Below, in pieces: positions 1 through 45,375 of a DNA stretch of 45,375 nt (positions are counted from its first letter, which is position 1; every line of letters begins with the position of its first letter). The stretch spans positions 1 through 45,375 of the forward strand of contig JABLUY010000272.1 in assembly GCA_013306675.1 (NCBI GenBank), given 5' to 3'. The DNA comes from Thraustochytrium sp. TN22 (taxonomy: Eukaryota > Sar > Bigyra > Thraustochytrida > Thraustochytriidae). The notes below the pieces were generated by a model. The model did not search any database. It worked only from the letters and a program-made list of their open reading frames with translations, and had not been told where the DNA came from. Position numbers and translations under genes: made by a program.

Positions 1-48
<48 letters not shown>
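1..48. repeat. (CCGCGC)8 hexanucleotide repeat at the window edge
   Basis: Eight perfect head-to-tail copies of CCGCGC, followed by degenerate CCGCGCC-like sequence to about base 80. It is a simple-sequence tract that may extend beyond the window. It does not resemble a known telomere repeat, and nothing ties it to a gene. Confidence 0.9.
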
Positions 49-49
<1 letters not shown>

Positions 50-660
50 AGCGCCGCGCCGCGCCGTGCCGCGCGCCGCCTGCCCGGGAAGCCTTTCGGG
101 TGTTTGCGGCCGCGCCTGACCGCGCGCAGGCGTTGCGCTTGTGAGCCTGACCTGTCGCTCACAGTCAGACATGGACACTGGCAGTGAACGAAAGCTGCGG
201 AGCCGAGTCTCGGCAAGCAAACCAAGTCTGCAAGCATTGCCAAGCAAGCAAAGTCTGCAAGCAAACCCCTTTCGCCGCGCAGTGGCCAGCAGTGGCCGCG
301 GCGGCTGCGCGCACGCAGTCGGAATCGGCGAAGCTGCGCAGGTTGGCGCGCGAGCTGGCGGCCGGAGTGCCGCCCAAGCTGCGCGGGAAGCTGCGCGCAG
401 GCCGCGGCAAGCTGGCGGCGGAGCTGCAGCAGGCCGGGGCCCTGCCGTGCATGTGCACGTGCATGGAAAGAAAGAGGCTGAGGGCGCCCGGCCGGTGGGG
501 CGGCGAGGTGACGGCGGGCGGTTGAAGTTGAGAGCGAACACGGTCAATCGATCAAAGCTCGCGCTCGTTTCCAGGGGGGAAGGGAGCGACTTCGCAACAA
601 CGGAGAGTGAGCCTGTTATGATTAGCCTTAGGGTGTCAGGGAGTGTGTACGTACATGAGG
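49..660. other. Intergenic region without a convincing gene
   Basis: GC-rich sequence lying beyond the 3' end of the first histidine kinase. Open frames on both strands here encode only Ala/Arg/Gly-rich, compositionally driven peptides. A 13-bp direct repeat (AAGTCTGCAAGCA) occurs at 224-236 and 251-263, a 27-bp period, within a short AAGC-rich patch. I see no RNA gene or regulatory element I can name. Confidence 0.6.
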
Positions 661-2781
661 TCAGGCGCGCGGGGTTGGAGAACGCGTGCGCGCGCGGGAG
701 GGCCGAGCGGCGGTCGCGCGAGGGCCGGCGCGGCGGCCAAGACGAGGGCGGTCCGGCGCGCCCAGGGCGGCAGCTTCAGGGGCGGGCTCGGTCGTGGCGG
801 CGGCTGCCTCGGCAGCCGCGTCCGCGACGGTGAGGTTCATGAGGTCGAGCAGGCCGTGGACCTCCGCGCCCTTATTCCAGACGGCGTCGCAGCCGGCGGT
901 CGCAACGTCGAGTGTCCGCGCGGCGTCCTCCTCGCCGGTGACGAGAATGATGGGGTTGTCAAAACCGAGGTCCCGGAGGCGCTTGGTGGCCTGGAGACCG
1001 TCGACGCCGCCGGGCATGTAGAGGTCCATGGCGATGGCGTCGACGGAGGCCGGGCCGAGCGTGCGCACGAGGTCGACGGCCGCGTCGCCCTCGGAAACTT
1101 CGTCGATGCTTATGGCGATGTTGACCTTGGCCATTTGACGCTCTAAGAAATGGCGAAGCATCATACGGTTGAGCGCGCTGTCGTCCACAAGCATGACGCG
1201 CACGTGCTCCGGGTTGACGACGCGGCGCGCTCGGCGGTGGGGCACGCCGGGCAGATACTCAGCGGGCTGCGAGGCGCGGCGTGGATGGCGCGCGCGCCTA
1301 GGACCCACAGTCCGCAGCGGGAGGCGCAGCGTGACGTGGAAAATGGCGCCGTGGCCAGTCTCGGAGACGATGCGGATGCGGCCGTCCGGATAGGACTCAA
1401 CGATGCGCTTGGAGAAGGCGAGCCCAAAGCCAGAGCCGCCAAGGTCCATGGCAGAGCCGTGGCGCGTGCGCTTGAAGGGCTCAAAGATGTCCGCGCGCGC
1501 GTCGGGCGCGATGCCGGGCCCGCTATCCTCAATAATGAACCGCAGGAGCACCTGGCGGCGGTCCTGGTCGTGGTCGGCGCTCACGCGAAGGGCGGCTTGA
1601 CCTCCATCGGGGGAAAATTTGATCGCGTTGCTGACGAGGTTCTGCAGTGCGCGGGAAATGAGCTGCAGCGACCCCTTGGCGAGCGGGAGCTGAGCCACAT
1701 TGGGGTCCTCGACGACTTCAAAGCGCACGCGCTTGTCGGGATCGCCGGCGGCGCGCTCCTGGCCGAAGCTTCGCAGGCCGCAGACGAGGTCGCGCGAGAC
1801 GGAAAACGGCGCGAGGCGGCCACGCCAGGCGCCGACCTTGCTGTCCATGCGGCCGAGCTGCAAAATGTTCTCCATCAGCGCGGAGATATTCTTGTGCGCC
1901 TTGTCGAGCACCTGGACATCGTGGCGCGCCGAGTCTGGCATGCTGTGGTTGCTAGTGAGCGAGTCGAGAGCGAGCGCGCCGGCGAAAAAGTGGTTGCGGT
2001 ACTCGTGGCTGACGAAGTGAAAGATGGTGTGCAGGTGCGAGATCTTGGATGCCTCGGTGGCACGCAGCTCATAGACAAGAACCCTGGCGCGGAAGGACGC
2101 ATAGAGCGTGGCGATGAAGACGGCACTAGCGATGCCGTACGTGGTCACCTGGGAGACGCCTGCAGCCGGGATGTCGGACCCCGCGAAGCCGAGCGCGCAA
2201 AAGGCGCCGCGCACCAGAATCGCAAAGTGCACCAGGCCGGCTGTGAAGGACCTGTGCAGGAGGACGATAACGATGAGCCGATGGAAGAGCAAGGCCACCA
2301 AGGTCACCTCGAGACGGAGGCCGAAACGCTTTGCGAGGCCTGAGTAGCCATCCACGGCTGCCATGCTCAGGTCCATGAGAAGGAAGAGCATGTGGTACAT
2401 TTGGTGATGGCGCCGCGCCACCAATCGCATGACCTGATGTGATGTGATGCTCACGCACAGCCGTGCGAGGGGCATGCCTATGTCTTCGCGAGGTTTCCGA
2501 AAGAGTTCGGGCAGGATGAGTAGAACCGCGATAAAGTGCACGTAGACGAGCTTCTCGTTCGCAAAGGCGCGCCAGCGCGCCTCCAGTTCCATGAAGCTTT
2601 CGCCCGTGGCTCGCGTCGGGCACAGCCCAATGGCGTCGTCGATACGCGGGCCCACGCCCAGCGTCATGGCCAGCTCCACCTGCGGCGCCAGCCCGAGCAG
2701 GGCGCCCAGCGCCGCATCGGCCCTCGCCACCGCACTGCGCGCCGCCTGCCGCGCGCGCTGCGCCATGCCGCGCTGCGCCAT
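661..2781 (-). CDS. Hybrid histidine kinase with multi-pass membrane sensor (paralog A)
   Basis: Predicted sensor hybrid kinase of 706 aa: it should autophosphorylate on His and pass the phosphate to its own receiver domain. The N-terminal third (about residues 75-240) has five to six hydrophobic segments and no recognised ligand domain. The dimerisation/H-box follows (FHFVSHEYRNH, His259), then the ATP-binding N-box (LQNLVSNAIKFS), G1 (EDSGPGI), F-box (FEPFKR) and G2 (GGSGFGLAFSKR). The receiver has the acidic pair LVDDS (533-534), phospho-acceptor Asp586 (MDLYMPG), VTGEE and a conserved Lys (WNKG). The longest open frame starts with GTG at 2967, but its first 62 residues are Arg/Gly-rich. 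I chose the ATG at 2781 because it matches the length of the neighbouring paralog; the ATG at 2766 is also possible. No separate phosphotransfer protein is nearby. Confidence 0.88.
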   Translation of the reverse strand: MAQRGMAQRARQAARSAVARADAALGALLGLAPQVELAMTLGVGPRIDDAIGLCPTRATGESFMELEARWRAFANEKLVYVHFIAVLLILPELFRKPREDIGMPLARLCVSITSHQVMRLVARRHHQMYHMLFLLMDLSMAAVDGYSGLAKRFGLRLEVTLVALLFHRLIVIVLLHRSFTAGLVHFAILVRGAFCALGFAGSDIPAAGVSQVTTYGIASAVFIATLYASFRARVLVYELRATEASKISHLHTIFHFVSHEYRNHFFAGALALDSLTSNHSMPDSARHDVQVLDKAHKNISALMENILQLGRMDSKVGAWRGRLAPFSVSRDLVCGLRSFGQERAAGDPDKRVRFEVVEDPNVAQLPLAKGSLQLISRALQNLVSNAIKFSPDGGQAALRVSADHDQDRRQVLLRFIIEDSGPGIAPDARADIFEPFKRTRHGSAMDLGGSGFGLAFSKRIVESYPDGRIRIVSETGHGAIFHVTLRLPLRTVGPRRARHPRRASQPAEYLPGVPHRRARRVVNPEHVRVMLVDDSALNRMMLRHFLERQMAKVNIAISIDEVSEGDAAVDLVRTLGPASVDAIAMDLYMPGGVDGLQATKRLRDLGFDNPIILVTGEEDAARTLDVATAGCDAVWNKGAEVHGLLDLMNLTVADAAAEAAAATTEPAPEAAALGAPDRPRLGRRAGPRATAARPSRARTRSPTPRA

Positions 2782-3473
2782 GCCGCGCGCCGCCGCGCGC
2801 CGCGCGCCGCCGCGCGCCGCGCGCCGCCGCCCGCCACCGCCGCTGCCGCCGCCGCCGCCGCCCGCGCGCGCGCTACCGCCGCGGCGCTTCCGCGTTTGGC
2901 GGCGCGCGTCCACGGCTCGGGCGAGGGCCGAGTCAGCAAGCGCCTCGGAGCCTGCGTGCAAGGACACGGGCGGCGGCTTTGCGCTCGAGCTGCGGTATGC
3001 ATGTTGTATGGCCGCCCACTGGCAGCAACAGCAGCCGAGGCCTCCGAGCTCGGCGCCTTCCAGTGGCGCTGGCAGGCCGCGGCAGCCTCGCTCAGGCCGG
3101 GCTGGGTGCGTGCAGGCCTCGCGAACTCACTGCTGTCAGGGACGGTGCTCGTTCGGCCTCGTTCGTGTGTTCATGTGCAGGAGACATTGTCAGAGTCAGT
3201 AACGTAAGGCACCTTGGCGACTCAAGGCAACAACGGTGGGAGGACGGATGCATTAGGGCCGCGTGTCAAAATGTAAGATACAGGCGAGCAACGCGAGGGG
3301 AGCGATGCGAGCAGGAATGCGAGCAGGAGGAGCGGCGAGAAGGGCGAGTCTGGCAGTGCTTGAGCGCTTGCTCTCGCGAGGAAGTGCTCATTATGCATGA
3401 TGCGGAGCGTCACGAGGCGCTCGACACGCTGGGACTTGGGAGTGCTCGCGCCTTCGCAGCTACCGAGGCGAAG
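2782..3473. other. Spacer between the two histidine kinase genes
   Basis: 692 bp separating paralog A (start 2781) from the stop of paralog B (3474); both are read on the minus strand. The part next to the paralog A start is nearly pure GCC/GCG (about 2780-2880). The rest is mixed sequence with GAGCGAG-type repeats around 3290-3370. It presumably holds the terminator of B and the promoter of A, but I can identify no specific element. Confidence 0.5.
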
Positions 3474-5636
3474 TCAATTGGAGAAGACTTCAGAGCGGGA
3501 AATGGCTGCGGACGTGGACTCGGCGTGCAAAATGGCAGCCTCAGGACTTGCGTCGTTGCCGCCGCGAATCGTGGGCGAAGGCGAACGGTCTCGTGGCGGA
3601 GTGGCACGCTGCTGCTGCTGCGGCGGCGCTTGAGCTTGCCCGGGAGAGGACGGAGCTGGAGGAGAAGCGAGACCCATGAGGTCCAGGAGGCCACGCAGAT
3701 TAGAACCCTTTCGCCAGATGGCGTCGCAACCTGCAGTGCGAGCATCCTGCGCACACTGGCTGGACTCCTCGCCAGTGACCAGAATGAGGATCCCGGAGTA
3801 GCCGAGCTCGCGGATGCGGCGCGACGCGGCGAGGCCATCGAGTGAGCCGGGCATGTAAAGGTCCATGGTGATGGCATCGAAGGCATCTGAGCCTGCAGCA
3901 CATACTTGCTCGACGGCGGAGGCGCCATCCGAGACCTCCGCGATGACGACACTCCGGTCGGTCTTGGCGAGCTGGCGCTCAAGGTAGTTGCGCAGCATCA
4001 GGCGGTTGAGCGAGGTGTCGTCGGCAATGAGGATGCGGAGCGGGCCGTCTTGGGAGAGGTTACTTGGCGCGTCGGCGCTGGTGGTGCTGGCCATCGCGTG
4101 ACGGCCTGCATTCTGTGTTGCGGGGCGGCGGCGTTTCGGGCCAACCCGCTGAAAGGGCAGGCGGAAGGCAACGGTGAAGACGCTGCCGTGACCGTAGTCC
4201 GAGTCCACGGAGATGCAGCCGTCCTCACAGGTCTCGACGATGCGCTTAGAGAAGATGAGGCCGAGGCCGGAGCCGCCCTTGTCGAGCGAGGTGCCGTCCC
4301 GAGGGCGCTTGAAGGGCTGGAAGATCTTGGGAATGTCCTCGGGTAGGATGCCAGGCCCGCTGTCCTCAACGACAAAGCGGAGGCGCACTTCGCGACGGCT
4401 GAGGTCAGGGACGGCGGAAACTCGGAGACAGGCACGGCCTCCATCACGCGAGAACTTGACTGCGTTGCTAATGAGGTTGCGCAGCGCCTGGGTGAGCGGC
4501 TTGAGTGCGCCCTTGACGAGCGGGAGTGCGCGCACCGCAGGCTCCTCGACAAGCTCGAAGGTGACAGTCTTGGTTAGCTCGCCGGTGGCCATGGACTCGC
4601 CAAAGACAGAGAGGTTGGCGACGAGCTCGCGAGAGACGGAGAAGGGCACGACGCGCCCGCAGGAGGCGTCACCGGACGACTGCATACGCGCCAGGAGCAG
4701 GATGTTCTCCATCATGGAGGAGATGTTCTTGTGCGCGCGGTCGAGGATCTGCACGTCGCGGCGCGCCATCGAGGTCATGGCGTGGTTGCTGGTGAGCGAG
4801 TCAAGCGCGAGCGCTCCGGCGAAGAAGTGGTTGCGGTATTCGTGGCTGACAAAGTGGAAGATCGTGTGTAGGTGGTCCACCTTGGAGCCCTCGACGACGA
4901 GCAGCTCGTAGAGAAGCACGCGAAGGCGGAAGATGGCGTAGAGCGCACAGACCAAGAAGATGCCGCCCGCGACGAAGCGCGTGATCTGCGCAATGTCCAT
5001 TTGCAACACGTCGGCAAAGGTGAGGCCAATGTCAGCACGGGAGAAGAAGACGATCAGCACGAGGTGCGAGACGGCGCAGCTGAAGGACTCCTGCAGCAGG
5101 GCGGTCACGAAGAAGCGCTGCCAGAGCATGACGACCACGAGGGTGGACGACTTGACGCCGAGCATCTCAGCGTTCGCCTGCGGCATGCCGAGACCGAACA
5201 CGAACGGGTCCGCCACGAGAAAGGCGAAGCGCTGCGCCAGCAGGTGGTTGCGCGCCACGAGACGCATGAAGACAAAGAAGCAGATGCTTGCGATAAACTG
5301 GCGCGCGAGCGGCATGGGGAAGGCGCCGTTCCGCGCGATGGTTTCCGGCAGCAGAAAGAGCATCGAGATCAACGCGACGTAAATGACGTAGTCATTGGCC
5401 GTACGCAGCCAGCGTGACTGCGCCTCTCGGCGCAGCGCCTCGCTCGGGTCGCGCGGCTCCAGGCGCAGCGCGCGATCCGCATAGGTGCCCAGGCCCAGCG
5501 TGTAGGCCGCCTCCACCACGGGCGTGAGCACCAGCACGCGGTCCAGCGCCGCGCCGGCCTTGCGCGCCACCTCGTGCGCCGTCACGCTCCGCTGCGCCAG
5601 CCTCCGTAGCACGAGCGTCAGGACCAGCAGCCCCAT
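3474..5636 (-). CDS. Hybrid histidine kinase with multi-pass membrane sensor (paralog B)
   Basis: 720-aa paralog of the downstream gene, in the same orientation. The N-terminal part carries hydrophobic helices at roughly 82-98, 108-128, 136-150, 163-182, 186-200 and 220-245, leading directly into the H-box (FHFVSHEYRNH, His265). The ATPase has N-box LRNLISNAVKFS, G1 EDSGPGI, F-box FQPFKR and G2 GGSGLGLIFSKR. The receiver has IADDT (539-540), phospho-acceptor Asp592 (MDLYMPG), VTGEE and WRKG. Residues around the H-box, through ALALDSLTSNH, are nearly identical between the two paralogs, while the membrane segments are more diverged. That pattern fits tandem duplication followed by divergence of the sensor. 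Both tails contain an R-S-P-(S/T)-P motif. The ATG at 5636 opens the frame. The signal sensed is unknown. Confidence 0.92.
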   Translation of the reverse strand: MGLLVLTLVLRRLAQRSVTAHEVARKAGAALDRVLVLTPVVEAAYTLGLGTYADRALRLEPRDPSEALRREAQSRWLRTANDYVIYVALISMLFLLPETIARNGAFPMPLARQFIASICFFVFMRLVARNHLLAQRFAFLVADPFVFGLGMPQANAEMLGVKSSTLVVVMLWQRFFVTALLQESFSCAVSHLVLIVFFSRADIGLTFADVLQMDIAQITRFVAGGIFLVCALYAIFRLRVLLYELLVVEGSKVDHLHTIFHFVSHEYRNHFFAGALALDSLTSNHAMTSMARRDVQILDRAHKNISSMMENILLLARMQSSGDASCGRVVPFSVSRELVANLSVFGESMATGELTKTVTFELVEEPAVRALPLVKGALKPLTQALRNLISNAVKFSRDGGRACLRVSAVPDLSRREVRLRFVVEDSGPGILPEDIPKIFQPFKRPRDGTSLDKGGSGLGLIFSKRIVETCEDGCISVDSDYGHGSVFTVAFRLPFQRVGPKRRRPATQNAGRHAMASTTSADAPSNLSQDGPLRILIADDTSLNRLMLRNYLERQLAKTDRSVVIAEVSDGASAVEQVCAAGSDAFDAITMDLYMPGSLDGLAASRRIRELGYSGILILVTGEESSQCAQDARTAGCDAIWRKGSNLRGLLDLMGLASPPAPSSPGQAQAPPQQQQRATPPRDRSPSPTIRGGNDASPEAAILHAESTSAAISRSEVFSN

Positions 5637-6197
5637 CGCGCGCCGCGCGCCGGCCCCCTTGGAGAAGAGGGGCGAGGGGAGGGGCGGGTCGCCGCGCAGC
5701 GCCGCTGCAGCCGCAGCCGCGGCCCCGCGCGGTCTCGGCGATGGGCGTCTGCCGGTCGAGCTGAGCCGCGCGCTCGCTCGGCCGCACCAGGCTCCGGGAG
5801 TCCTCGCGCGGCGATTGTGGGGGGTGTGTGGCGCTTTCCGAGCCTTCTCGGGGACACGGTGGACGCGCGCGGGTGACGGCGACGGGCCGAGACCGGGTAG
5901 CTCGCCACCTGCAGGACGCCCGCGGAGCTAGCTAGCGAAGCTAGGAGCAGCCAGCGGGACAAGAACGGAGCAAGGGCGCGGGCCTCTGCGCAGAGAGCAG
6001 AGCGGGCGGGGCTTTAGCTGGCCTCGGCGAGGGCCGGATCGATTGGCGCGGCGTTCTGGGCGAGTCCCCAACTGTCAAGCCTGGGGAAGCTGGATGGTCC
6101 CGGCACAGCGGCGCGGCGGTGAGGGAAAGGGCGAGGAAGAGGGGAGGGGGGGGGCAATGGTTAACTTAGATTTGTATGTATTGTAATGACAGGTTCA
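5637..6197. other. Intergenic region upstream of paralog B
   Basis: 561 bp of GC-rich sequence between the start of paralog B and the 3' end of the next minus-strand gene. It contains a nine-base G run at 6146-6154 preceded by GA-rich sequence. The short frames across it are compositional, and no gene or RNA is recognisable. It probably holds the kinase promoter and the upstream gene's 3' UTR. Confidence 0.5.
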
Positions 6198-7160
6198 TTA
6201 CGGCACGACGCTGGCGCATTGGAGCACAAAGTGCTGGTCCGCGGCCGACAAGGACGGCGGAGCGTGCGCCGCATCCTCGAGCAGACAGGTGCGCGTGGTG
6301 GCCTCGAGCAGGCAGGTGCGCGCCGAGGCGTCAGTGAGCAGCGCCAGCCACTGCGCGACGCTGTCTGCATAGGCGGCGGTGGCGGCGGCAGCGTCCGGGA
6401 TGTGTTGCGCGGCGTGGAAGATCTCGGCCTCGAATCGGTCGGCCACCTCCTGCAGGGAAGCCGCAGCGAACTGGGCAGGCGCCAGGGAAGACGCGGCAAG
6501 TGCGTCCAGCAGGAGCTGGCGGCCCTGCGCACGCATCGCGGCGGCCTCGGGTACGGTGGGCGCGGGCTCGGCCAGGATAGCCTCGAGCACAGCGCGCATG
6601 GACCGCGTCAAGTTGAGCGAGTTGCCGAGCGCGCGCTCCGAGAGCGCCACGGGCTCCAGGCCGCCGTGCGGGGCGCCTGCGGCCGCCTGTTGCCGGCCGC
6701 GCGGGCTGCGCCTGCGCTTGGCGCTGCTGTAGCCGTGCTGCTGGTTGCAGCTGCCGTTGCCGCCGCCGCCGCCGCCACTGCGCAGCCCCGCGGCGCGCTG
6801 CTGCACCAGCGCGTGCGCCGTGACGGCCCTGCCGCCTGCGTGCGCTCTGCCGGCGTGCAGCAGCAGTCTCCCCCGCCGTCGCTGCTGCTGCTGCTGCTGC
6901 TGGTGCTGCAGCAGCGTCCTCTCGAACGTGTCGAGCGCCGCCTGGTCGTCGGCCAGCACGCCCTCCAGCGCCGCCTTGAAGCCCAGGCCCATGGTCAGCA
7001 GCTGCTGCCCGACCAGGTCCTCCTCCTCCTCCTCCTCCTCCTCCTCCCCCTCCTCCTCCTCCTCCTCGCGGCGCTCCGCCTGCGCCGCCCGGCGCTCGCG
7101 GGCCCGCATCGCGCGCGCGCGCGCGCCCTCTCTCTGCAGGTGGACTGCGCTCTGCGCCAT
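6198..7160 (-). CDS. Acidic, Gln-rich protein with weak TFIIS-central-like helical region
   Basis: Predicted 320-aa protein, not confidently assigned. Visible parts: an Arg-rich then almost pure Glu stretch (31-48, encoded by a TCC run on the plus strand), a Gln run (87-93), a Gly/Asn linker, a basic cluster KRRRSPRGR (148-156) that could be a nuclear signal, and a helical C-terminal half. Residues 206-283 loosely follow the TFIIS central-domain pattern (R-x-LLLDAL, then VADRFEAEIF, then AAYADSVAQWLALL), which would suggest a transcription role, but the match is weak and made by eye. The peptide TRTCLLE is repeated in tandem near the C terminus. The frame stays open to a farther ATG at 7757, but that extension is Arg/Ala/Pro filler, so the ATG at 7160 was preferred. 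An equally long frame exists on the opposite strand. Confidence 0.5.
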   Translation of the reverse strand: MAQSAVHLQREGARARAMRARERRAAQAERREEEEEEGEEEEEEEEEDLVGQQLLTMGLGFKAALEGVLADDQAALDTFERTLLQHQQQQQQQRRRGRLLLHAGRAHAGGRAVTAHALVQQRAAGLRSGGGGGGNGSCNQQHGYSSAKRRRSPRGRQQAAAGAPHGGLEPVALSERALGNSLNLTRSMRAVLEAILAEPAPTVPEAAAMRAQGRQLLLDALAASSLAPAQFAAASLQEVADRFEAEIFHAAQHIPDAAAATAAYADSVAQWLALLTDASARTCLLEATTRTCLLEDAAHAPPSLSAADQHFVLQCASVVP

Positions 7161-7885
7161 CGCGCGCGTAGCAGGGGCGACGCAATCCGCGGGCGGGCGG
7201 ACCGCGGCCCCGCCCTGGGCGGCCAGGCGCGGCGCGCGCGCGCGGGCGCCGGGCGCGGGCGGGCGCTCGCGGGCGGGCGCTCGCGGGCGGACGCGCGGGC
7301 GGACGCTCGGCGCGGCGCGGCGCGGCGCGGCGCGAGCGGCGGCGCGACGTCGGCGGGCGCGGCGCTCTTCGCAGGAATGAGGTTTGAACCGCGAGGCGGC
7401 GTCCCACGTTCGCGCGCGCTCCGCCGCCCCCCGCGCCTCTGGGCGCGGCGCCCCCTGGCACCGCCCAGAGGGGAGGCTGCGCCGAGGGGCGCTGGGTTTC
7501 GCCGGCGGCCAGCTTGGGAACCGGCGCCCACTGGCGCCAGCGCGCAGGGGACAGGCCGCAGCAGGCCCAGAGGGCACGGGGGGCGGCGCGCGGCGCCGGG
7601 GGATCGGGCAGGTTCTAACGACCGCGCGGCGCCGCGCAGTCCTCGGTCTCGGCTCGGCTCGGCTCGGCTCGTCTCGCGCGCGGGGCGCGGGGCGGCGGCC
7701 GCGCTGCGCGGCGGGCGCGGGCGGCGCGGGCGGGTCTGCTCCCGTCTCCCCCTCCACTCCGGGCGGTCTCGCTGCCTGCCTCCCTGCCTGCCTCCCCCTC
7801 CGGGGCGGCGCAGGCGGTCGGGGTGTTTTTTTGAAAACTAGGAGGCGACGGACGGCGGAGAGAGGCGAGCAAGCGCGTGAGCGGG
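7161..7885. promoter_or_regulatory. Probable divergent promoter region between the acidic protein gene and UBC9
   Basis: 725 bp between two divergently read genes, extremely CpG-rich. It holds GCGGC repeats around 7311-7330, a GGCTC pentamer repeat at 7651-7670, a TGCC-type repeat about 7770-7796 and a T run near 7826. The divergent layout and lack of a plausible gene suggest promoters and 5' leaders. No TATA box or defined factor site is evident. Confidence 0.4.
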
Positions 7886-8365
7886 ATGGCGGACTTCGCG
7901 CGGCGAAGACTGGCGGAGGAGCGTAAGCAGTGGCGCAAGGACCACCCGCCCGGGTTTCACGCGCGGCCGCGGCGCAATGCGGACGGGTCGACGAACCTCA
8001 TGTTCTGGGAGTGCGCGATTCCGGGCAAGGCCGGGACGATCTGGGAGGGCGGCCTGTTCCACCTGACCTTCAACTTCCCCGAGGACTACCCGTCGTCGCC
8101 GCCCAAGGTGCAGTTCGTGCCGGTGCTCTTCCACCCGAACGTGTACCCGTCCGGCACGGTGTGCCTGTCAATCCTGAACGCGGATGAGGACTGGAACCCG
8201 GCACTCACCGTGCGCCATCTGCTCCTCGGCATCCAGGACCTGCTCGATAACCCGAACCCGGACTCGCCGGCGCAGGCCGAGCCGTACAAGCTCTTCACCA
8301 CCAAGCTCGACGCCTACAAGGCGCGTGTTCGCGAGGAGGTGCGCAAGAACCCTCCCGTTGCCTGA
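7886..8365 (+). CDS. UBC9: SUMO-conjugating enzyme E2 (UBC9)
   Basis: E2 enzyme that accepts SUMO from the SAE1/SAE2 E1 as a thioester and passes it to substrate lysines, mainly in the nucleus. Translating from the ATG at 7886 gives 159 aa, essentially the usual UBC9 length, and puts the catalytic cysteine (GTVCLSIL) at residue 93, as in animal and yeast UBC9. The frame also opens at an upstream GTG (7877), which I reject for this reason. Hallmarks are [24 protein letters not shown], the UBC9-specific insertion [20 protein letters not shown], and [14 protein letters not shown]. The basic N terminus ([17 protein letters not shown]) corresponds to the SUMO/E1-binding helix. Single exon. It is convergent with the next gene, whose stop lies 113 bp away. 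Confidence 0.98.
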
Positions 8366-8478
8366 CCAGTGCTTTCTCCATCTCTGAAGAGAAGTCCCTT
8401 GCTCTCAACCATGCTCGCTCTGTCTGGCTGGCTGGAGAAAGAATACACACACAGACAAAAACAGACACAGACACCATT

Positions 8479-10083
8479 CTATCGCTGCGAAAGCTTCTCC
8501 TTGGGCGCCGGGCGCGCCCGCGAGGGCTGCTTGGAGCTGCGACGATACTTGTGCAGCTCCCGCATGAAGGACGCCGTTGTGACGCCCGGGCGGCGAATGG
8601 GGCCCTGGGCCGCCGCCTGCGCGCGGGCGGCGTGCGTTATCTCCTTGCCAAAGTACAGGCGGCGCGGCTCGCTCTCCTCGCACTTGCGCTCGCAAAAGGC
8701 GGCGCGCGTCACGAGGCGGTCCACCTCGCGCTCCTTTTCCTCGCGCAGCGCCTTGCGCCAGGCCTGCAACGCCGCGACGCGCGGCACGGTCGCCCGCGAG
8801 CGGTCCACAAGCGGTGCATGCGCGTGGCCCGGCACCAGCAGCAGCTCGGCACGGTCCCTGCGCACGTCGTGCCGGTAGCCCTTGAGCGCCTCGCCTTGGA
8901 GGCGGCGGTCGTGCGCGTCCCGGGCACGCGCGAGCGAGTCCGCGCGATACGCCTCACCGAGACTCTCCGTGAAGCGACGCGTGCGACGCAGCTGCAGCTC
9001 GCGGCGCGCGCGCCACTGGCGCACGGCGCGCTGCACAGGCAGCACGGCAGCGCAGCGCAGCGTCATGACGTAGGCGCATTCCACGCGGTACTGGCGAATG
9101 AACTTGCGACCAATCATGCCACGCACGCGGCACTGGATGCGCGCGGCACGCCGACACTCGATCTCGTGCACGCGCGTGGCAATCTCGATGATATTCTTCT
9201 CCACGATATGCAGCGGCGGGTCGTTGCCTGTGCGCTCCACGAGCAGCCTGTAGTCGCGGTGCAGCAGCTTGATCTCTTCCTTGCGCTTGTACCAGAAGAC
9301 GCGCTGCCCGCGTCGTGGCCGCAGCGCCTCCTTCATGACAATCATATGGGTGCCGACGATGCGTCGCAGACAACGCTCCACGCGAGCTGCGCGCCGGTCC
9401 AGGCGACCCTTGTAAGCCGCGGCGATGCGCGACGCGCTCAAGAAGATGAGTGCTTCATACGCGCGCCGCTCCTCGCGAACGCGCTGCGCGCGCTCCCGGT
9501 CGCGGTTTCCGCGTGCGATGGCTTGGATACGGATGGCGCACTTCCACATGAGTCGCTGCAGCCGTCGTCGCTCCCGCGCATTCCCAGCAATGTGCCCGGA
9601 CAGGTCCAGCGCTCCAACGAACCACGTGTGCGTGCGGTTGCACCCTGGGCATCGCGGCAGGGCTTCGAGCTGCAGCCCGTGCAGCGCGTCGTCCTCCGGC
9701 GGTGCCTGCGTCAGAACGGGCTGCGGGGAGGCCTCCTCATCGATCGTCCCGTCCTCCTCCTCCTCCTCCTCCTCCTCAACATATTCCTCGTCCTCCTCCT
9801 CCCTCCGTTTTGCTTCCTCTGATGCTGCGGCGGCTGCTTCTGCTGCTGCGAGTCTGGCTTGCTCCGCCTCAGTAAGCTTGACGAGCGCCTTCTCCACGAG
9901 CGCGCTGTCGATGAACGAGATGGAGTTGCACTCGCCGCACGTCAAGTACGGCGAGAGATAAAAGGCGGCCAGCGACGGGAGCCGCAGCACGCGGCGACGC
10001 GCCCGCTCCTGCGCCGCGGCCCTCACCGCCTCCGTCTCCAAAAAAGGCTCGAAGCCATCGTCGTCCTCGTCGTCCTCCGCCAT
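8479..10083 (-). CDS. IQ-motif protein with two separated CxxC pairs
   Basis: 534-aa protein with no assigned orthologue. It has an acidic N terminus, a CGEC pair (49-52), a coiled, Ala/Glu-rich then acidic linker (65-120), and a second pair, CPGC (145-148). The two pairs could form one zinc site bridging the linker. The rest is basic and helical with at least two IQ-like calmodulin-binding motifs: AIRIQAIARGNRDR (183-196) and AARIQCRVRGMIGRK (313-327). A third, poorer one lies around 345-360. IQ repeats normally bind calmodulin or centrin-like light chains, so a cytoskeletal or flagellar scaffold is plausible but inferred. The frame is open to 10386 but opens with a composition-biased segment; the ATG at 10083 precedes the acidic, protein-like start MAEDDEDDDG. 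Confidence 0.72.
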   Translation of the reverse strand: MAEDDEDDDGFEPFLETEAVRAAAQERARRRVLRLPSLAAFYLSPYLTCGECNSISFIDSALVEKALVKLTEAEQARLAAAEAAAAASEEAKRREEEDEEYVEEEEEEEEDGTIDEEASPQPVLTQAPPEDDALHGLQLEALPRCPGCNRTHTWFVGALDLSGHIAGNARERRRLQRLMWKCAIRIQAIARGNRDRERAQRVREERRAYEALIFLSASRIAAAYKGRLDRRAARVERCLRRIVGTHMIVMKEALRPRRGQRVFWYKRKEEIKLLHRDYRLLVERTGNDPPLHIVEKNIIEIATRVHEIECRRAARIQCRVRGMIGRKFIRQYRVECAYVMTLRCAAVLPVQRAVRQWRARRELQLRRTRRFTESLGEAYRADSLARARDAHDRRLQGEALKGYRHDVRRDRAELLLVPGHAHAPLVDRSRATVPRVAALQAWRKALREEKEREVDRLVTRAAFCERKCEESEPRRLYFGKEITHAARAQAAAQGPIRRPGVTTASFMRELHKYRRSSKQPSRARPAPKEKLSQR

Positions 10084-10258
10084 CCTGTTGGGCGCCTGCG
10101 AGCCTGCATCCGCATTGCCGTGCCGTGCAGTGCCGCGCCACGGGAGGGAGTGCACGAGGGCAAAGTACCCGTTGACTGCTTGCCGGGCTTGAGCCGGTTT
10201 GCCGGGTTGGACCGGTTCGAGGCGTCGACGTCGAGCTCGCAGACCACGATCCGAGCCC

Positions 10259-10612
10259 ATGGGCCGACGGCGGCCGCTGGCGGGCGGCGTGCTGCTGGCG
10301 GCCGGGGCGGCCTGGCTGTTTGTGTACGTGCGCACGCCCGGCTCGAGGTCTAGAGACCGAGCAACTGACGCCGAGCGAGCGAGCATTGCTCGTGTGCCTG
10401 CTTTTGCTGCGCCGCACAGGTACCTGCGCTCCTTTGTGGAGGCCGTGACGACGCTGGACGCCGAGGCGCTGGAGTTGGACTTTCAGGCGCGAGGCACGGT
10501 GTTCTGGATGGTCTTTGCGCCCGCAGCGGCACCGGCGGCCATTGTGTGCGCATATATGATGTGGATCGGGTACTTGGGCTTCGTGCACTCGCCTGAGGTT
10601 GCCGACGAGTGA
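10259..10612 (+). CDS. Small two-helix membrane protein, possibly spliced
   Basis: 117-aa frame from the ATG at 10259, divergent from the IQ-protein gene. It has a basic start, a first hydrophobic helix (8-24, LAGGVLLAAGAAWLFVYV), a middle polar segment (YLRSFVEAVTTLDAEALELDF) and a second long hydrophobic stretch (80-108) ending in a short acidic tail. I do not recognise the family. The part encoded by 10348-10419 (Arg/Ala-rich, poorer in character) is bounded by GT and a pyrimidine-rich CACAG and is 72 nt long. It could therefore be a short intron whose removal keeps the frame and gives a 93-aa protein (TPGSR joined to YLRSF). Either form would be a small integral membrane protein. Real coding status is moderately likely. 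Confidence 0.5.
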   Translation: MGRRRPLAGGVLLAAGAAWLFVYVRTPGSRSRDRATDAERASIARVPAFAAPHRYLRSFVEAVTTLDAEALELDFQARGTVFWMVFAPAAAPAAIVCAYMMWIGYLGFVHSPEVADE

Positions 10613-10931
10613 AACAGGCGTCAAAGCGCCGTTGAACGCCGAGATGGGGGGAGGGGGCGTGACGATATTGTATGCCGAGACGTGTTCAGCGTAGGCTTTC
10701 AGACCCGCATCGCTAGCGGTCAATGTGCGTGCACAGGTAAAGTGTTTGTTTGTGTTTCTTTCCTGGCGCTGCTCGCGCTGCATGCTGGCTGCACACGTCC
10801 AAGTTTGCCGACAGGTGAGAAAGCTGCTTCTTCTAAGTTAACCAAGTATAAAGTCACTGCGAGACGGGGGAGAGGTTTCGCTCGCTCGGCTCGGCTCGGC
10901 AGGAGACAAAGCTTCCCAGTGTCTGCTTCTT
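10613..10931. other. Convergent 3' spacer
   Basis: 319 bp between the small membrane-protein gene and the end of the ABHD11-like gene, which converge here. It is less GC-rich than the coding flanks. An open frame across it (10682-11011) encodes a peptide with one hydrophobic patch, but it runs into the antisense of the hydrolase and looks fortuitous. Presumably two 3' UTRs. Confidence 0.5.
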
Positions 10932-11985
10932 TCATTGAAAGGTGGGCGCAAGAGCGTCAAAGACGGCCTGAGGACGCTCCACGTGGAGCCAGTGGCCGGC
11001 CTTGGGAATGAGGACGCGGAAGACCTTCTCCGGGTGCGGGTTGTCGTCGATGCGACGCAGGACGTCGGGCGTCCATGCGTCGTTGCGCTCGGCCTGGAGG
11101 AAACCGACAGAGCAGTCCTGACGGTTGGCGAGCCAATCGCTCTCGAGCAGCGGCCAAAAGTCGGTTTCAGTGTGTGACTTGAAGAGCTGCTGGATGATGT
11201 CGAGGTCAAAGCTCCAGGCGTAGGCGCCCTCGCCGTTAGGGCGCACGTTGAGCGTCATCCACTGAGCGAGCTCGTTGGAGAAGCCGCGCTGGGTCATGAC
11301 CTGCACAAGCGCAGATTTGGACTCGATGGGCTGCGGGATGTCTTTGAGGGCGGCAATGACGGAGCTGACGCTCTGGCTCTGCGCGTTGCGGTCGGCGGCG
11401 AACTCGGCATCCCACTTGCCTGGCGGCGCGTCGAGGATCCACGTGGCGCGCGGCGGCGACATGCCGTCGGGCGCGGCGCCCTGGGCGAAGAGGTCGAGGA
11501 TGCCAAGCGAGACCTTGCCTCCAAAGGAATGGCCGATGACGACATCCGGGCTGAAGATGCCCTTGTCTTGGAGGAGCGCCAGCACGTCCTCGGAGCAGCT
11601 GTACACGGTGTGCGGCGGCTCGCCCCGGTCGGACTGCCCGTGCGCGCGATGTGTGATGAGAAGCATGTCGTACGCCGGGTAGGCCTGCGAGAGCTTGGTG
11701 GCGAGCTGGCGGAGGTTCTTGTGGTTGCCCTGTGCAGCGATGATGTGCGCGCGCGCAAGTGGGATCCGTCATGAGCTTCGTCGGGCCATCAATCACGAGC
11801 GCATTGTATTGGATTGCATTATCACGTACCAGGATGCCGTGCAGGACGACGGCGGTCTTGCGGTCGCCGGGCGCCGCCTTGTCCTCGGCGCGGATGACCT
11901 CGTGCGCGAGCGTGGTGGCGTGGCGGCGCGCCGCCTGGTGCGCAGGCGGCGCCCGCAGTGCGCGGCGCGCCTGCAGCGCGAGCAT
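10932..11985 (-). CDS. ABHD11: ABHD11-like alpha/beta hydrolase, two exons
   Basis: Serine hydrolase of the alpha/beta fold, closest in pattern to ABHD11 (mitochondrial). Exon 1 is 11985-11830 and exon 2 is 11729-10932. Joining them gives 317 aa and restores the classic segment VVLHGIL-GNHKNLRQLA, where a single frame would not. The N terminus is Arg/Ala-rich without acidic residues for about 25 positions (MLALQARRALRAPPAHQAAR), consistent with a mitochondrial presequence. The oxyanion HG motif is at 49-50, the nucleophile elbow is GHSFGG (Ser120) and the catalytic His is in AGHWLH (about 298). A middle Asp completes the triad in this family. The gene starts 153 bp from the divergent VHS-GAT gene, suggesting a shared promoter. 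Substrate cannot be told from sequence. Confidence 0.9.
11730..11829 (-). other. Spliceosomal intron (100 nt) in the ABHD11-like gene
   Basis: Read on the minus strand, the donor is CTG|GTACGTGAT and the acceptor is CGCTGCACAG|GGCAACC. The length is 100 nt (not a multiple of three), and both boundaries fall between codons (phase 0). The hydrolase frame is lost at the donor and regained in another frame at the acceptor, which is what makes the intron call firm. It is less GC-rich than its exons. Confidence 0.9.
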
Positions 11986-12138
11986 GGCTCCCGATCGGTG
12001 GGCCCCTCCCTCTGCCTCGCCTCGCGCGCGCTCAGCAAGTTGAGCGTCTGCCGCGCTGTGCTGAAGCGTCGTTGTCGCCGTCGTCGACGTCAACAGGGCG
12101 AATGAAGCACGTGCAAAACGCGAACGCGGCGCCGCGCC
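11986..12138. promoter_or_regulatory. Short divergent promoter between ABHD11-like and VHS-GAT genes
   Basis: The 153 bp between two divergent start codons must hold both core promoters and both 5' leaders. It contains a mixed CGTCGT-rich stretch around 12068-12090. No TATA box is seen. Called from gene layout rather than from a recognised site. Confidence 0.45.
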
Positions 12139-13470
12139 ATGGAGGCGCTCACGAGCCTGTGGCGGCGCGGCGGCGGCGGCGGCGGCGCGGCGGCGCGTGA
12201 CAACGCGGCGTGGCCGCTGGTGGATCGCGCGACGTCTGACCTGCTGCTGTCGGAGGACTGGGCGGCAAACCTGGAGGTGGCCGACTTCTGCAACGCGTCG
12301 CCGGAGCACGCGACGCTCGTGGTGCGCGCGCTTGTGGATAAACTGCAGGGCCGCAGCCCCAAGGCCGTCAAGCTGGCGCTCAGTCTCGTCGAGGGCTGCG
12401 TCAAGAATGGCGCGCCTTGCGCGCTGAGAGCGCTCGGCGGCTCGCGCGACGTCATGACGGTGGTCGCTGACGTGGCGCTCGGCAAGACGGCGCCCTTTAG
12501 CAACTACCTGGGCGGCGAGCCGCCGCAAGCCTGGCTCGAGGCCCAAGAGCGCGCGCTTGAGGTCATCCAGGAGCTCGGCCAGCTCATGCAGGACCGTCCG
12601 GCGTACCCGGGGTTTTACGAGGTCTACTCGAGCCTCACGGCACGCGGTGTAGTCTTTCCCGTGCGCGAGGTGGCGCCCGCCGCGGCGCTCGCTGCCGACC
12701 CGGCGCCCTTTGGCGCGTACGCGGCGGCCTCGACCTCCCCGTCTGCAGTCCGAGCTGCAGATATTGACAAGCTCGAACACGATCTTTCGGTCTTGGGCTG
12801 CAAGCTGGACGTTGCGGACCACTTGCTGGCTGAGAAGGGCATCTCGCGGACGGCGGACTCGATCCTCGATGTGCTGGACTTTCTGCTCCAGTGCAAGCCG
12901 CGCATGCGCAGTCTGATTGAGGCGAGCGCTCAGGGTCTGCTTTCCGACACCTTTCTGGAGGCTTGTCTGCAGATGAACGATCGCCTGCATGCAACGGTGG
13001 ACCGCATCGAGGCCTTGCCGGAGACGGGAGAGGAAGACGACAACAACGATGACGACGATGAGGAAAAGGAGGACTTTGTTCGGATCGAGAGCGATGCTGC
13101 AGAGGCGCTGCACGTGGGGACGCCGAATTCGCCCAATGTGCCGCCGAGTCCAGCGAAGGTGCCAACTTTACGCGCCCCTCGCGCCGCTGGCGTGCGCCCG
13201 CCCGCGCCCGTGAGACCACCCACCGCTGAGGCGGCGGCAGCGTCGGAGGCGGATCAGATCGCGTCGGGCTGGGCAGCCTTGGATCTCGCTCCCACATCCA
13301 AAGCCAGCACCCGTGCAACAGCCACAGACTTCGGCAACCCATTCGACATGTTTGATGACCTGAGCGAAGACGACAATGACCACAGCAAGCGCAAAGCAGA
13401 AGATGAGTCGACCAGCCTTGTGCAGGCCGAACCAGACTCGGGCAAGAGCGACGAACAACCGCTACTGTAA
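12139..13470 (+). CDS. VHS and GAT domain adaptor (TOM1-like ESCRT-0 type)
   Basis: 443-aa predicted endosomal sorting adaptor. The VHS domain occupies about residues 20-170 (ATSDLLLSEDWAANLEVADF, then SPKAVKLALSLVEGCVKN, then FYEVYSSLTARGV). A GAT domain of three helices is at about 205-295 (DIDKLEHDLSVLGCKLDVAD to MNDRLHATVDRIEAL). GAT domains bind ubiquitin and Arf/clathrin partners, and VHS domains bind ubiquitin or sorting signals, so the protein probably sorts ubiquitylated cargo on endosomes. The tail is acidic and Pro-rich. It has NPF at 400-402 within DFGNPFDMFDD, a possible EH-domain ligand, and no clear clathrin box. There is no FYVE domain or GAE ear, which argues for TOM1 rather than HRS or GGA. 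Gly-rich start and single exon. Confidence 0.88.
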   Translation: MEALTSLWRRGGGGGGAAARDNAAWPLVDRATSDLLLSEDWAANLEVADFCNASPEHATLVVRALVDKLQGRSPKAVKLALSLVEGCVKNGAPCALRALGGSRDVMTVVADVALGKTAPFSNYLGGEPPQAWLEAQERALEVIQELGQLMQDRPAYPGFYEVYSSLTARGVVFPVREVAPAAALAADPAPFGAYAAASTSPSAVRAADIDKLEHDLSVLGCKLDVADHLLAEKGISRTADSILDVLDFLLQCKPRMRSLIEASAQGLLSDTFLEACLQMNDRLHATVDRIEALPETGEEDDNNDDDDEEKEDFVRIESDAAEALHVGTPNSPNVPPSPAKVPTLRAPRAAGVRPPAPVRPPTAEAAAASEADQIASGWAALDLAPTSKASTRATATDFGNPFDMFDDLSEDDNDHSKRKAEDESTSLVQAEPDSGKSDEQPLL

Positions 13471-13760
13471 TCATCACCTCGTACGATTGTATTCTTGCCT
13501 GTGCAACGTCTTTGGTGTTCTGATGTCGCCGCGGGCGAGCTGGACGTTGGGCAAGAAGAAACCCGAACGCGAGGTGCGAAGGTGAGTGCTTCTGCACTCG
13601 AAAGAAAGATGGTTGTGACTGAAGTCGGTCGTGGTTGCGTGGAAAGGCTATATGCCACAGGACGACGTCCGACGTCCACTGCGATCGTTCTTTCTTTTTG
13701 GAATCGGCCTGCCAGTGCGTGCTTTGATGAAAGGACAGATCATGTATACCAACAATTGAT

Positions 13761-16700
13761 TTACTTCTTGTTCTGCGTCTTCTTGCCCTTGGTCTGAAAG
13801 CGCTTGCCACTGGAGATGCCCCGGAACTGCTTGACAGCATCGCCCTTGCGACGACGGCTGAGAAGCTTCGGGTCGAGCTGCATGTAGGCAAAGGGCTCGA
13901 ACTTGGACTGCTTGCGCTTGACATCGCCACCGGCCTTGGAGGACTTGAACTTGGCACCAGGCGCCTCAGCCTGCTGCGCGTTGTTCTTCTTCCTGGCCGC
14001 ACGGAGCGCCAAACCGCGCAGAGGGCCCTTGCCGCGAGCGCCCTCGGTCTTGGCATCCGCGTCGTCGGCGTCGTCGTCGTCGTCGTCGCTCGTGTAACGA
14101 CGACGCTTGCGCGCGTCGCCGAGGTCGTCCTCATCGGGAGCCTCGTCATCGGGGATAACGAGGCGGCCGTCGGAATCAAGCTTGAGATCCTTGGGCAGGC
14201 GCGGCGTGTCGGAGGCGGCCGCCGGAGCGGCCTTGGCACGCGCCTTGACGCGGGAGAGCGCCGAAGCGCCGAGGAGATCGAGTGCCTCGCCGTCCTCGTC
14301 CATGATGAGGTCCTCGTCTGCGGGCTCGGCATCGCGCGAGCGCTTGTTGCCGCGCGCGCGCTTGCGGCCCTTGGCGTTGTTGCTGTCGTCGTCGAGGTCG
14401 TCGAGGTCGTCGTCGTCGTCGTCGTCGTCGCTCTCGCGCGAGCGGCGCTTGCCAGGCGCCTGGCCGACGGAGGTGTCGCCGGCGCGGCGGCGCTCATAGC
14501 GGCGGCGCTTGTACGCGGCCTGCTTGCGGATGTAGGTGAGGAGCTTGTGGTCTGCCGGGAGGGCATCGCAGGCGAGGAGGGCGTCGGGGCCGACGCGCTT
14601 GACGAGACGCTCCAAAATAACGCGAACTCGCATCTTGAAACGGTTCTGCTCGTCGTCCATCCAGGGCACGAGCGCCGCGACGAGCGTGGGAAGAAGCTCG
14701 TTGAGCGTGGGCAGCGGCAGGCGAATGGCACAGACCTTGGCGAAGCTGATGGCAGACTTGGCGACCTCGCGGTTCTTCTCCTGGAGGAGCAGCAGGCCGG
14801 TCTGGGCGATCTGAAAAAGGTCCTTTTGCAGCGCGTCGTTGGCGGCGTACTCGCCCATGAAGCGGCTGCAGACGTTGAGCGCGGCGCTTCGCATGTGCGG
14901 CGTGTTGGCGGCGAGGCCGCCGAGCGCCATGTGCAGAAAGGCGCGAAGGCCGGCGGCAGGCTCGTAGGCGTCATCGCGCTTGGAGGCGTCCTCGAGCGCC
15001 TGCGGCATGGCGGTGATGAGCTTGTAGCCGGCGCTGCGCGCCTTGGCGTTGGACTCCTTGGTGCAGAGCACGACCTCGCCAAGCATGTCCGCGAGGATGT
15101 CCTTGACCTGCGCAGGCGGAATGTCGCACTCGGGGCCGGCGAGCGCGCGGACAACGTGCAGCATGCACTTGAGGCGCGTGGTGCGCGAGGCAGCCGCCGA
15201 GGAGAAAAAGGCGTTCTGCAGGAGGCTGACGACCTGGTCCTGGTGCTGCAGCGTCCAAGCGACCTGGTGCTCGCAGATGCCCTCAAGCACGCGGTAGGCG
15301 CGCTTCTGCAGCAAGGTCTCGTCCTCATCCTGCAGGTAGGGCTGCACGACGCGGAAGAGCAGGTCGACGGACTTGTCGTCGAGCGCCGGCACGAGGGCGA
15401 GCGCCAGCGAGGTGAGCGAGTGCACCTTGCGGCGCTCCTCGTCCTCCTCTTCCTCATCGTCGTCGTCGTCGCTCTCGCCGTCGCTCTCCTCCTCCTCCTC
15501 GTCGTCGTCGTCGAGGTCCTCATCCTCGTTTTTGCTCCTGTTCTTGTCGGAAGACTTCTTCTTGTCCTTGTTGTGCGCGGGCTTGGCGCCAGCAGTCTCA
15601 AGCGCCTTGGCGGCCTCGAGGAGCTGCTGCACGAGCTGGCGGAAGAGCGTGTTGACGAGGTCGGAAGGCGCGGCGCGCGCATAGGCCGTGACGAGGCGAA
15701 GCACATAATCGGCGCGGTCGCGCTGGTCGCTGGCCACGAGGTCGTTGAACTGGTTGAAGAGGATGGGAAGGAAGTTGCGCGCGAGGTCCTGCACGACGGG
15801 CTCGGCAGCCGGGTCGAGGTTGGCGAGGATGTTCTGAAGCGCCTGGCAGACGACCTCGGTAAGCTCCGGGTAGCGGTCGTCCGCGAGCGCCTTGCCGAGC
15901 ACGGGCGCGAGCGCGCGCAGGCCGTGGGGCTCGGCGACGTCGGCGGCGCGCTGGCAAAAGCCGGGCAGGAGCGACCAGAGCTGGGAGAAGCGCGTGAGCT
16001 GGATCTTGGAGGAGTTGGGGCCGAGCTTTGGGTTGGAGGCCTCGCGCTCGCAGGCCTCGGCGAGCGGCAAAATGGACTTGCGGAAGTAGGCGAGGTGCGT
16101 GGGCGCGTGGCCCGTGCCGATGTTCTCTCGCAGGAGCGGGATGAGCCAGAGGCGCAGCGGCGAGACGGCAGCGGACTGCTGCTGTGCGAGCGGGAGGGCG
16201 TCGAGGATGGGCTGCGGGCCGAGCGCGGCGATGGCGGTGCCGAAGAGGCGGTCCATGGAGGCGCGCCAGTGAAGGATCATCTTGGGCTTGTCGACGCCGG
16301 TGACCGGGTTGATGACGGCCTCGCGAATGGCGGCGAGCTTCTTGAGCCAGTCGGCCTCCTTGGCGGCGACCGTGGTGGGCAGCGTCTTGCGCTGGTCGGC
16401 GGGCTGCGCGGCGGCCGTGTCGCGCGCCGAAAAGTAGGCACGCAGCGCCTCGAGCGAGAGCGGCCAGGTCTCCTCGAACTGAGGGCCGAGGATGGGGTCG
16501 AGAGCCTCGAGCACGGGCAGCGCGTCAGGGCAGACGGCGACCTGGGCCTTGATGAGCGAGGAGAGCGCCGCGACGGAGAGCGCAATCTGCGGCTGGCCGA
16601 GCGGTGCGACCTTGCGGTCGGCCGCGAGGCGCAGGCCGGAGCTGATGCAGGAGACGAGCGCGTCCGCGACGGCGGCGAGCGGTTCAAGCGACACCGGGCC

Positions 16701-17711
16701 GGCGGCCACGGCAAGCGCGACCGCGAAGCGCTGCGACTCGGTCTTTTGCAGCGTGGCCACCCAAACGCCGCAGAGCGCAGGGTCGTTGGTGAAGTGGCGC
16801 TGCAGCTTGGCAACCGCCATGCACTCGGAGAGCGCCGTGACGATCCGCGTGAGTTCCTTGAGCGAGGCGGCCTGGTCCGCAGCCGCGACGTCCTGGAGGT
16901 CGGGCCGAGCGCGCCACGTGGGCAGCAGGTCCACAAAGGCCTGGAGCGTGCGGAGCGTCGTGGTGGACAGCATGACGTGGCCGAGCTGCAGCAGGTGCGT
17001 GAGCTGGCGCGTAAGCTCGAGCAGCGAGCGCTGCGGCGCGCCGCGCGCCAGCAGTGGCGCCACGTGCGTGCAAAAGGACAGCAGGCGCATGATGGAGGCC
17101 ACCTCGGCGATGGACGCCTTGCGCATGGCGGCCGCGGCGATCTGGCACACCACCTTGTGCGGCGTGCCGGGCCCGCCCGCGTGCGCCTCCAGCACAGCCT
17201 CGCACGCGTGCTGCGCCACCTTGCGCACCTTTGGGCGCTCGTCCGCCGTCGTGCGCACCAGGAGCGAGAGGGCCTGGAACATCTTGGGCCGGTCCCAGGT
17301 CACGCGGCCCGGGTCCTGCGGCGCCAGCGTCTGACCCAGCGCCACCAGGCAGTGCCGCACGAGGCGCGCGTCCTCCTCCTTGTCCTCGTCCTCCGCCTCG
17401 CGCCGCAGCACGCGCAGCAGCGTCTCCACGCAGGCGTCGCCCTTGTTCCTCAGCACGGGCTTGGGTACGGCCGGCAGCACCACCGACAGCAGGAACACCA
17501 GCTCCGTCGTCTGCGCTTGTTCCGCCGCCTGCACCGCCGTCATGATGCTCGCAAAGTACTCGGTCGCCGAGGGTGCCGCCGTGGACTTCTCGCCGCCGGC
17601 CGCTGGCCGGTGCTCCCGGATCACCTCCGTCAGCGCCTCCACCGCCGCGGCGCGGGCCACATCCTCTGCGGACCCGCGCGCCGCGCGGAACCGCGCCAGC
17701 ACGTCCGCCAT
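13761..17711 (-). CDS. RRP12: RRP12-like ribosome biogenesis HEAT-repeat protein
   Basis: 1316-aa protein matching RRP12/NUC173 in order and length. It carries helical HEAT-like repeats over about the first 1000 residues, with RRP12-typical stretches such as LPAVPKPVLRNKGDACVETL, LVRTTADERPKVRKVAQHAC and FLPILFNQFND. Acidic Asp/Glu tracts interrupt it around residues 725-760. A long charged C-terminal tail of Lys/Arg and Asp runs ends in RGISSGKRFQTKGKKTQNKK. RRP12 acts in the nucleolus and nucleus in maturation and export of pre-40S and pre-60S particles, binding RNA and Ran-dependent exporters. The middle NUC173 region is where the family is best conserved. Single exon with the ATG at 17711. 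Long open frames on the opposite strand are shadows of the codon composition. Confidence 0.93.
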   Translation of the reverse strand: MADVLARFRAARGSAEDVARAAAVEALTEVIREHRPAAGGEKSTAAPSATEYFASIMTAVQAAEQAQTTELVFLLSVVLPAVPKPVLRNKGDACVETLLRVLRREAEDEDKEEDARLVRHCLVALGQTLAPQDPGRVTWDRPKMFQALSLLVRTTADERPKVRKVAQHACEAVLEAHAGGPGTPHKVVCQIAAAAMRKASIAEVASIMRLLSFCTHVAPLLARGAPQRSLLELTRQLTHLLQLGHVMLSTTTLRTLQAFVDLLPTWRARPDLQDVAAADQAASLKELTRIVTALSECMAVAKLQRHFTNDPALCGVWVATLQKTESQRFAVALAVAAGPVSLEPLAAVADALVSCISSGLRLAADRKVAPLGQPQIALSVAALSSLIKAQVAVCPDALPVLEALDPILGPQFEETWPLSLEALRAYFSARDTAAAQPADQRKTLPTTVAAKEADWLKKLAAIREAVINPVTGVDKPKMILHWRASMDRLFGTAIAALGPQPILDALPLAQQQSAAVSPLRLWLIPLLRENIGTGHAPTHLAYFRKSILPLAEACEREASNPKLGPNSSKIQLTRFSQLWSLLPGFCQRAADVAEPHGLRALAPVLGKALADDRYPELTEVVCQALQNILANLDPAAEPVVQDLARNFLPILFNQFNDLVASDQRDRADYVLRLVTAYARAAPSDLVNTLFRQLVQQLLEAAKALETAGAKPAHNKDKKKSSDKNRSKNEDEDLDDDDEEEEESDGESDDDDDEEEEDEERRKVHSLTSLALALVPALDDKSVDLLFRVVQPYLQDEDETLLQKRAYRVLEGICEHQVAWTLQHQDQVVSLLQNAFFSSAAASRTTRLKCMLHVVRALAGPECDIPPAQVKDILADMLGEVVLCTKESNAKARSAGYKLITAMPQALEDASKRDDAYEPAAGLRAFLHMALGGLAANTPHMRSAALNVCSRFMGEYAANDALQKDLFQIAQTGLLLLQEKNREVAKSAISFAKVCAIRLPLPTLNELLPTLVAALVPWMDDEQNRFKMRVRVILERLVKRVGPDALLACDALPADHKLLTYIRKQAAYKRRRYERRRAGDTSVGQAPGKRRSRESDDDDDDDDLDDLDDDSNNAKGRKRARGNKRSRDAEPADEDLIMDEDGEALDLLGASALSRVKARAKAAPAAASDTPRLPKDLKLDSDGRLVIPDDEAPDEDDLGDARKRRRYTSDDDDDDADDADAKTEGARGKGPLRGLALRAARKKNNAQQAEAPGAKFKSSKAGGDVKRKQSKFEPFAYMQLDPKLLSRRRKGDAVKQFRGISSGKRFQTKGKKTQNKK

Positions 17712-18689
17712 CGCCTCGCCCCGCCGCCCGCCCGCCCCGCCGCGCGCCAGCGCCCGCTCCGCGCCGCGCTGCGCCGCGCCGCGCGCAAGGGTTCTGCTGC
17801 CTCAGTCTGCCTGCCGGGCCAGCCAGTCATCGCCGCGCCCCGGGACGCCCCGCCTCGGTCGCCGCCTTGGCAACGCTAATTAGAAAGTCAAGGCAGTCAA
17901 ACTTCTTTCGACCCGCCGGCGGAAGGAGAGACCGCTGCAGCGGCGATCGCCGCGGGCGGGCGGGCGGGCGGGCGGGCGGGCGGACGACCAACGTCGATCG
18001 AGGACGATGTAGCTTTGCTGAGGACGACTCGGACTCAAGGAGCATTGCCGGAGGAGAGCGTAATTAGGAAAGGCTTGGGCGAAGAAAGAGAAGAGACCGA
18101 GCCTGATGACCGTGAACAAAGCGAGAGAGGAGCAAAGGACCTAATTGAGCGAATGGCACTGCACTTGCCGACGTGCACGTAGAACAGAGAGTGCAAAGCA
18201 GAGCGAAGCGAGAAAGCAAAATAGATGCAAGTGGACCCGGAGAGAGAGCAGGTTCCTGCAACGACTCAAAGGCAAGCTGGACGCACACGTCTTCACGAAA
18301 GAACGAAACCAAATTCGATCAGAATATCGTTCCGCAGGGCTGACTCGACTGTCAAGACAAGAGCAAAGACGCATTCCCGCGCCACACACAAGGCCGAGGC
18401 ATGATCAGGCAGAGGTCAAATGGAGTAGAGTGCCACGGATGGAGAAGATGGGAAAGATCACTTTGTCAGGTCAAGTTCACTCTCGGGCGGCAGTTGAGAA
18501 GGCTTTGTGGGGGAGTGCGCTCACTGCGCTGGCCTTCCTGGCGAGTGTTTGGTCGACTTGATCGTCAGCGTGTTTCTCGATAACTTTCACAACACGGCGC
18601 AAGAGCGGCACCCGTGGCCTGGGCTCTTTTACAAGCTCTGATGCCTCGCGCATTGCGTTTCCGTAGCGCATCTTGACGCTCCGGACAGG
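17712..18689. other. Intergenic region at the start of the lower-GC island
   Basis: 978 bp. The first part is still GC-rich; from about 17880 it becomes purine-rich and clearly less GC-rich. A (GGGC)7 tract lies at 17954-17981 and could form a G-quadruplex. A 64-codon minus-strand frame at 18477-18671 (MRYGNAMREASELV...) looks somewhat protein-like and sits just past the transposase stop, but no homology is evident. No terminal inverted repeat for the transposase could be picked out by eye. No tRNA or other RNA gene was seen here. Confidence 0.5.
17954..17981. repeat. (GGGC)7 tetranucleotide repeat
   Basis: Seven perfect copies of GGGC on the plus strand between RRP12 and the transposase. 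Seven evenly spaced G triplets could fold as a G-quadruplex. It is 243 bp upstream of the RRP12 start codon, so it may lie in that gene's promoter. Confidence 0.9.
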
Positions 18690-21419
18690 CTAATGGCTGG
18701 GATTGTGCTTGCGGCGACGCTTGGAGGCCCTGGAGTCAGTTGGGCCTTTCGCCCCTCTGGCGGCTCTTCTCGACTCAAGCGTCTCCTGTATCGCATCACT
18801 GGTTACGAGCGGTGTGTTCGCAGCCGACATCAAGCTGCCGGGCGTGAGAGCCTTCTCGTTGAGTCGCCTTGTCTTGGCTGCCACGCCAGCCGCCCTCCTC
18901 TGCATGTCTTTGCATTGAGCGAGCAACAGGTCCGTGTCGATGGTGCTCGAGCTCGCTGGGCTCGGCAGCCTGCTGTCTGGGCAGTGGTCGGCAAGTCCGA
19001 GCTCGTTGCGCTCGGCCTTGTCAACGGACTTGACCACGAAGTGGTACTTGACAATGTGCTGCTGCCAGGTTTTGTGATCAACGTCGCCTGCCTCGTAGCT
19101 GTTGTGAAGCTCCTCAGCCCTGGCGAGTAGCTCTTGCAGTCGCGCCCTTTCCATGTGCGCGCGAACATGAACGTTCTCCTTCTCCTCCTCCATCCCAGCC
19201 TTCATTCGCTGGACGTTCGACTCGAGCTCCTCCGTCTGCCTTTTCAGTTCCTTGAGCGACATCTCGAGCTCCTCCACGTGCTTCCGAGCATCAGAAGCGC
19301 CGGCCGTCGCCACATCGAGCTCGGCCTGGTGGAGCTTGGCGACGTTCGTGCCGCTGGCGTCCTTGTCGATAGCTGCGAGGCGCTTCTCACAGATGTCGCG
19401 AATTTCCGTGACCAGCTCGTGCCCCTGAGCGTGGGTGAACTTCTGGCTGTCATGCTTGAAGCTGTGGGTCCCGATGGGTAAACGATGTCGGGCAACCTCA
19501 TCGATGTCAGAGGCCGCAAGGTGGTCTGGTTCGCCCCCTTCAAGGATCCCTGCTCTGTCTGCCGCCGTGAGACGGCTACTGTTCTGCCAGTTTTGGGCAT
19601 ACTGCGTCCCGTAGTGCGCATCCACGGCTGATCTGATCATGTCTGCACCCCGTACAAGAGGCTGGTCCAAGAGCGCGTGCCGGTTGAAAGGCAACACACC
19701 TGTCTCCTCCAGCCTCTCCATGCAACGCGTCTTCGTGAAGCTTCGCACAAGTGCTTCTCGGGTCATCCTGACAACGTCGTCGCGCGCAGGACGGCCCTGG
19801 TGAGACCTGTGCAGAGCGCCCAGGATGCTCTTCAGCGGGTGGAAAAGGCGGTGCGCGTCAGGTGACTGGCTCTTGGCTGTCGTGCTGGGAAGCCAACAAA
19901 TGAGCTCGATGCCGCGCTCCCGCAGCTCCTCGCCCAGAGTCTTGGAGAGGCGACTCTCGTGCCAATCGGTCATCCACATGACGCGCTTTCCGGGCGTCGG
20001 AGCGAGATCAGGATACATTTCCTTGATGGCTTTGACCATGGCATCGGCAATGTTCCTCTGTGTGATGCTTCCCGTCCGGTTGAAGGTCATGACGATCTCG
20101 TCGATCTCCCGGCCGCGATAGCTCCACGCTTCAGCGGCGCGCACAAGCTTCTTTCTCGTCGTCTCGGTCGGGTCCGTCTCGTTGGCCTGCTGCACGATCC
20201 ACACGGGTAGCGTGACCTCGCCGCAAAGGTTGTGACCGGCGACCAGCGTCACGTGCTGAGCGCAATTCTCGTTCGCTGCGACCCGGGCGCTGGGCCGGCC
20301 CTCATCAGCCTCGACGGTATCGGCGGTGGCGAGCACGTTCGGCCGAGCCATGCCGAGACGGCCAGGGTCGGCGACTGAGGTCTCATCTGTGATGAAGACG
20401 CGGTCCGGATAGAGCCAAACGATCTCCTCGCCGGGCGGATCTTCTCCAGCTGCACTCTTTCGAGCATGGCCGAACTTGATGGCAGCCTCCCCGACCGTGT
20501 CAAACCACCAGTTGATGTTTTCGCTGTTGAACCAGCTCTGTAGGCGCAGGTCTGACGGCCGCGGCTTTGCCACGACGAGGTCGGGCACCTTCTTCTGCGC
20601 CCGGGCGAGCCAGCCCTTGTACCAACGCTTGGACGCTGAGAACTCCGCAGTCCCGCAGTAGTAGAGCTTGGCGTGCTCACGCACCCAGCCCTCGTCTGGG
20701 TGCTGATTCATGGCCTGGGCGAAGAGGACTGCATCGAGGAGCGCACTCTCCCCAGCATCGTCGATCGCTCGACTGCGGCCAGGGGACCCAAGTCCACGCT
20801 TCTTGCGCACCCAACTACTGAGCACCTGTTGGTTCACGGAGAACCCGGTCACCTTCCTGAAGTAGTCGCAGGCATCTGACTGTGTTAGAGAGCCACAGGC
20901 TGCGTCTTCAATGGCTTGCTCCAGTTTGGCCTTCTTGTCTGAGATGCGCTTCTCCGATGTGCGGATCTGGTAGTCGATAGACCCTAAGGTGTGCTGATCC
21001 ACGTCCGACGGGAGCTCGTCCCTCTCCACCAGCCTTAGGTGGCGCTCTCGCTTGCCCTGGAGGTCACAACGCTTCCTTTCCTCCTGGTCCACTACACCCT
21101 GGAGATACTCCACCTTCTCCTTTGGCGCCAAGGAAGCCTTGTACATGTCCAAGAGAAGAGCTTTCCCTTTCGTGCCGATCACACGCTTCCCGTTGATGTG
21201 CTTTGTGTCGGAATCCACATACATCTTGGCCGCCTCCTCGACCATGGCGTGACGGGCCTCCTTGTTCTTGGTGCTCTGCAGCACCAACAAACAATCACGT
21301 GGCGGTCGGAACTCGACTATTTTACACAGCAACCCATCCGAATCCTTGTACTCGCAGCCCTCGAGCGCCGCGCCAAGCGATAGCGCGCGCGCGCGCTCAC
21401 GTGCGCGGCTAGACGCCAT
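18690..21419 (-). mobile_element. Pogo/Tigger-type DDE_1 transposase gene (Tc1/mariner superfamily)
   Basis: A 909-aa uninterrupted frame. A CENP-B/Psq-like helix-turn-helix is at about 166-207 (GSLTQSDACDYFRKVTGFSV). A Tc5-type DNA-binding region follows around 225-285 (RWYKGWLARAQKKVP). The DDE_1 catalytic core has VFITDETS (Asp345), MWMTDWHES (Asp485, the usual DGHxSH position) and SPDAHRLFHPLKS (Asp521), i.e. DD35D spacing with all three acids present. ETGVLPFN matches the pogo-family G-x-x-P-F-N motif. After it comes a long coiled coil (about 711-785) and a basic tail. Such proteins either move a DNA transposon by cut-and-paste or are domesticated DNA binders. I found no terminal inverted repeats or TA duplications by eye, so domestication is possible. 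Base composition is less GC-rich than neighbouring genes, supporting foreign or mobile origin. Confidence 0.85.
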
Positions 21420-21611
21420 CGCGCGCGCAGCCTAAAAGCGATCTGTCTGCTATGATGACTCAGATACAAAGTTGAGGCACACCATAATCGGGCTATTGGA
21501 GGAAATTGGGCTATAAGCAGGCAACGCCAACGCCGTCTGCAGTAGATATATAAATTGACAGCGACACTCAGGAGCATCAGCCAGGAAATGAGCTTCCGCT
21601 CCTCCTGACTC
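21420..21611. promoter_or_regulatory. Spacer with TATA-like element between transposase and tRNA-Leu
   Basis: 192 bp, AT-richer than average. TATATAAA at 21547-21554 is 58 nt upstream of the tRNA and would also read as a TATA-like element on the other strand, about 130 nt before the transposase ATG. Which gene it serves, if any, cannot be told. Confidence 0.4.
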
Positions 21612-21690
21612 GCAGTGATGACCGAGTGGTTAAGGTGCTACGTTAAGGCCGTAGTGCGCAAGCTCGGGGGTTCGAGTCCCCCTCACTGTA
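21612..21690 (+). tRNA. tRNA-Leu (anticodon AAG)
   Basis: A 79-nt cloverleaf. The acceptor strand GCAGTGA pairs with TCACTGT (one G-U at the first pair) and the discriminator is A, as expected for Leu. The D arm is ACC..GGT with GAGTGGTTAA. The anticodon arm is CTACG-TTAAGGC-CGTAG, putting AAG at positions 34-36 to read CUU/CUC after A-to-I change. There is a long variable arm (TGCGCAAGCTC), and the T arm is GGGGG-TTCGAGT-CCCCC. No intron. The internal B box is GGTTCGAGTCC, and a T5 run at 21694-21698 is a Pol III terminator. Confidence 0.95.
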
Positions 21691-21693
21691 TAC

Positions 21694-21698
21694 TTTTT
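21694..21698 (+). terminator. Pol III T-run terminator of tRNA-Leu
   Basis: TTTTT starting four bases after the tRNA 3' end, followed by further T5 runs at about 21705 and 21715 that could act as back-up terminators. Confidence 0.8.
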
Positions 21699-21892
21699 GC
21701 ACAATTTTTGCACCTTTTTCCGCCTCTGCGGAAAAGTCCTTTTTTTGGCCAGCGGGCGCGCCAGCAAGTGCAGGCAGCACACAGCAGGCAGGCAGCAGGC
21801 TGATGGCGCATCGATGAATCATGCTTGCTTTGCATGCTTGGATGGCGCAACTTGCTTTGTATGCTTGGCACACGCCAGGCCGCACCTGGTTA

Positions 21893-23209
21893 CTAAGTTA
21901 CAGCTTGAAAAAGGGCCTCTGGTCCATTTGGTGGCAGGAACGCCTCAGGTTTGCGCTGGTTGTCCCAGGGCTGGAATATGCGCATGATGGTCTTGGTCAA
22001 GTCCTCTGCTTGGTTGCGAAAGGGAGTTTTGTCGAGGTCTGGGCGAAAGAGCGAGATGCTGGAGTTGGACCAGTGCGGGGTGCCGTCGCTGAGAATCTCC
22101 TTCTTGATGTGCGGGCTGCTGTTTCTGATGCGGCCACCGAAGGTCTCTGAGAGGTAAAGAACGATCTTGTTCGAGTCTGAGGTGGGCACGCGGAAGTTCG
22201 CGTCCTGGAAGGCGCGGGACATGGCGGGCGGGCCAGCAATGTACTTTTTCCCGTGAAACTCGCGAATGGCCCAGTGTTTGTCCCCCTTGAGGGTCTTGAC
22301 CAGGTTGAGGAAGCCATCTCGGGCTGCCCTGGCCATAATGTGGTGGCCGGGTCTGTACATGAGGGCCCACTGGGAGAGCACACCGTCCACCATGATTGCA
22401 GACACCACGTCCACGTCGAGGGGAACGAACTCGCGAAGCGGCACGTTCGTCTGGGCGTCCATGTCGAGGTATACGCCACCGTACTTGAGCACTACAAGGT
22501 AGCGCCACAGGTCGGCGCGGATCGCCCCCGTCTGCACGGTGTCCCAGAGCGGTACCAGCTCGTGGAACTCGGTACGCAGCATCATCTCGCGCGCCTTGGC
22601 GTCGTCGAAGACGAAAAGATCCCACTCCGGGTTCGTGGCGAGGAGCCTTGCCAGCGCGCGACACTGCGTGGGCCCCACCGATCGAGTCTTGGCAGTCATA
22701 AACATGCGTCTCGGAATGAGCGCCTCGGGCTTGCTCACTTCTGCGGGCGTCCAGAACGGCAGCTCGGTCTTGCCGTCCACGGTACAATCCAGCCGCGTCT
22801 GCTGCGCCTCTACGCGCGGCGGCATGGTTGTGGGCGTCATGCGATATCCGAGCTCCACGCCCGCCGTCCTCGTCGTCCTCGTCTTCTTCGCCGTCAGAGT
22901 CTCCGTTCCCCGACTCGCCGCGAGCGCCGCCTGCACCGTCGTCTCTGTCACGCGCGCTGCCGCCTGTGCGCGTGCCGTGGCCTCAGCCTCTCCCTGCGCC
23001 CTCTTGCTCAGGTCGTCCACGTCGGCCAGCGCCTTCTCCAGGTTCGCAAGCGCCTTCTCCAGCGCGTGCAAGACGTCCTTGCCCAGCTCGTCAGTCACGT
23101 CGCAGACGCAAGTCACAGGCTCGGGCTCCGCTTGCATGCCAGCCTCGCGCAGCATCAGCAGCACGCTCGCCAGTGCCAGGCACGCCACCAGGCCCAGCGC
23201 CGCCCGCAT
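21893..23209 (-). CDS. OCH1-like (GT32, DXD) Golgi glycosyltransferase
   Basis: 438-aa type II membrane protein. It has a short cytoplasmic start, a signal-anchor helix (4-20) and a luminal stem with a coiled coil (about 38-100). The catalytic region starts near residue 160 with IPRRMFMTAKT, the family's I-P-x-x-x-x-x-T pattern. The hallmark block TGAIRADLWRYLVVLKYGGV runs into YLDMDAQ, where Asp249 and Asp251 form the DXD motif that binds Mn2+ and the nucleotide sugar. GT32 enzymes include yeast OCH1 (alpha-1,6-mannosyl) and others (galactosyl, MIPC synthase subunits), so the transferred sugar is not certain. Start at 23209 directly precedes the anchor. Base composition is intermediate between the island and the surrounding genes. 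Confidence 0.9.
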   Translation of the reverse strand: MRAALGLVACLALASVLLMLREAGMQAEPEPVTCVCDVTDELGKDVLHALEKALANLEKALADVDDLSKRAQGEAEATARAQAAARVTETTVQAALAASRGTETLTAKKTRTTRTAGVELGYRMTPTTMPPRVEAQQTRLDCTVDGKTELPFWTPAEVSKPEALIPRRMFMTAKTRSVGPTQCRALARLLATNPEWDLFVFDDAKAREMMLRTEFHELVPLWDTVQTGAIRADLWRYLVVLKYGGVYLDMDAQTNVPLREFVPLDVDVVSAIMVDGVLSQWALMYRPGHHIMARAARDGFLNLVKTLKGDKHWAIREFHGKKYIAGPPAMSRAFQDANFRVPTSDSNKIVLYLSETFGGRIRNSSPHIKKEILSDGTPHWSNSSISLFRPDLDKTPFRNQAEDLTKTIMRIFQPWDNQRKPEAFLPPNGPEALFQAVT

Positions 23210-23631
23210 CGCGGCGCGCCGCGCCGCCGGCCAGGGGACTGACTCTGGCCCGTCGGAAGGTTAGGTGATTGCTTGAGAGAACTTGAGAAGTCACCACTGC
23301 TCCAGTGGCGGCAGCGACGGAGACGCGCCAGGCCGTAACCGCGAGACTTGGTACACACTCCGCGCCGTCTTCTTCACAGCATGGCCAGCCTGAGCACTGC
23401 ACGGTCGGGTCGCGACGAGATGACTCGGAGGAGCTTGGAACGTCAAGAGGAGCGCTCCTTTCAAGAAACCACGAGTATCTGTTCCTGGTATCGGTGTGTT
23501 CTCGCGACGAATGCGAAATTGACACCTGGATGAAAAGGGCCCAGCATCTCGCGCCGGATGCTCTAGGTCTGTCCGAAGAGGGCAAGCGCGGCGCTCCACT
23601 GCTCGCGTGCGTACTGGCACACGCCATGTTG
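23210..23631. other. Intergenic region upstream of the glycosyltransferase
   Basis: 422 bp of mixed composition with no gene-like frame; the short open frames on both strands do not show protein character. It likely contains the glycosyltransferase promoter. Its right end shows weak similarity (ACACGCCATGTTGTT) to the TPR-derived repeat unit just beyond the AT tract. Confidence 0.45.
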
Positions 23632-23663
23632 TTTTTTTTTTAATTAATTAAAAAATAAAAAAA
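23632..23663. repeat. Pure A/T tract, T10 to A-run, inside a TPR repeat unit
   Basis: 32 consecutive A/T bases: ten Ts, an AATTAATTA core and A-runs interrupted by one T. It is nearly self-complementary and could form a hairpin. This is the most AT-rich spot in the window. To its left the sequence reads CATGTTGTT and to its right CGTGGTCGCCACGCC, which are adjacent parts of the neighbouring repeat unit, so the tract interrupts a unit. Confidence 0.8.
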
Positions 23664-24745
23664 GCCGTGGTCGCCACGCCAGAATGTCGCGGCCCGAGGC
23701 CATCCTGAAGAGTCAACGAGGCCTCCTCGAAGCACCGCAGTGCCTCCTCGTTGCGGCCCTGCTCCTAAGACGCGCCGCCTATGTTGTTGAGCGTAGTTAC
23801 CACGTCCGAATGACTCGGCCCGAGGGCTCTTTGCCTAATCAACACAGCACCGCAGCGCCTCCTCGTAGCGGCCTTGAGTGTCGAACACGCCACCCATGTT
23901 GTTGAGCGTGGTCGCAAAGCCAGGATGCCGTGGCCTGTGGGTCTCTCTGCTGATTGGCGTACCGCAGCGCCTCCTCGTAGCGGCCTTGAGCGTCGAACAC
24001 GCCGTCCATGTTGTTGAGCGTGGTCGCCACGCCAGGATGCCGTGGCCTGAGGGTCTCGCTGCTGATTGGCGTACCGCAGCGCCTCCTCGTAGCGGCCTTG
24101 AGAGTCGAACACGCCACCCATGTTGTTGAGCGTGGTCGCCACGCCAGGATGCCGTGGCCTGAGGGTCTCGCTGCTGATTGACGCACCGCCCCTACTCCTG
24201 ATCTACTCCCTCAATGTCGTTGAGCGTGGCCGCAACCGATCGAAAATTTTTCTCTCGTCTAACCGCAGCGCCTCCTCGTAGCAGCGGCCCTGGTTATCGT
24301 ACACGACGCCGATGTTTTTGAGCATGGTCGCCCCGTGAGGATGGAGGCCACGTTCCGAGCTTGTCCTGCAGAATCTAGTACCGTGCCGTGTCGTAGCTCT
24401 CCTGTGTGGTATGCAGCGGGTAGCCGACTTGGCCAAGCCCATCTTCCATCTCTCGCAACCCGCTCTTGTCCTGAGAACGGTCTGGTCGCCTGCATCTTCG
24501 AGCAGACTCCTGACTTGCTTCGGAAAAGAAGAGCACATGTGGCATTTCAAGCATGCCGCCGCCTTAAGGTCAGGTCTTCTCCACCCGCAAGTCGCGCAGC
24601 AGCAGCTTGCCCTGCACCTCCGCATTCAGCTCCGTGTAGCCGCACAGGACTGCGTCGGTCTTCTTCTTCCATGGCAGCAGGGCCAGCAGCGCAGAGTCTC
24701 TGACTTCGCTCGCCTGGCCCACGTCTTCTAGCTCGCTCTAGCCTT
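23664..24745 (-). pseudogene. Decayed TPR (kinesin-light-chain/NPHP3-type) gene
   Basis: On the minus strand several stretches read as TPR units of the 42-residue class: ATTLNNMGGVFDSQGRYEEAL, LIRQRALGPSHSDVVTTLNN and MLKNIGVVYDNQGR. They lie in different frames and are broken by stops, so no continuous protein is encoded. The region nearest 24745 includes a short non-TPR segment (TDAVLCGYTELNAEVQGKLL) that may be what is left of an N-terminal domain. Such TPR proteins usually act as protein-binding scaffolds. At least six unit remnants are visible. Unit spacing in the middle is 112 nt rather than the 126 nt needed for 42 residues. I read it as a relic of a host multigene TPR family, not an expressed gene. 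Confidence 0.75.
23780..24182. repeat. 112-bp tandem repeat array derived from TPR units
   Basis: Units begin at 23780, 23895, 24007 and 24119 (each near CATGTTGTTGAGCG), with periods of 115, 112 and 112 bp. The units at 23895 and 24007 and the first about 60 bp of 24119 are nearly identical. Older, more diverged units continue on both sides (from 23664, and near 24213 and 24311). Since 112 is not a multiple of three, the array cannot encode a repeated protein in one frame. Confidence 0.88.
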
Positions 24746-25037
24746 CCATCATGGTAGCGACTCGCTGGATTTACGTTGTTGGCGACTGACTGCGAGCACG
24801 GCCGATGACGCGCTGGGGCGACGGCCGCGGCGATCGATGACGATGGATGATCCGATGGATCGCCGTTGTGCAGCGCCGCCACGGCGACGGGCAAATCCGC
24901 AACAACAAGGTCGTCCTCCTCCGCGGCGCAGGCCGCAAGCCCCGTCGGCGGGCGGCGGCGGCGCGGCGCGGGTGGCGGGGCGGGCGGGGGCGCAGCGCGG
25001 CGAGCAGGCAGGCAGGCAGATAGGCAGATAGGCAGGC

Positions 25038-26528
25038 ATGGCGGCCGCTGCCCCCGCGGCGGCGGCGGCGGCGGCAGCGGTGGGCTGGACCGGCCTGCCG
25101 GTTGAGCAGGAGATGGGCGTGCTCCTGGCCGTGCTGGTCGTCATGGCTACGACGCTGCTGGCGCTGGCCGGGGCACCGCGACGGCCGGCAGCGGCCGGCG
25201 GCACGGACTCCGCGGTGGTGCTGAGCAGGTCGGAGCGCGCGCGCATGGAGCAGCTGCGGCTGCCGGAGGCGTGCGTGTCGTCGTCGCGCAGGCTGACGCT
25301 GCGGCACTCGGGCACGGAAGACTCGCTGCTGCAGAACCTGCGGTCGGTGGGCGAGCGCCTGTACCAGTTTGACAAGGAGGCCTACTCGAAGGATGTGGGC
25401 AATGCGGGCAAGACGCCGCTGCTCGTGTTTGTAAATCGCAAGAGCGGCGGGCAAATGGGCGAGCTCATCTTAGAACAGTTGCGCAACTTTTTGCCGCCGT
25501 GGCAGGTCTTCGAGCTAGGCGGCGGGTCACGACCGGAGCGCGCGCTGGATTTCTTCCGCGACGTGCCTCGCTTTCGCGTCATGGTCGCTGGCGGCGATGG
25601 TAGTGTGGCCTGGGTGCTGGCGTGCATCGACGCGCTGCGCCTGCCGTATCGGCCGCCGCTCGCGGTGCTGCCCGTGGGGACGGGCAACGACCTCTCGCGC
25701 GTGCTGGGCTGGGGCGGCGGCACCACGGGTCTTGCCTCGGGCGGCAACGCGCTCGTGCGCCACCTGCTCGACGTGGCAGATGGCGAGGACGCGCCGCTCG
25801 ATCGCTGGCGCGTTCGCTGTGCAGGCAAGCACCGCCGCGAGCTCGTGCTCAACAACTACCTTGGCGTCGGCGTCGACGCGCAGATTTCGCTCAACTTCCA
25901 CCTAAACCGCGAGCACAGCCCCCACCTCTTCACCAGCCGCTTCATCAACAAGTACATTTGGTACGCCTCCAGCGGCGGCAAGGAGATCCTCATGCAGCGC
26001 TTCGCCGACTTTTCGCAGTCCGTGCGCCTCGAATGCGACGGCGAGGCCGTGCCCTTGCCGCCGCACTCCGAGGGCCTCATCGTCCTCAACATTCGTAGCT
26101 ACGGCGGTGGAGTCGACCTCTGGAACCGCCACAGCGGCCCTCAGTCCCACGACGACGGCATGCTCGAGGTCGTTTCGGTCGCCTCCAGTTTCCAGCTTGG
26201 CGCGGCGCAGGTCGGCCTCGCCAAGCCCCAGCCGCTGCGCCAGTGCCGCACCTGCCGCATCTACGTGCGACCCACCGTCCCGCACTTTCCCGTGCAGGTT
26301 GACGGCGAGCCCTTTCTCCTGCAGCACCAGAAGAACCAGGAGTCCGTCATCTCCATCGACTTCCTCAATCAGGCATCCATCCTTCGTCCGCCTTCCGATC
26401 ACATCAAGGTGCAGCTTGCGCATATTAATACGGCGCTTCGCATTGCCGTGCAGCGTGAGCTCATTGATGATCGTCAAGCGCGCAAACTGGCCAAGCTTAT
26501 CCTTGACCGGGCAGCTTCAGCGAGCTGA
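25038..26528 (+). CDS. Membrane-anchored diacylglycerol kinase
   Basis: 496-aa lipid kinase that should phosphorylate diacylglycerol to phosphatidic acid with ATP. After a poly-Ala start there is one transmembrane helix (about 26-46). The DAGK catalytic domain begins at about 127 (LLVFVNRKSGGQMGE) with the ATP-binding GGDGSVAWVL (185-194) and PVGTGNDLSR (212-221). The accessory domain follows (LNNYLGVGVDAQISLNFHLN, then FINKYIWYASSGGKE, then VDLWN and PHFPVQVDGEPF). Order and motifs match eukaryotic multidomain DGKs, but no C1 (Cys-rich) domains precede the kinase; the N-terminal helix recalls DGK-epsilon and plant cluster I enzymes, which do have C1s. A (GGCA)n-type repeat ends immediately before the ATG. 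Single exon; convergent with the next gene. Confidence 0.94.
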   Translation: MAAAAPAAAAAAAAVGWTGLPVEQEMGVLLAVLVVMATTLLALAGAPRRPAAAGGTDSAVVLSRSERARMEQLRLPEACVSSSRRLTLRHSGTEDSLLQNLRSVGERLYQFDKEAYSKDVGNAGKTPLLVFVNRKSGGQMGELILEQLRNFLPPWQVFELGGGSRPERALDFFRDVPRFRVMVAGGDGSVAWVLACIDALRLPYRPPLAVLPVGTGNDLSRVLGWGGGTTGLASGGNALVRHLLDVADGEDAPLDRWRVRCAGKHRRELVLNNYLGVGVDAQISLNFHLNREHSPHLFTSRFINKYIWYASSGGKEILMQRFADFSQSVRLECDGEAVPLPPHSEGLIVLNIRSYGGGVDLWNRHSGPQSHDDGMLEVVSVASSFQLGAAQVGLAKPQPLRQCRTCRIYVRPTVPHFPVQVDGEPFLLQHQKNQESVISIDFLNQASILRPPSDHIKVQLAHINTALRIAVQRELIDDRQARKLAKLILDRAASAS

Positions 26529-26658
26529 CTGTATATAACTAAAATGATTCCTGATCAGCTACACGCCATTGACATAGCTGCATGCGACCGTGCGAGGCAG
26601 GGCGAAAGGCCCAGGTTTTGGTGGCCTTAGAAATAACTACTCGATGGTGTCGGCAAAA

Positions 26659-26710
26659 GCACTTTGCGAAAGTCTCTTTGCAACAGCACTTTGCAACAGC
26701 ACTTTGCAAC
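26659..26710. repeat. GCACTTTGC triplicate repeat in a 3' spacer
   Basis: GCACTTTGC occurs at 26659-26667, 26686-26694 and 26699-26707; the last two are in a 13-bp tandem (CAACAGCACTTTG). It sits just beyond the stop of the dCTP deaminase gene, so probably in its 3' UTR. Confidence 0.7.
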
Positions 26711-26721
26711 AACAACAAAAA

Positions 26722-28013
26722 TCACTCCCTGGCAGTGGTCCTAAAGTACTTGGCCAGCTGAGGCCCCTGCTGCGCCTGGTAGTTGTTGCTCTTGTCTGGA
26801 TGGCCATAGGGACGGGCTGGCAGAGAAGAGTTGTTGAAGAACTCCATGAGGCAAATGGGCTGGCCGTCGTAGACAGTGACGGTCTCGTGCGGGCGGACCT
26901 CAAGGACGCCCACCGTCCCATGGAGACTTCCATCGTGCCCGTAGCCAAAGCCAGGGTCAAAGAAACCGGCGTAGTGTGCGCGCAGCTCGCCCACGCGCGA
27001 GGAAAAGGGCACCATCTCTGCTGACAAGTGGTTGGGGATCGAGACGCGCTCCTTGGTCGCCAAAATGTAGAACTTGTCCTTCTCCAGTGTCACGGCCTCG
27101 CTGGGCGGGATGGGCCGAAAGAAGCGCTCCGCATCGTGCGCGCGCAGGCGCGCCAAATCGATCACGGCGCTCGTGGGCAGCGCCTCGAACCCGAGCACGC
27201 CGCCCGGCGTCGCCACCTGCAAGTTCAGACTCAGCACCAGCGCCCCGCGGTGCACCTGCGGCTCGCGAATCGGCTCGCCATCATGGTCGTAGCACAGTAC
27301 GTGCTGCCGCAGCGAGATGGGCGCCAGTGGTGGCGCCTCCGCGTCCGCCTCGGTCGACCGCCGGAACACCATCAGCTGCGACAGCGGCTGGTGCACATGC
27401 ACGCGCACATTGAAGCTGCGCGGCGACACCTCCATCCAGAGCTCGCCAGAGCCCTCCACCGTGTCGTAGAGGCCGCAGCCGTCAAAGATGCCGCGCACCA
27501 TGAGGTCGACGCGGCCGATGCTCGACTTGGGCGACAGCGATCCGATCAGGTCATCGTCCAGCGCCAGCCGCGCGCAAGGGAAAAGGTACGTTTGACCCTT
27601 GAGCAGCAGCACGCCATCCTCCTCGTGCACATCCTTCTTCTCCAGCACCAGATCGCTCGCCTCCGCCTGCACGAGAGCGCCAATGCTTTGCCGGTACGGC
27701 AGCACCTTGTCGCGCACCAGGTAGCACTCGCGGCCCACCGGCAGGTCCACGCTCGCGGGCTCTACGCACGAGACCAGCAGGTCCTCCAGCTCGGCGCTGC
27801 GCTCGCTGCACTCGCTGCGCGCGCCCTCCTGGGGCCCGCTCGACGCGCGCTCGATGAGCGCCACGCCGCCGCGCCGCACCAGCGCCTCGAGCTCGTGGTC
27901 CACGAGCGCCACGACCTCGGGCTCCATCACGCGCACCGCGTCGCCGCTGCCTTCGCCGCCCCGGCCGCCTCGGCTGCGCGCAGGCGTCCGCCTCAGGCAG
28001 GAGTTCTGCCCGC

Positions 28014-28051
<38 letters not shown>

Positions 28052-28215
28052 AGTGTCGTGGTTGACCGCCTAACCATCATCGCCGCCAGCCCGGGCCTGG
28101 CCATGATGAGGGTCGAAGTCATCGTCATCGAGACGTTGAACGTGACGCTCGTCCCGGGCCTCGTCCACCCCGCGCGCGGCGCGCGCGCGGCGGCGAGCGC
28201 GGCGGCGGCGCGCAT
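26722..28215 (-). CDS. Two-domain dCTP deaminase of bacterial type
   Basis: 497-aa protein whose residues from about 100 on match the long (about 370-residue) 2'-deoxycytidine 5'-triphosphate deaminase family best known from alphaproteobacteria, made of two dUTPase/DCD-fold halves. Visible family blocks: EPASVDLPVGRECYLVR, SPKSSIGRVDLMVRGIFDG, ELWMEVSPRSFNVRV and PLSQLMVFRR in the first half. The second half has VSIPNHLSAEMVPFSSRVGE, HYAGFFDPGFGYG and a C-terminal Tyr-Gln-rich tail (NNYQAQQGPQLAKYF). The reaction converts dCTP to dUTP and ammonia, feeding dTMP synthesis. The first 96 residues are extra: Arg/Ala-rich and then a poly-Pro run coded by a GGC microsatellite. They could be an organelle-targeting extension, or the true start could be Met97 (27927). 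Probable bacterial acquisition. Confidence 0.87.
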
Positions 28216-28508
28216 GGCATGACGCGCGCGCGGCGTCGCGTCGCGGCGCGTCGCGGCGCGTCGGGGCGAACTGCCGGAGCGCCCGAGGGCGCGCGCAGAT
28301 TCCAGATCTCAAACGCAAGCCCAAGCACAAGGCAGCCAGCCGCGCGGCTGGCGCAGCCTCGCGCAGCGCAGCGCAGCGCGGCGTGGCGCAGCAGCGCAGC
28401 GTAGCGCAGGTTAGCTTAGATTGGCTTAGCTTAGCTTAGCTTGGCGCACAGCCTCGGGCGCCCTCCGGCCGCGGCGCGCGCGCGCGTGCACGCTGTGGAT
28501 CGAGCGCC
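28216..28508. promoter_or_regulatory. Divergent promoter with CTTAG and GCGCA repeats
   Basis: 293 bp between the divergent dCTP deaminase and RING-TPR-J genes. It contains a GCGTCGCGGC repeat (about 28232-28265), GCGCA-type repeats (about 28348-28410) and a CTTAG pentamer run (about 28411-28444). These repeats flank both transcription starts. No TATA box is seen. Confidence 0.45.
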
Positions 28509-30296
28509 ATGGGCTTCTCGGGCGACATCGTGAGCGCGGCGGGCCACTACGAGGAGTTCGTGTGCGCCATCTGCGTGCAGCTCGTCGACCTGGAGGAGAG
28601 CGCGCTGACGGCCTGCTCGCACGTGTATTGTAGGTCATGTCTGAGCCAGTGGCTGGAGCGCAAGCGGACTTGCCCGACATGCAACAAGGACCTCTCGCTG
28701 CGAGGGTCCAGCGAGGCGCCGACCCTGCGCGCCGGCAGCCCGCTGGCGTGGCGCGTCCTCTCGCGCATCCGCGTCAAGTGCCCTCTGGGCGCCACCGGGT
28801 GCGCCTGGGAGGGCGACTACTCGGAGCTGCAAGCTCACCTGCAGTCCAGCTCGGAGCACGCCGAGAGTGCCGGCCGCGACGGCCGCGCTGCGGCGCTCGC
28901 GCTCAAGGAGCAGGCCAACGCCAAGTACTCCGCGCGCGCCTTTGCCGACGCGCTGCAGCTGTACTCCAAGGCCATCTCGTTCTGTGACGACATGCCGCCG
29001 CTCTACGCAAACCGTGCGGCCGCGCACCTGGCGCTTCTCAACTTTGACGCGGCTCTCGCCGACGCGCGCCGCGCCGCCAACCTGGACCCGACCTTTGCGC
29101 GCGCCTGGGTGCGCGCCGCCAAGGCGCTCGTCGGGCTCGGCCGCTTCGCCGACGCCGTCAGCCTCCTAGAAACCGCGCCGCCCGACCTGGCGCGCTCCGC
29201 GCCGGACCTCGCCGCCGCGCAGCAAAAGGTACTGCGCCTCGACGCGCTGTTCCGCGAGGCGCAGGCCAAGCTCGGCGCGGGCGACGCCAGCGCCGCGCGC
29301 GCCGCCGTCTCGCCCCTGCTCTCCGAGACCAGCGCGCCCAACGTGCTGCTGCTGGCCGCGCGCGTCGAATGCGAAGTCGGCAGCTCGCAGCGCGCTCTGA
29401 AGCTCGCACTCCAGGTCCTGCGCGCCGACGCTGCCGAGCCCGACGCCTACACGGTGCGCTCGCTTGCCATGCTCTACAATGCCGATGTGGACGAGTCCCT
29501 CAAGTACGTGCGCGAGGCGCTCCGCCTCAGCCCGGACGACCGCGAGGCGCTCGCGCTCTTTCGCCGCATCAAGAACGTCCGGGCTCGTTTCGCTGCCGCG
29601 CAGGACGCCCTCAACAAGCGCGCCTACGACACTGCCTGCGACGAGCTCACCAGCCTGCTCGACGAGGCCACGCCACCACGCCACGCCACGCTGCGCGCGC
29701 ACGCGCTCGCCGACCGCGCCAACGCGCACCATCGCGGGGGTCGCCACCAGGAGGCCTTGCGCGACTGCGCCACCGCCATTTACGTTCAAGAGGACAACAA
29801 GCGGGCCTGGCTCACCAAGCTCTATGCACTGCACGCGCTCGGCCGCCACCGGGACGCCCTGCGCGAGATCGAGCCCGTCATGCAGGCCTGGGGTCAGGCC
29901 GACGCTGTCATGCGCGGCGCCTACGAAAAGGCCCAGTTCGAGGTCCGCAAGGCCGACCGGCCGGACTACTATGCCATTCTCACGCCGCAGGCTGCGCCGC
30001 GTCCGCTCTCCACCGTCTCCTCCGAGCTGGAGATCAAGGCTGCCTACAAGCAGCGCGCGCTGGAGTGCCACCCGGACCGTCTACCGCCGGACGCGTCAGC
30101 ACCGGACCGCGCCAAGGCGGAGCACGACTTTAAGCTCGCCGGAGAAGCCTTGGAGATCCTTACGGACTCCTTTTCGCGCAAGCTCTACGACGAGGGCTTT
30201 GACAAGGCTGCAATTCAGGAGCGGATCCAGCGCGCACAGCAGCATGGCCGCGGCGGCGGCGGCGGTGGTGGTGGGCACCATGGTCATCACCACTGA
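28509..30296 (+). CDS. RING / TRAF-type finger / TPR / DnaJ fusion protein
   Basis: 595-aa protein combining a ubiquitin-ligase front end with a co-chaperone body. The C3HC4 RING is at 19-58 (Cys19, 22, 36, His38, Cys41, 44, 55, 58: CAIC..CSHVYCRSC..CPTC). A TRAF-like zinc finger is at 91-117 (CPLGATGC..H..H). TPR repeats resembling DNAJC7 run from about 130 to 465 (ALKEQANAKYSARAFADALQ, MPPLYANRAAAHLALLNFD, LADRANAHHRGGRHQEALRD). A J domain at about 486-563 has an intact HPD (521-523, ALECHPDRLP) that should stimulate Hsp70. The Gly/His tail ends HHGHHH. By analogy with CHIP, the likely role is coupling Hsp70/Hsp90 clients to ubiquitylation; this is inference. Single exon; AATAAA at 30313-30318 is a probable poly(A) signal. 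Confidence 0.92.
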   Translation: MGFSGDIVSAAGHYEEFVCAICVQLVDLEESALTACSHVYCRSCLSQWLERKRTCPTCNKDLSLRGSSEAPTLRAGSPLAWRVLSRIRVKCPLGATGCAWEGDYSELQAHLQSSSEHAESAGRDGRAAALALKEQANAKYSARAFADALQLYSKAISFCDDMPPLYANRAAAHLALLNFDAALADARRAANLDPTFARAWVRAAKALVGLGRFADAVSLLETAPPDLARSAPDLAAAQQKVLRLDALFREAQAKLGAGDASAARAAVSPLLSETSAPNVLLLAARVECEVGSSQRALKLALQVLRADAAEPDAYTVRSLAMLYNADVDESLKYVREALRLSPDDREALALFRRIKNVRARFAAAQDALNKRAYDTACDELTSLLDEATPPRHATLRAHALADRANAHHRGGRHQEALRDCATAIYVQEDNKRAWLTKLYALHALGRHRDALREIEPVMQAWGQADAVMRGAYEKAQFEVRKADRPDYYAILTPQAAPRPLSTVSSELEIKAAYKQRALECHPDRLPPDASAPDRAKAEHDFKLAGEALEILTDSFSRKLYDEGFDKAAIQERIQRAQQHGRGGGGGGGGHHGHHH

Positions 30297-30312
30297 TGAT
30301 GTTTTGAAGAAA

Positions 30313-30318
30313 AATAAA
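30313..30318 (+). promoter_or_regulatory. Probable poly(A) signal AATAAA
   Basis: AATAAA lies 17 nt after the RING-TPR-J stop codon in a short A-rich stretch, only 51 nt from the stop of the convergent channel gene. The two transcripts therefore probably overlap or terminate back to back. Confidence 0.5.
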
Positions 30319-30368
30319 AGAAAGCCAATGTACGATTCGATCCCGTGAGCCAGACGGAGCTTTGTAGC

Positions 30369-33300
30369 TTAGAGCTCGCCCGTAATAGCACCAGCAGAAG
30401 CGCTCGCATTCGCGAGGCCAAGAGTCATGGCCTCAACCTGCTGGACCTGCTGGAGGAGGAGAACGTGGTCGAGCGTGGCGGTGATGCGAGCGAGGGCGTC
30501 GCGCACCTCGCGGTGCTTGGCGATCTGGAACTTGTTCTTGCGAATGTGCCGCGCGACCACAGCGCGACGCGTGCAGCGAAACGCCAAGACCTGCTCGAGC
30601 TCGCGCTTGTTGACGTCCGAAAGACGGCCCTGATCCTCCTCCTCCCCCGCCAACACCGGCACGACGGCATGGTGGCGCGTGAAGCGCAGGTCCGGGATGT
30701 CCGGGTCGTACAGCGAGGTCTTGCCGTGCAAAAGGCGAAAGCCGAGGTTCGGCACGCACGTGAGCAGGTTGATCGGGCTCGGCGCGAGCGGCATGAGGCT
30801 GTACTTTTCAATGAGCTGCGCCAGGGCGTAGAGCCACTGCACGCGCGCGGTCTGTGCCACCTGCTCGAAGCGCCGCGTCATCATGGCGATGAGCAAGTTC
30901 GTGAGCAGGACGGCCGCAATGAGCAGAAACACAAAGAGGAAGACCTGGTACAAGCGCGTGCGGAAGCCCTGGTTCGGGTCGTACGTGGTAAAGGCCTCAA
31001 AGACCGACCAGACGAGCGAGGAGAAGGCGGCGCCGGCCGTCTCGAAGCCAGCCACGTCGCTGCCACCGAGAAGAAAGACAAAGGCCAGAATAAACGCCAC
31101 CAGCACCACGGCCAGCAGCGCGAGGAAGCGCATCACGTCCCACACCACGTACTGCATGGTGATCCAGAGCGGACCGAGGTCCTTGCTGGCGCTGAATAAG
31201 TGGAAGAGGCGAAAGGTGGACAGCACGGCGCCGAGCGACATGAGAATGTCGTAGGCTGCCGAGCTGCGGTCCACGCAAAAGGCCGCCGCGACGATGGAGG
31301 TCGAGACCGTGTCGACCAGGTTCACCGAGTGCTGCAAAAAGGGCCCGACTCCGATGGCCGCCACCTGCTCCACAATGCCGGCGAAGTTGCCCAGGAAGAA
31401 AACGAAGAGGACCAGCTCCGCCGACGAGAGCGCCTCGTGCGTGCCGTGGACGCCGTCGAGCGCGTTGCTCGTGGCCAGGTTTGCGAACGCCAGCAGGTAG
31501 CCCACGTAAGACATGCTCCAGACCGACCACTTAAAGTAGCAGCAGGCAAACTCGGTCCGCGGCATGTCGACCAGCACGCGCAGCGGCCGCGAAAAGGGCA
31601 GGAACCACAGCACGGGCGTGAGGAGGATCAGCAACACGAGCAGACCAAGGCTCACGCACCCGCGATACGCGGATTGGATGGCCGTCTTGAGCCCCGGCAC
31701 GCGCAGCAGAAAGGCCACCACGCTCTCGTTGCGCGTCTTGCGGTCCACGTCTGTGCGCGTTGACTCAGGCCCGGCCGCCGCAATGCCGCCGTTGCCGCCG
31801 CCGTTGCCGCCCGCCAGCAGGGCCTCCGCACCGGGCGCCGGCTTGAACTGGAAGAGACTCGCCGAGAGATTCGCCAGGCTGCCCAGGCCGCGCGTGTAGA
31901 GGCTGTCGGCGGCGTCCTGAAACCAAATGGCGTCGTTCTGCGTCGTGAAGAACTTGTGCGCCACGACGCGCTTCAGCCGGTACTTGACCGCCAGGTACGC
32001 GCAGGTGGACTTGTGGCGGTTGGCCAGGGCGCGCGTGACGAGCGAGCCGTCCTCGCGGCGCCAGGACGGAATGTCGGCGCGCTCGCGCAGCAGCTCCTCC
32101 GCCTCGGCCTGGTCCTCGCAGCAGTCCAGGATTCCGCACACAATCTCCTGGAAGACGGCGGCGTGCGCCTGGTACGAGTCCCAGAACCGCTTCTGCAAGC
32201 CCAGCACGCTGCGCAGCACGTGTGCGCTCATGAGCGCGATGTGCAGCGGGAAGCGCGACTTGCTCACAAAGGCGCGAAAAATGGCCTCCTCCTCGGCGCG
32301 GTCGTCCAGCTCAATCACGCGGTGCAGGTAAAGCTGCAAGAAGGTCTTGTAGTAGTACGCCATCGGGTTGCAGAACTGCAGCACGACCTCCAGGGCGCGC
32401 AGCGCGGGCGCCATGCTCACCCCAGGACCTTCGTCTTCCTCCGCACCAGCGCCGCCGCGCATCTTCTTCTTGAGCGCCTCCTCTTCGTCCTCTTCCTCCG
32501 CAGGCAGCGCTTTCCAGATGAGCTTGCTGCCCAGGCTCGAGGCGGCCGCCAGCTCGCGCTCGATATGGTCCAGGAGCGACTTAAAGTACGCAAAGTTGTC
32601 CGCGCGCGGCAGGCTAGCGCGTAGTTCCTCACGCAGGCCGGCCGCGCCCGCGGCCTGGGCCGGGTCCACGCCGAAGAGCAGCCGGCGCCGGGAGCTGGCC
32701 TGTGCGCCAGGCTCGAATCGCAGGCGCGGCAGCAGCACGCCAAGGACGTCCACGGCGCCGTGCGACACGCACGAGTGCAGACACACTGAGTTGATCTGCA
32801 CGCTCTTGCTGCTGAGCAGGTGCTTGACCAGCGAGACGCGGTTCGCCACCGCCGCGTAGTATATCAGCGTGCACTGCATGCCGGGCTCCTCCGGCGCGTC
32901 CTCCGGCTGGTTCACCGCGAAAACGTCCATCTCCTGGAGCTGGTCCTCGCGCGGCGTCTTGAGGAGCTCTTGCGCGCGCAGCTGCGCGTCGCGCAGTTGG
33001 ATGCGCACCAGCGCCTCCACGGCGTCTCCGGCGCCATGCAGCGCCGCCACGCGCAGCGGGCTACGCCGCATCTTATCCCGCAGTTCGCTGGGATCCAGGC
33101 GGCTGCTCGCGGCGCTCGCATCGCCTTGCTCGTCGCCTTCTTCCGCTTTCAGGTCCGTCTCGATGCCGGTCCCCTCGCCGTCTTCGCCGCTGGCGCCCGG
33201 GCCCACCCTGCACAGCAGCTCGATGACGTCCACCTGGTTCGTCTTGGCGGCCTCGAAGAGCCAGTCGGCCAGCACCTTGGCGTCGCGCCGCGCCGGCGGA

Positions 33301-36002
33301 ACCAGGTCAAAGTAGAAGCGAACCTGATCGATGAGCGAGGTGGTCATGGCCTGGATGCGCGACCGCGTCTCCCATCGCCAAAAGTGCGTCGTCGTCCGCC
33401 CGCCTTTCCCATCCGGCTCGTCCGTGCAGAACGGCTCGTCGGGGAGGTCGGGCACCACGCACCGGAAGATGTGAAGCACGTACCGCGTCTCGAGGCCCGG
33501 AAAGGACGGCGAAGGCGCCACCTCCACCTGCGGCGCGTGCAGCGAGAGGATGCGGATGCTGCGCCGGCGCTGCTCCAGGGGCACGCGAGGGTGCTCGCGC
33601 TCAGTCCCGTCCTCGCCGTGGGAGTACATGCGCGGCTCGAAGAGCTCCTCGCTGATGCCGCGCAGCGCCGCGTCGCGCGGCGTCTCGCCTGGCTTGAACT
33701 TTTCCGCCAGCGTTTTGTACCGCACACGCAGGCGGCCGTCGCCCAGGCGCTGGTGCGTCTCCACAAGCACGCGCCGGTGGTCGCGCTCGTCCACGAGCTC
33801 CACCTTGGCCACGCGGATGAGGCGCAGGGGCCGCTTGCTGCCAAGCGCCGCCCTGCGCAGGTTGCGCCAGCTGCTGGTCGCACCGTCGCGCACTGTCGCC
33901 TCGCCGCGACCTGCGGACCATGAGCCCTTGCGCAGCGAGATGTTATTGCCCTGTTGTTGCAGGAGCGCGGCCTGCTGTTGCTGCGCCGCCTGCGGGCCGC
34001 CTTCGCCGCCGCCAGCGCCGCCGCCGCCGCCACCAGCAGCACCTTGCTGCAAGGCCAGGAGCGGGCTGCGGGCGGCGCCCGGCGCCAGCGCAATCGAGGC
34101 CTGCGCCTCGGTCGGCGAGGTGATGGTGAGGGTCGTCTCGCCCTTGTGCAGCTCGTCAACTAGCTGCTGCACAGTCTTCGCCTGGCCCGTGCCCCAACGT
34201 GCAGTGTCGACGCCGAGCCCCTGGAGCCAGCGTCGCAAAATGTCCTCCGTGATGTCGGCTGGGTCCTCCGGCAGGGTGTACTGCAGCGCCTTGATCTCCT
34301 CGTTGTGCTTGTGCTTTTCACGCTTGCGCGGCGCCTTGGTCTCCGACCAGAACTCTGCCATGCGCGACACGAGCGAAGAGGAAGGTGGGCGGTCCATGCG
34401 CGCCACGCGCGCGCGGTACGAGGCCGCGGCGCGCGCCAGCATACCATGGCCCAGACCACCTGTATCTCCGAGGCCACCCGCAGCGCCAAGGCCCTTTGCC
34501 TTCTTTGTCGCCTCGCCACTGCCGTCCGTGCCGTCGCCCAACGGGGACTGGGGCTGTTGCGCCGACGACTGTGCCTGTTGGAGGCTTGCGGCGTTGCTAT
34601 CGGCGCCGCCGCCCTCGGCGTTGGCGCCAAGGATTTTGGTTTGGACGTGTTCCGCGGGCATCCATTGCCAGAGCCGTACGATGTCCAGGTGCTGCTGGTC
34701 GACGGTGGTGAAGGAGCCGGCCTTGGGCACGCGCGGCGAGAGCATGTCGACCTGCAGCGTGTTCACATAGTACACGGTGCGGAGGCCCGGGAAGCTCTTG
34801 CTGTCGCGAAACTCGTGCGAGGGCCGCTCGAAGCCCGTCGGCTGCACCTTGTCCAGGATACTGGCGGTCTGCGTGAGGTTGCGTCGCCGTGCGTGCGGGT
34901 CGCGCGCAGCGCCAGCGTCTGCGTCGCTTGTGCTGCTGCTGCTGCCGTTGCCGTTGCTGCCGCTCGAGTCGGAGGTCGCACCAAAGGCGGCGCCGCCGCC
35001 GGAGCTGCTATCAATACCGGCGACCGGTCCCCACATGGCAAAGCCCAGCTCCTGTTGCACGTTGCGCAACGCCGCGTGGTAGGGCGACTCGCGGCGCTTT
35101 ACCTTGTAGGCGGGCAACGAGTGAACGTCGTGATGCTTGCGGTTCTGGTCGACCATCTTGAGCGCGTTGACCAGAATATATTTCGTCTCCGGCTGACGGA
35201 TCTTAACACGCACTAGGCGCACCACGCGTATGACGCCGCGGTCATCCGCATAGAGGTCACTCGCGTTGAGCCGCAGCTCCTCGTAGAGGTCCTCGATCGT
35301 CTTGTTGGACTGCTCCGCCTTCCAGCTGCCCCAGCTGATGCGGTACGAGCTGAGTTGATCTTCCAGGAAACTCAACGTGAGGCGCGAGCGGTCGCGCGGG
35401 ATGAGGGGCCGCAAGTTGCCCAGCGTGCGCAGGTCCTCCATGTCGTCGTCGGCGTCCTCGTCATCCAGGCTGCCACTGCCGTCGCCGCCGCCGTCGGGCC
35501 CGCTGCCGCCGCCGGTCGAAGCTAGCGTCGAGCGCGAGGCGCCCATCCCAAGGGCGCTAGTCGCGGCGGCCGCGGCGCTGAGCGCCGCGGCCAGGCTCGT
35601 GCCGCCTACGCTGGTCCCGCTGACGCCGGCGCCGCCCCCTGCGCCCGCGCCGGTGCTACTGCTGCCGCCGCTGCTGCGGCCCGCTGCCAGCTTGGCGCGC
35701 TGCAGCACGTCGCGCAGCTTGCTGCTGCTCTGCCCGCGCCTGAGCACGCGCACCTCGACCAGGACCTGGTCGTCGCGCTCGCTCTGCGCCGCCACGTGGG
35801 CCTGCAGCTCGGCGTCTGTGCGCAGCTCGTAGTTCACCTTGAGCCCGCTCGTCTGCACCACGAGGCGCCCGCCACTCGCCGCCGTCTCGCCCGCCACGGC
35901 GCGCCGCACGTCGCCCAGCGTCGCGAGCCCCCGCTCGCCCAGGTCCACGCGCAGCCGCCGCCGCTGCCCGCTCGCCGCATCCTCGAACTCCGCCACCAGC
36001 AT
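30369..36002 (-). CDS. Giant TRP-like cation channel with two Nudix-like modules and ankyrin-like repeats
   Basis: 1877-aa single-exon frame. Module A (about 215-450) starts with SWGSWKAEQSNKTIEDLYEEL, contains the degenerate Nudix helix SPYHAALRNVQQELGF (306-321) and later SFPGLRTVYYV. Module B (about 585-880) repeats that order: ARWGTGQAKTVQQLVDEL, then PGETPRDAALRGISEELFEP (771-790), then SFPGLETRYVLH. Both lack parts of the catalytic REUXEEXGU box, so they may bind rather than hydrolyse nucleotides. Ankyrin-like helices follow (about 905-1100; SPLRVAALHGAGDAVEALV). The channel domain has hydrophobic segments near 1450-1470, 1490-1510, 1527-1550, 1560-1577 and 1622-1648. A pore loop lies around 1655-1680 (SLVWSVFEAFTTYDPNQG), and S6 runs 1683-1708, ending LLTNLLIAMMTRRFEQV, typical of TRP/PKD channels. 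The C-terminal region is cytosolic. Ion selectivity and ligand are unknown; a Ca2+-permeable channel gated by a nucleotide metabolite is a hypothesis. Confidence 0.85.
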   Translation of the reverse strand: MLVAEFEDAASGQRRRLRVDLGERGLATLGDVRRAVAGETAASGGRLVVQTSGLKVNYELRTDAELQAHVAAQSERDDQVLVEVRVLRRGQSSSKLRDVLQRAKLAAGRSSGGSSSTGAGAGGGAGVSGTSVGGTSLAAALSAAAAATSALGMGASRSTLASTGGGSGPDGGGDGSGSLDDEDADDDMEDLRTLGNLRPLIPRDRSRLTLSFLEDQLSSYRISWGSWKAEQSNKTIEDLYEELRLNASDLYADDRGVIRVVRLVRVKIRQPETKYILVNALKMVDQNRKHHDVHSLPAYKVKRRESPYHAALRNVQQELGFAMWGPVAGIDSSSGGGAAFGATSDSSGSNGNGSSSSTSDADAGAARDPHARRRNLTQTASILDKVQPTGFERPSHEFRDSKSFPGLRTVYYVNTLQVDMLSPRVPKAGSFTTVDQQHLDIVRLWQWMPAEHVQTKILGANAEGGGADSNAASLQQAQSSAQQPQSPLGDGTDGSGEATKKAKGLGAAGGLGDTGGLGHGMLARAAASYRARVARMDRPPSSSLVSRMAEFWSETKAPRKREKHKHNEEIKALQYTLPEDPADITEDILRRWLQGLGVDTARWGTGQAKTVQQLVDELHKGETTLTITSPTEAQASIALAPGAARSPLLALQQGAAGGGGGGAGGGEGGPQAAQQQQAALLQQQGNNISLRKGSWSAGRGEATVRDGATSSWRNLRRAALGSKRPLRLIRVAKVELVDERDHRRVLVETHQRLGDGRLRVRYKTLAEKFKPGETPRDAALRGISEELFEPRMYSHGEDGTEREHPRVPLEQRRRSIRILSLHAPQVEVAPSPSFPGLETRYVLHIFRCVVPDLPDEPFCTDEPDGKGGRTTTHFWRWETRSRIQAMTTSLIDQVRFYFDLVPPARRDAKVLADWLFEAAKTNQVDVIELLCRVGPGASGEDGEGTGIETDLKAEEGDEQGDASAASSRLDPSELRDKMRRSPLRVAALHGAGDAVEALVRIQLRDAQLRAQELLKTPREDQLQEMDVFAVNQPEDAPEEPGMQCTLIYYAAVANRVSLVKHLLSSKSVQINSVCLHSCVSHGAVDVLGVLLPRLRFEPGAQASSRRRLLFGVDPAQAAGAAGLREELRASLPRADNFAYFKSLLDHIERELAAASSLGSKLIWKALPAEEEDEEEALKKKMRGGAGAEEDEGPGVSMAPALRALEVVLQFCNPMAYYYKTFLQLYLHRVIELDDRAEEEAIFRAFVSKSRFPLHIALMSAHVLRSVLGLQKRFWDSYQAHAAVFQEIVCGILDCCEDQAEAEELLRERADIPSWRREDGSLVTRALANRHKSTCAYLAVKYRLKRVVAHKFFTTQNDAIWFQDAADSLYTRGLGSLANLSASLFQFKPAPGAEALLAGGNGGGNGGIAAAGPESTRTDVDRKTRNESVVAFLLRVPGLKTAIQSAYRGCVSLGLLVLLILLTPVLWFLPFSRPLRVLVDMPRTEFACCYFKWSVWSMSYVGYLLAFANLATSNALDGVHGTHEALSSAELVLFVFFLGNFAGIVEQVAAIGVGPFLQHSVNLVDTVSTSIVAAAFCVDRSSAAYDILMSLGAVLSTFRLFHLFSASKDLGPLWITMQYVVWDVMRFLALLAVVLVAFILAFVFLLGGSDVAGFETAGAAFSSLVWSVFEAFTTYDPNQGFRTRLYQVFLFVFLLIAAVLLTNLLIAMMTRRFEQVAQTARVQWLYALAQLIEKYSLMPLAPSPINLLTCVPNLGFRLLHGKTSLYDPDIPDLRFTRHHAVVPVLAGEEEDQGRLSDVNKRELEQVLAFRCTRRAVVARHIRKNKFQIAKHREVRDALARITATLDHVLLLQQVQQVEAMTLGLANASASAGAITGEL

Positions 36003-37622
36003 CCTGCGTCGCCGTGCCGTGCCGCGGGGCCGCCGTCGGAGCCCGTATGCCCGGCCCAGGGCTCGGCCGCGGCGACCGTGGTGCCAGCGCCGGCGACGAA
36101 GCCCACTTCTGCCTGCGCTGCCTCTGCCTGCTCAGCTGCTGCTGTGCCTGGACATCGTCCTCGTCGACAGCATAACGGTACCAGAAGGGTGTGCGCTGGG
36201 TTGGCACCGCGGACCCTGTGCGCGAGGAGTTTGTGCGCGCCCATCATGATGATGCAAGCGCACGCAAGCACGAGTAGTGATGGTCGAGCTGACAGCCTGA
36301 GCCTGAGGAGGCGGTGAGCGACTTTGAAAAGGCCGGCCGCGGTCTTGGCTGCGCGCTCTTGATGCGGCCCAGGTCTTGCCCGTGCAGCCTGCTAATTATT
36401 GCTCGCCTCGCCTTGCCATGCGCCTCTCGCAGTTCGACGGTCTTGAGGCTCGGCGTGCGGAAAGTGCTTCGGGTCCGCTTCCTGCTCCTTGAAGCAAAGC
36501 GCGGCGCCGTCCTTGGACTTCCGTTCCTCCGAGTCCGAGAGGCCGGCCACGGCTATTTAGCTGAGCTAGAGTCACTTTGCGCTGGCATACGCACTTTCGC
36601 TCATGTCCTGCACGCTGCGCTGCACGCTCGCGGAAACACGGCTCGGAGCCTGCATGCGCGAACTCGCGTCCGCCAGCGAGCCTGTCGCGAGCCTGCGCGC
36701 GAGAGAAAAGGGCGCCTCGCGGCCGACCGGGCCGAGGTCCATTGGCCCCTGGTCGATCGATGGCTCGCGCCTTGCTGCTCGCTCGCCTGCGCGGACAAGA
36801 CGAAAACCGAAGTGGACTGCAGTCCCTCGTTCCCTTCACGGCAGCTGCGGGCCACAGTGCTCTGCTGCGGGCCCGCGAAGAAGGTGCGGCTGCACTGCGG
36901 CGCGGCGCCCGGACCGGCGACCACTCGATTGTGCTGCGCTGCGGGCTGCTGCGGGGGGCCCGCACCTCTCCCCGAGCCGCCGCCTCTTCCGGCCAGTCCA
37001 TCACGGTCAGTCCATGCACGCCGCGACGCATGCAACCAGGCGCTCCACCTTCTTCTGTAGCGTAGCAAGAGGCTCTCCCGAACCTGGCTCCTGTTCAACC
37101 GCGCTTGAGCTCGAGCTCTGGCCTCGACTCGTCTTCCTTCCCCCGCGCGTCGCCTCCTGCCTGCCTGCGCGGCTGCCTGCCTGCCTGTCGTGCTCGGCGT
37201 GGCGTCCGGGCCCTGCTTGCCGCCGGCCTGGCCGCCGCGCAGCGCCGTCGGACCCGAGCGGGCGACCAGCCCCGGTCCGGCGCGGCCTCCGGCGCGAGCC
37301 GCGAGGTGCTCCTGCCAGAGGCGCCGCGCTGCCCGGCCAGTGCCTCTGCTGAGTCTGCTCTGCTTGCTGGCGTCCGCGGTCGCTTCCTGCCGCGCCACGA
37401 CGCGGCGCCGTGGGGGCTGGCTGGACTCGGACTCAGACTCAGCTCAGACTGGATCCGAGCCGCCTCCGACTTGGGCTAGCCAGCTGCTGGCGCTGCCGCA
37501 GCTCGCGAGCGAGCGAGCGGGCGGGCGAGCGAGCGAGTGATCTCGCGAGCCTGCGCTGCGCGGCGGCGTCCTTCACGATGCGCGAGCCCGCCCGCCATCA
37601 CGAGGCTGCGCGTCGCGGCCGG

Positions 37623-37657
<35 letters not shown>

Positions 37658-37658
37658 C
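37623..37658. repeat. (CTGC)9 microsatellite
   Basis: Nine perfect copies of CTGC. Its reverse complement, a GGCA-type run, occurs about 900 bp away at 38542-38570, so the two tracts are potential inverted-repeat arms. Confidence 0.92.
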
Positions 37659-38185
37659 CAGCCCAGGCTGCCGTCTCCGGCGCAAGAAGGGAAGGCAGCC
37701 AGCGTGCCAGCCATCCCAAACTTACGAGTCAACTTGCTTGCAGTGGCGAGAAGGCGAATCCATCCGCGAGGCGAGCCGTCGCGGGCTCGCGCGCGCCTGG
37801 CCGGCCAGGCTCGCCGCGCGCGACGCCGCGCAAACCCGCATCGCCGCAGCGCCGCAGCCCAGCGCGCAGCCCGCCCGCCCGCCTGCCCGCCCGCCCGCGC
37901 GCGAGGAAGCAAGCAAGGCGAGAGCGAGAGCGAGAGCGCGAGCGCGGCGCCTCGACCGGCCGACGCGGCTCGGAGGCGCGGCCCTGCGCACGGGACCGCC
38001 CCGCTAACACAACTCGCGCGCGCCTCCCGCTTGCGTGTGCTCGGCAGCGCAGCCAGCCAGCCCAGGCCCGCCGCACGCACGCCCGCACGCGCGCGCGCCG
38101 CGAGCCCAGCCAGGCTCGCCCGCCCGCTCGCTCGCTCGCTAGCCCTGCGCCGCCGCGCCCGTTCAAACCGCGCCGCCTCGCCCCG

Positions 38186-38205
38186 CCTCGCCTCGCCTCG
38201 CCTCG
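38186..38205. repeat. (CCTCG)4 pentamer repeat
   Basis: Four copies of CCTCG within a longer CGCCTCGC-rich stretch. A second block of the same unit lies at 38353-38382. The strand asymmetry (C/T versus G) is strong across 38160-38490. Confidence 0.85.
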
Positions 38206-38352
38206 CCGCGGCGCCGCGCCTCGCTCGCCGCCTCGCCGCGCGCCGGCGGGAACCTTCGCGCACGGCGAGCTGCGGCCGCGCGGCTCGCGAACCTCGCGGC
38301 GTGGCTCGCGAGTGGCGCCGCCGCCGGCTGTCCGGACTCAGCCGCCGCCTCC

Positions 38353-38382
38353 CCTCGCCTCGCCTCGCCTCGCCTCGCCTCG
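38353..38382. repeat. (CCTCG)6 pentamer repeat
   Basis: Six perfect copies of CCTCG, the larger of two blocks in the leader region of the Cys/His-cluster gene. Confidence 0.88.
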
Positions 38383-38541
38383 CGCGCCTCTTCCGCGCCG
38401 CCGCGTCTCGCTGCCTCGCTCGCCTCGCCGCCTCGCCTCGCCCGCCTAGCCCCGCCGCGGTCTCGCTCGCCGCCTCGCCTCGCCGCTTCGCTTCCTCCTT
38501 CCGGAGCGCGGGCGCGCGCCAGTCGCGGCCAGGCGCGGCGC

Positions 38542-38570
38542 GGCAGGCAGGCAGGCAGGCAGGCAGGCAG
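38542..38570. repeat. (GGCA)7 microsatellite
   Basis: Seven copies of GGCA plus one base, on the strand read by the downstream gene; complementary to the (CTGC)9 tract at 37623-37658. Confidence 0.92.
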
Positions 38571-39182
38571 AGCTCGCTCGCGTGGTTCGCGCAACCAGCC
38601 GGGCGGAGGCGGGAGGCGGGAGGGAGGCGAGCCCAGCCATCGGCATCGGCCGCGCGCCGCTCGGTTTCAAACCCGAGCCCGCGCCTTTCGACCGAGGCGC
38701 ACGCTCCGCGCTCCGCGGCGAGGGGCAGCGCCGCGCCGCAGGCAGGCAGCAGGCAGCAGGCAGGCGGGCGGCAGCGAGCCGCGCCGCGCGCGCGAGGCCG
38801 CGGGTCGGCGCTTCGGAGCTCGCTCCGGCTCGGCTCGGCTCGACTCGCCGCGGGCTGGCTCGCTTCGTTTACGTGGCTGAGCGCCTGCCTTCTCTCGTCT
38901 CGTCCTCGCTGTCGCCGTCGGCCTCGCCGCTACTCTCCGCTCCCTCCGCGCGCGGCTCCCCGCGCGTGCGCAGCAGAGCGCAGCGCAAGCAGCGCCGCGA
39001 GCGCCGCGAGCGCCGCGAGCGCAGCCCGCGCCGCGGCATCGGGCATCAGCGGCTGGGTGGCTGGCTCGGCTGGTCCGGACTCCCCGGCGGCCCACTGCGG
39101 CTCGCTCACGGCAAGCAAGCAAGACAAGCAAAGCTCGGTCGCACCGGTGCCGCGCGGCGCGCCGCTGCGAGCCGGGGCAGCG

Positions 39183-40508
39183 ATGATGGGCAAGGAGGAG
39201 CAGGAGCTGGAGCTGGCCAGCACGCTGGCCATGCTGTCCTCAACGGCGAGCCCGCGCGGCGGAGAGGGCAGCGACAAGGCCTCTTCCGCAGACGCGAGCG
39301 CAGGCGCTGACGCCAGCAAGAACAAGGAGAAGGAGAAGGCCAAGAACAAGGAGGCCAAGGAGGCCAAGGAGGCCAAGGAGGACGCCGGCGCGCAGTCGCC
39401 CGGCAGCGAGGACATGGGCGCGCAGGCGCTGTCGGCGCAGGGCGGCATGGACGACGGGACGCACTCGGGCCGCTTCTCGGACGAGGAGAAGGCCATCCTC
39501 TTCAACCTCATCCTCACCGACGCGGACCTCTTCCGCGCCTTCGTGCACCAGCTGACCAAGCGCAAGTGGGGCGGCCGCTCGTGGATGAACGAGATCGCCA
39601 AGCGCTTCAACCTGCTCGTGCCGCACCAGCGCAAGCACGACGCCGTGCGCCACCACCTCAAGCTGCGCAAGGCGCGCAGCCCCGGCACGGGCTCGGACGA
39701 GGACGTCGTGCAGTCGCTGCTCGAACACTCGCTTGACTGCGTCAAGAGCGACACCTGCAGCAAGTGCCTCAGCCTGCACCGCGTGCGCGTGCGCCTCGGC
39801 TACGCGCGCTGCGGCTGGCCCAACTGCGAGTACTGCGACAACTCCAAGCCAGAGGTGCTCGAGCCCTTTGACGCGCGCACGCTCCTCGCGCTCGTGCGCC
39901 TGCACGGCCCGCACGGCGCGCGCGCCGCCATGAGCGCCGCCGGCGACGCCCAGGCAGTCTTCGCCTCGCCCGCCGCCATGGCCGCCGCCGCCGCCGCGCG
40001 CGCCGCGCACCGCTCCAAGCAGCCCGCGCCGCTCGCCATGCCGGACGCCACCGACGCCGCCGCGCGCTTCCACCCCAGCCTGCTCCAGCACTTTGTCGGC
40101 TCGCCGCTGTCCGCGTCGCCGCTCTCCCCGCTGCTCTCTGCGCGCCTCGCCGGCCTCGGCGCCGGCACCTTCAACTCGCCGCGCAGCGCGCGCACCGACC
40201 ACAGCGACTCGGGCAACTCCGTGGCCACCGACTTTACGCAGCTCTTCCCGGGCCACCCTGCCGCCGCGGCGGCCGCGGCGGCCGCCGCCGCCGCCGTTGT
40301 GCAGACGCAAAAGGACCGCGATGCCAAGAACCAGCGCCCGCTCTCGCCCAGCGAGTCCAACCTCCTGGCCATCCAGATGCTCCTCAACTCCCCGCAGGCC
40401 GCTGCCGCCTTTCAGGCCCAGGCCCAGCTGCACGCCGCGCAGCAGCAGCAGCAGCAGCAGGCTGGCGTTACTCAAGGCTCCCCCACGGCCGCGCAGGCTG
40501 CGGCGCAA

Positions 40509-40539
<31 letters not shown>

Positions 40540-40943
40540 GCATCGCCGGCGCACCCAACAACTCCTGCTCGCCAACCAACGACGCCAACAAGCTCGCCAC
40601 GCTCTCCTCCATGCTGATGCTCAACCGTAAGGCGCCTGGCACGCCCGGTGGCAGCAGCAACAGCGGCGACGCCAAGGCCTCCGGCTCCAACGCCGGCTCC
40701 GCGCCAGTCAGTCCGAGCCTCTCGGCGCTGGCGCCCTTTGGCCTCGCCACGCGCTCCCCGGGCGCTAACGCATCGTCCCCGTCGGCGCCCATCGACCGCT
40801 CCATGGTGCTGCCCTTCAACGCCAGCCTCATGCAGCTCCAGGCACAGAACGCCTCCGCAGAGGCCAAGAAGCGCCCCTTCAACGCCTCCCCAGCATCAGC
40901 TGACCAGCAGGACAAGCGTCCCAAGCTCGCATCATCAACTTGA
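39183..40943 (+). CDS. Putative nuclear regulator with Cys/His cluster and Ala/Gln-rich tail
   Basis: 586 aa from the ATG at 39183; the open frame continues 5' to 37410 but only as low-complexity Arg/Ala sequence. It has a Lys/Glu/Ala repeat (46-68) followed by a compact, well-formed domain. First comes a helical stretch 97-165 (SDEEKAILFNLILTDADLF, KRKWGGRSWMNEIAKRFN, KHDAVRHHLKLRK) that looks like a SANT/Myb-style or other DNA-binding helix bundle. Then comes a cluster His182, Cys186, 192, 195, 210, 215 and 218 (CVKSDTCSKC..CGWPNCEYC) that could bind zinc and loosely recalls TAZ fingers. The rest is disordered, with poly-Ala, a seven-Gln run, Ser/Pro stretches and a basic end (EAKKRPFN, QQDKRPKLASST). 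A transcription-factor or coactivator role is inferred; the family is unrecognised. Confidence 0.72.
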
Positions 40944-41481
40944 GCCGTGACCCATCATCCATCCATCGCTCACTCACATCAAACCTCATACATGATGCGC
41001 TCGGCATTCACTCACACAACACACACGTCGCGCGGCCTGCGCTCTACTAGGGAGCTACAGCGACACGGCCGCCGTCACTACAAACCGGACTGCACGCCTC
41101 TCTCTCGCGCGCCTCTTTTATGGGCTCGCCAGCCCCCCCTTAGCCTTACTTTTGCTCAGCAGACAACTAGACCGCCTGACGGGCGCTGTCTGCCTGCCTC
41201 TCGAGGAGCAAAGGGATAGCTCCTCTTGTAACAACACATCATTTTGGCTCTGGTAATCCTCCTCGAAACTTGACCTTGTACCACCCCTGTTTTCCATCCA
41301 TCCATGCCGCGACCGTGGCTGTGCTCGAAGCCCCAGCTCCATGCCCTTGCCAAATAACTGGCACTGCCATCAGCAGCGCCCCGCCTTCTGAGCGACGCCC
41401 GGCATCCACCTGTGGAAAATCCGGCCAAAGCTGCGTGGCGCTTCAGTGGCGTGCCGTGGCGTGGCAGCACCATCGTCATTA

Positions 41482-41621
41482 GCAGCAGCAGCAATAGCAG
41501 GAGCGCCAATAGCAGCAGCGGCAGCAGTAGCAGCAGTAGCAGCACCGACAGCAGCACCAGCGACAACACCAGCACCAGCACCAGCACCAGCAGCACCAGC
41601 AGCACCAGCAGCACCAACAGC
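41482..41621. repeat. Imperfect (AGC)n/(ACCAGC)n microsatellite
   Basis: About 140 bp made of AGC, AGT, AAT and ACC triplets, becoming a regular ACCAGC hexamer in its second half. Untranslated as far as can be judged. Triplet tracts of this kind are prone to slippage. Confidence 0.85.
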
Positions 41622-41707
41622 GACCTTGGCAAGAACAAGAGCAGCAACAAGCAACAAGTAGAAGCAGACGTTGAACTCGGCCCTCAAAAAAGGCGGCTGC
41701 GACTCAG

Positions 41708-41728
41708 GCGCGCGCGCGCGCGCGCGCG
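41708..41728. repeat. (GC)n alternating purine-pyrimidine run
   Basis: 21 nt of strictly alternating G and C, 105 bp before the GH43-like start codon. Such runs can adopt Z-DNA; position suggests the promoter or leader. Confidence 0.85.
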
Positions 41729-41832
41729 GAGGGGCGCGAGCGCCAGCCAGCACCCGAGCGTGAGCCGGCACGCGGGCGGCGGACGGCACGCGGACGCAGG
41801 ACCGGCAGGCAGAGGCGCGAGCGCCGGCAAAG

Positions 41833-42924
41833 ATGCGGCTGAGCGAGCTTTGGATGCGCGACCCGTACTTGCTGTCGGTGCGCGACGCGAGCGACGCGAG
41901 CGTGCCGGGGTCCGACCCGCTGGCGGACAAGGGCGCGCTGCCAGGCGGCCTGGGCGAGGCGCTGCAGGGCGGCCGCAGGTTGTTCTGGCTGTACGGGACG
42001 ACGGACAAGCCGCCCGATAGCCTGGGCAATCCGTACGCCGAGTTCCCTGGCACGGGCTTCGACTGCTACTGCAGCAGCGACCTGCGCAACTGGGAGGGGC
42101 CCTTCCCTGCGTTCCGCCGGCCGGACGGCTTCTGGGCTGACACGCAGTTCTGGGCGCCCGAGGTTTACGTGTACCGCGGCCGCCTCGTCATGTTTGCCAC
42201 CATGAAGAAGACGGGCAAGTCCAACGAGCGCGGCGTGGTGGTGCTCGAGTCGCCCGGCGCGCGGCCCGAGGGGCCCTTTGTACCCATCTCCAACGGGCCC
42301 GTCACGCCGCCCTCCTGGCCTTGTCTCGACGGCACTCTCTACGTCGACAGCCTCGGCGTCCCTTTCATGGTGTTTTGCCGCGAGTGGACGCAGGTCGGCG
42401 ACGGCGAGATGTGCGCCATGCAGCTCAGGCCGGACCTGCGCGCCGTTGCTGCGCAGCCATTTACGCTCTTCGCCGCGTCCCAGGCGGCCTGGTGCAAGAG
42501 CTTCAACTCCAGCGCAACCTCCCGCGCAGGCAACTTCATTACCGACGGCCCCTTCCTTCACCGCTGCACTGCCACCGGCGAGCTGCTCATGCTCTGGTCC
42601 TCCAAGGGCCGCAACGACAGCTACTGCGTTGGCCTGGCGCGCTCCCCCTCGGGCGCACTCAAGGGGCCCTGGACACATGACAAGTACCCGCTCTTCGACA
42701 AGGACGGCGGCCACGCCATGCTGGCCCGCGTCGCGCTTCGCCCGCCTGGCCCGGCGCCCGCGTCCTCGCCCACGGCCGCGCACTCGCTCCTGCTCATGCT
42801 GTTGCACTCGCCAAACCGTCAGCTGCGTCGCTCATCGCCGAAGATTTACGGCCTCCTGGAGGGCCGCGATCCGGCCACGGCCGCCGCCACGCTCGACTGG
42901 TTCCAGTTCCTCGCCAACGAATGA
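41833..42924 (+). CDS. GH43-like five-bladed propeller glycosidase
   Basis: 363-aa protein with the order of glycoside hydrolase family 43 motifs. Asp10 is in MRDPYLL (general base position), followed by LYGTTD, FWAPEVYVYRGRLVMFAT (WAPE at 107-110), then CLDGTLYVD (Asp166, the pKa-modulating position) and FITDGPFLHR (238), where many GH43s have Glu in EGPF. The last change places it near bacterial GH43-type proteins with TDGPF followed by LLMLWSS, as here. The usual activity is arabinofuranosidase or xylosidase on plant or algal glycans, but with Asp at the acid position activity is uncertain. No signal peptide or anchor is seen and the first catalytic Asp is only ten residues in, so either it is cytosolic or an upstream exon is missed. 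Possible bacterial origin. Confidence 0.82.
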   Translation: MRLSELWMRDPYLLSVRDASDASVPGSDPLADKGALPGGLGEALQGGRRLFWLYGTTDKPPDSLGNPYAEFPGTGFDCYCSSDLRNWEGPFPAFRRPDGFWADTQFWAPEVYVYRGRLVMFATMKKTGKSNERGVVVLESPGARPEGPFVPISNGPVTPPSWPCLDGTLYVDSLGVPFMVFCREWTQVGDGEMCAMQLRPDLRAVAAQPFTLFAASQAAWCKSFNSSATSRAGNFITDGPFLHRCTATGELLMLWSSKGRNDSYCVGLARSPSGALKGPWTHDKYPLFDKDGGHAMLARVALRPPGPAPASSPTAAHSLLLMLLHSPNRQLRRSSPKIYGLLEGRDPATAAATLDWFQFLANE

Positions 42925-43068
42925 CACTGACAGTGAAATGACCGCACCAACCGTCAGCAAGCAAGAGGGGGCTCTTGGGAAGGGCCTCGTCATGGCGCAT
43001 GCCTGCTTGCCTGCTTGCCCGATGGCTGTAGTGCTGCTGCACCTTTGCATTTGTGATGCTCTTTGCTT

Positions 43069-43133
43069 TGCATGAATCAGTGAACACCACCGGACTTTTG
43101 CGCTCATGACGTTGCATCGATCAGTGCACACCA
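43069..43133. repeat. Direct repeat, 44-bp period
   Basis: TGCATGAATCAGTGAACACC at 43069 and TGCATCGATCAGTGCACACC at 43113 differ at three of twenty positions. Confidence 0.75.
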
Positions 43134-43150
43134 TCTGTCGTTGGCGGCTT

Positions 43151-43268
43151 TCACGACGAAAGTCAATCAAGACAGTCAGAGTGTCCTTTGCTGGAAAACG
43201 CATGCTTTTTTTCACCACGAATGTAAACGAAGACAGTCAGTGTGTTCTTTGCTGGAAAAAATCTATGC
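43151..43268. repeat. Imperfect tandem duplication, 61-bp period
   Basis: Two copies of a unit with TCACGACGAA/TCACCACGAA, then GACAGTCAG(A)GTGT and CTTTGCTGGAAAA, starting at 43151 and 43212. The copies have diverged but remain alignable along their length. Confidence 0.75.
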
Positions 43269-43631
43269 TCTCGGGACTTCGACTCCCTGTCGATGAATGA
43301 CGGGAGGGGGGGGGGGAGGATAAGTCAGAAACAATACAACATTTACTTGATGAGTGTCGAGAGCCGTGCCTTTGACTTGCCAGCATCATTCTGCCTCAGT
43401 TGACGGTGAGACGCAAACAAAAGCTGCATTGAAGTCGATCACATAGCATACTCCCAATCAGCGCGCCCAACTCGGGAAATACGTCACCGCTTGCAAAAGG
43501 GAACTTTCCATTCACTTTCAATGTGTGGTGGTAGGGTATCAAAATCACAGTTTGCGTGCTCCGCAGAGTCGCGCATCGCGCCGACTTGCTGGCCCCGATG
43601 GGACGGCGGAGTCCTGTACGCTGTACGGAAC

Positions 43632-45104
43632 TCACATCGTCTCGCTTGGCCAACGCAACGGTCGCGCGAAGAAATCACTTGGCGAGCGCGGGTCCTGCGG
43701 ACGTTCCAAGCCGCGCGACTCCACCACCTCGAGCGCCTTGTATCGCTGCTCCGGGGTGAGCAGGTGCACGATGCGGTTCACGACAGCATCCACCTCGGAG
43801 CTGCGCTCCTGGAGCGTCGAGCGCACGTCCTCAATGCGGTTTTTGATGGTCCCAATGTGCATCGCCAGCGCCTTGGCCCGGCCGCGCATCTCACGAATGC
43901 GCTGGCCCTTGCGGCTCAAGTCCGTGTCCAGCGTACTGCACAGCATGTCCCACCACGAGACAGCCCCCATGCCGCTGCTCGAGCTCTCGCCCTGACTCTG
44001 CACACCTGGCGGCGAGCTGCGGCTGCCGCGCCGGTCCTTGTCCTGCGGCAGCGGGCCGATCTCATCCTGAAGAAGCGCTAGCAGAAGCAGCTTGAGCGAG
44101 CCGCTCGGGTCCATGGCCGTGTCCAAGGCGTCCAGATGATCCAAGTGCGCAGTCCACGCCGTGTCGCGAGCCATGAAGCGCTCTACGAACAAGAGCGCGA
44201 CGTCCTCGCTCAGCTGGCCGTCCGCATTCTTGCGCAGCTCCTCGAGGCCGTCCGCGGAAGACGTGCAACGCGCCGGGGACGACGCGAACTCGCTCAGCAG
44301 CTCATCCCTCTCGCGATTGAGCTCCGCGAGCCGCCGCTCCAGCTGTGCGCGCTCCTCCGACGCCGCCTCGCGCTTCGCAGACCGCCTGCGCACCTGCGCG
44401 CCGCGCGTAGTCGACGGCGGCGCTTCCGAGTCCAGCGACATGCCACGCGTCAGCTCCGGCGTCACGTATGCGCTGGACGAGATCGCCCCGACCGCGGCCG
44501 GCGCCGGCGGGTAGCCGCCCTGAAGCCGCGACGCCTGCGCGAGGTACGGCTGTGGATGCGCGCCGTACCCGGCGCCGGGTTGCCACGAGGACGCCAGATC
44601 TGGCGACGACATGGACGGCGCGAATTGCCCGGACCCAGCCGAGCCCATCTCGGACCACGCGCGCTGCCGGACACGACTCCTCGCGCCACGCGTTGAGGAA
44701 GACCGACGCACGCCAGCACTGCTGTGCGACGTCGTGCTCGCGCTCGACGTCTGCCGCGGCACGACCGTCGCGGGCGCGTCCATGCTCATGGTCGACAAGG
44801 CGCTCGGCGACGCGGTACCGGCGGCCCTACGGTCCTCGTTGTCGCCGCCCTGGCCACCAGCCCTGCCCTGCGCGACCCTCGCGGCGCTCGCGTTCGTCGC
44901 CCCCCCCTCCCGCTGCTCGCCTTCGTCCAGCGTCAGCGAGTCGCCTAGGTTCGACCATGCGTCGCGCTCCGGCGAGCCGCCGGCGCCTGGCACGTCATCA
45001 AAGGCCGCGCCGTCCTCTTCGCCGGACAGCGGCCCCACCTCGCGCACCCAGGCCGCCAGCTCCGGGTCGTGCGCCACCTCCTCGTCCATCCCCAGGTCCT
45101 CCAT
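43632..45104 (-). CDS. Ser-rich protein with basic coiled coil and helical C-terminal domain
   Basis: 490 aa from the ATG at 45104; the open frame reaches a GTG at 45167, which I do not use. The N-terminal 230 residues are acidic then Ser/Thr/Ala-rich and probably disordered. A basic stretch RRRSAKREAASEER leads into a heptad-like coiled coil (QLERRLAELNRERDELLSEF, about 239-275). This resembles a bZIP layout but lacks the N-x-x-A-A-x-x-S/C-R signature. After it comes an all-helical region with ELRKNADGQLSEDVALLFVE, SWWDMLCSTLD and a conserved-looking end, IVHLLTPEQRYKALEVVE. I do not recognise the family; a dimeric nuclear or scaffold protein is a guess. It converges with the GH43-like gene. 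Confidence 0.68.
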   Translation of the reverse strand: MEDLGMDEEVAHDPELAAWVREVGPLSGEEDGAAFDDVPGAGGSPERDAWSNLGDSLTLDEGEQREGGATNASAARVAQGRAGGQGGDNEDRRAAGTASPSALSTMSMDAPATVVPRQTSSASTTSHSSAGVRRSSSTRGARSRVRQRAWSEMGSAGSGQFAPSMSSPDLASSWQPGAGYGAHPQPYLAQASRLQGGYPPAPAAVGAISSSAYVTPELTRGMSLDSEAPPSTTRGAQVRRRSAKREAASEERAQLERRLAELNRERDELLSEFASSPARCTSSADGLEELRKNADGQLSEDVALLFVERFMARDTAWTAHLDHLDALDTAMDPSGSLKLLLLALLQDEIGPLPQDKDRRGSRSSPPGVQSQGESSSSGMGAVSWWDMLCSTLDTDLSRKGQRIREMRGRAKALAMHIGTIKNRIEDVRSTLQERSSEVDAVVNRIVHLLTPEQRYKALEVVESRGLERPQDPRSPSDFFARPLRWPSETM

Positions 45105-45375
45105 GCCTCGGCAAACGCCGCCGGGCGCCGTTTGCAGTCGCTCGGCCGCGCGCCCACGCGCGCTCACGCGGGCTCGCGGCAGCCGCCGCCGCCCGCGCGC
45201 CCGCGCCGGCGTCGCCCCGGCGGCGGTGGATTAGTAGGCGGCGCCTCAGCCCGCGCGCTTGCCTGCCTGCCTGCCTGTCCGCGCCCGCGTCCGTCCGGCG
45301 GCCGAGGCCGCCGCGCCGAAGCGCCGCCGCCGCCGCGCGCCGACTGCGCGCGGGGCCGCGCTCGCGCCGCCGCGC
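45105..45375. other. Upstream region of the coiled-coil gene, with TGCC repeat
   Basis: GC-dominated sequence to the window edge. A TGCC tetramer run at about 45260-45277 reads as a GGCA-type repeat on the gene's sense strand, roughly 155 bp before its start codon. No other gene is visible. Confidence 0.5.

Follow-up and report, generated by a model that had tools for sequence, protein, structure and literature searches.

Whether a unicellular eukaryote separately reached a TRPM2-like solution, a channel opened by a metabolite, is the question raised by one long frame in a 45,375-nucleotide stretch of DNA from Thraustochytrium sp. TN22 (that whole stretch being called the window here). In the accessible parts of the accounts cited, the Nudix-bearing channels described are TRPM2, chanzyme forms of it (present also in unicellular choanoflagellates) and the sister TRPS group (PMC13143021, PMC11479946), and the Nudix part of such TRP channels is the C-terminal NUDT9-H of TRPM/TRPS (PMC13143021, PMC11479946, PMC6461439). 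Schistosoma TrpM homologues with Nudix hydrolase domains are also on record, the accessible part of that parasite genome survey giving no position for the domain and reporting homologues of neither TrpA nor TrpC from the protozoa examined (PMC3194816). Among the matches listed from open-licence literature, titles and abstract openings contain neither an N-terminal Nudix TRP channel nor a Nudix-NACHT protein.

One frame from Nudix modules to pore

The initial annotation held that a single frame joins two N-terminal Nudix-like segments to an ankyrin/TRP pore, and this is borne out. One open frame of 1877 codons encodes, from N to C terminus, an N-terminal region, two Nudix-type modules, ankyrin repeats, a TRPC-type linker, a TRP pore region and a C-terminal tail (Table 1). 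A Pfam scan of the whole protein places Ion_trans (E 1.5e-10), NUDIX in two stretches (E 1.5e-7, 31.9 bits, cut-off 21.1) and Ank_3 (22.8 bits, cut-off 22.3) above their cut-offs. Residues 1-110 have no match at E up to 10 in either Pfam or PDB sequences.

With high G+C leaving many frames open, and long ORFs overlapping on both strands, the suspicion is natural that two adjacent genes, or a frame open by chance across an intron, have been taken for one protein. We consider this very improbable: over 1878 codons the channel frame has only its terminal stop, where its two companion frames on that strand have 24 and 25, and a module of the same type occupies the N-terminal part of another long frame elsewhere in the genome. 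GC3 is 0.73-0.97 in all 31 complete 60-codon blocks, an evenness that implies a coding signal unbroken from the Nudix part to the pore.

Table 1. Positions of the channel gene and its parts, of related segments elsewhere in the genome, and of neighbouring genes in the window
Feature	Residues	Coordinates	Strand	Remarks
Whole channel ORF	1-1877	30369..36002	minus	1877 aa; ATG at 36002, TAA end at 30369
N-terminal region	1-110	35673..36002	minus	
Module 1	196-462		minus	predomain and Nudix core
Module 1 predomain	196-255	35238..35417	minus	short helices around conserved W, then strands
Module 1 Nudix core	256-460	34623..35237	minus	Nudix box RNVQQE at 313-318
Module 2	570-905		minus	predomain, insert, Nudix core
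Module 2 predomain	570-625	34128..34295	minus	W-G-x-G-x-A-K-T pattern
Gly/Gln-rich low-complexity insert of module 2	626-724	33831..34127	minus	between predomain and core
Module 2 Nudix core	725-895	33318..33830	minus	Nudix box RGISEE at 781-786
Ankyrin-repeat region	905-1110	32673..33290	minus	Pfam stretch 1043-1092; wider extent presumed
TRPC-type linker before S1	1248-1364	31911..32261	minus	phmmer to TRPC3 (6cud), E 1.4e-5
Ion_trans / TRP pore region	1523-1718	30849..31436	minus	Pfam Ion_trans 41.2 bits
TRP-helix region after S6	1719-1760	30723..30848	minus	alignments to TRPC6
C-terminal tail	1761-1877	30372..30722	minus	117 residues
Frame with third module copy		C418:19054-30774 (L015, L016)	plus	N-terminal in 3907-codon frame
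Ankyrin-TRP channel		C66:69039-72689 (L017)	minus	1217 codons
TCAD9-bearing frame		C420:152700-156600 (part; L031)		2358 codons
TCAD9-bearing frame		C420:340900-344600 (part; L030)		2341 codons
TCAD9-bearing frame		C58:34600-38200 (part; L032)		1761 codons
Nudix segment in 1236-codon frame		C426:134294-138001 (L028:2795-6502)	plus	
Hybrid histidine kinase genes (two, adjacent)		window 661-2967 and 3474-5636	minus	each histidine-kinase-type ATPase and response-regulator domain
Two-domain dCTP deaminase (DCD_N + DCD_C)		window 26722-28215	minus	
RING finger, TPR repeats and C-terminal DnaJ		window 28509-30296	plus	tail to tail with channel gene

A TRPC-like channel

The PDB sequences closest to the whole protein are TRPC6 (8.9e-19) and TRPC3 (1.1e-17), further matches being TRPC4 (4.7e-10), TRPM2 (6.4e-10), TRPC5 (8.4e-10) and TRPM2 chanzyme (4.9e-8), and TRP channels account for all 60 matches listed of 172. 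The C-terminal part alone finds TRPC6 at E 2e-15, and a putative filter stretch, FEAFTTYD, occupies residues 1668-1675. Scanned alone, the ankyrin part scores 31.8 bits with Ank_3 and 29.5 bits with Ank_2 (both above cut-off), and residues 916-998 match NOMPC weakly (E 0.0059). On sequence comparison, then, the protein belongs to the TRP superfamily, its Ion_trans region being related to TRP pores, and the ankyrin repeats and TRPC linker characteristic of TRPC are both present. The canonical TRP box is EWKFAR. It is absent here, the aligned place holding VQWLYA, after which SPINLL aligns with PFNLV of TRPC6; the NCBIfam trp subfamily model TIGR00870, whose whole-length cut-off is 498.75 bits, gives a far lower 61.3. 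For these two reasons the channel, by its alignments nearest TRPC3/TRPC6 and not TRPM2, is termed TRPC-like and not filed as TRPC. With TRPC3/TRPC6 it shares alignable ankyrin repeats, linker, pore and post-S6 region; unlike them it has, besides its non-canonical TRP box, about 900 extra N-terminal residues ahead of the ankyrin repeats, among which lie both Nudix modules.

With TRPM2, the TRPM2 chanzyme and TRPS, the NUDT9-H channels, the protein has in common the joining of a TRP pore to a Nudix-fold domain. However, its Nudix is N-terminal, in two copies and with a predomain, and its pore is nearest TRPC. The claim that the Nudix lies at the end opposite to TRPM2's is upheld: both modules are N-terminal, and the tail, too short for an NUDT9-H of about 300 residues, has no Nudix match, only DUF matches below Pfam cut-off. 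To the idea that this is a genuine relative of TRPM2/TRPS whose domains have been rearranged we give almost no credence. TRPM2 and its chanzyme are indeed among the PDB matches, but TRPC6 and TRPC3 match far better and the linker before S1 matches TRPC3. Pfam shows ankyrin repeats and, in the whole-protein scan at E <= 1, no melastatin (LSDAT/SLOG) region, a very diverged copy being possible. A Nudix segment with GGMVDPGE and REFMEE, which we take to be an NUDT9-type signature, lies elsewhere in the genome, on C426. The view that the architecture is separate from TRPM2's also agrees with these data. (By eye, the rest of the C426 frame is S9-type peptidase-like, an unusual fusion or unrecognised exon structure.)

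Searches of the organism's own genome covered 37.9 Mb in 453 contigs. The pore as query, with 8 candidates scored, matched itself and an ankyrin-TRP gene on C66 (22% identity, 1.9e-7), the only distant pore relative found among those candidates and one in which Pfam finds no Nudix domain. The channel repertoire of this genome is large, with at least 90 Ion_trans stretches, several in frames of 2000-3300 codons.

Two modules and their Nudix boxes

As the copies align, each module consists of a small predomain, with conserved W, K and L-x-x-E-L, preceding a Nudix core; besides the two in the window, a third stands on a NACHT protein encoded on C418. Two motifs do not vary among the three, A-A-x-R in the Nudix helix and S-x-S-x-P-x-L-x-T-x-Y in a strand further on. 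Module 2 is 35-38% identical to the NACHT-protein copy and 25% to module 1, and its being nearer to the former than to its tandem neighbour hints, as far as three sequences can, that modules have moved between genes. Low-complexity sequence separates module 1 from module 2, and further such sequence is inserted within the core of module 1 (at about residues 326-380).

The profile and fold checks named by the initial annotation came out differently for the two modules. Scanned alone against Pfam NUDIX (cut-off 21.1 bits), module 1 passes at 23.0 bits and module 2 stays below at 16.9 bits. With Foldseek, the model of module 2 aligns with Nudix structures, the best match being RppH (4e-5) and 36 of the 36 PDB matches at E <= 0.001 being Nudix/MutT-type or MutY entries; module 1 is weak, with a best E of 0.057 and none of the 50 matches listed of 214 at E <= 0.001, those 50 being, by name or by what we take them to be, of Nudix fold. 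In the predicted structures, 12 of 15 blocks of the module 2 core have pLDDT 83-92, the predomain is modelled with low confidence (blocks at 41-69) and the insert is below 50 over model residues 59-154; for module 1, ten-residue blocks of the predomain lie at 69-91 and those of the core outside the insert at 41-81. Module 2 is accordingly predicted to adopt the alpha/beta/alpha Nudix fold, and the Nudix assignment of module 1 is weak as regards predicted core and single-sequence matches.

Searches with module 1 as a single sequence are unconvincing. In its own genome, with 8 candidates scored and E allowed to reach 10, it gave six matches, namely itself, C47 (9.8e-4), C216 (0.07), module 2 (0.078), C11 (0.09) and C77 (0.19). 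By eye, C47 is a cilium-type protein of WD40/coiled-coil make-up, C216 a TPR protein, C11 a coiled-coil one and C77 an antisense frame, and all four were rejected as module copies. With phmmer, a search of 3255 frames and shuffles put the C47 frame (1.1e-4) ahead of a partial frame of module 2 (0.018), and no shuffle did better than 0.024. That module 1 is homologous to the other two, which we accept on comparison of the sequences, rests therefore on other grounds: an HMM of modules 2 and 3 (finding module 1 at E 7.8e-10, or at 9.2e-6 with residues 1-560 as the target, where none of 2000 shuffled copies did better than 0.032), BLASTP against module 2 (2e-5 as a single comparison), the Pfam score and position.

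According to the accessible part of one source, the Nudix-box consensus is REUXEE, its first Glu takes part in Mg2+ coordination by NUDT9, and both human TRPM2, with RILRQE, and NUDT9 mutated to RILGEE are inactive (PMC6461439). That Glu is absent from all three copies (the NACHT-protein box being RSVEKE), with Asn in its place in module 1 and Gly in module 2; both window modules are without the catalytic first Glu. RNVQQE and RGISEE alike thus depart from the pattern of an active hydrolase, REUXEE with the first Glu as metal ligand, and the claim that both segments are degenerate at catalytic positions was sound. So was the motif G-E-T-x3-A-A-L-R-x3-E-E attributed to the second segment, its position being 772-786 and not 771-786. 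The Gly opening the extended motif also reads as Glu in module 2. From these sequences catalysis looks lost in the window modules; since module 2 retains the E-E pair of the box, we infer rather than observe its inactivity. Loss of the first Glu is a likeness to human TRPM2 and consistent with binding that proceeds without hydrolysis. Compared with RppH, DIPP1/NUDT3, bacterial ADP-ribose diphosphatases and NUDT5, the modules have a degenerate box and 7-18% identity (100 matches listed), and as the hydrolase matches are tied no subfamily is assignable.

A third copy and the search for relatives

The frame on C418 that carries the third copy also holds TCAD9 (4.1e-31), APH (1.1e-9) and NACHT (3.6e-9). 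Two further parts score below cut-off: HEAT-like repeats, and a second P-loop region for which NPHP3_N gives 24.6 bits, narrowly short of the 24.8 required. From these domains its product looks like a STAND-type protein of immune-looking architecture in a protist. It has the same predomain and Nudix core as the channel, but fused to TCAD9/APH-like, NACHT, HEAT-like and P-loop parts, with no channel.

It is the only further copy found in the genome: module 2 as query (9 candidates scored) gave two matches at E <= 0.001, itself and C418, and module 3 (2 candidates scored) gave two, itself and module 2. A NUDIX family search listed 21 matches in the same genome with neither window module among them, so that other copies as degenerate as these may have escaped notice. 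A TCAD9 search gave nine matches, and besides C418 the N-termini inspected were two on C420 and one on C58, C331 (below cut-off) being left out. These three were rejected as module copies (module HMM E 0.098-0.52). Two vaguely Nudix-like by eye fell, in a profile comparison, within the range of 40 shuffles each, the comparison being an insensitive one in that the NUDT9-type segment also went without score. Searches with a strict pattern step found no module relatives in viral contigs (four queries) or prokaryote genome contigs (one query), and a PDB profile search gave none, its three matches being at chance level (E 0.85-1.3). Other protists may well have the architecture too.

In prokaryotic conflict systems, Nudix and macro domains are named, in the accessible part of the source, among possible actors on ADP-ribose or NAD+ (PMC7159879); a tie from that role to the eukaryotic protein on C418 would be by analogy. 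That a NACHT protein shares the module suggests a portable regulatory input, sensor or regulator, and not an enzyme trapped by fusion, and it is the strongest hint of such portability. The initial annotation mentioned neither this third copy nor the predomain, the TRPC affinity or the likeness to human TRPM2 in the Glu that was lost.

Neighbouring genes and genome

Other genes of the window are of some interest in themselves. Two adjacent hybrid histidine kinases occur here in a eukaryote. The two-domain dCTP deaminase is of a kind we take to be found in bacteria, and horizontal transfer is possible. Elsewhere in the genome there is an omega-3 PUFA synthase (3044-codon frame, 2539.7 bits, cut-off 1010.1), whose neighbour, a frame of 2083 codons in divergent arrangement with it, matches the same model below cut-off. 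A family search of the genome found no match to the light-harvesting family. These features fit a thraustochytrid.

Proposed operation and competing readings

The reading we favour, with somewhat more belief than doubt, is that of an independently assembled, non-hydrolytic, ligand-gated TRPC-like channel with two N-terminal Nudix modules, probably Ca2+-permeable. Four subunits would form the pore, and the tandem modules of each would bind a small phosphorylated ligand without cutting it, ADP-ribose or another NAD-derived nucleotide being the first guess. Movement on binding may then reach the TRP helix by way of the ankyrin repeats and the linker, opening or tuning the gate of a pore presumably permeable to Ca2+.

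The most serious competitor, though in our estimation an unlikely one, is that the modules are structural or protein-binding scaffolds with no small-molecule ligand, retired folds serving channel assembly or partner docking. Boxes degenerate in three of three copies, identities of only 25-38% between copies, and low-complexity inserts inside or beside the cores are all what would be expected of it. Yet A-A-x-R and the later strand motif are invariant in the three copies, and the placing of the modules, tandem and N-terminal on a channel, single and N-terminal on a STAND-type protein, resembles that of input domains. From the other side, an active channel-enzyme, in which at least module 2 would, like the TRPM2 chanzymes of invertebrates, hydrolyse some derivative of a nucleoside diphosphate, could appeal to the E-E pair and confidently predicted Nudix fold of that module. 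It is improbable: neither module keeps the Mg2+ ligand at its place in the box (Asn stands there in module 1, Gly in module 2), the Gly of the extended motif is replaced in module 2 as well, and replacement of the first Glu is what left NUDT9 inactive in the work referred to above.

Meaning of the architecture

If the favoured reading of a ligand-gated, non-hydrolytic channel is right, tandem N-terminal Nudix modules on a TRPC-like channel, with the first Glu lost, would be an independent solution to TRPM2's problem, and the sequences suggest that a unicellular eukaryote did separately arrive at a metabolite-opened channel. A more speculative extension, which we rate as rather doubtful, would make the module a receptor peculiar to this lineage. 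It would sense an internal alarm nucleotide, either ADP-ribose-like or a diphosphoinositol phosphate, and be wired to two outputs, a calcium channel and a NACHT ATPase of the STAND, immune type. Were it true, this single-celled eukaryote would possess a danger system run by a second messenger, the logic of TRPM2 re-invented with a TRPC-type pore. The copy on the NACHT protein offers another setting, a soluble one, in which to look for the ligand. The channel itself allows a clean test of the way in which a hydrolase that has been retired turns into the sensor of a channel, and of whether losing the first Glu is a path taken repeatedly to that end.
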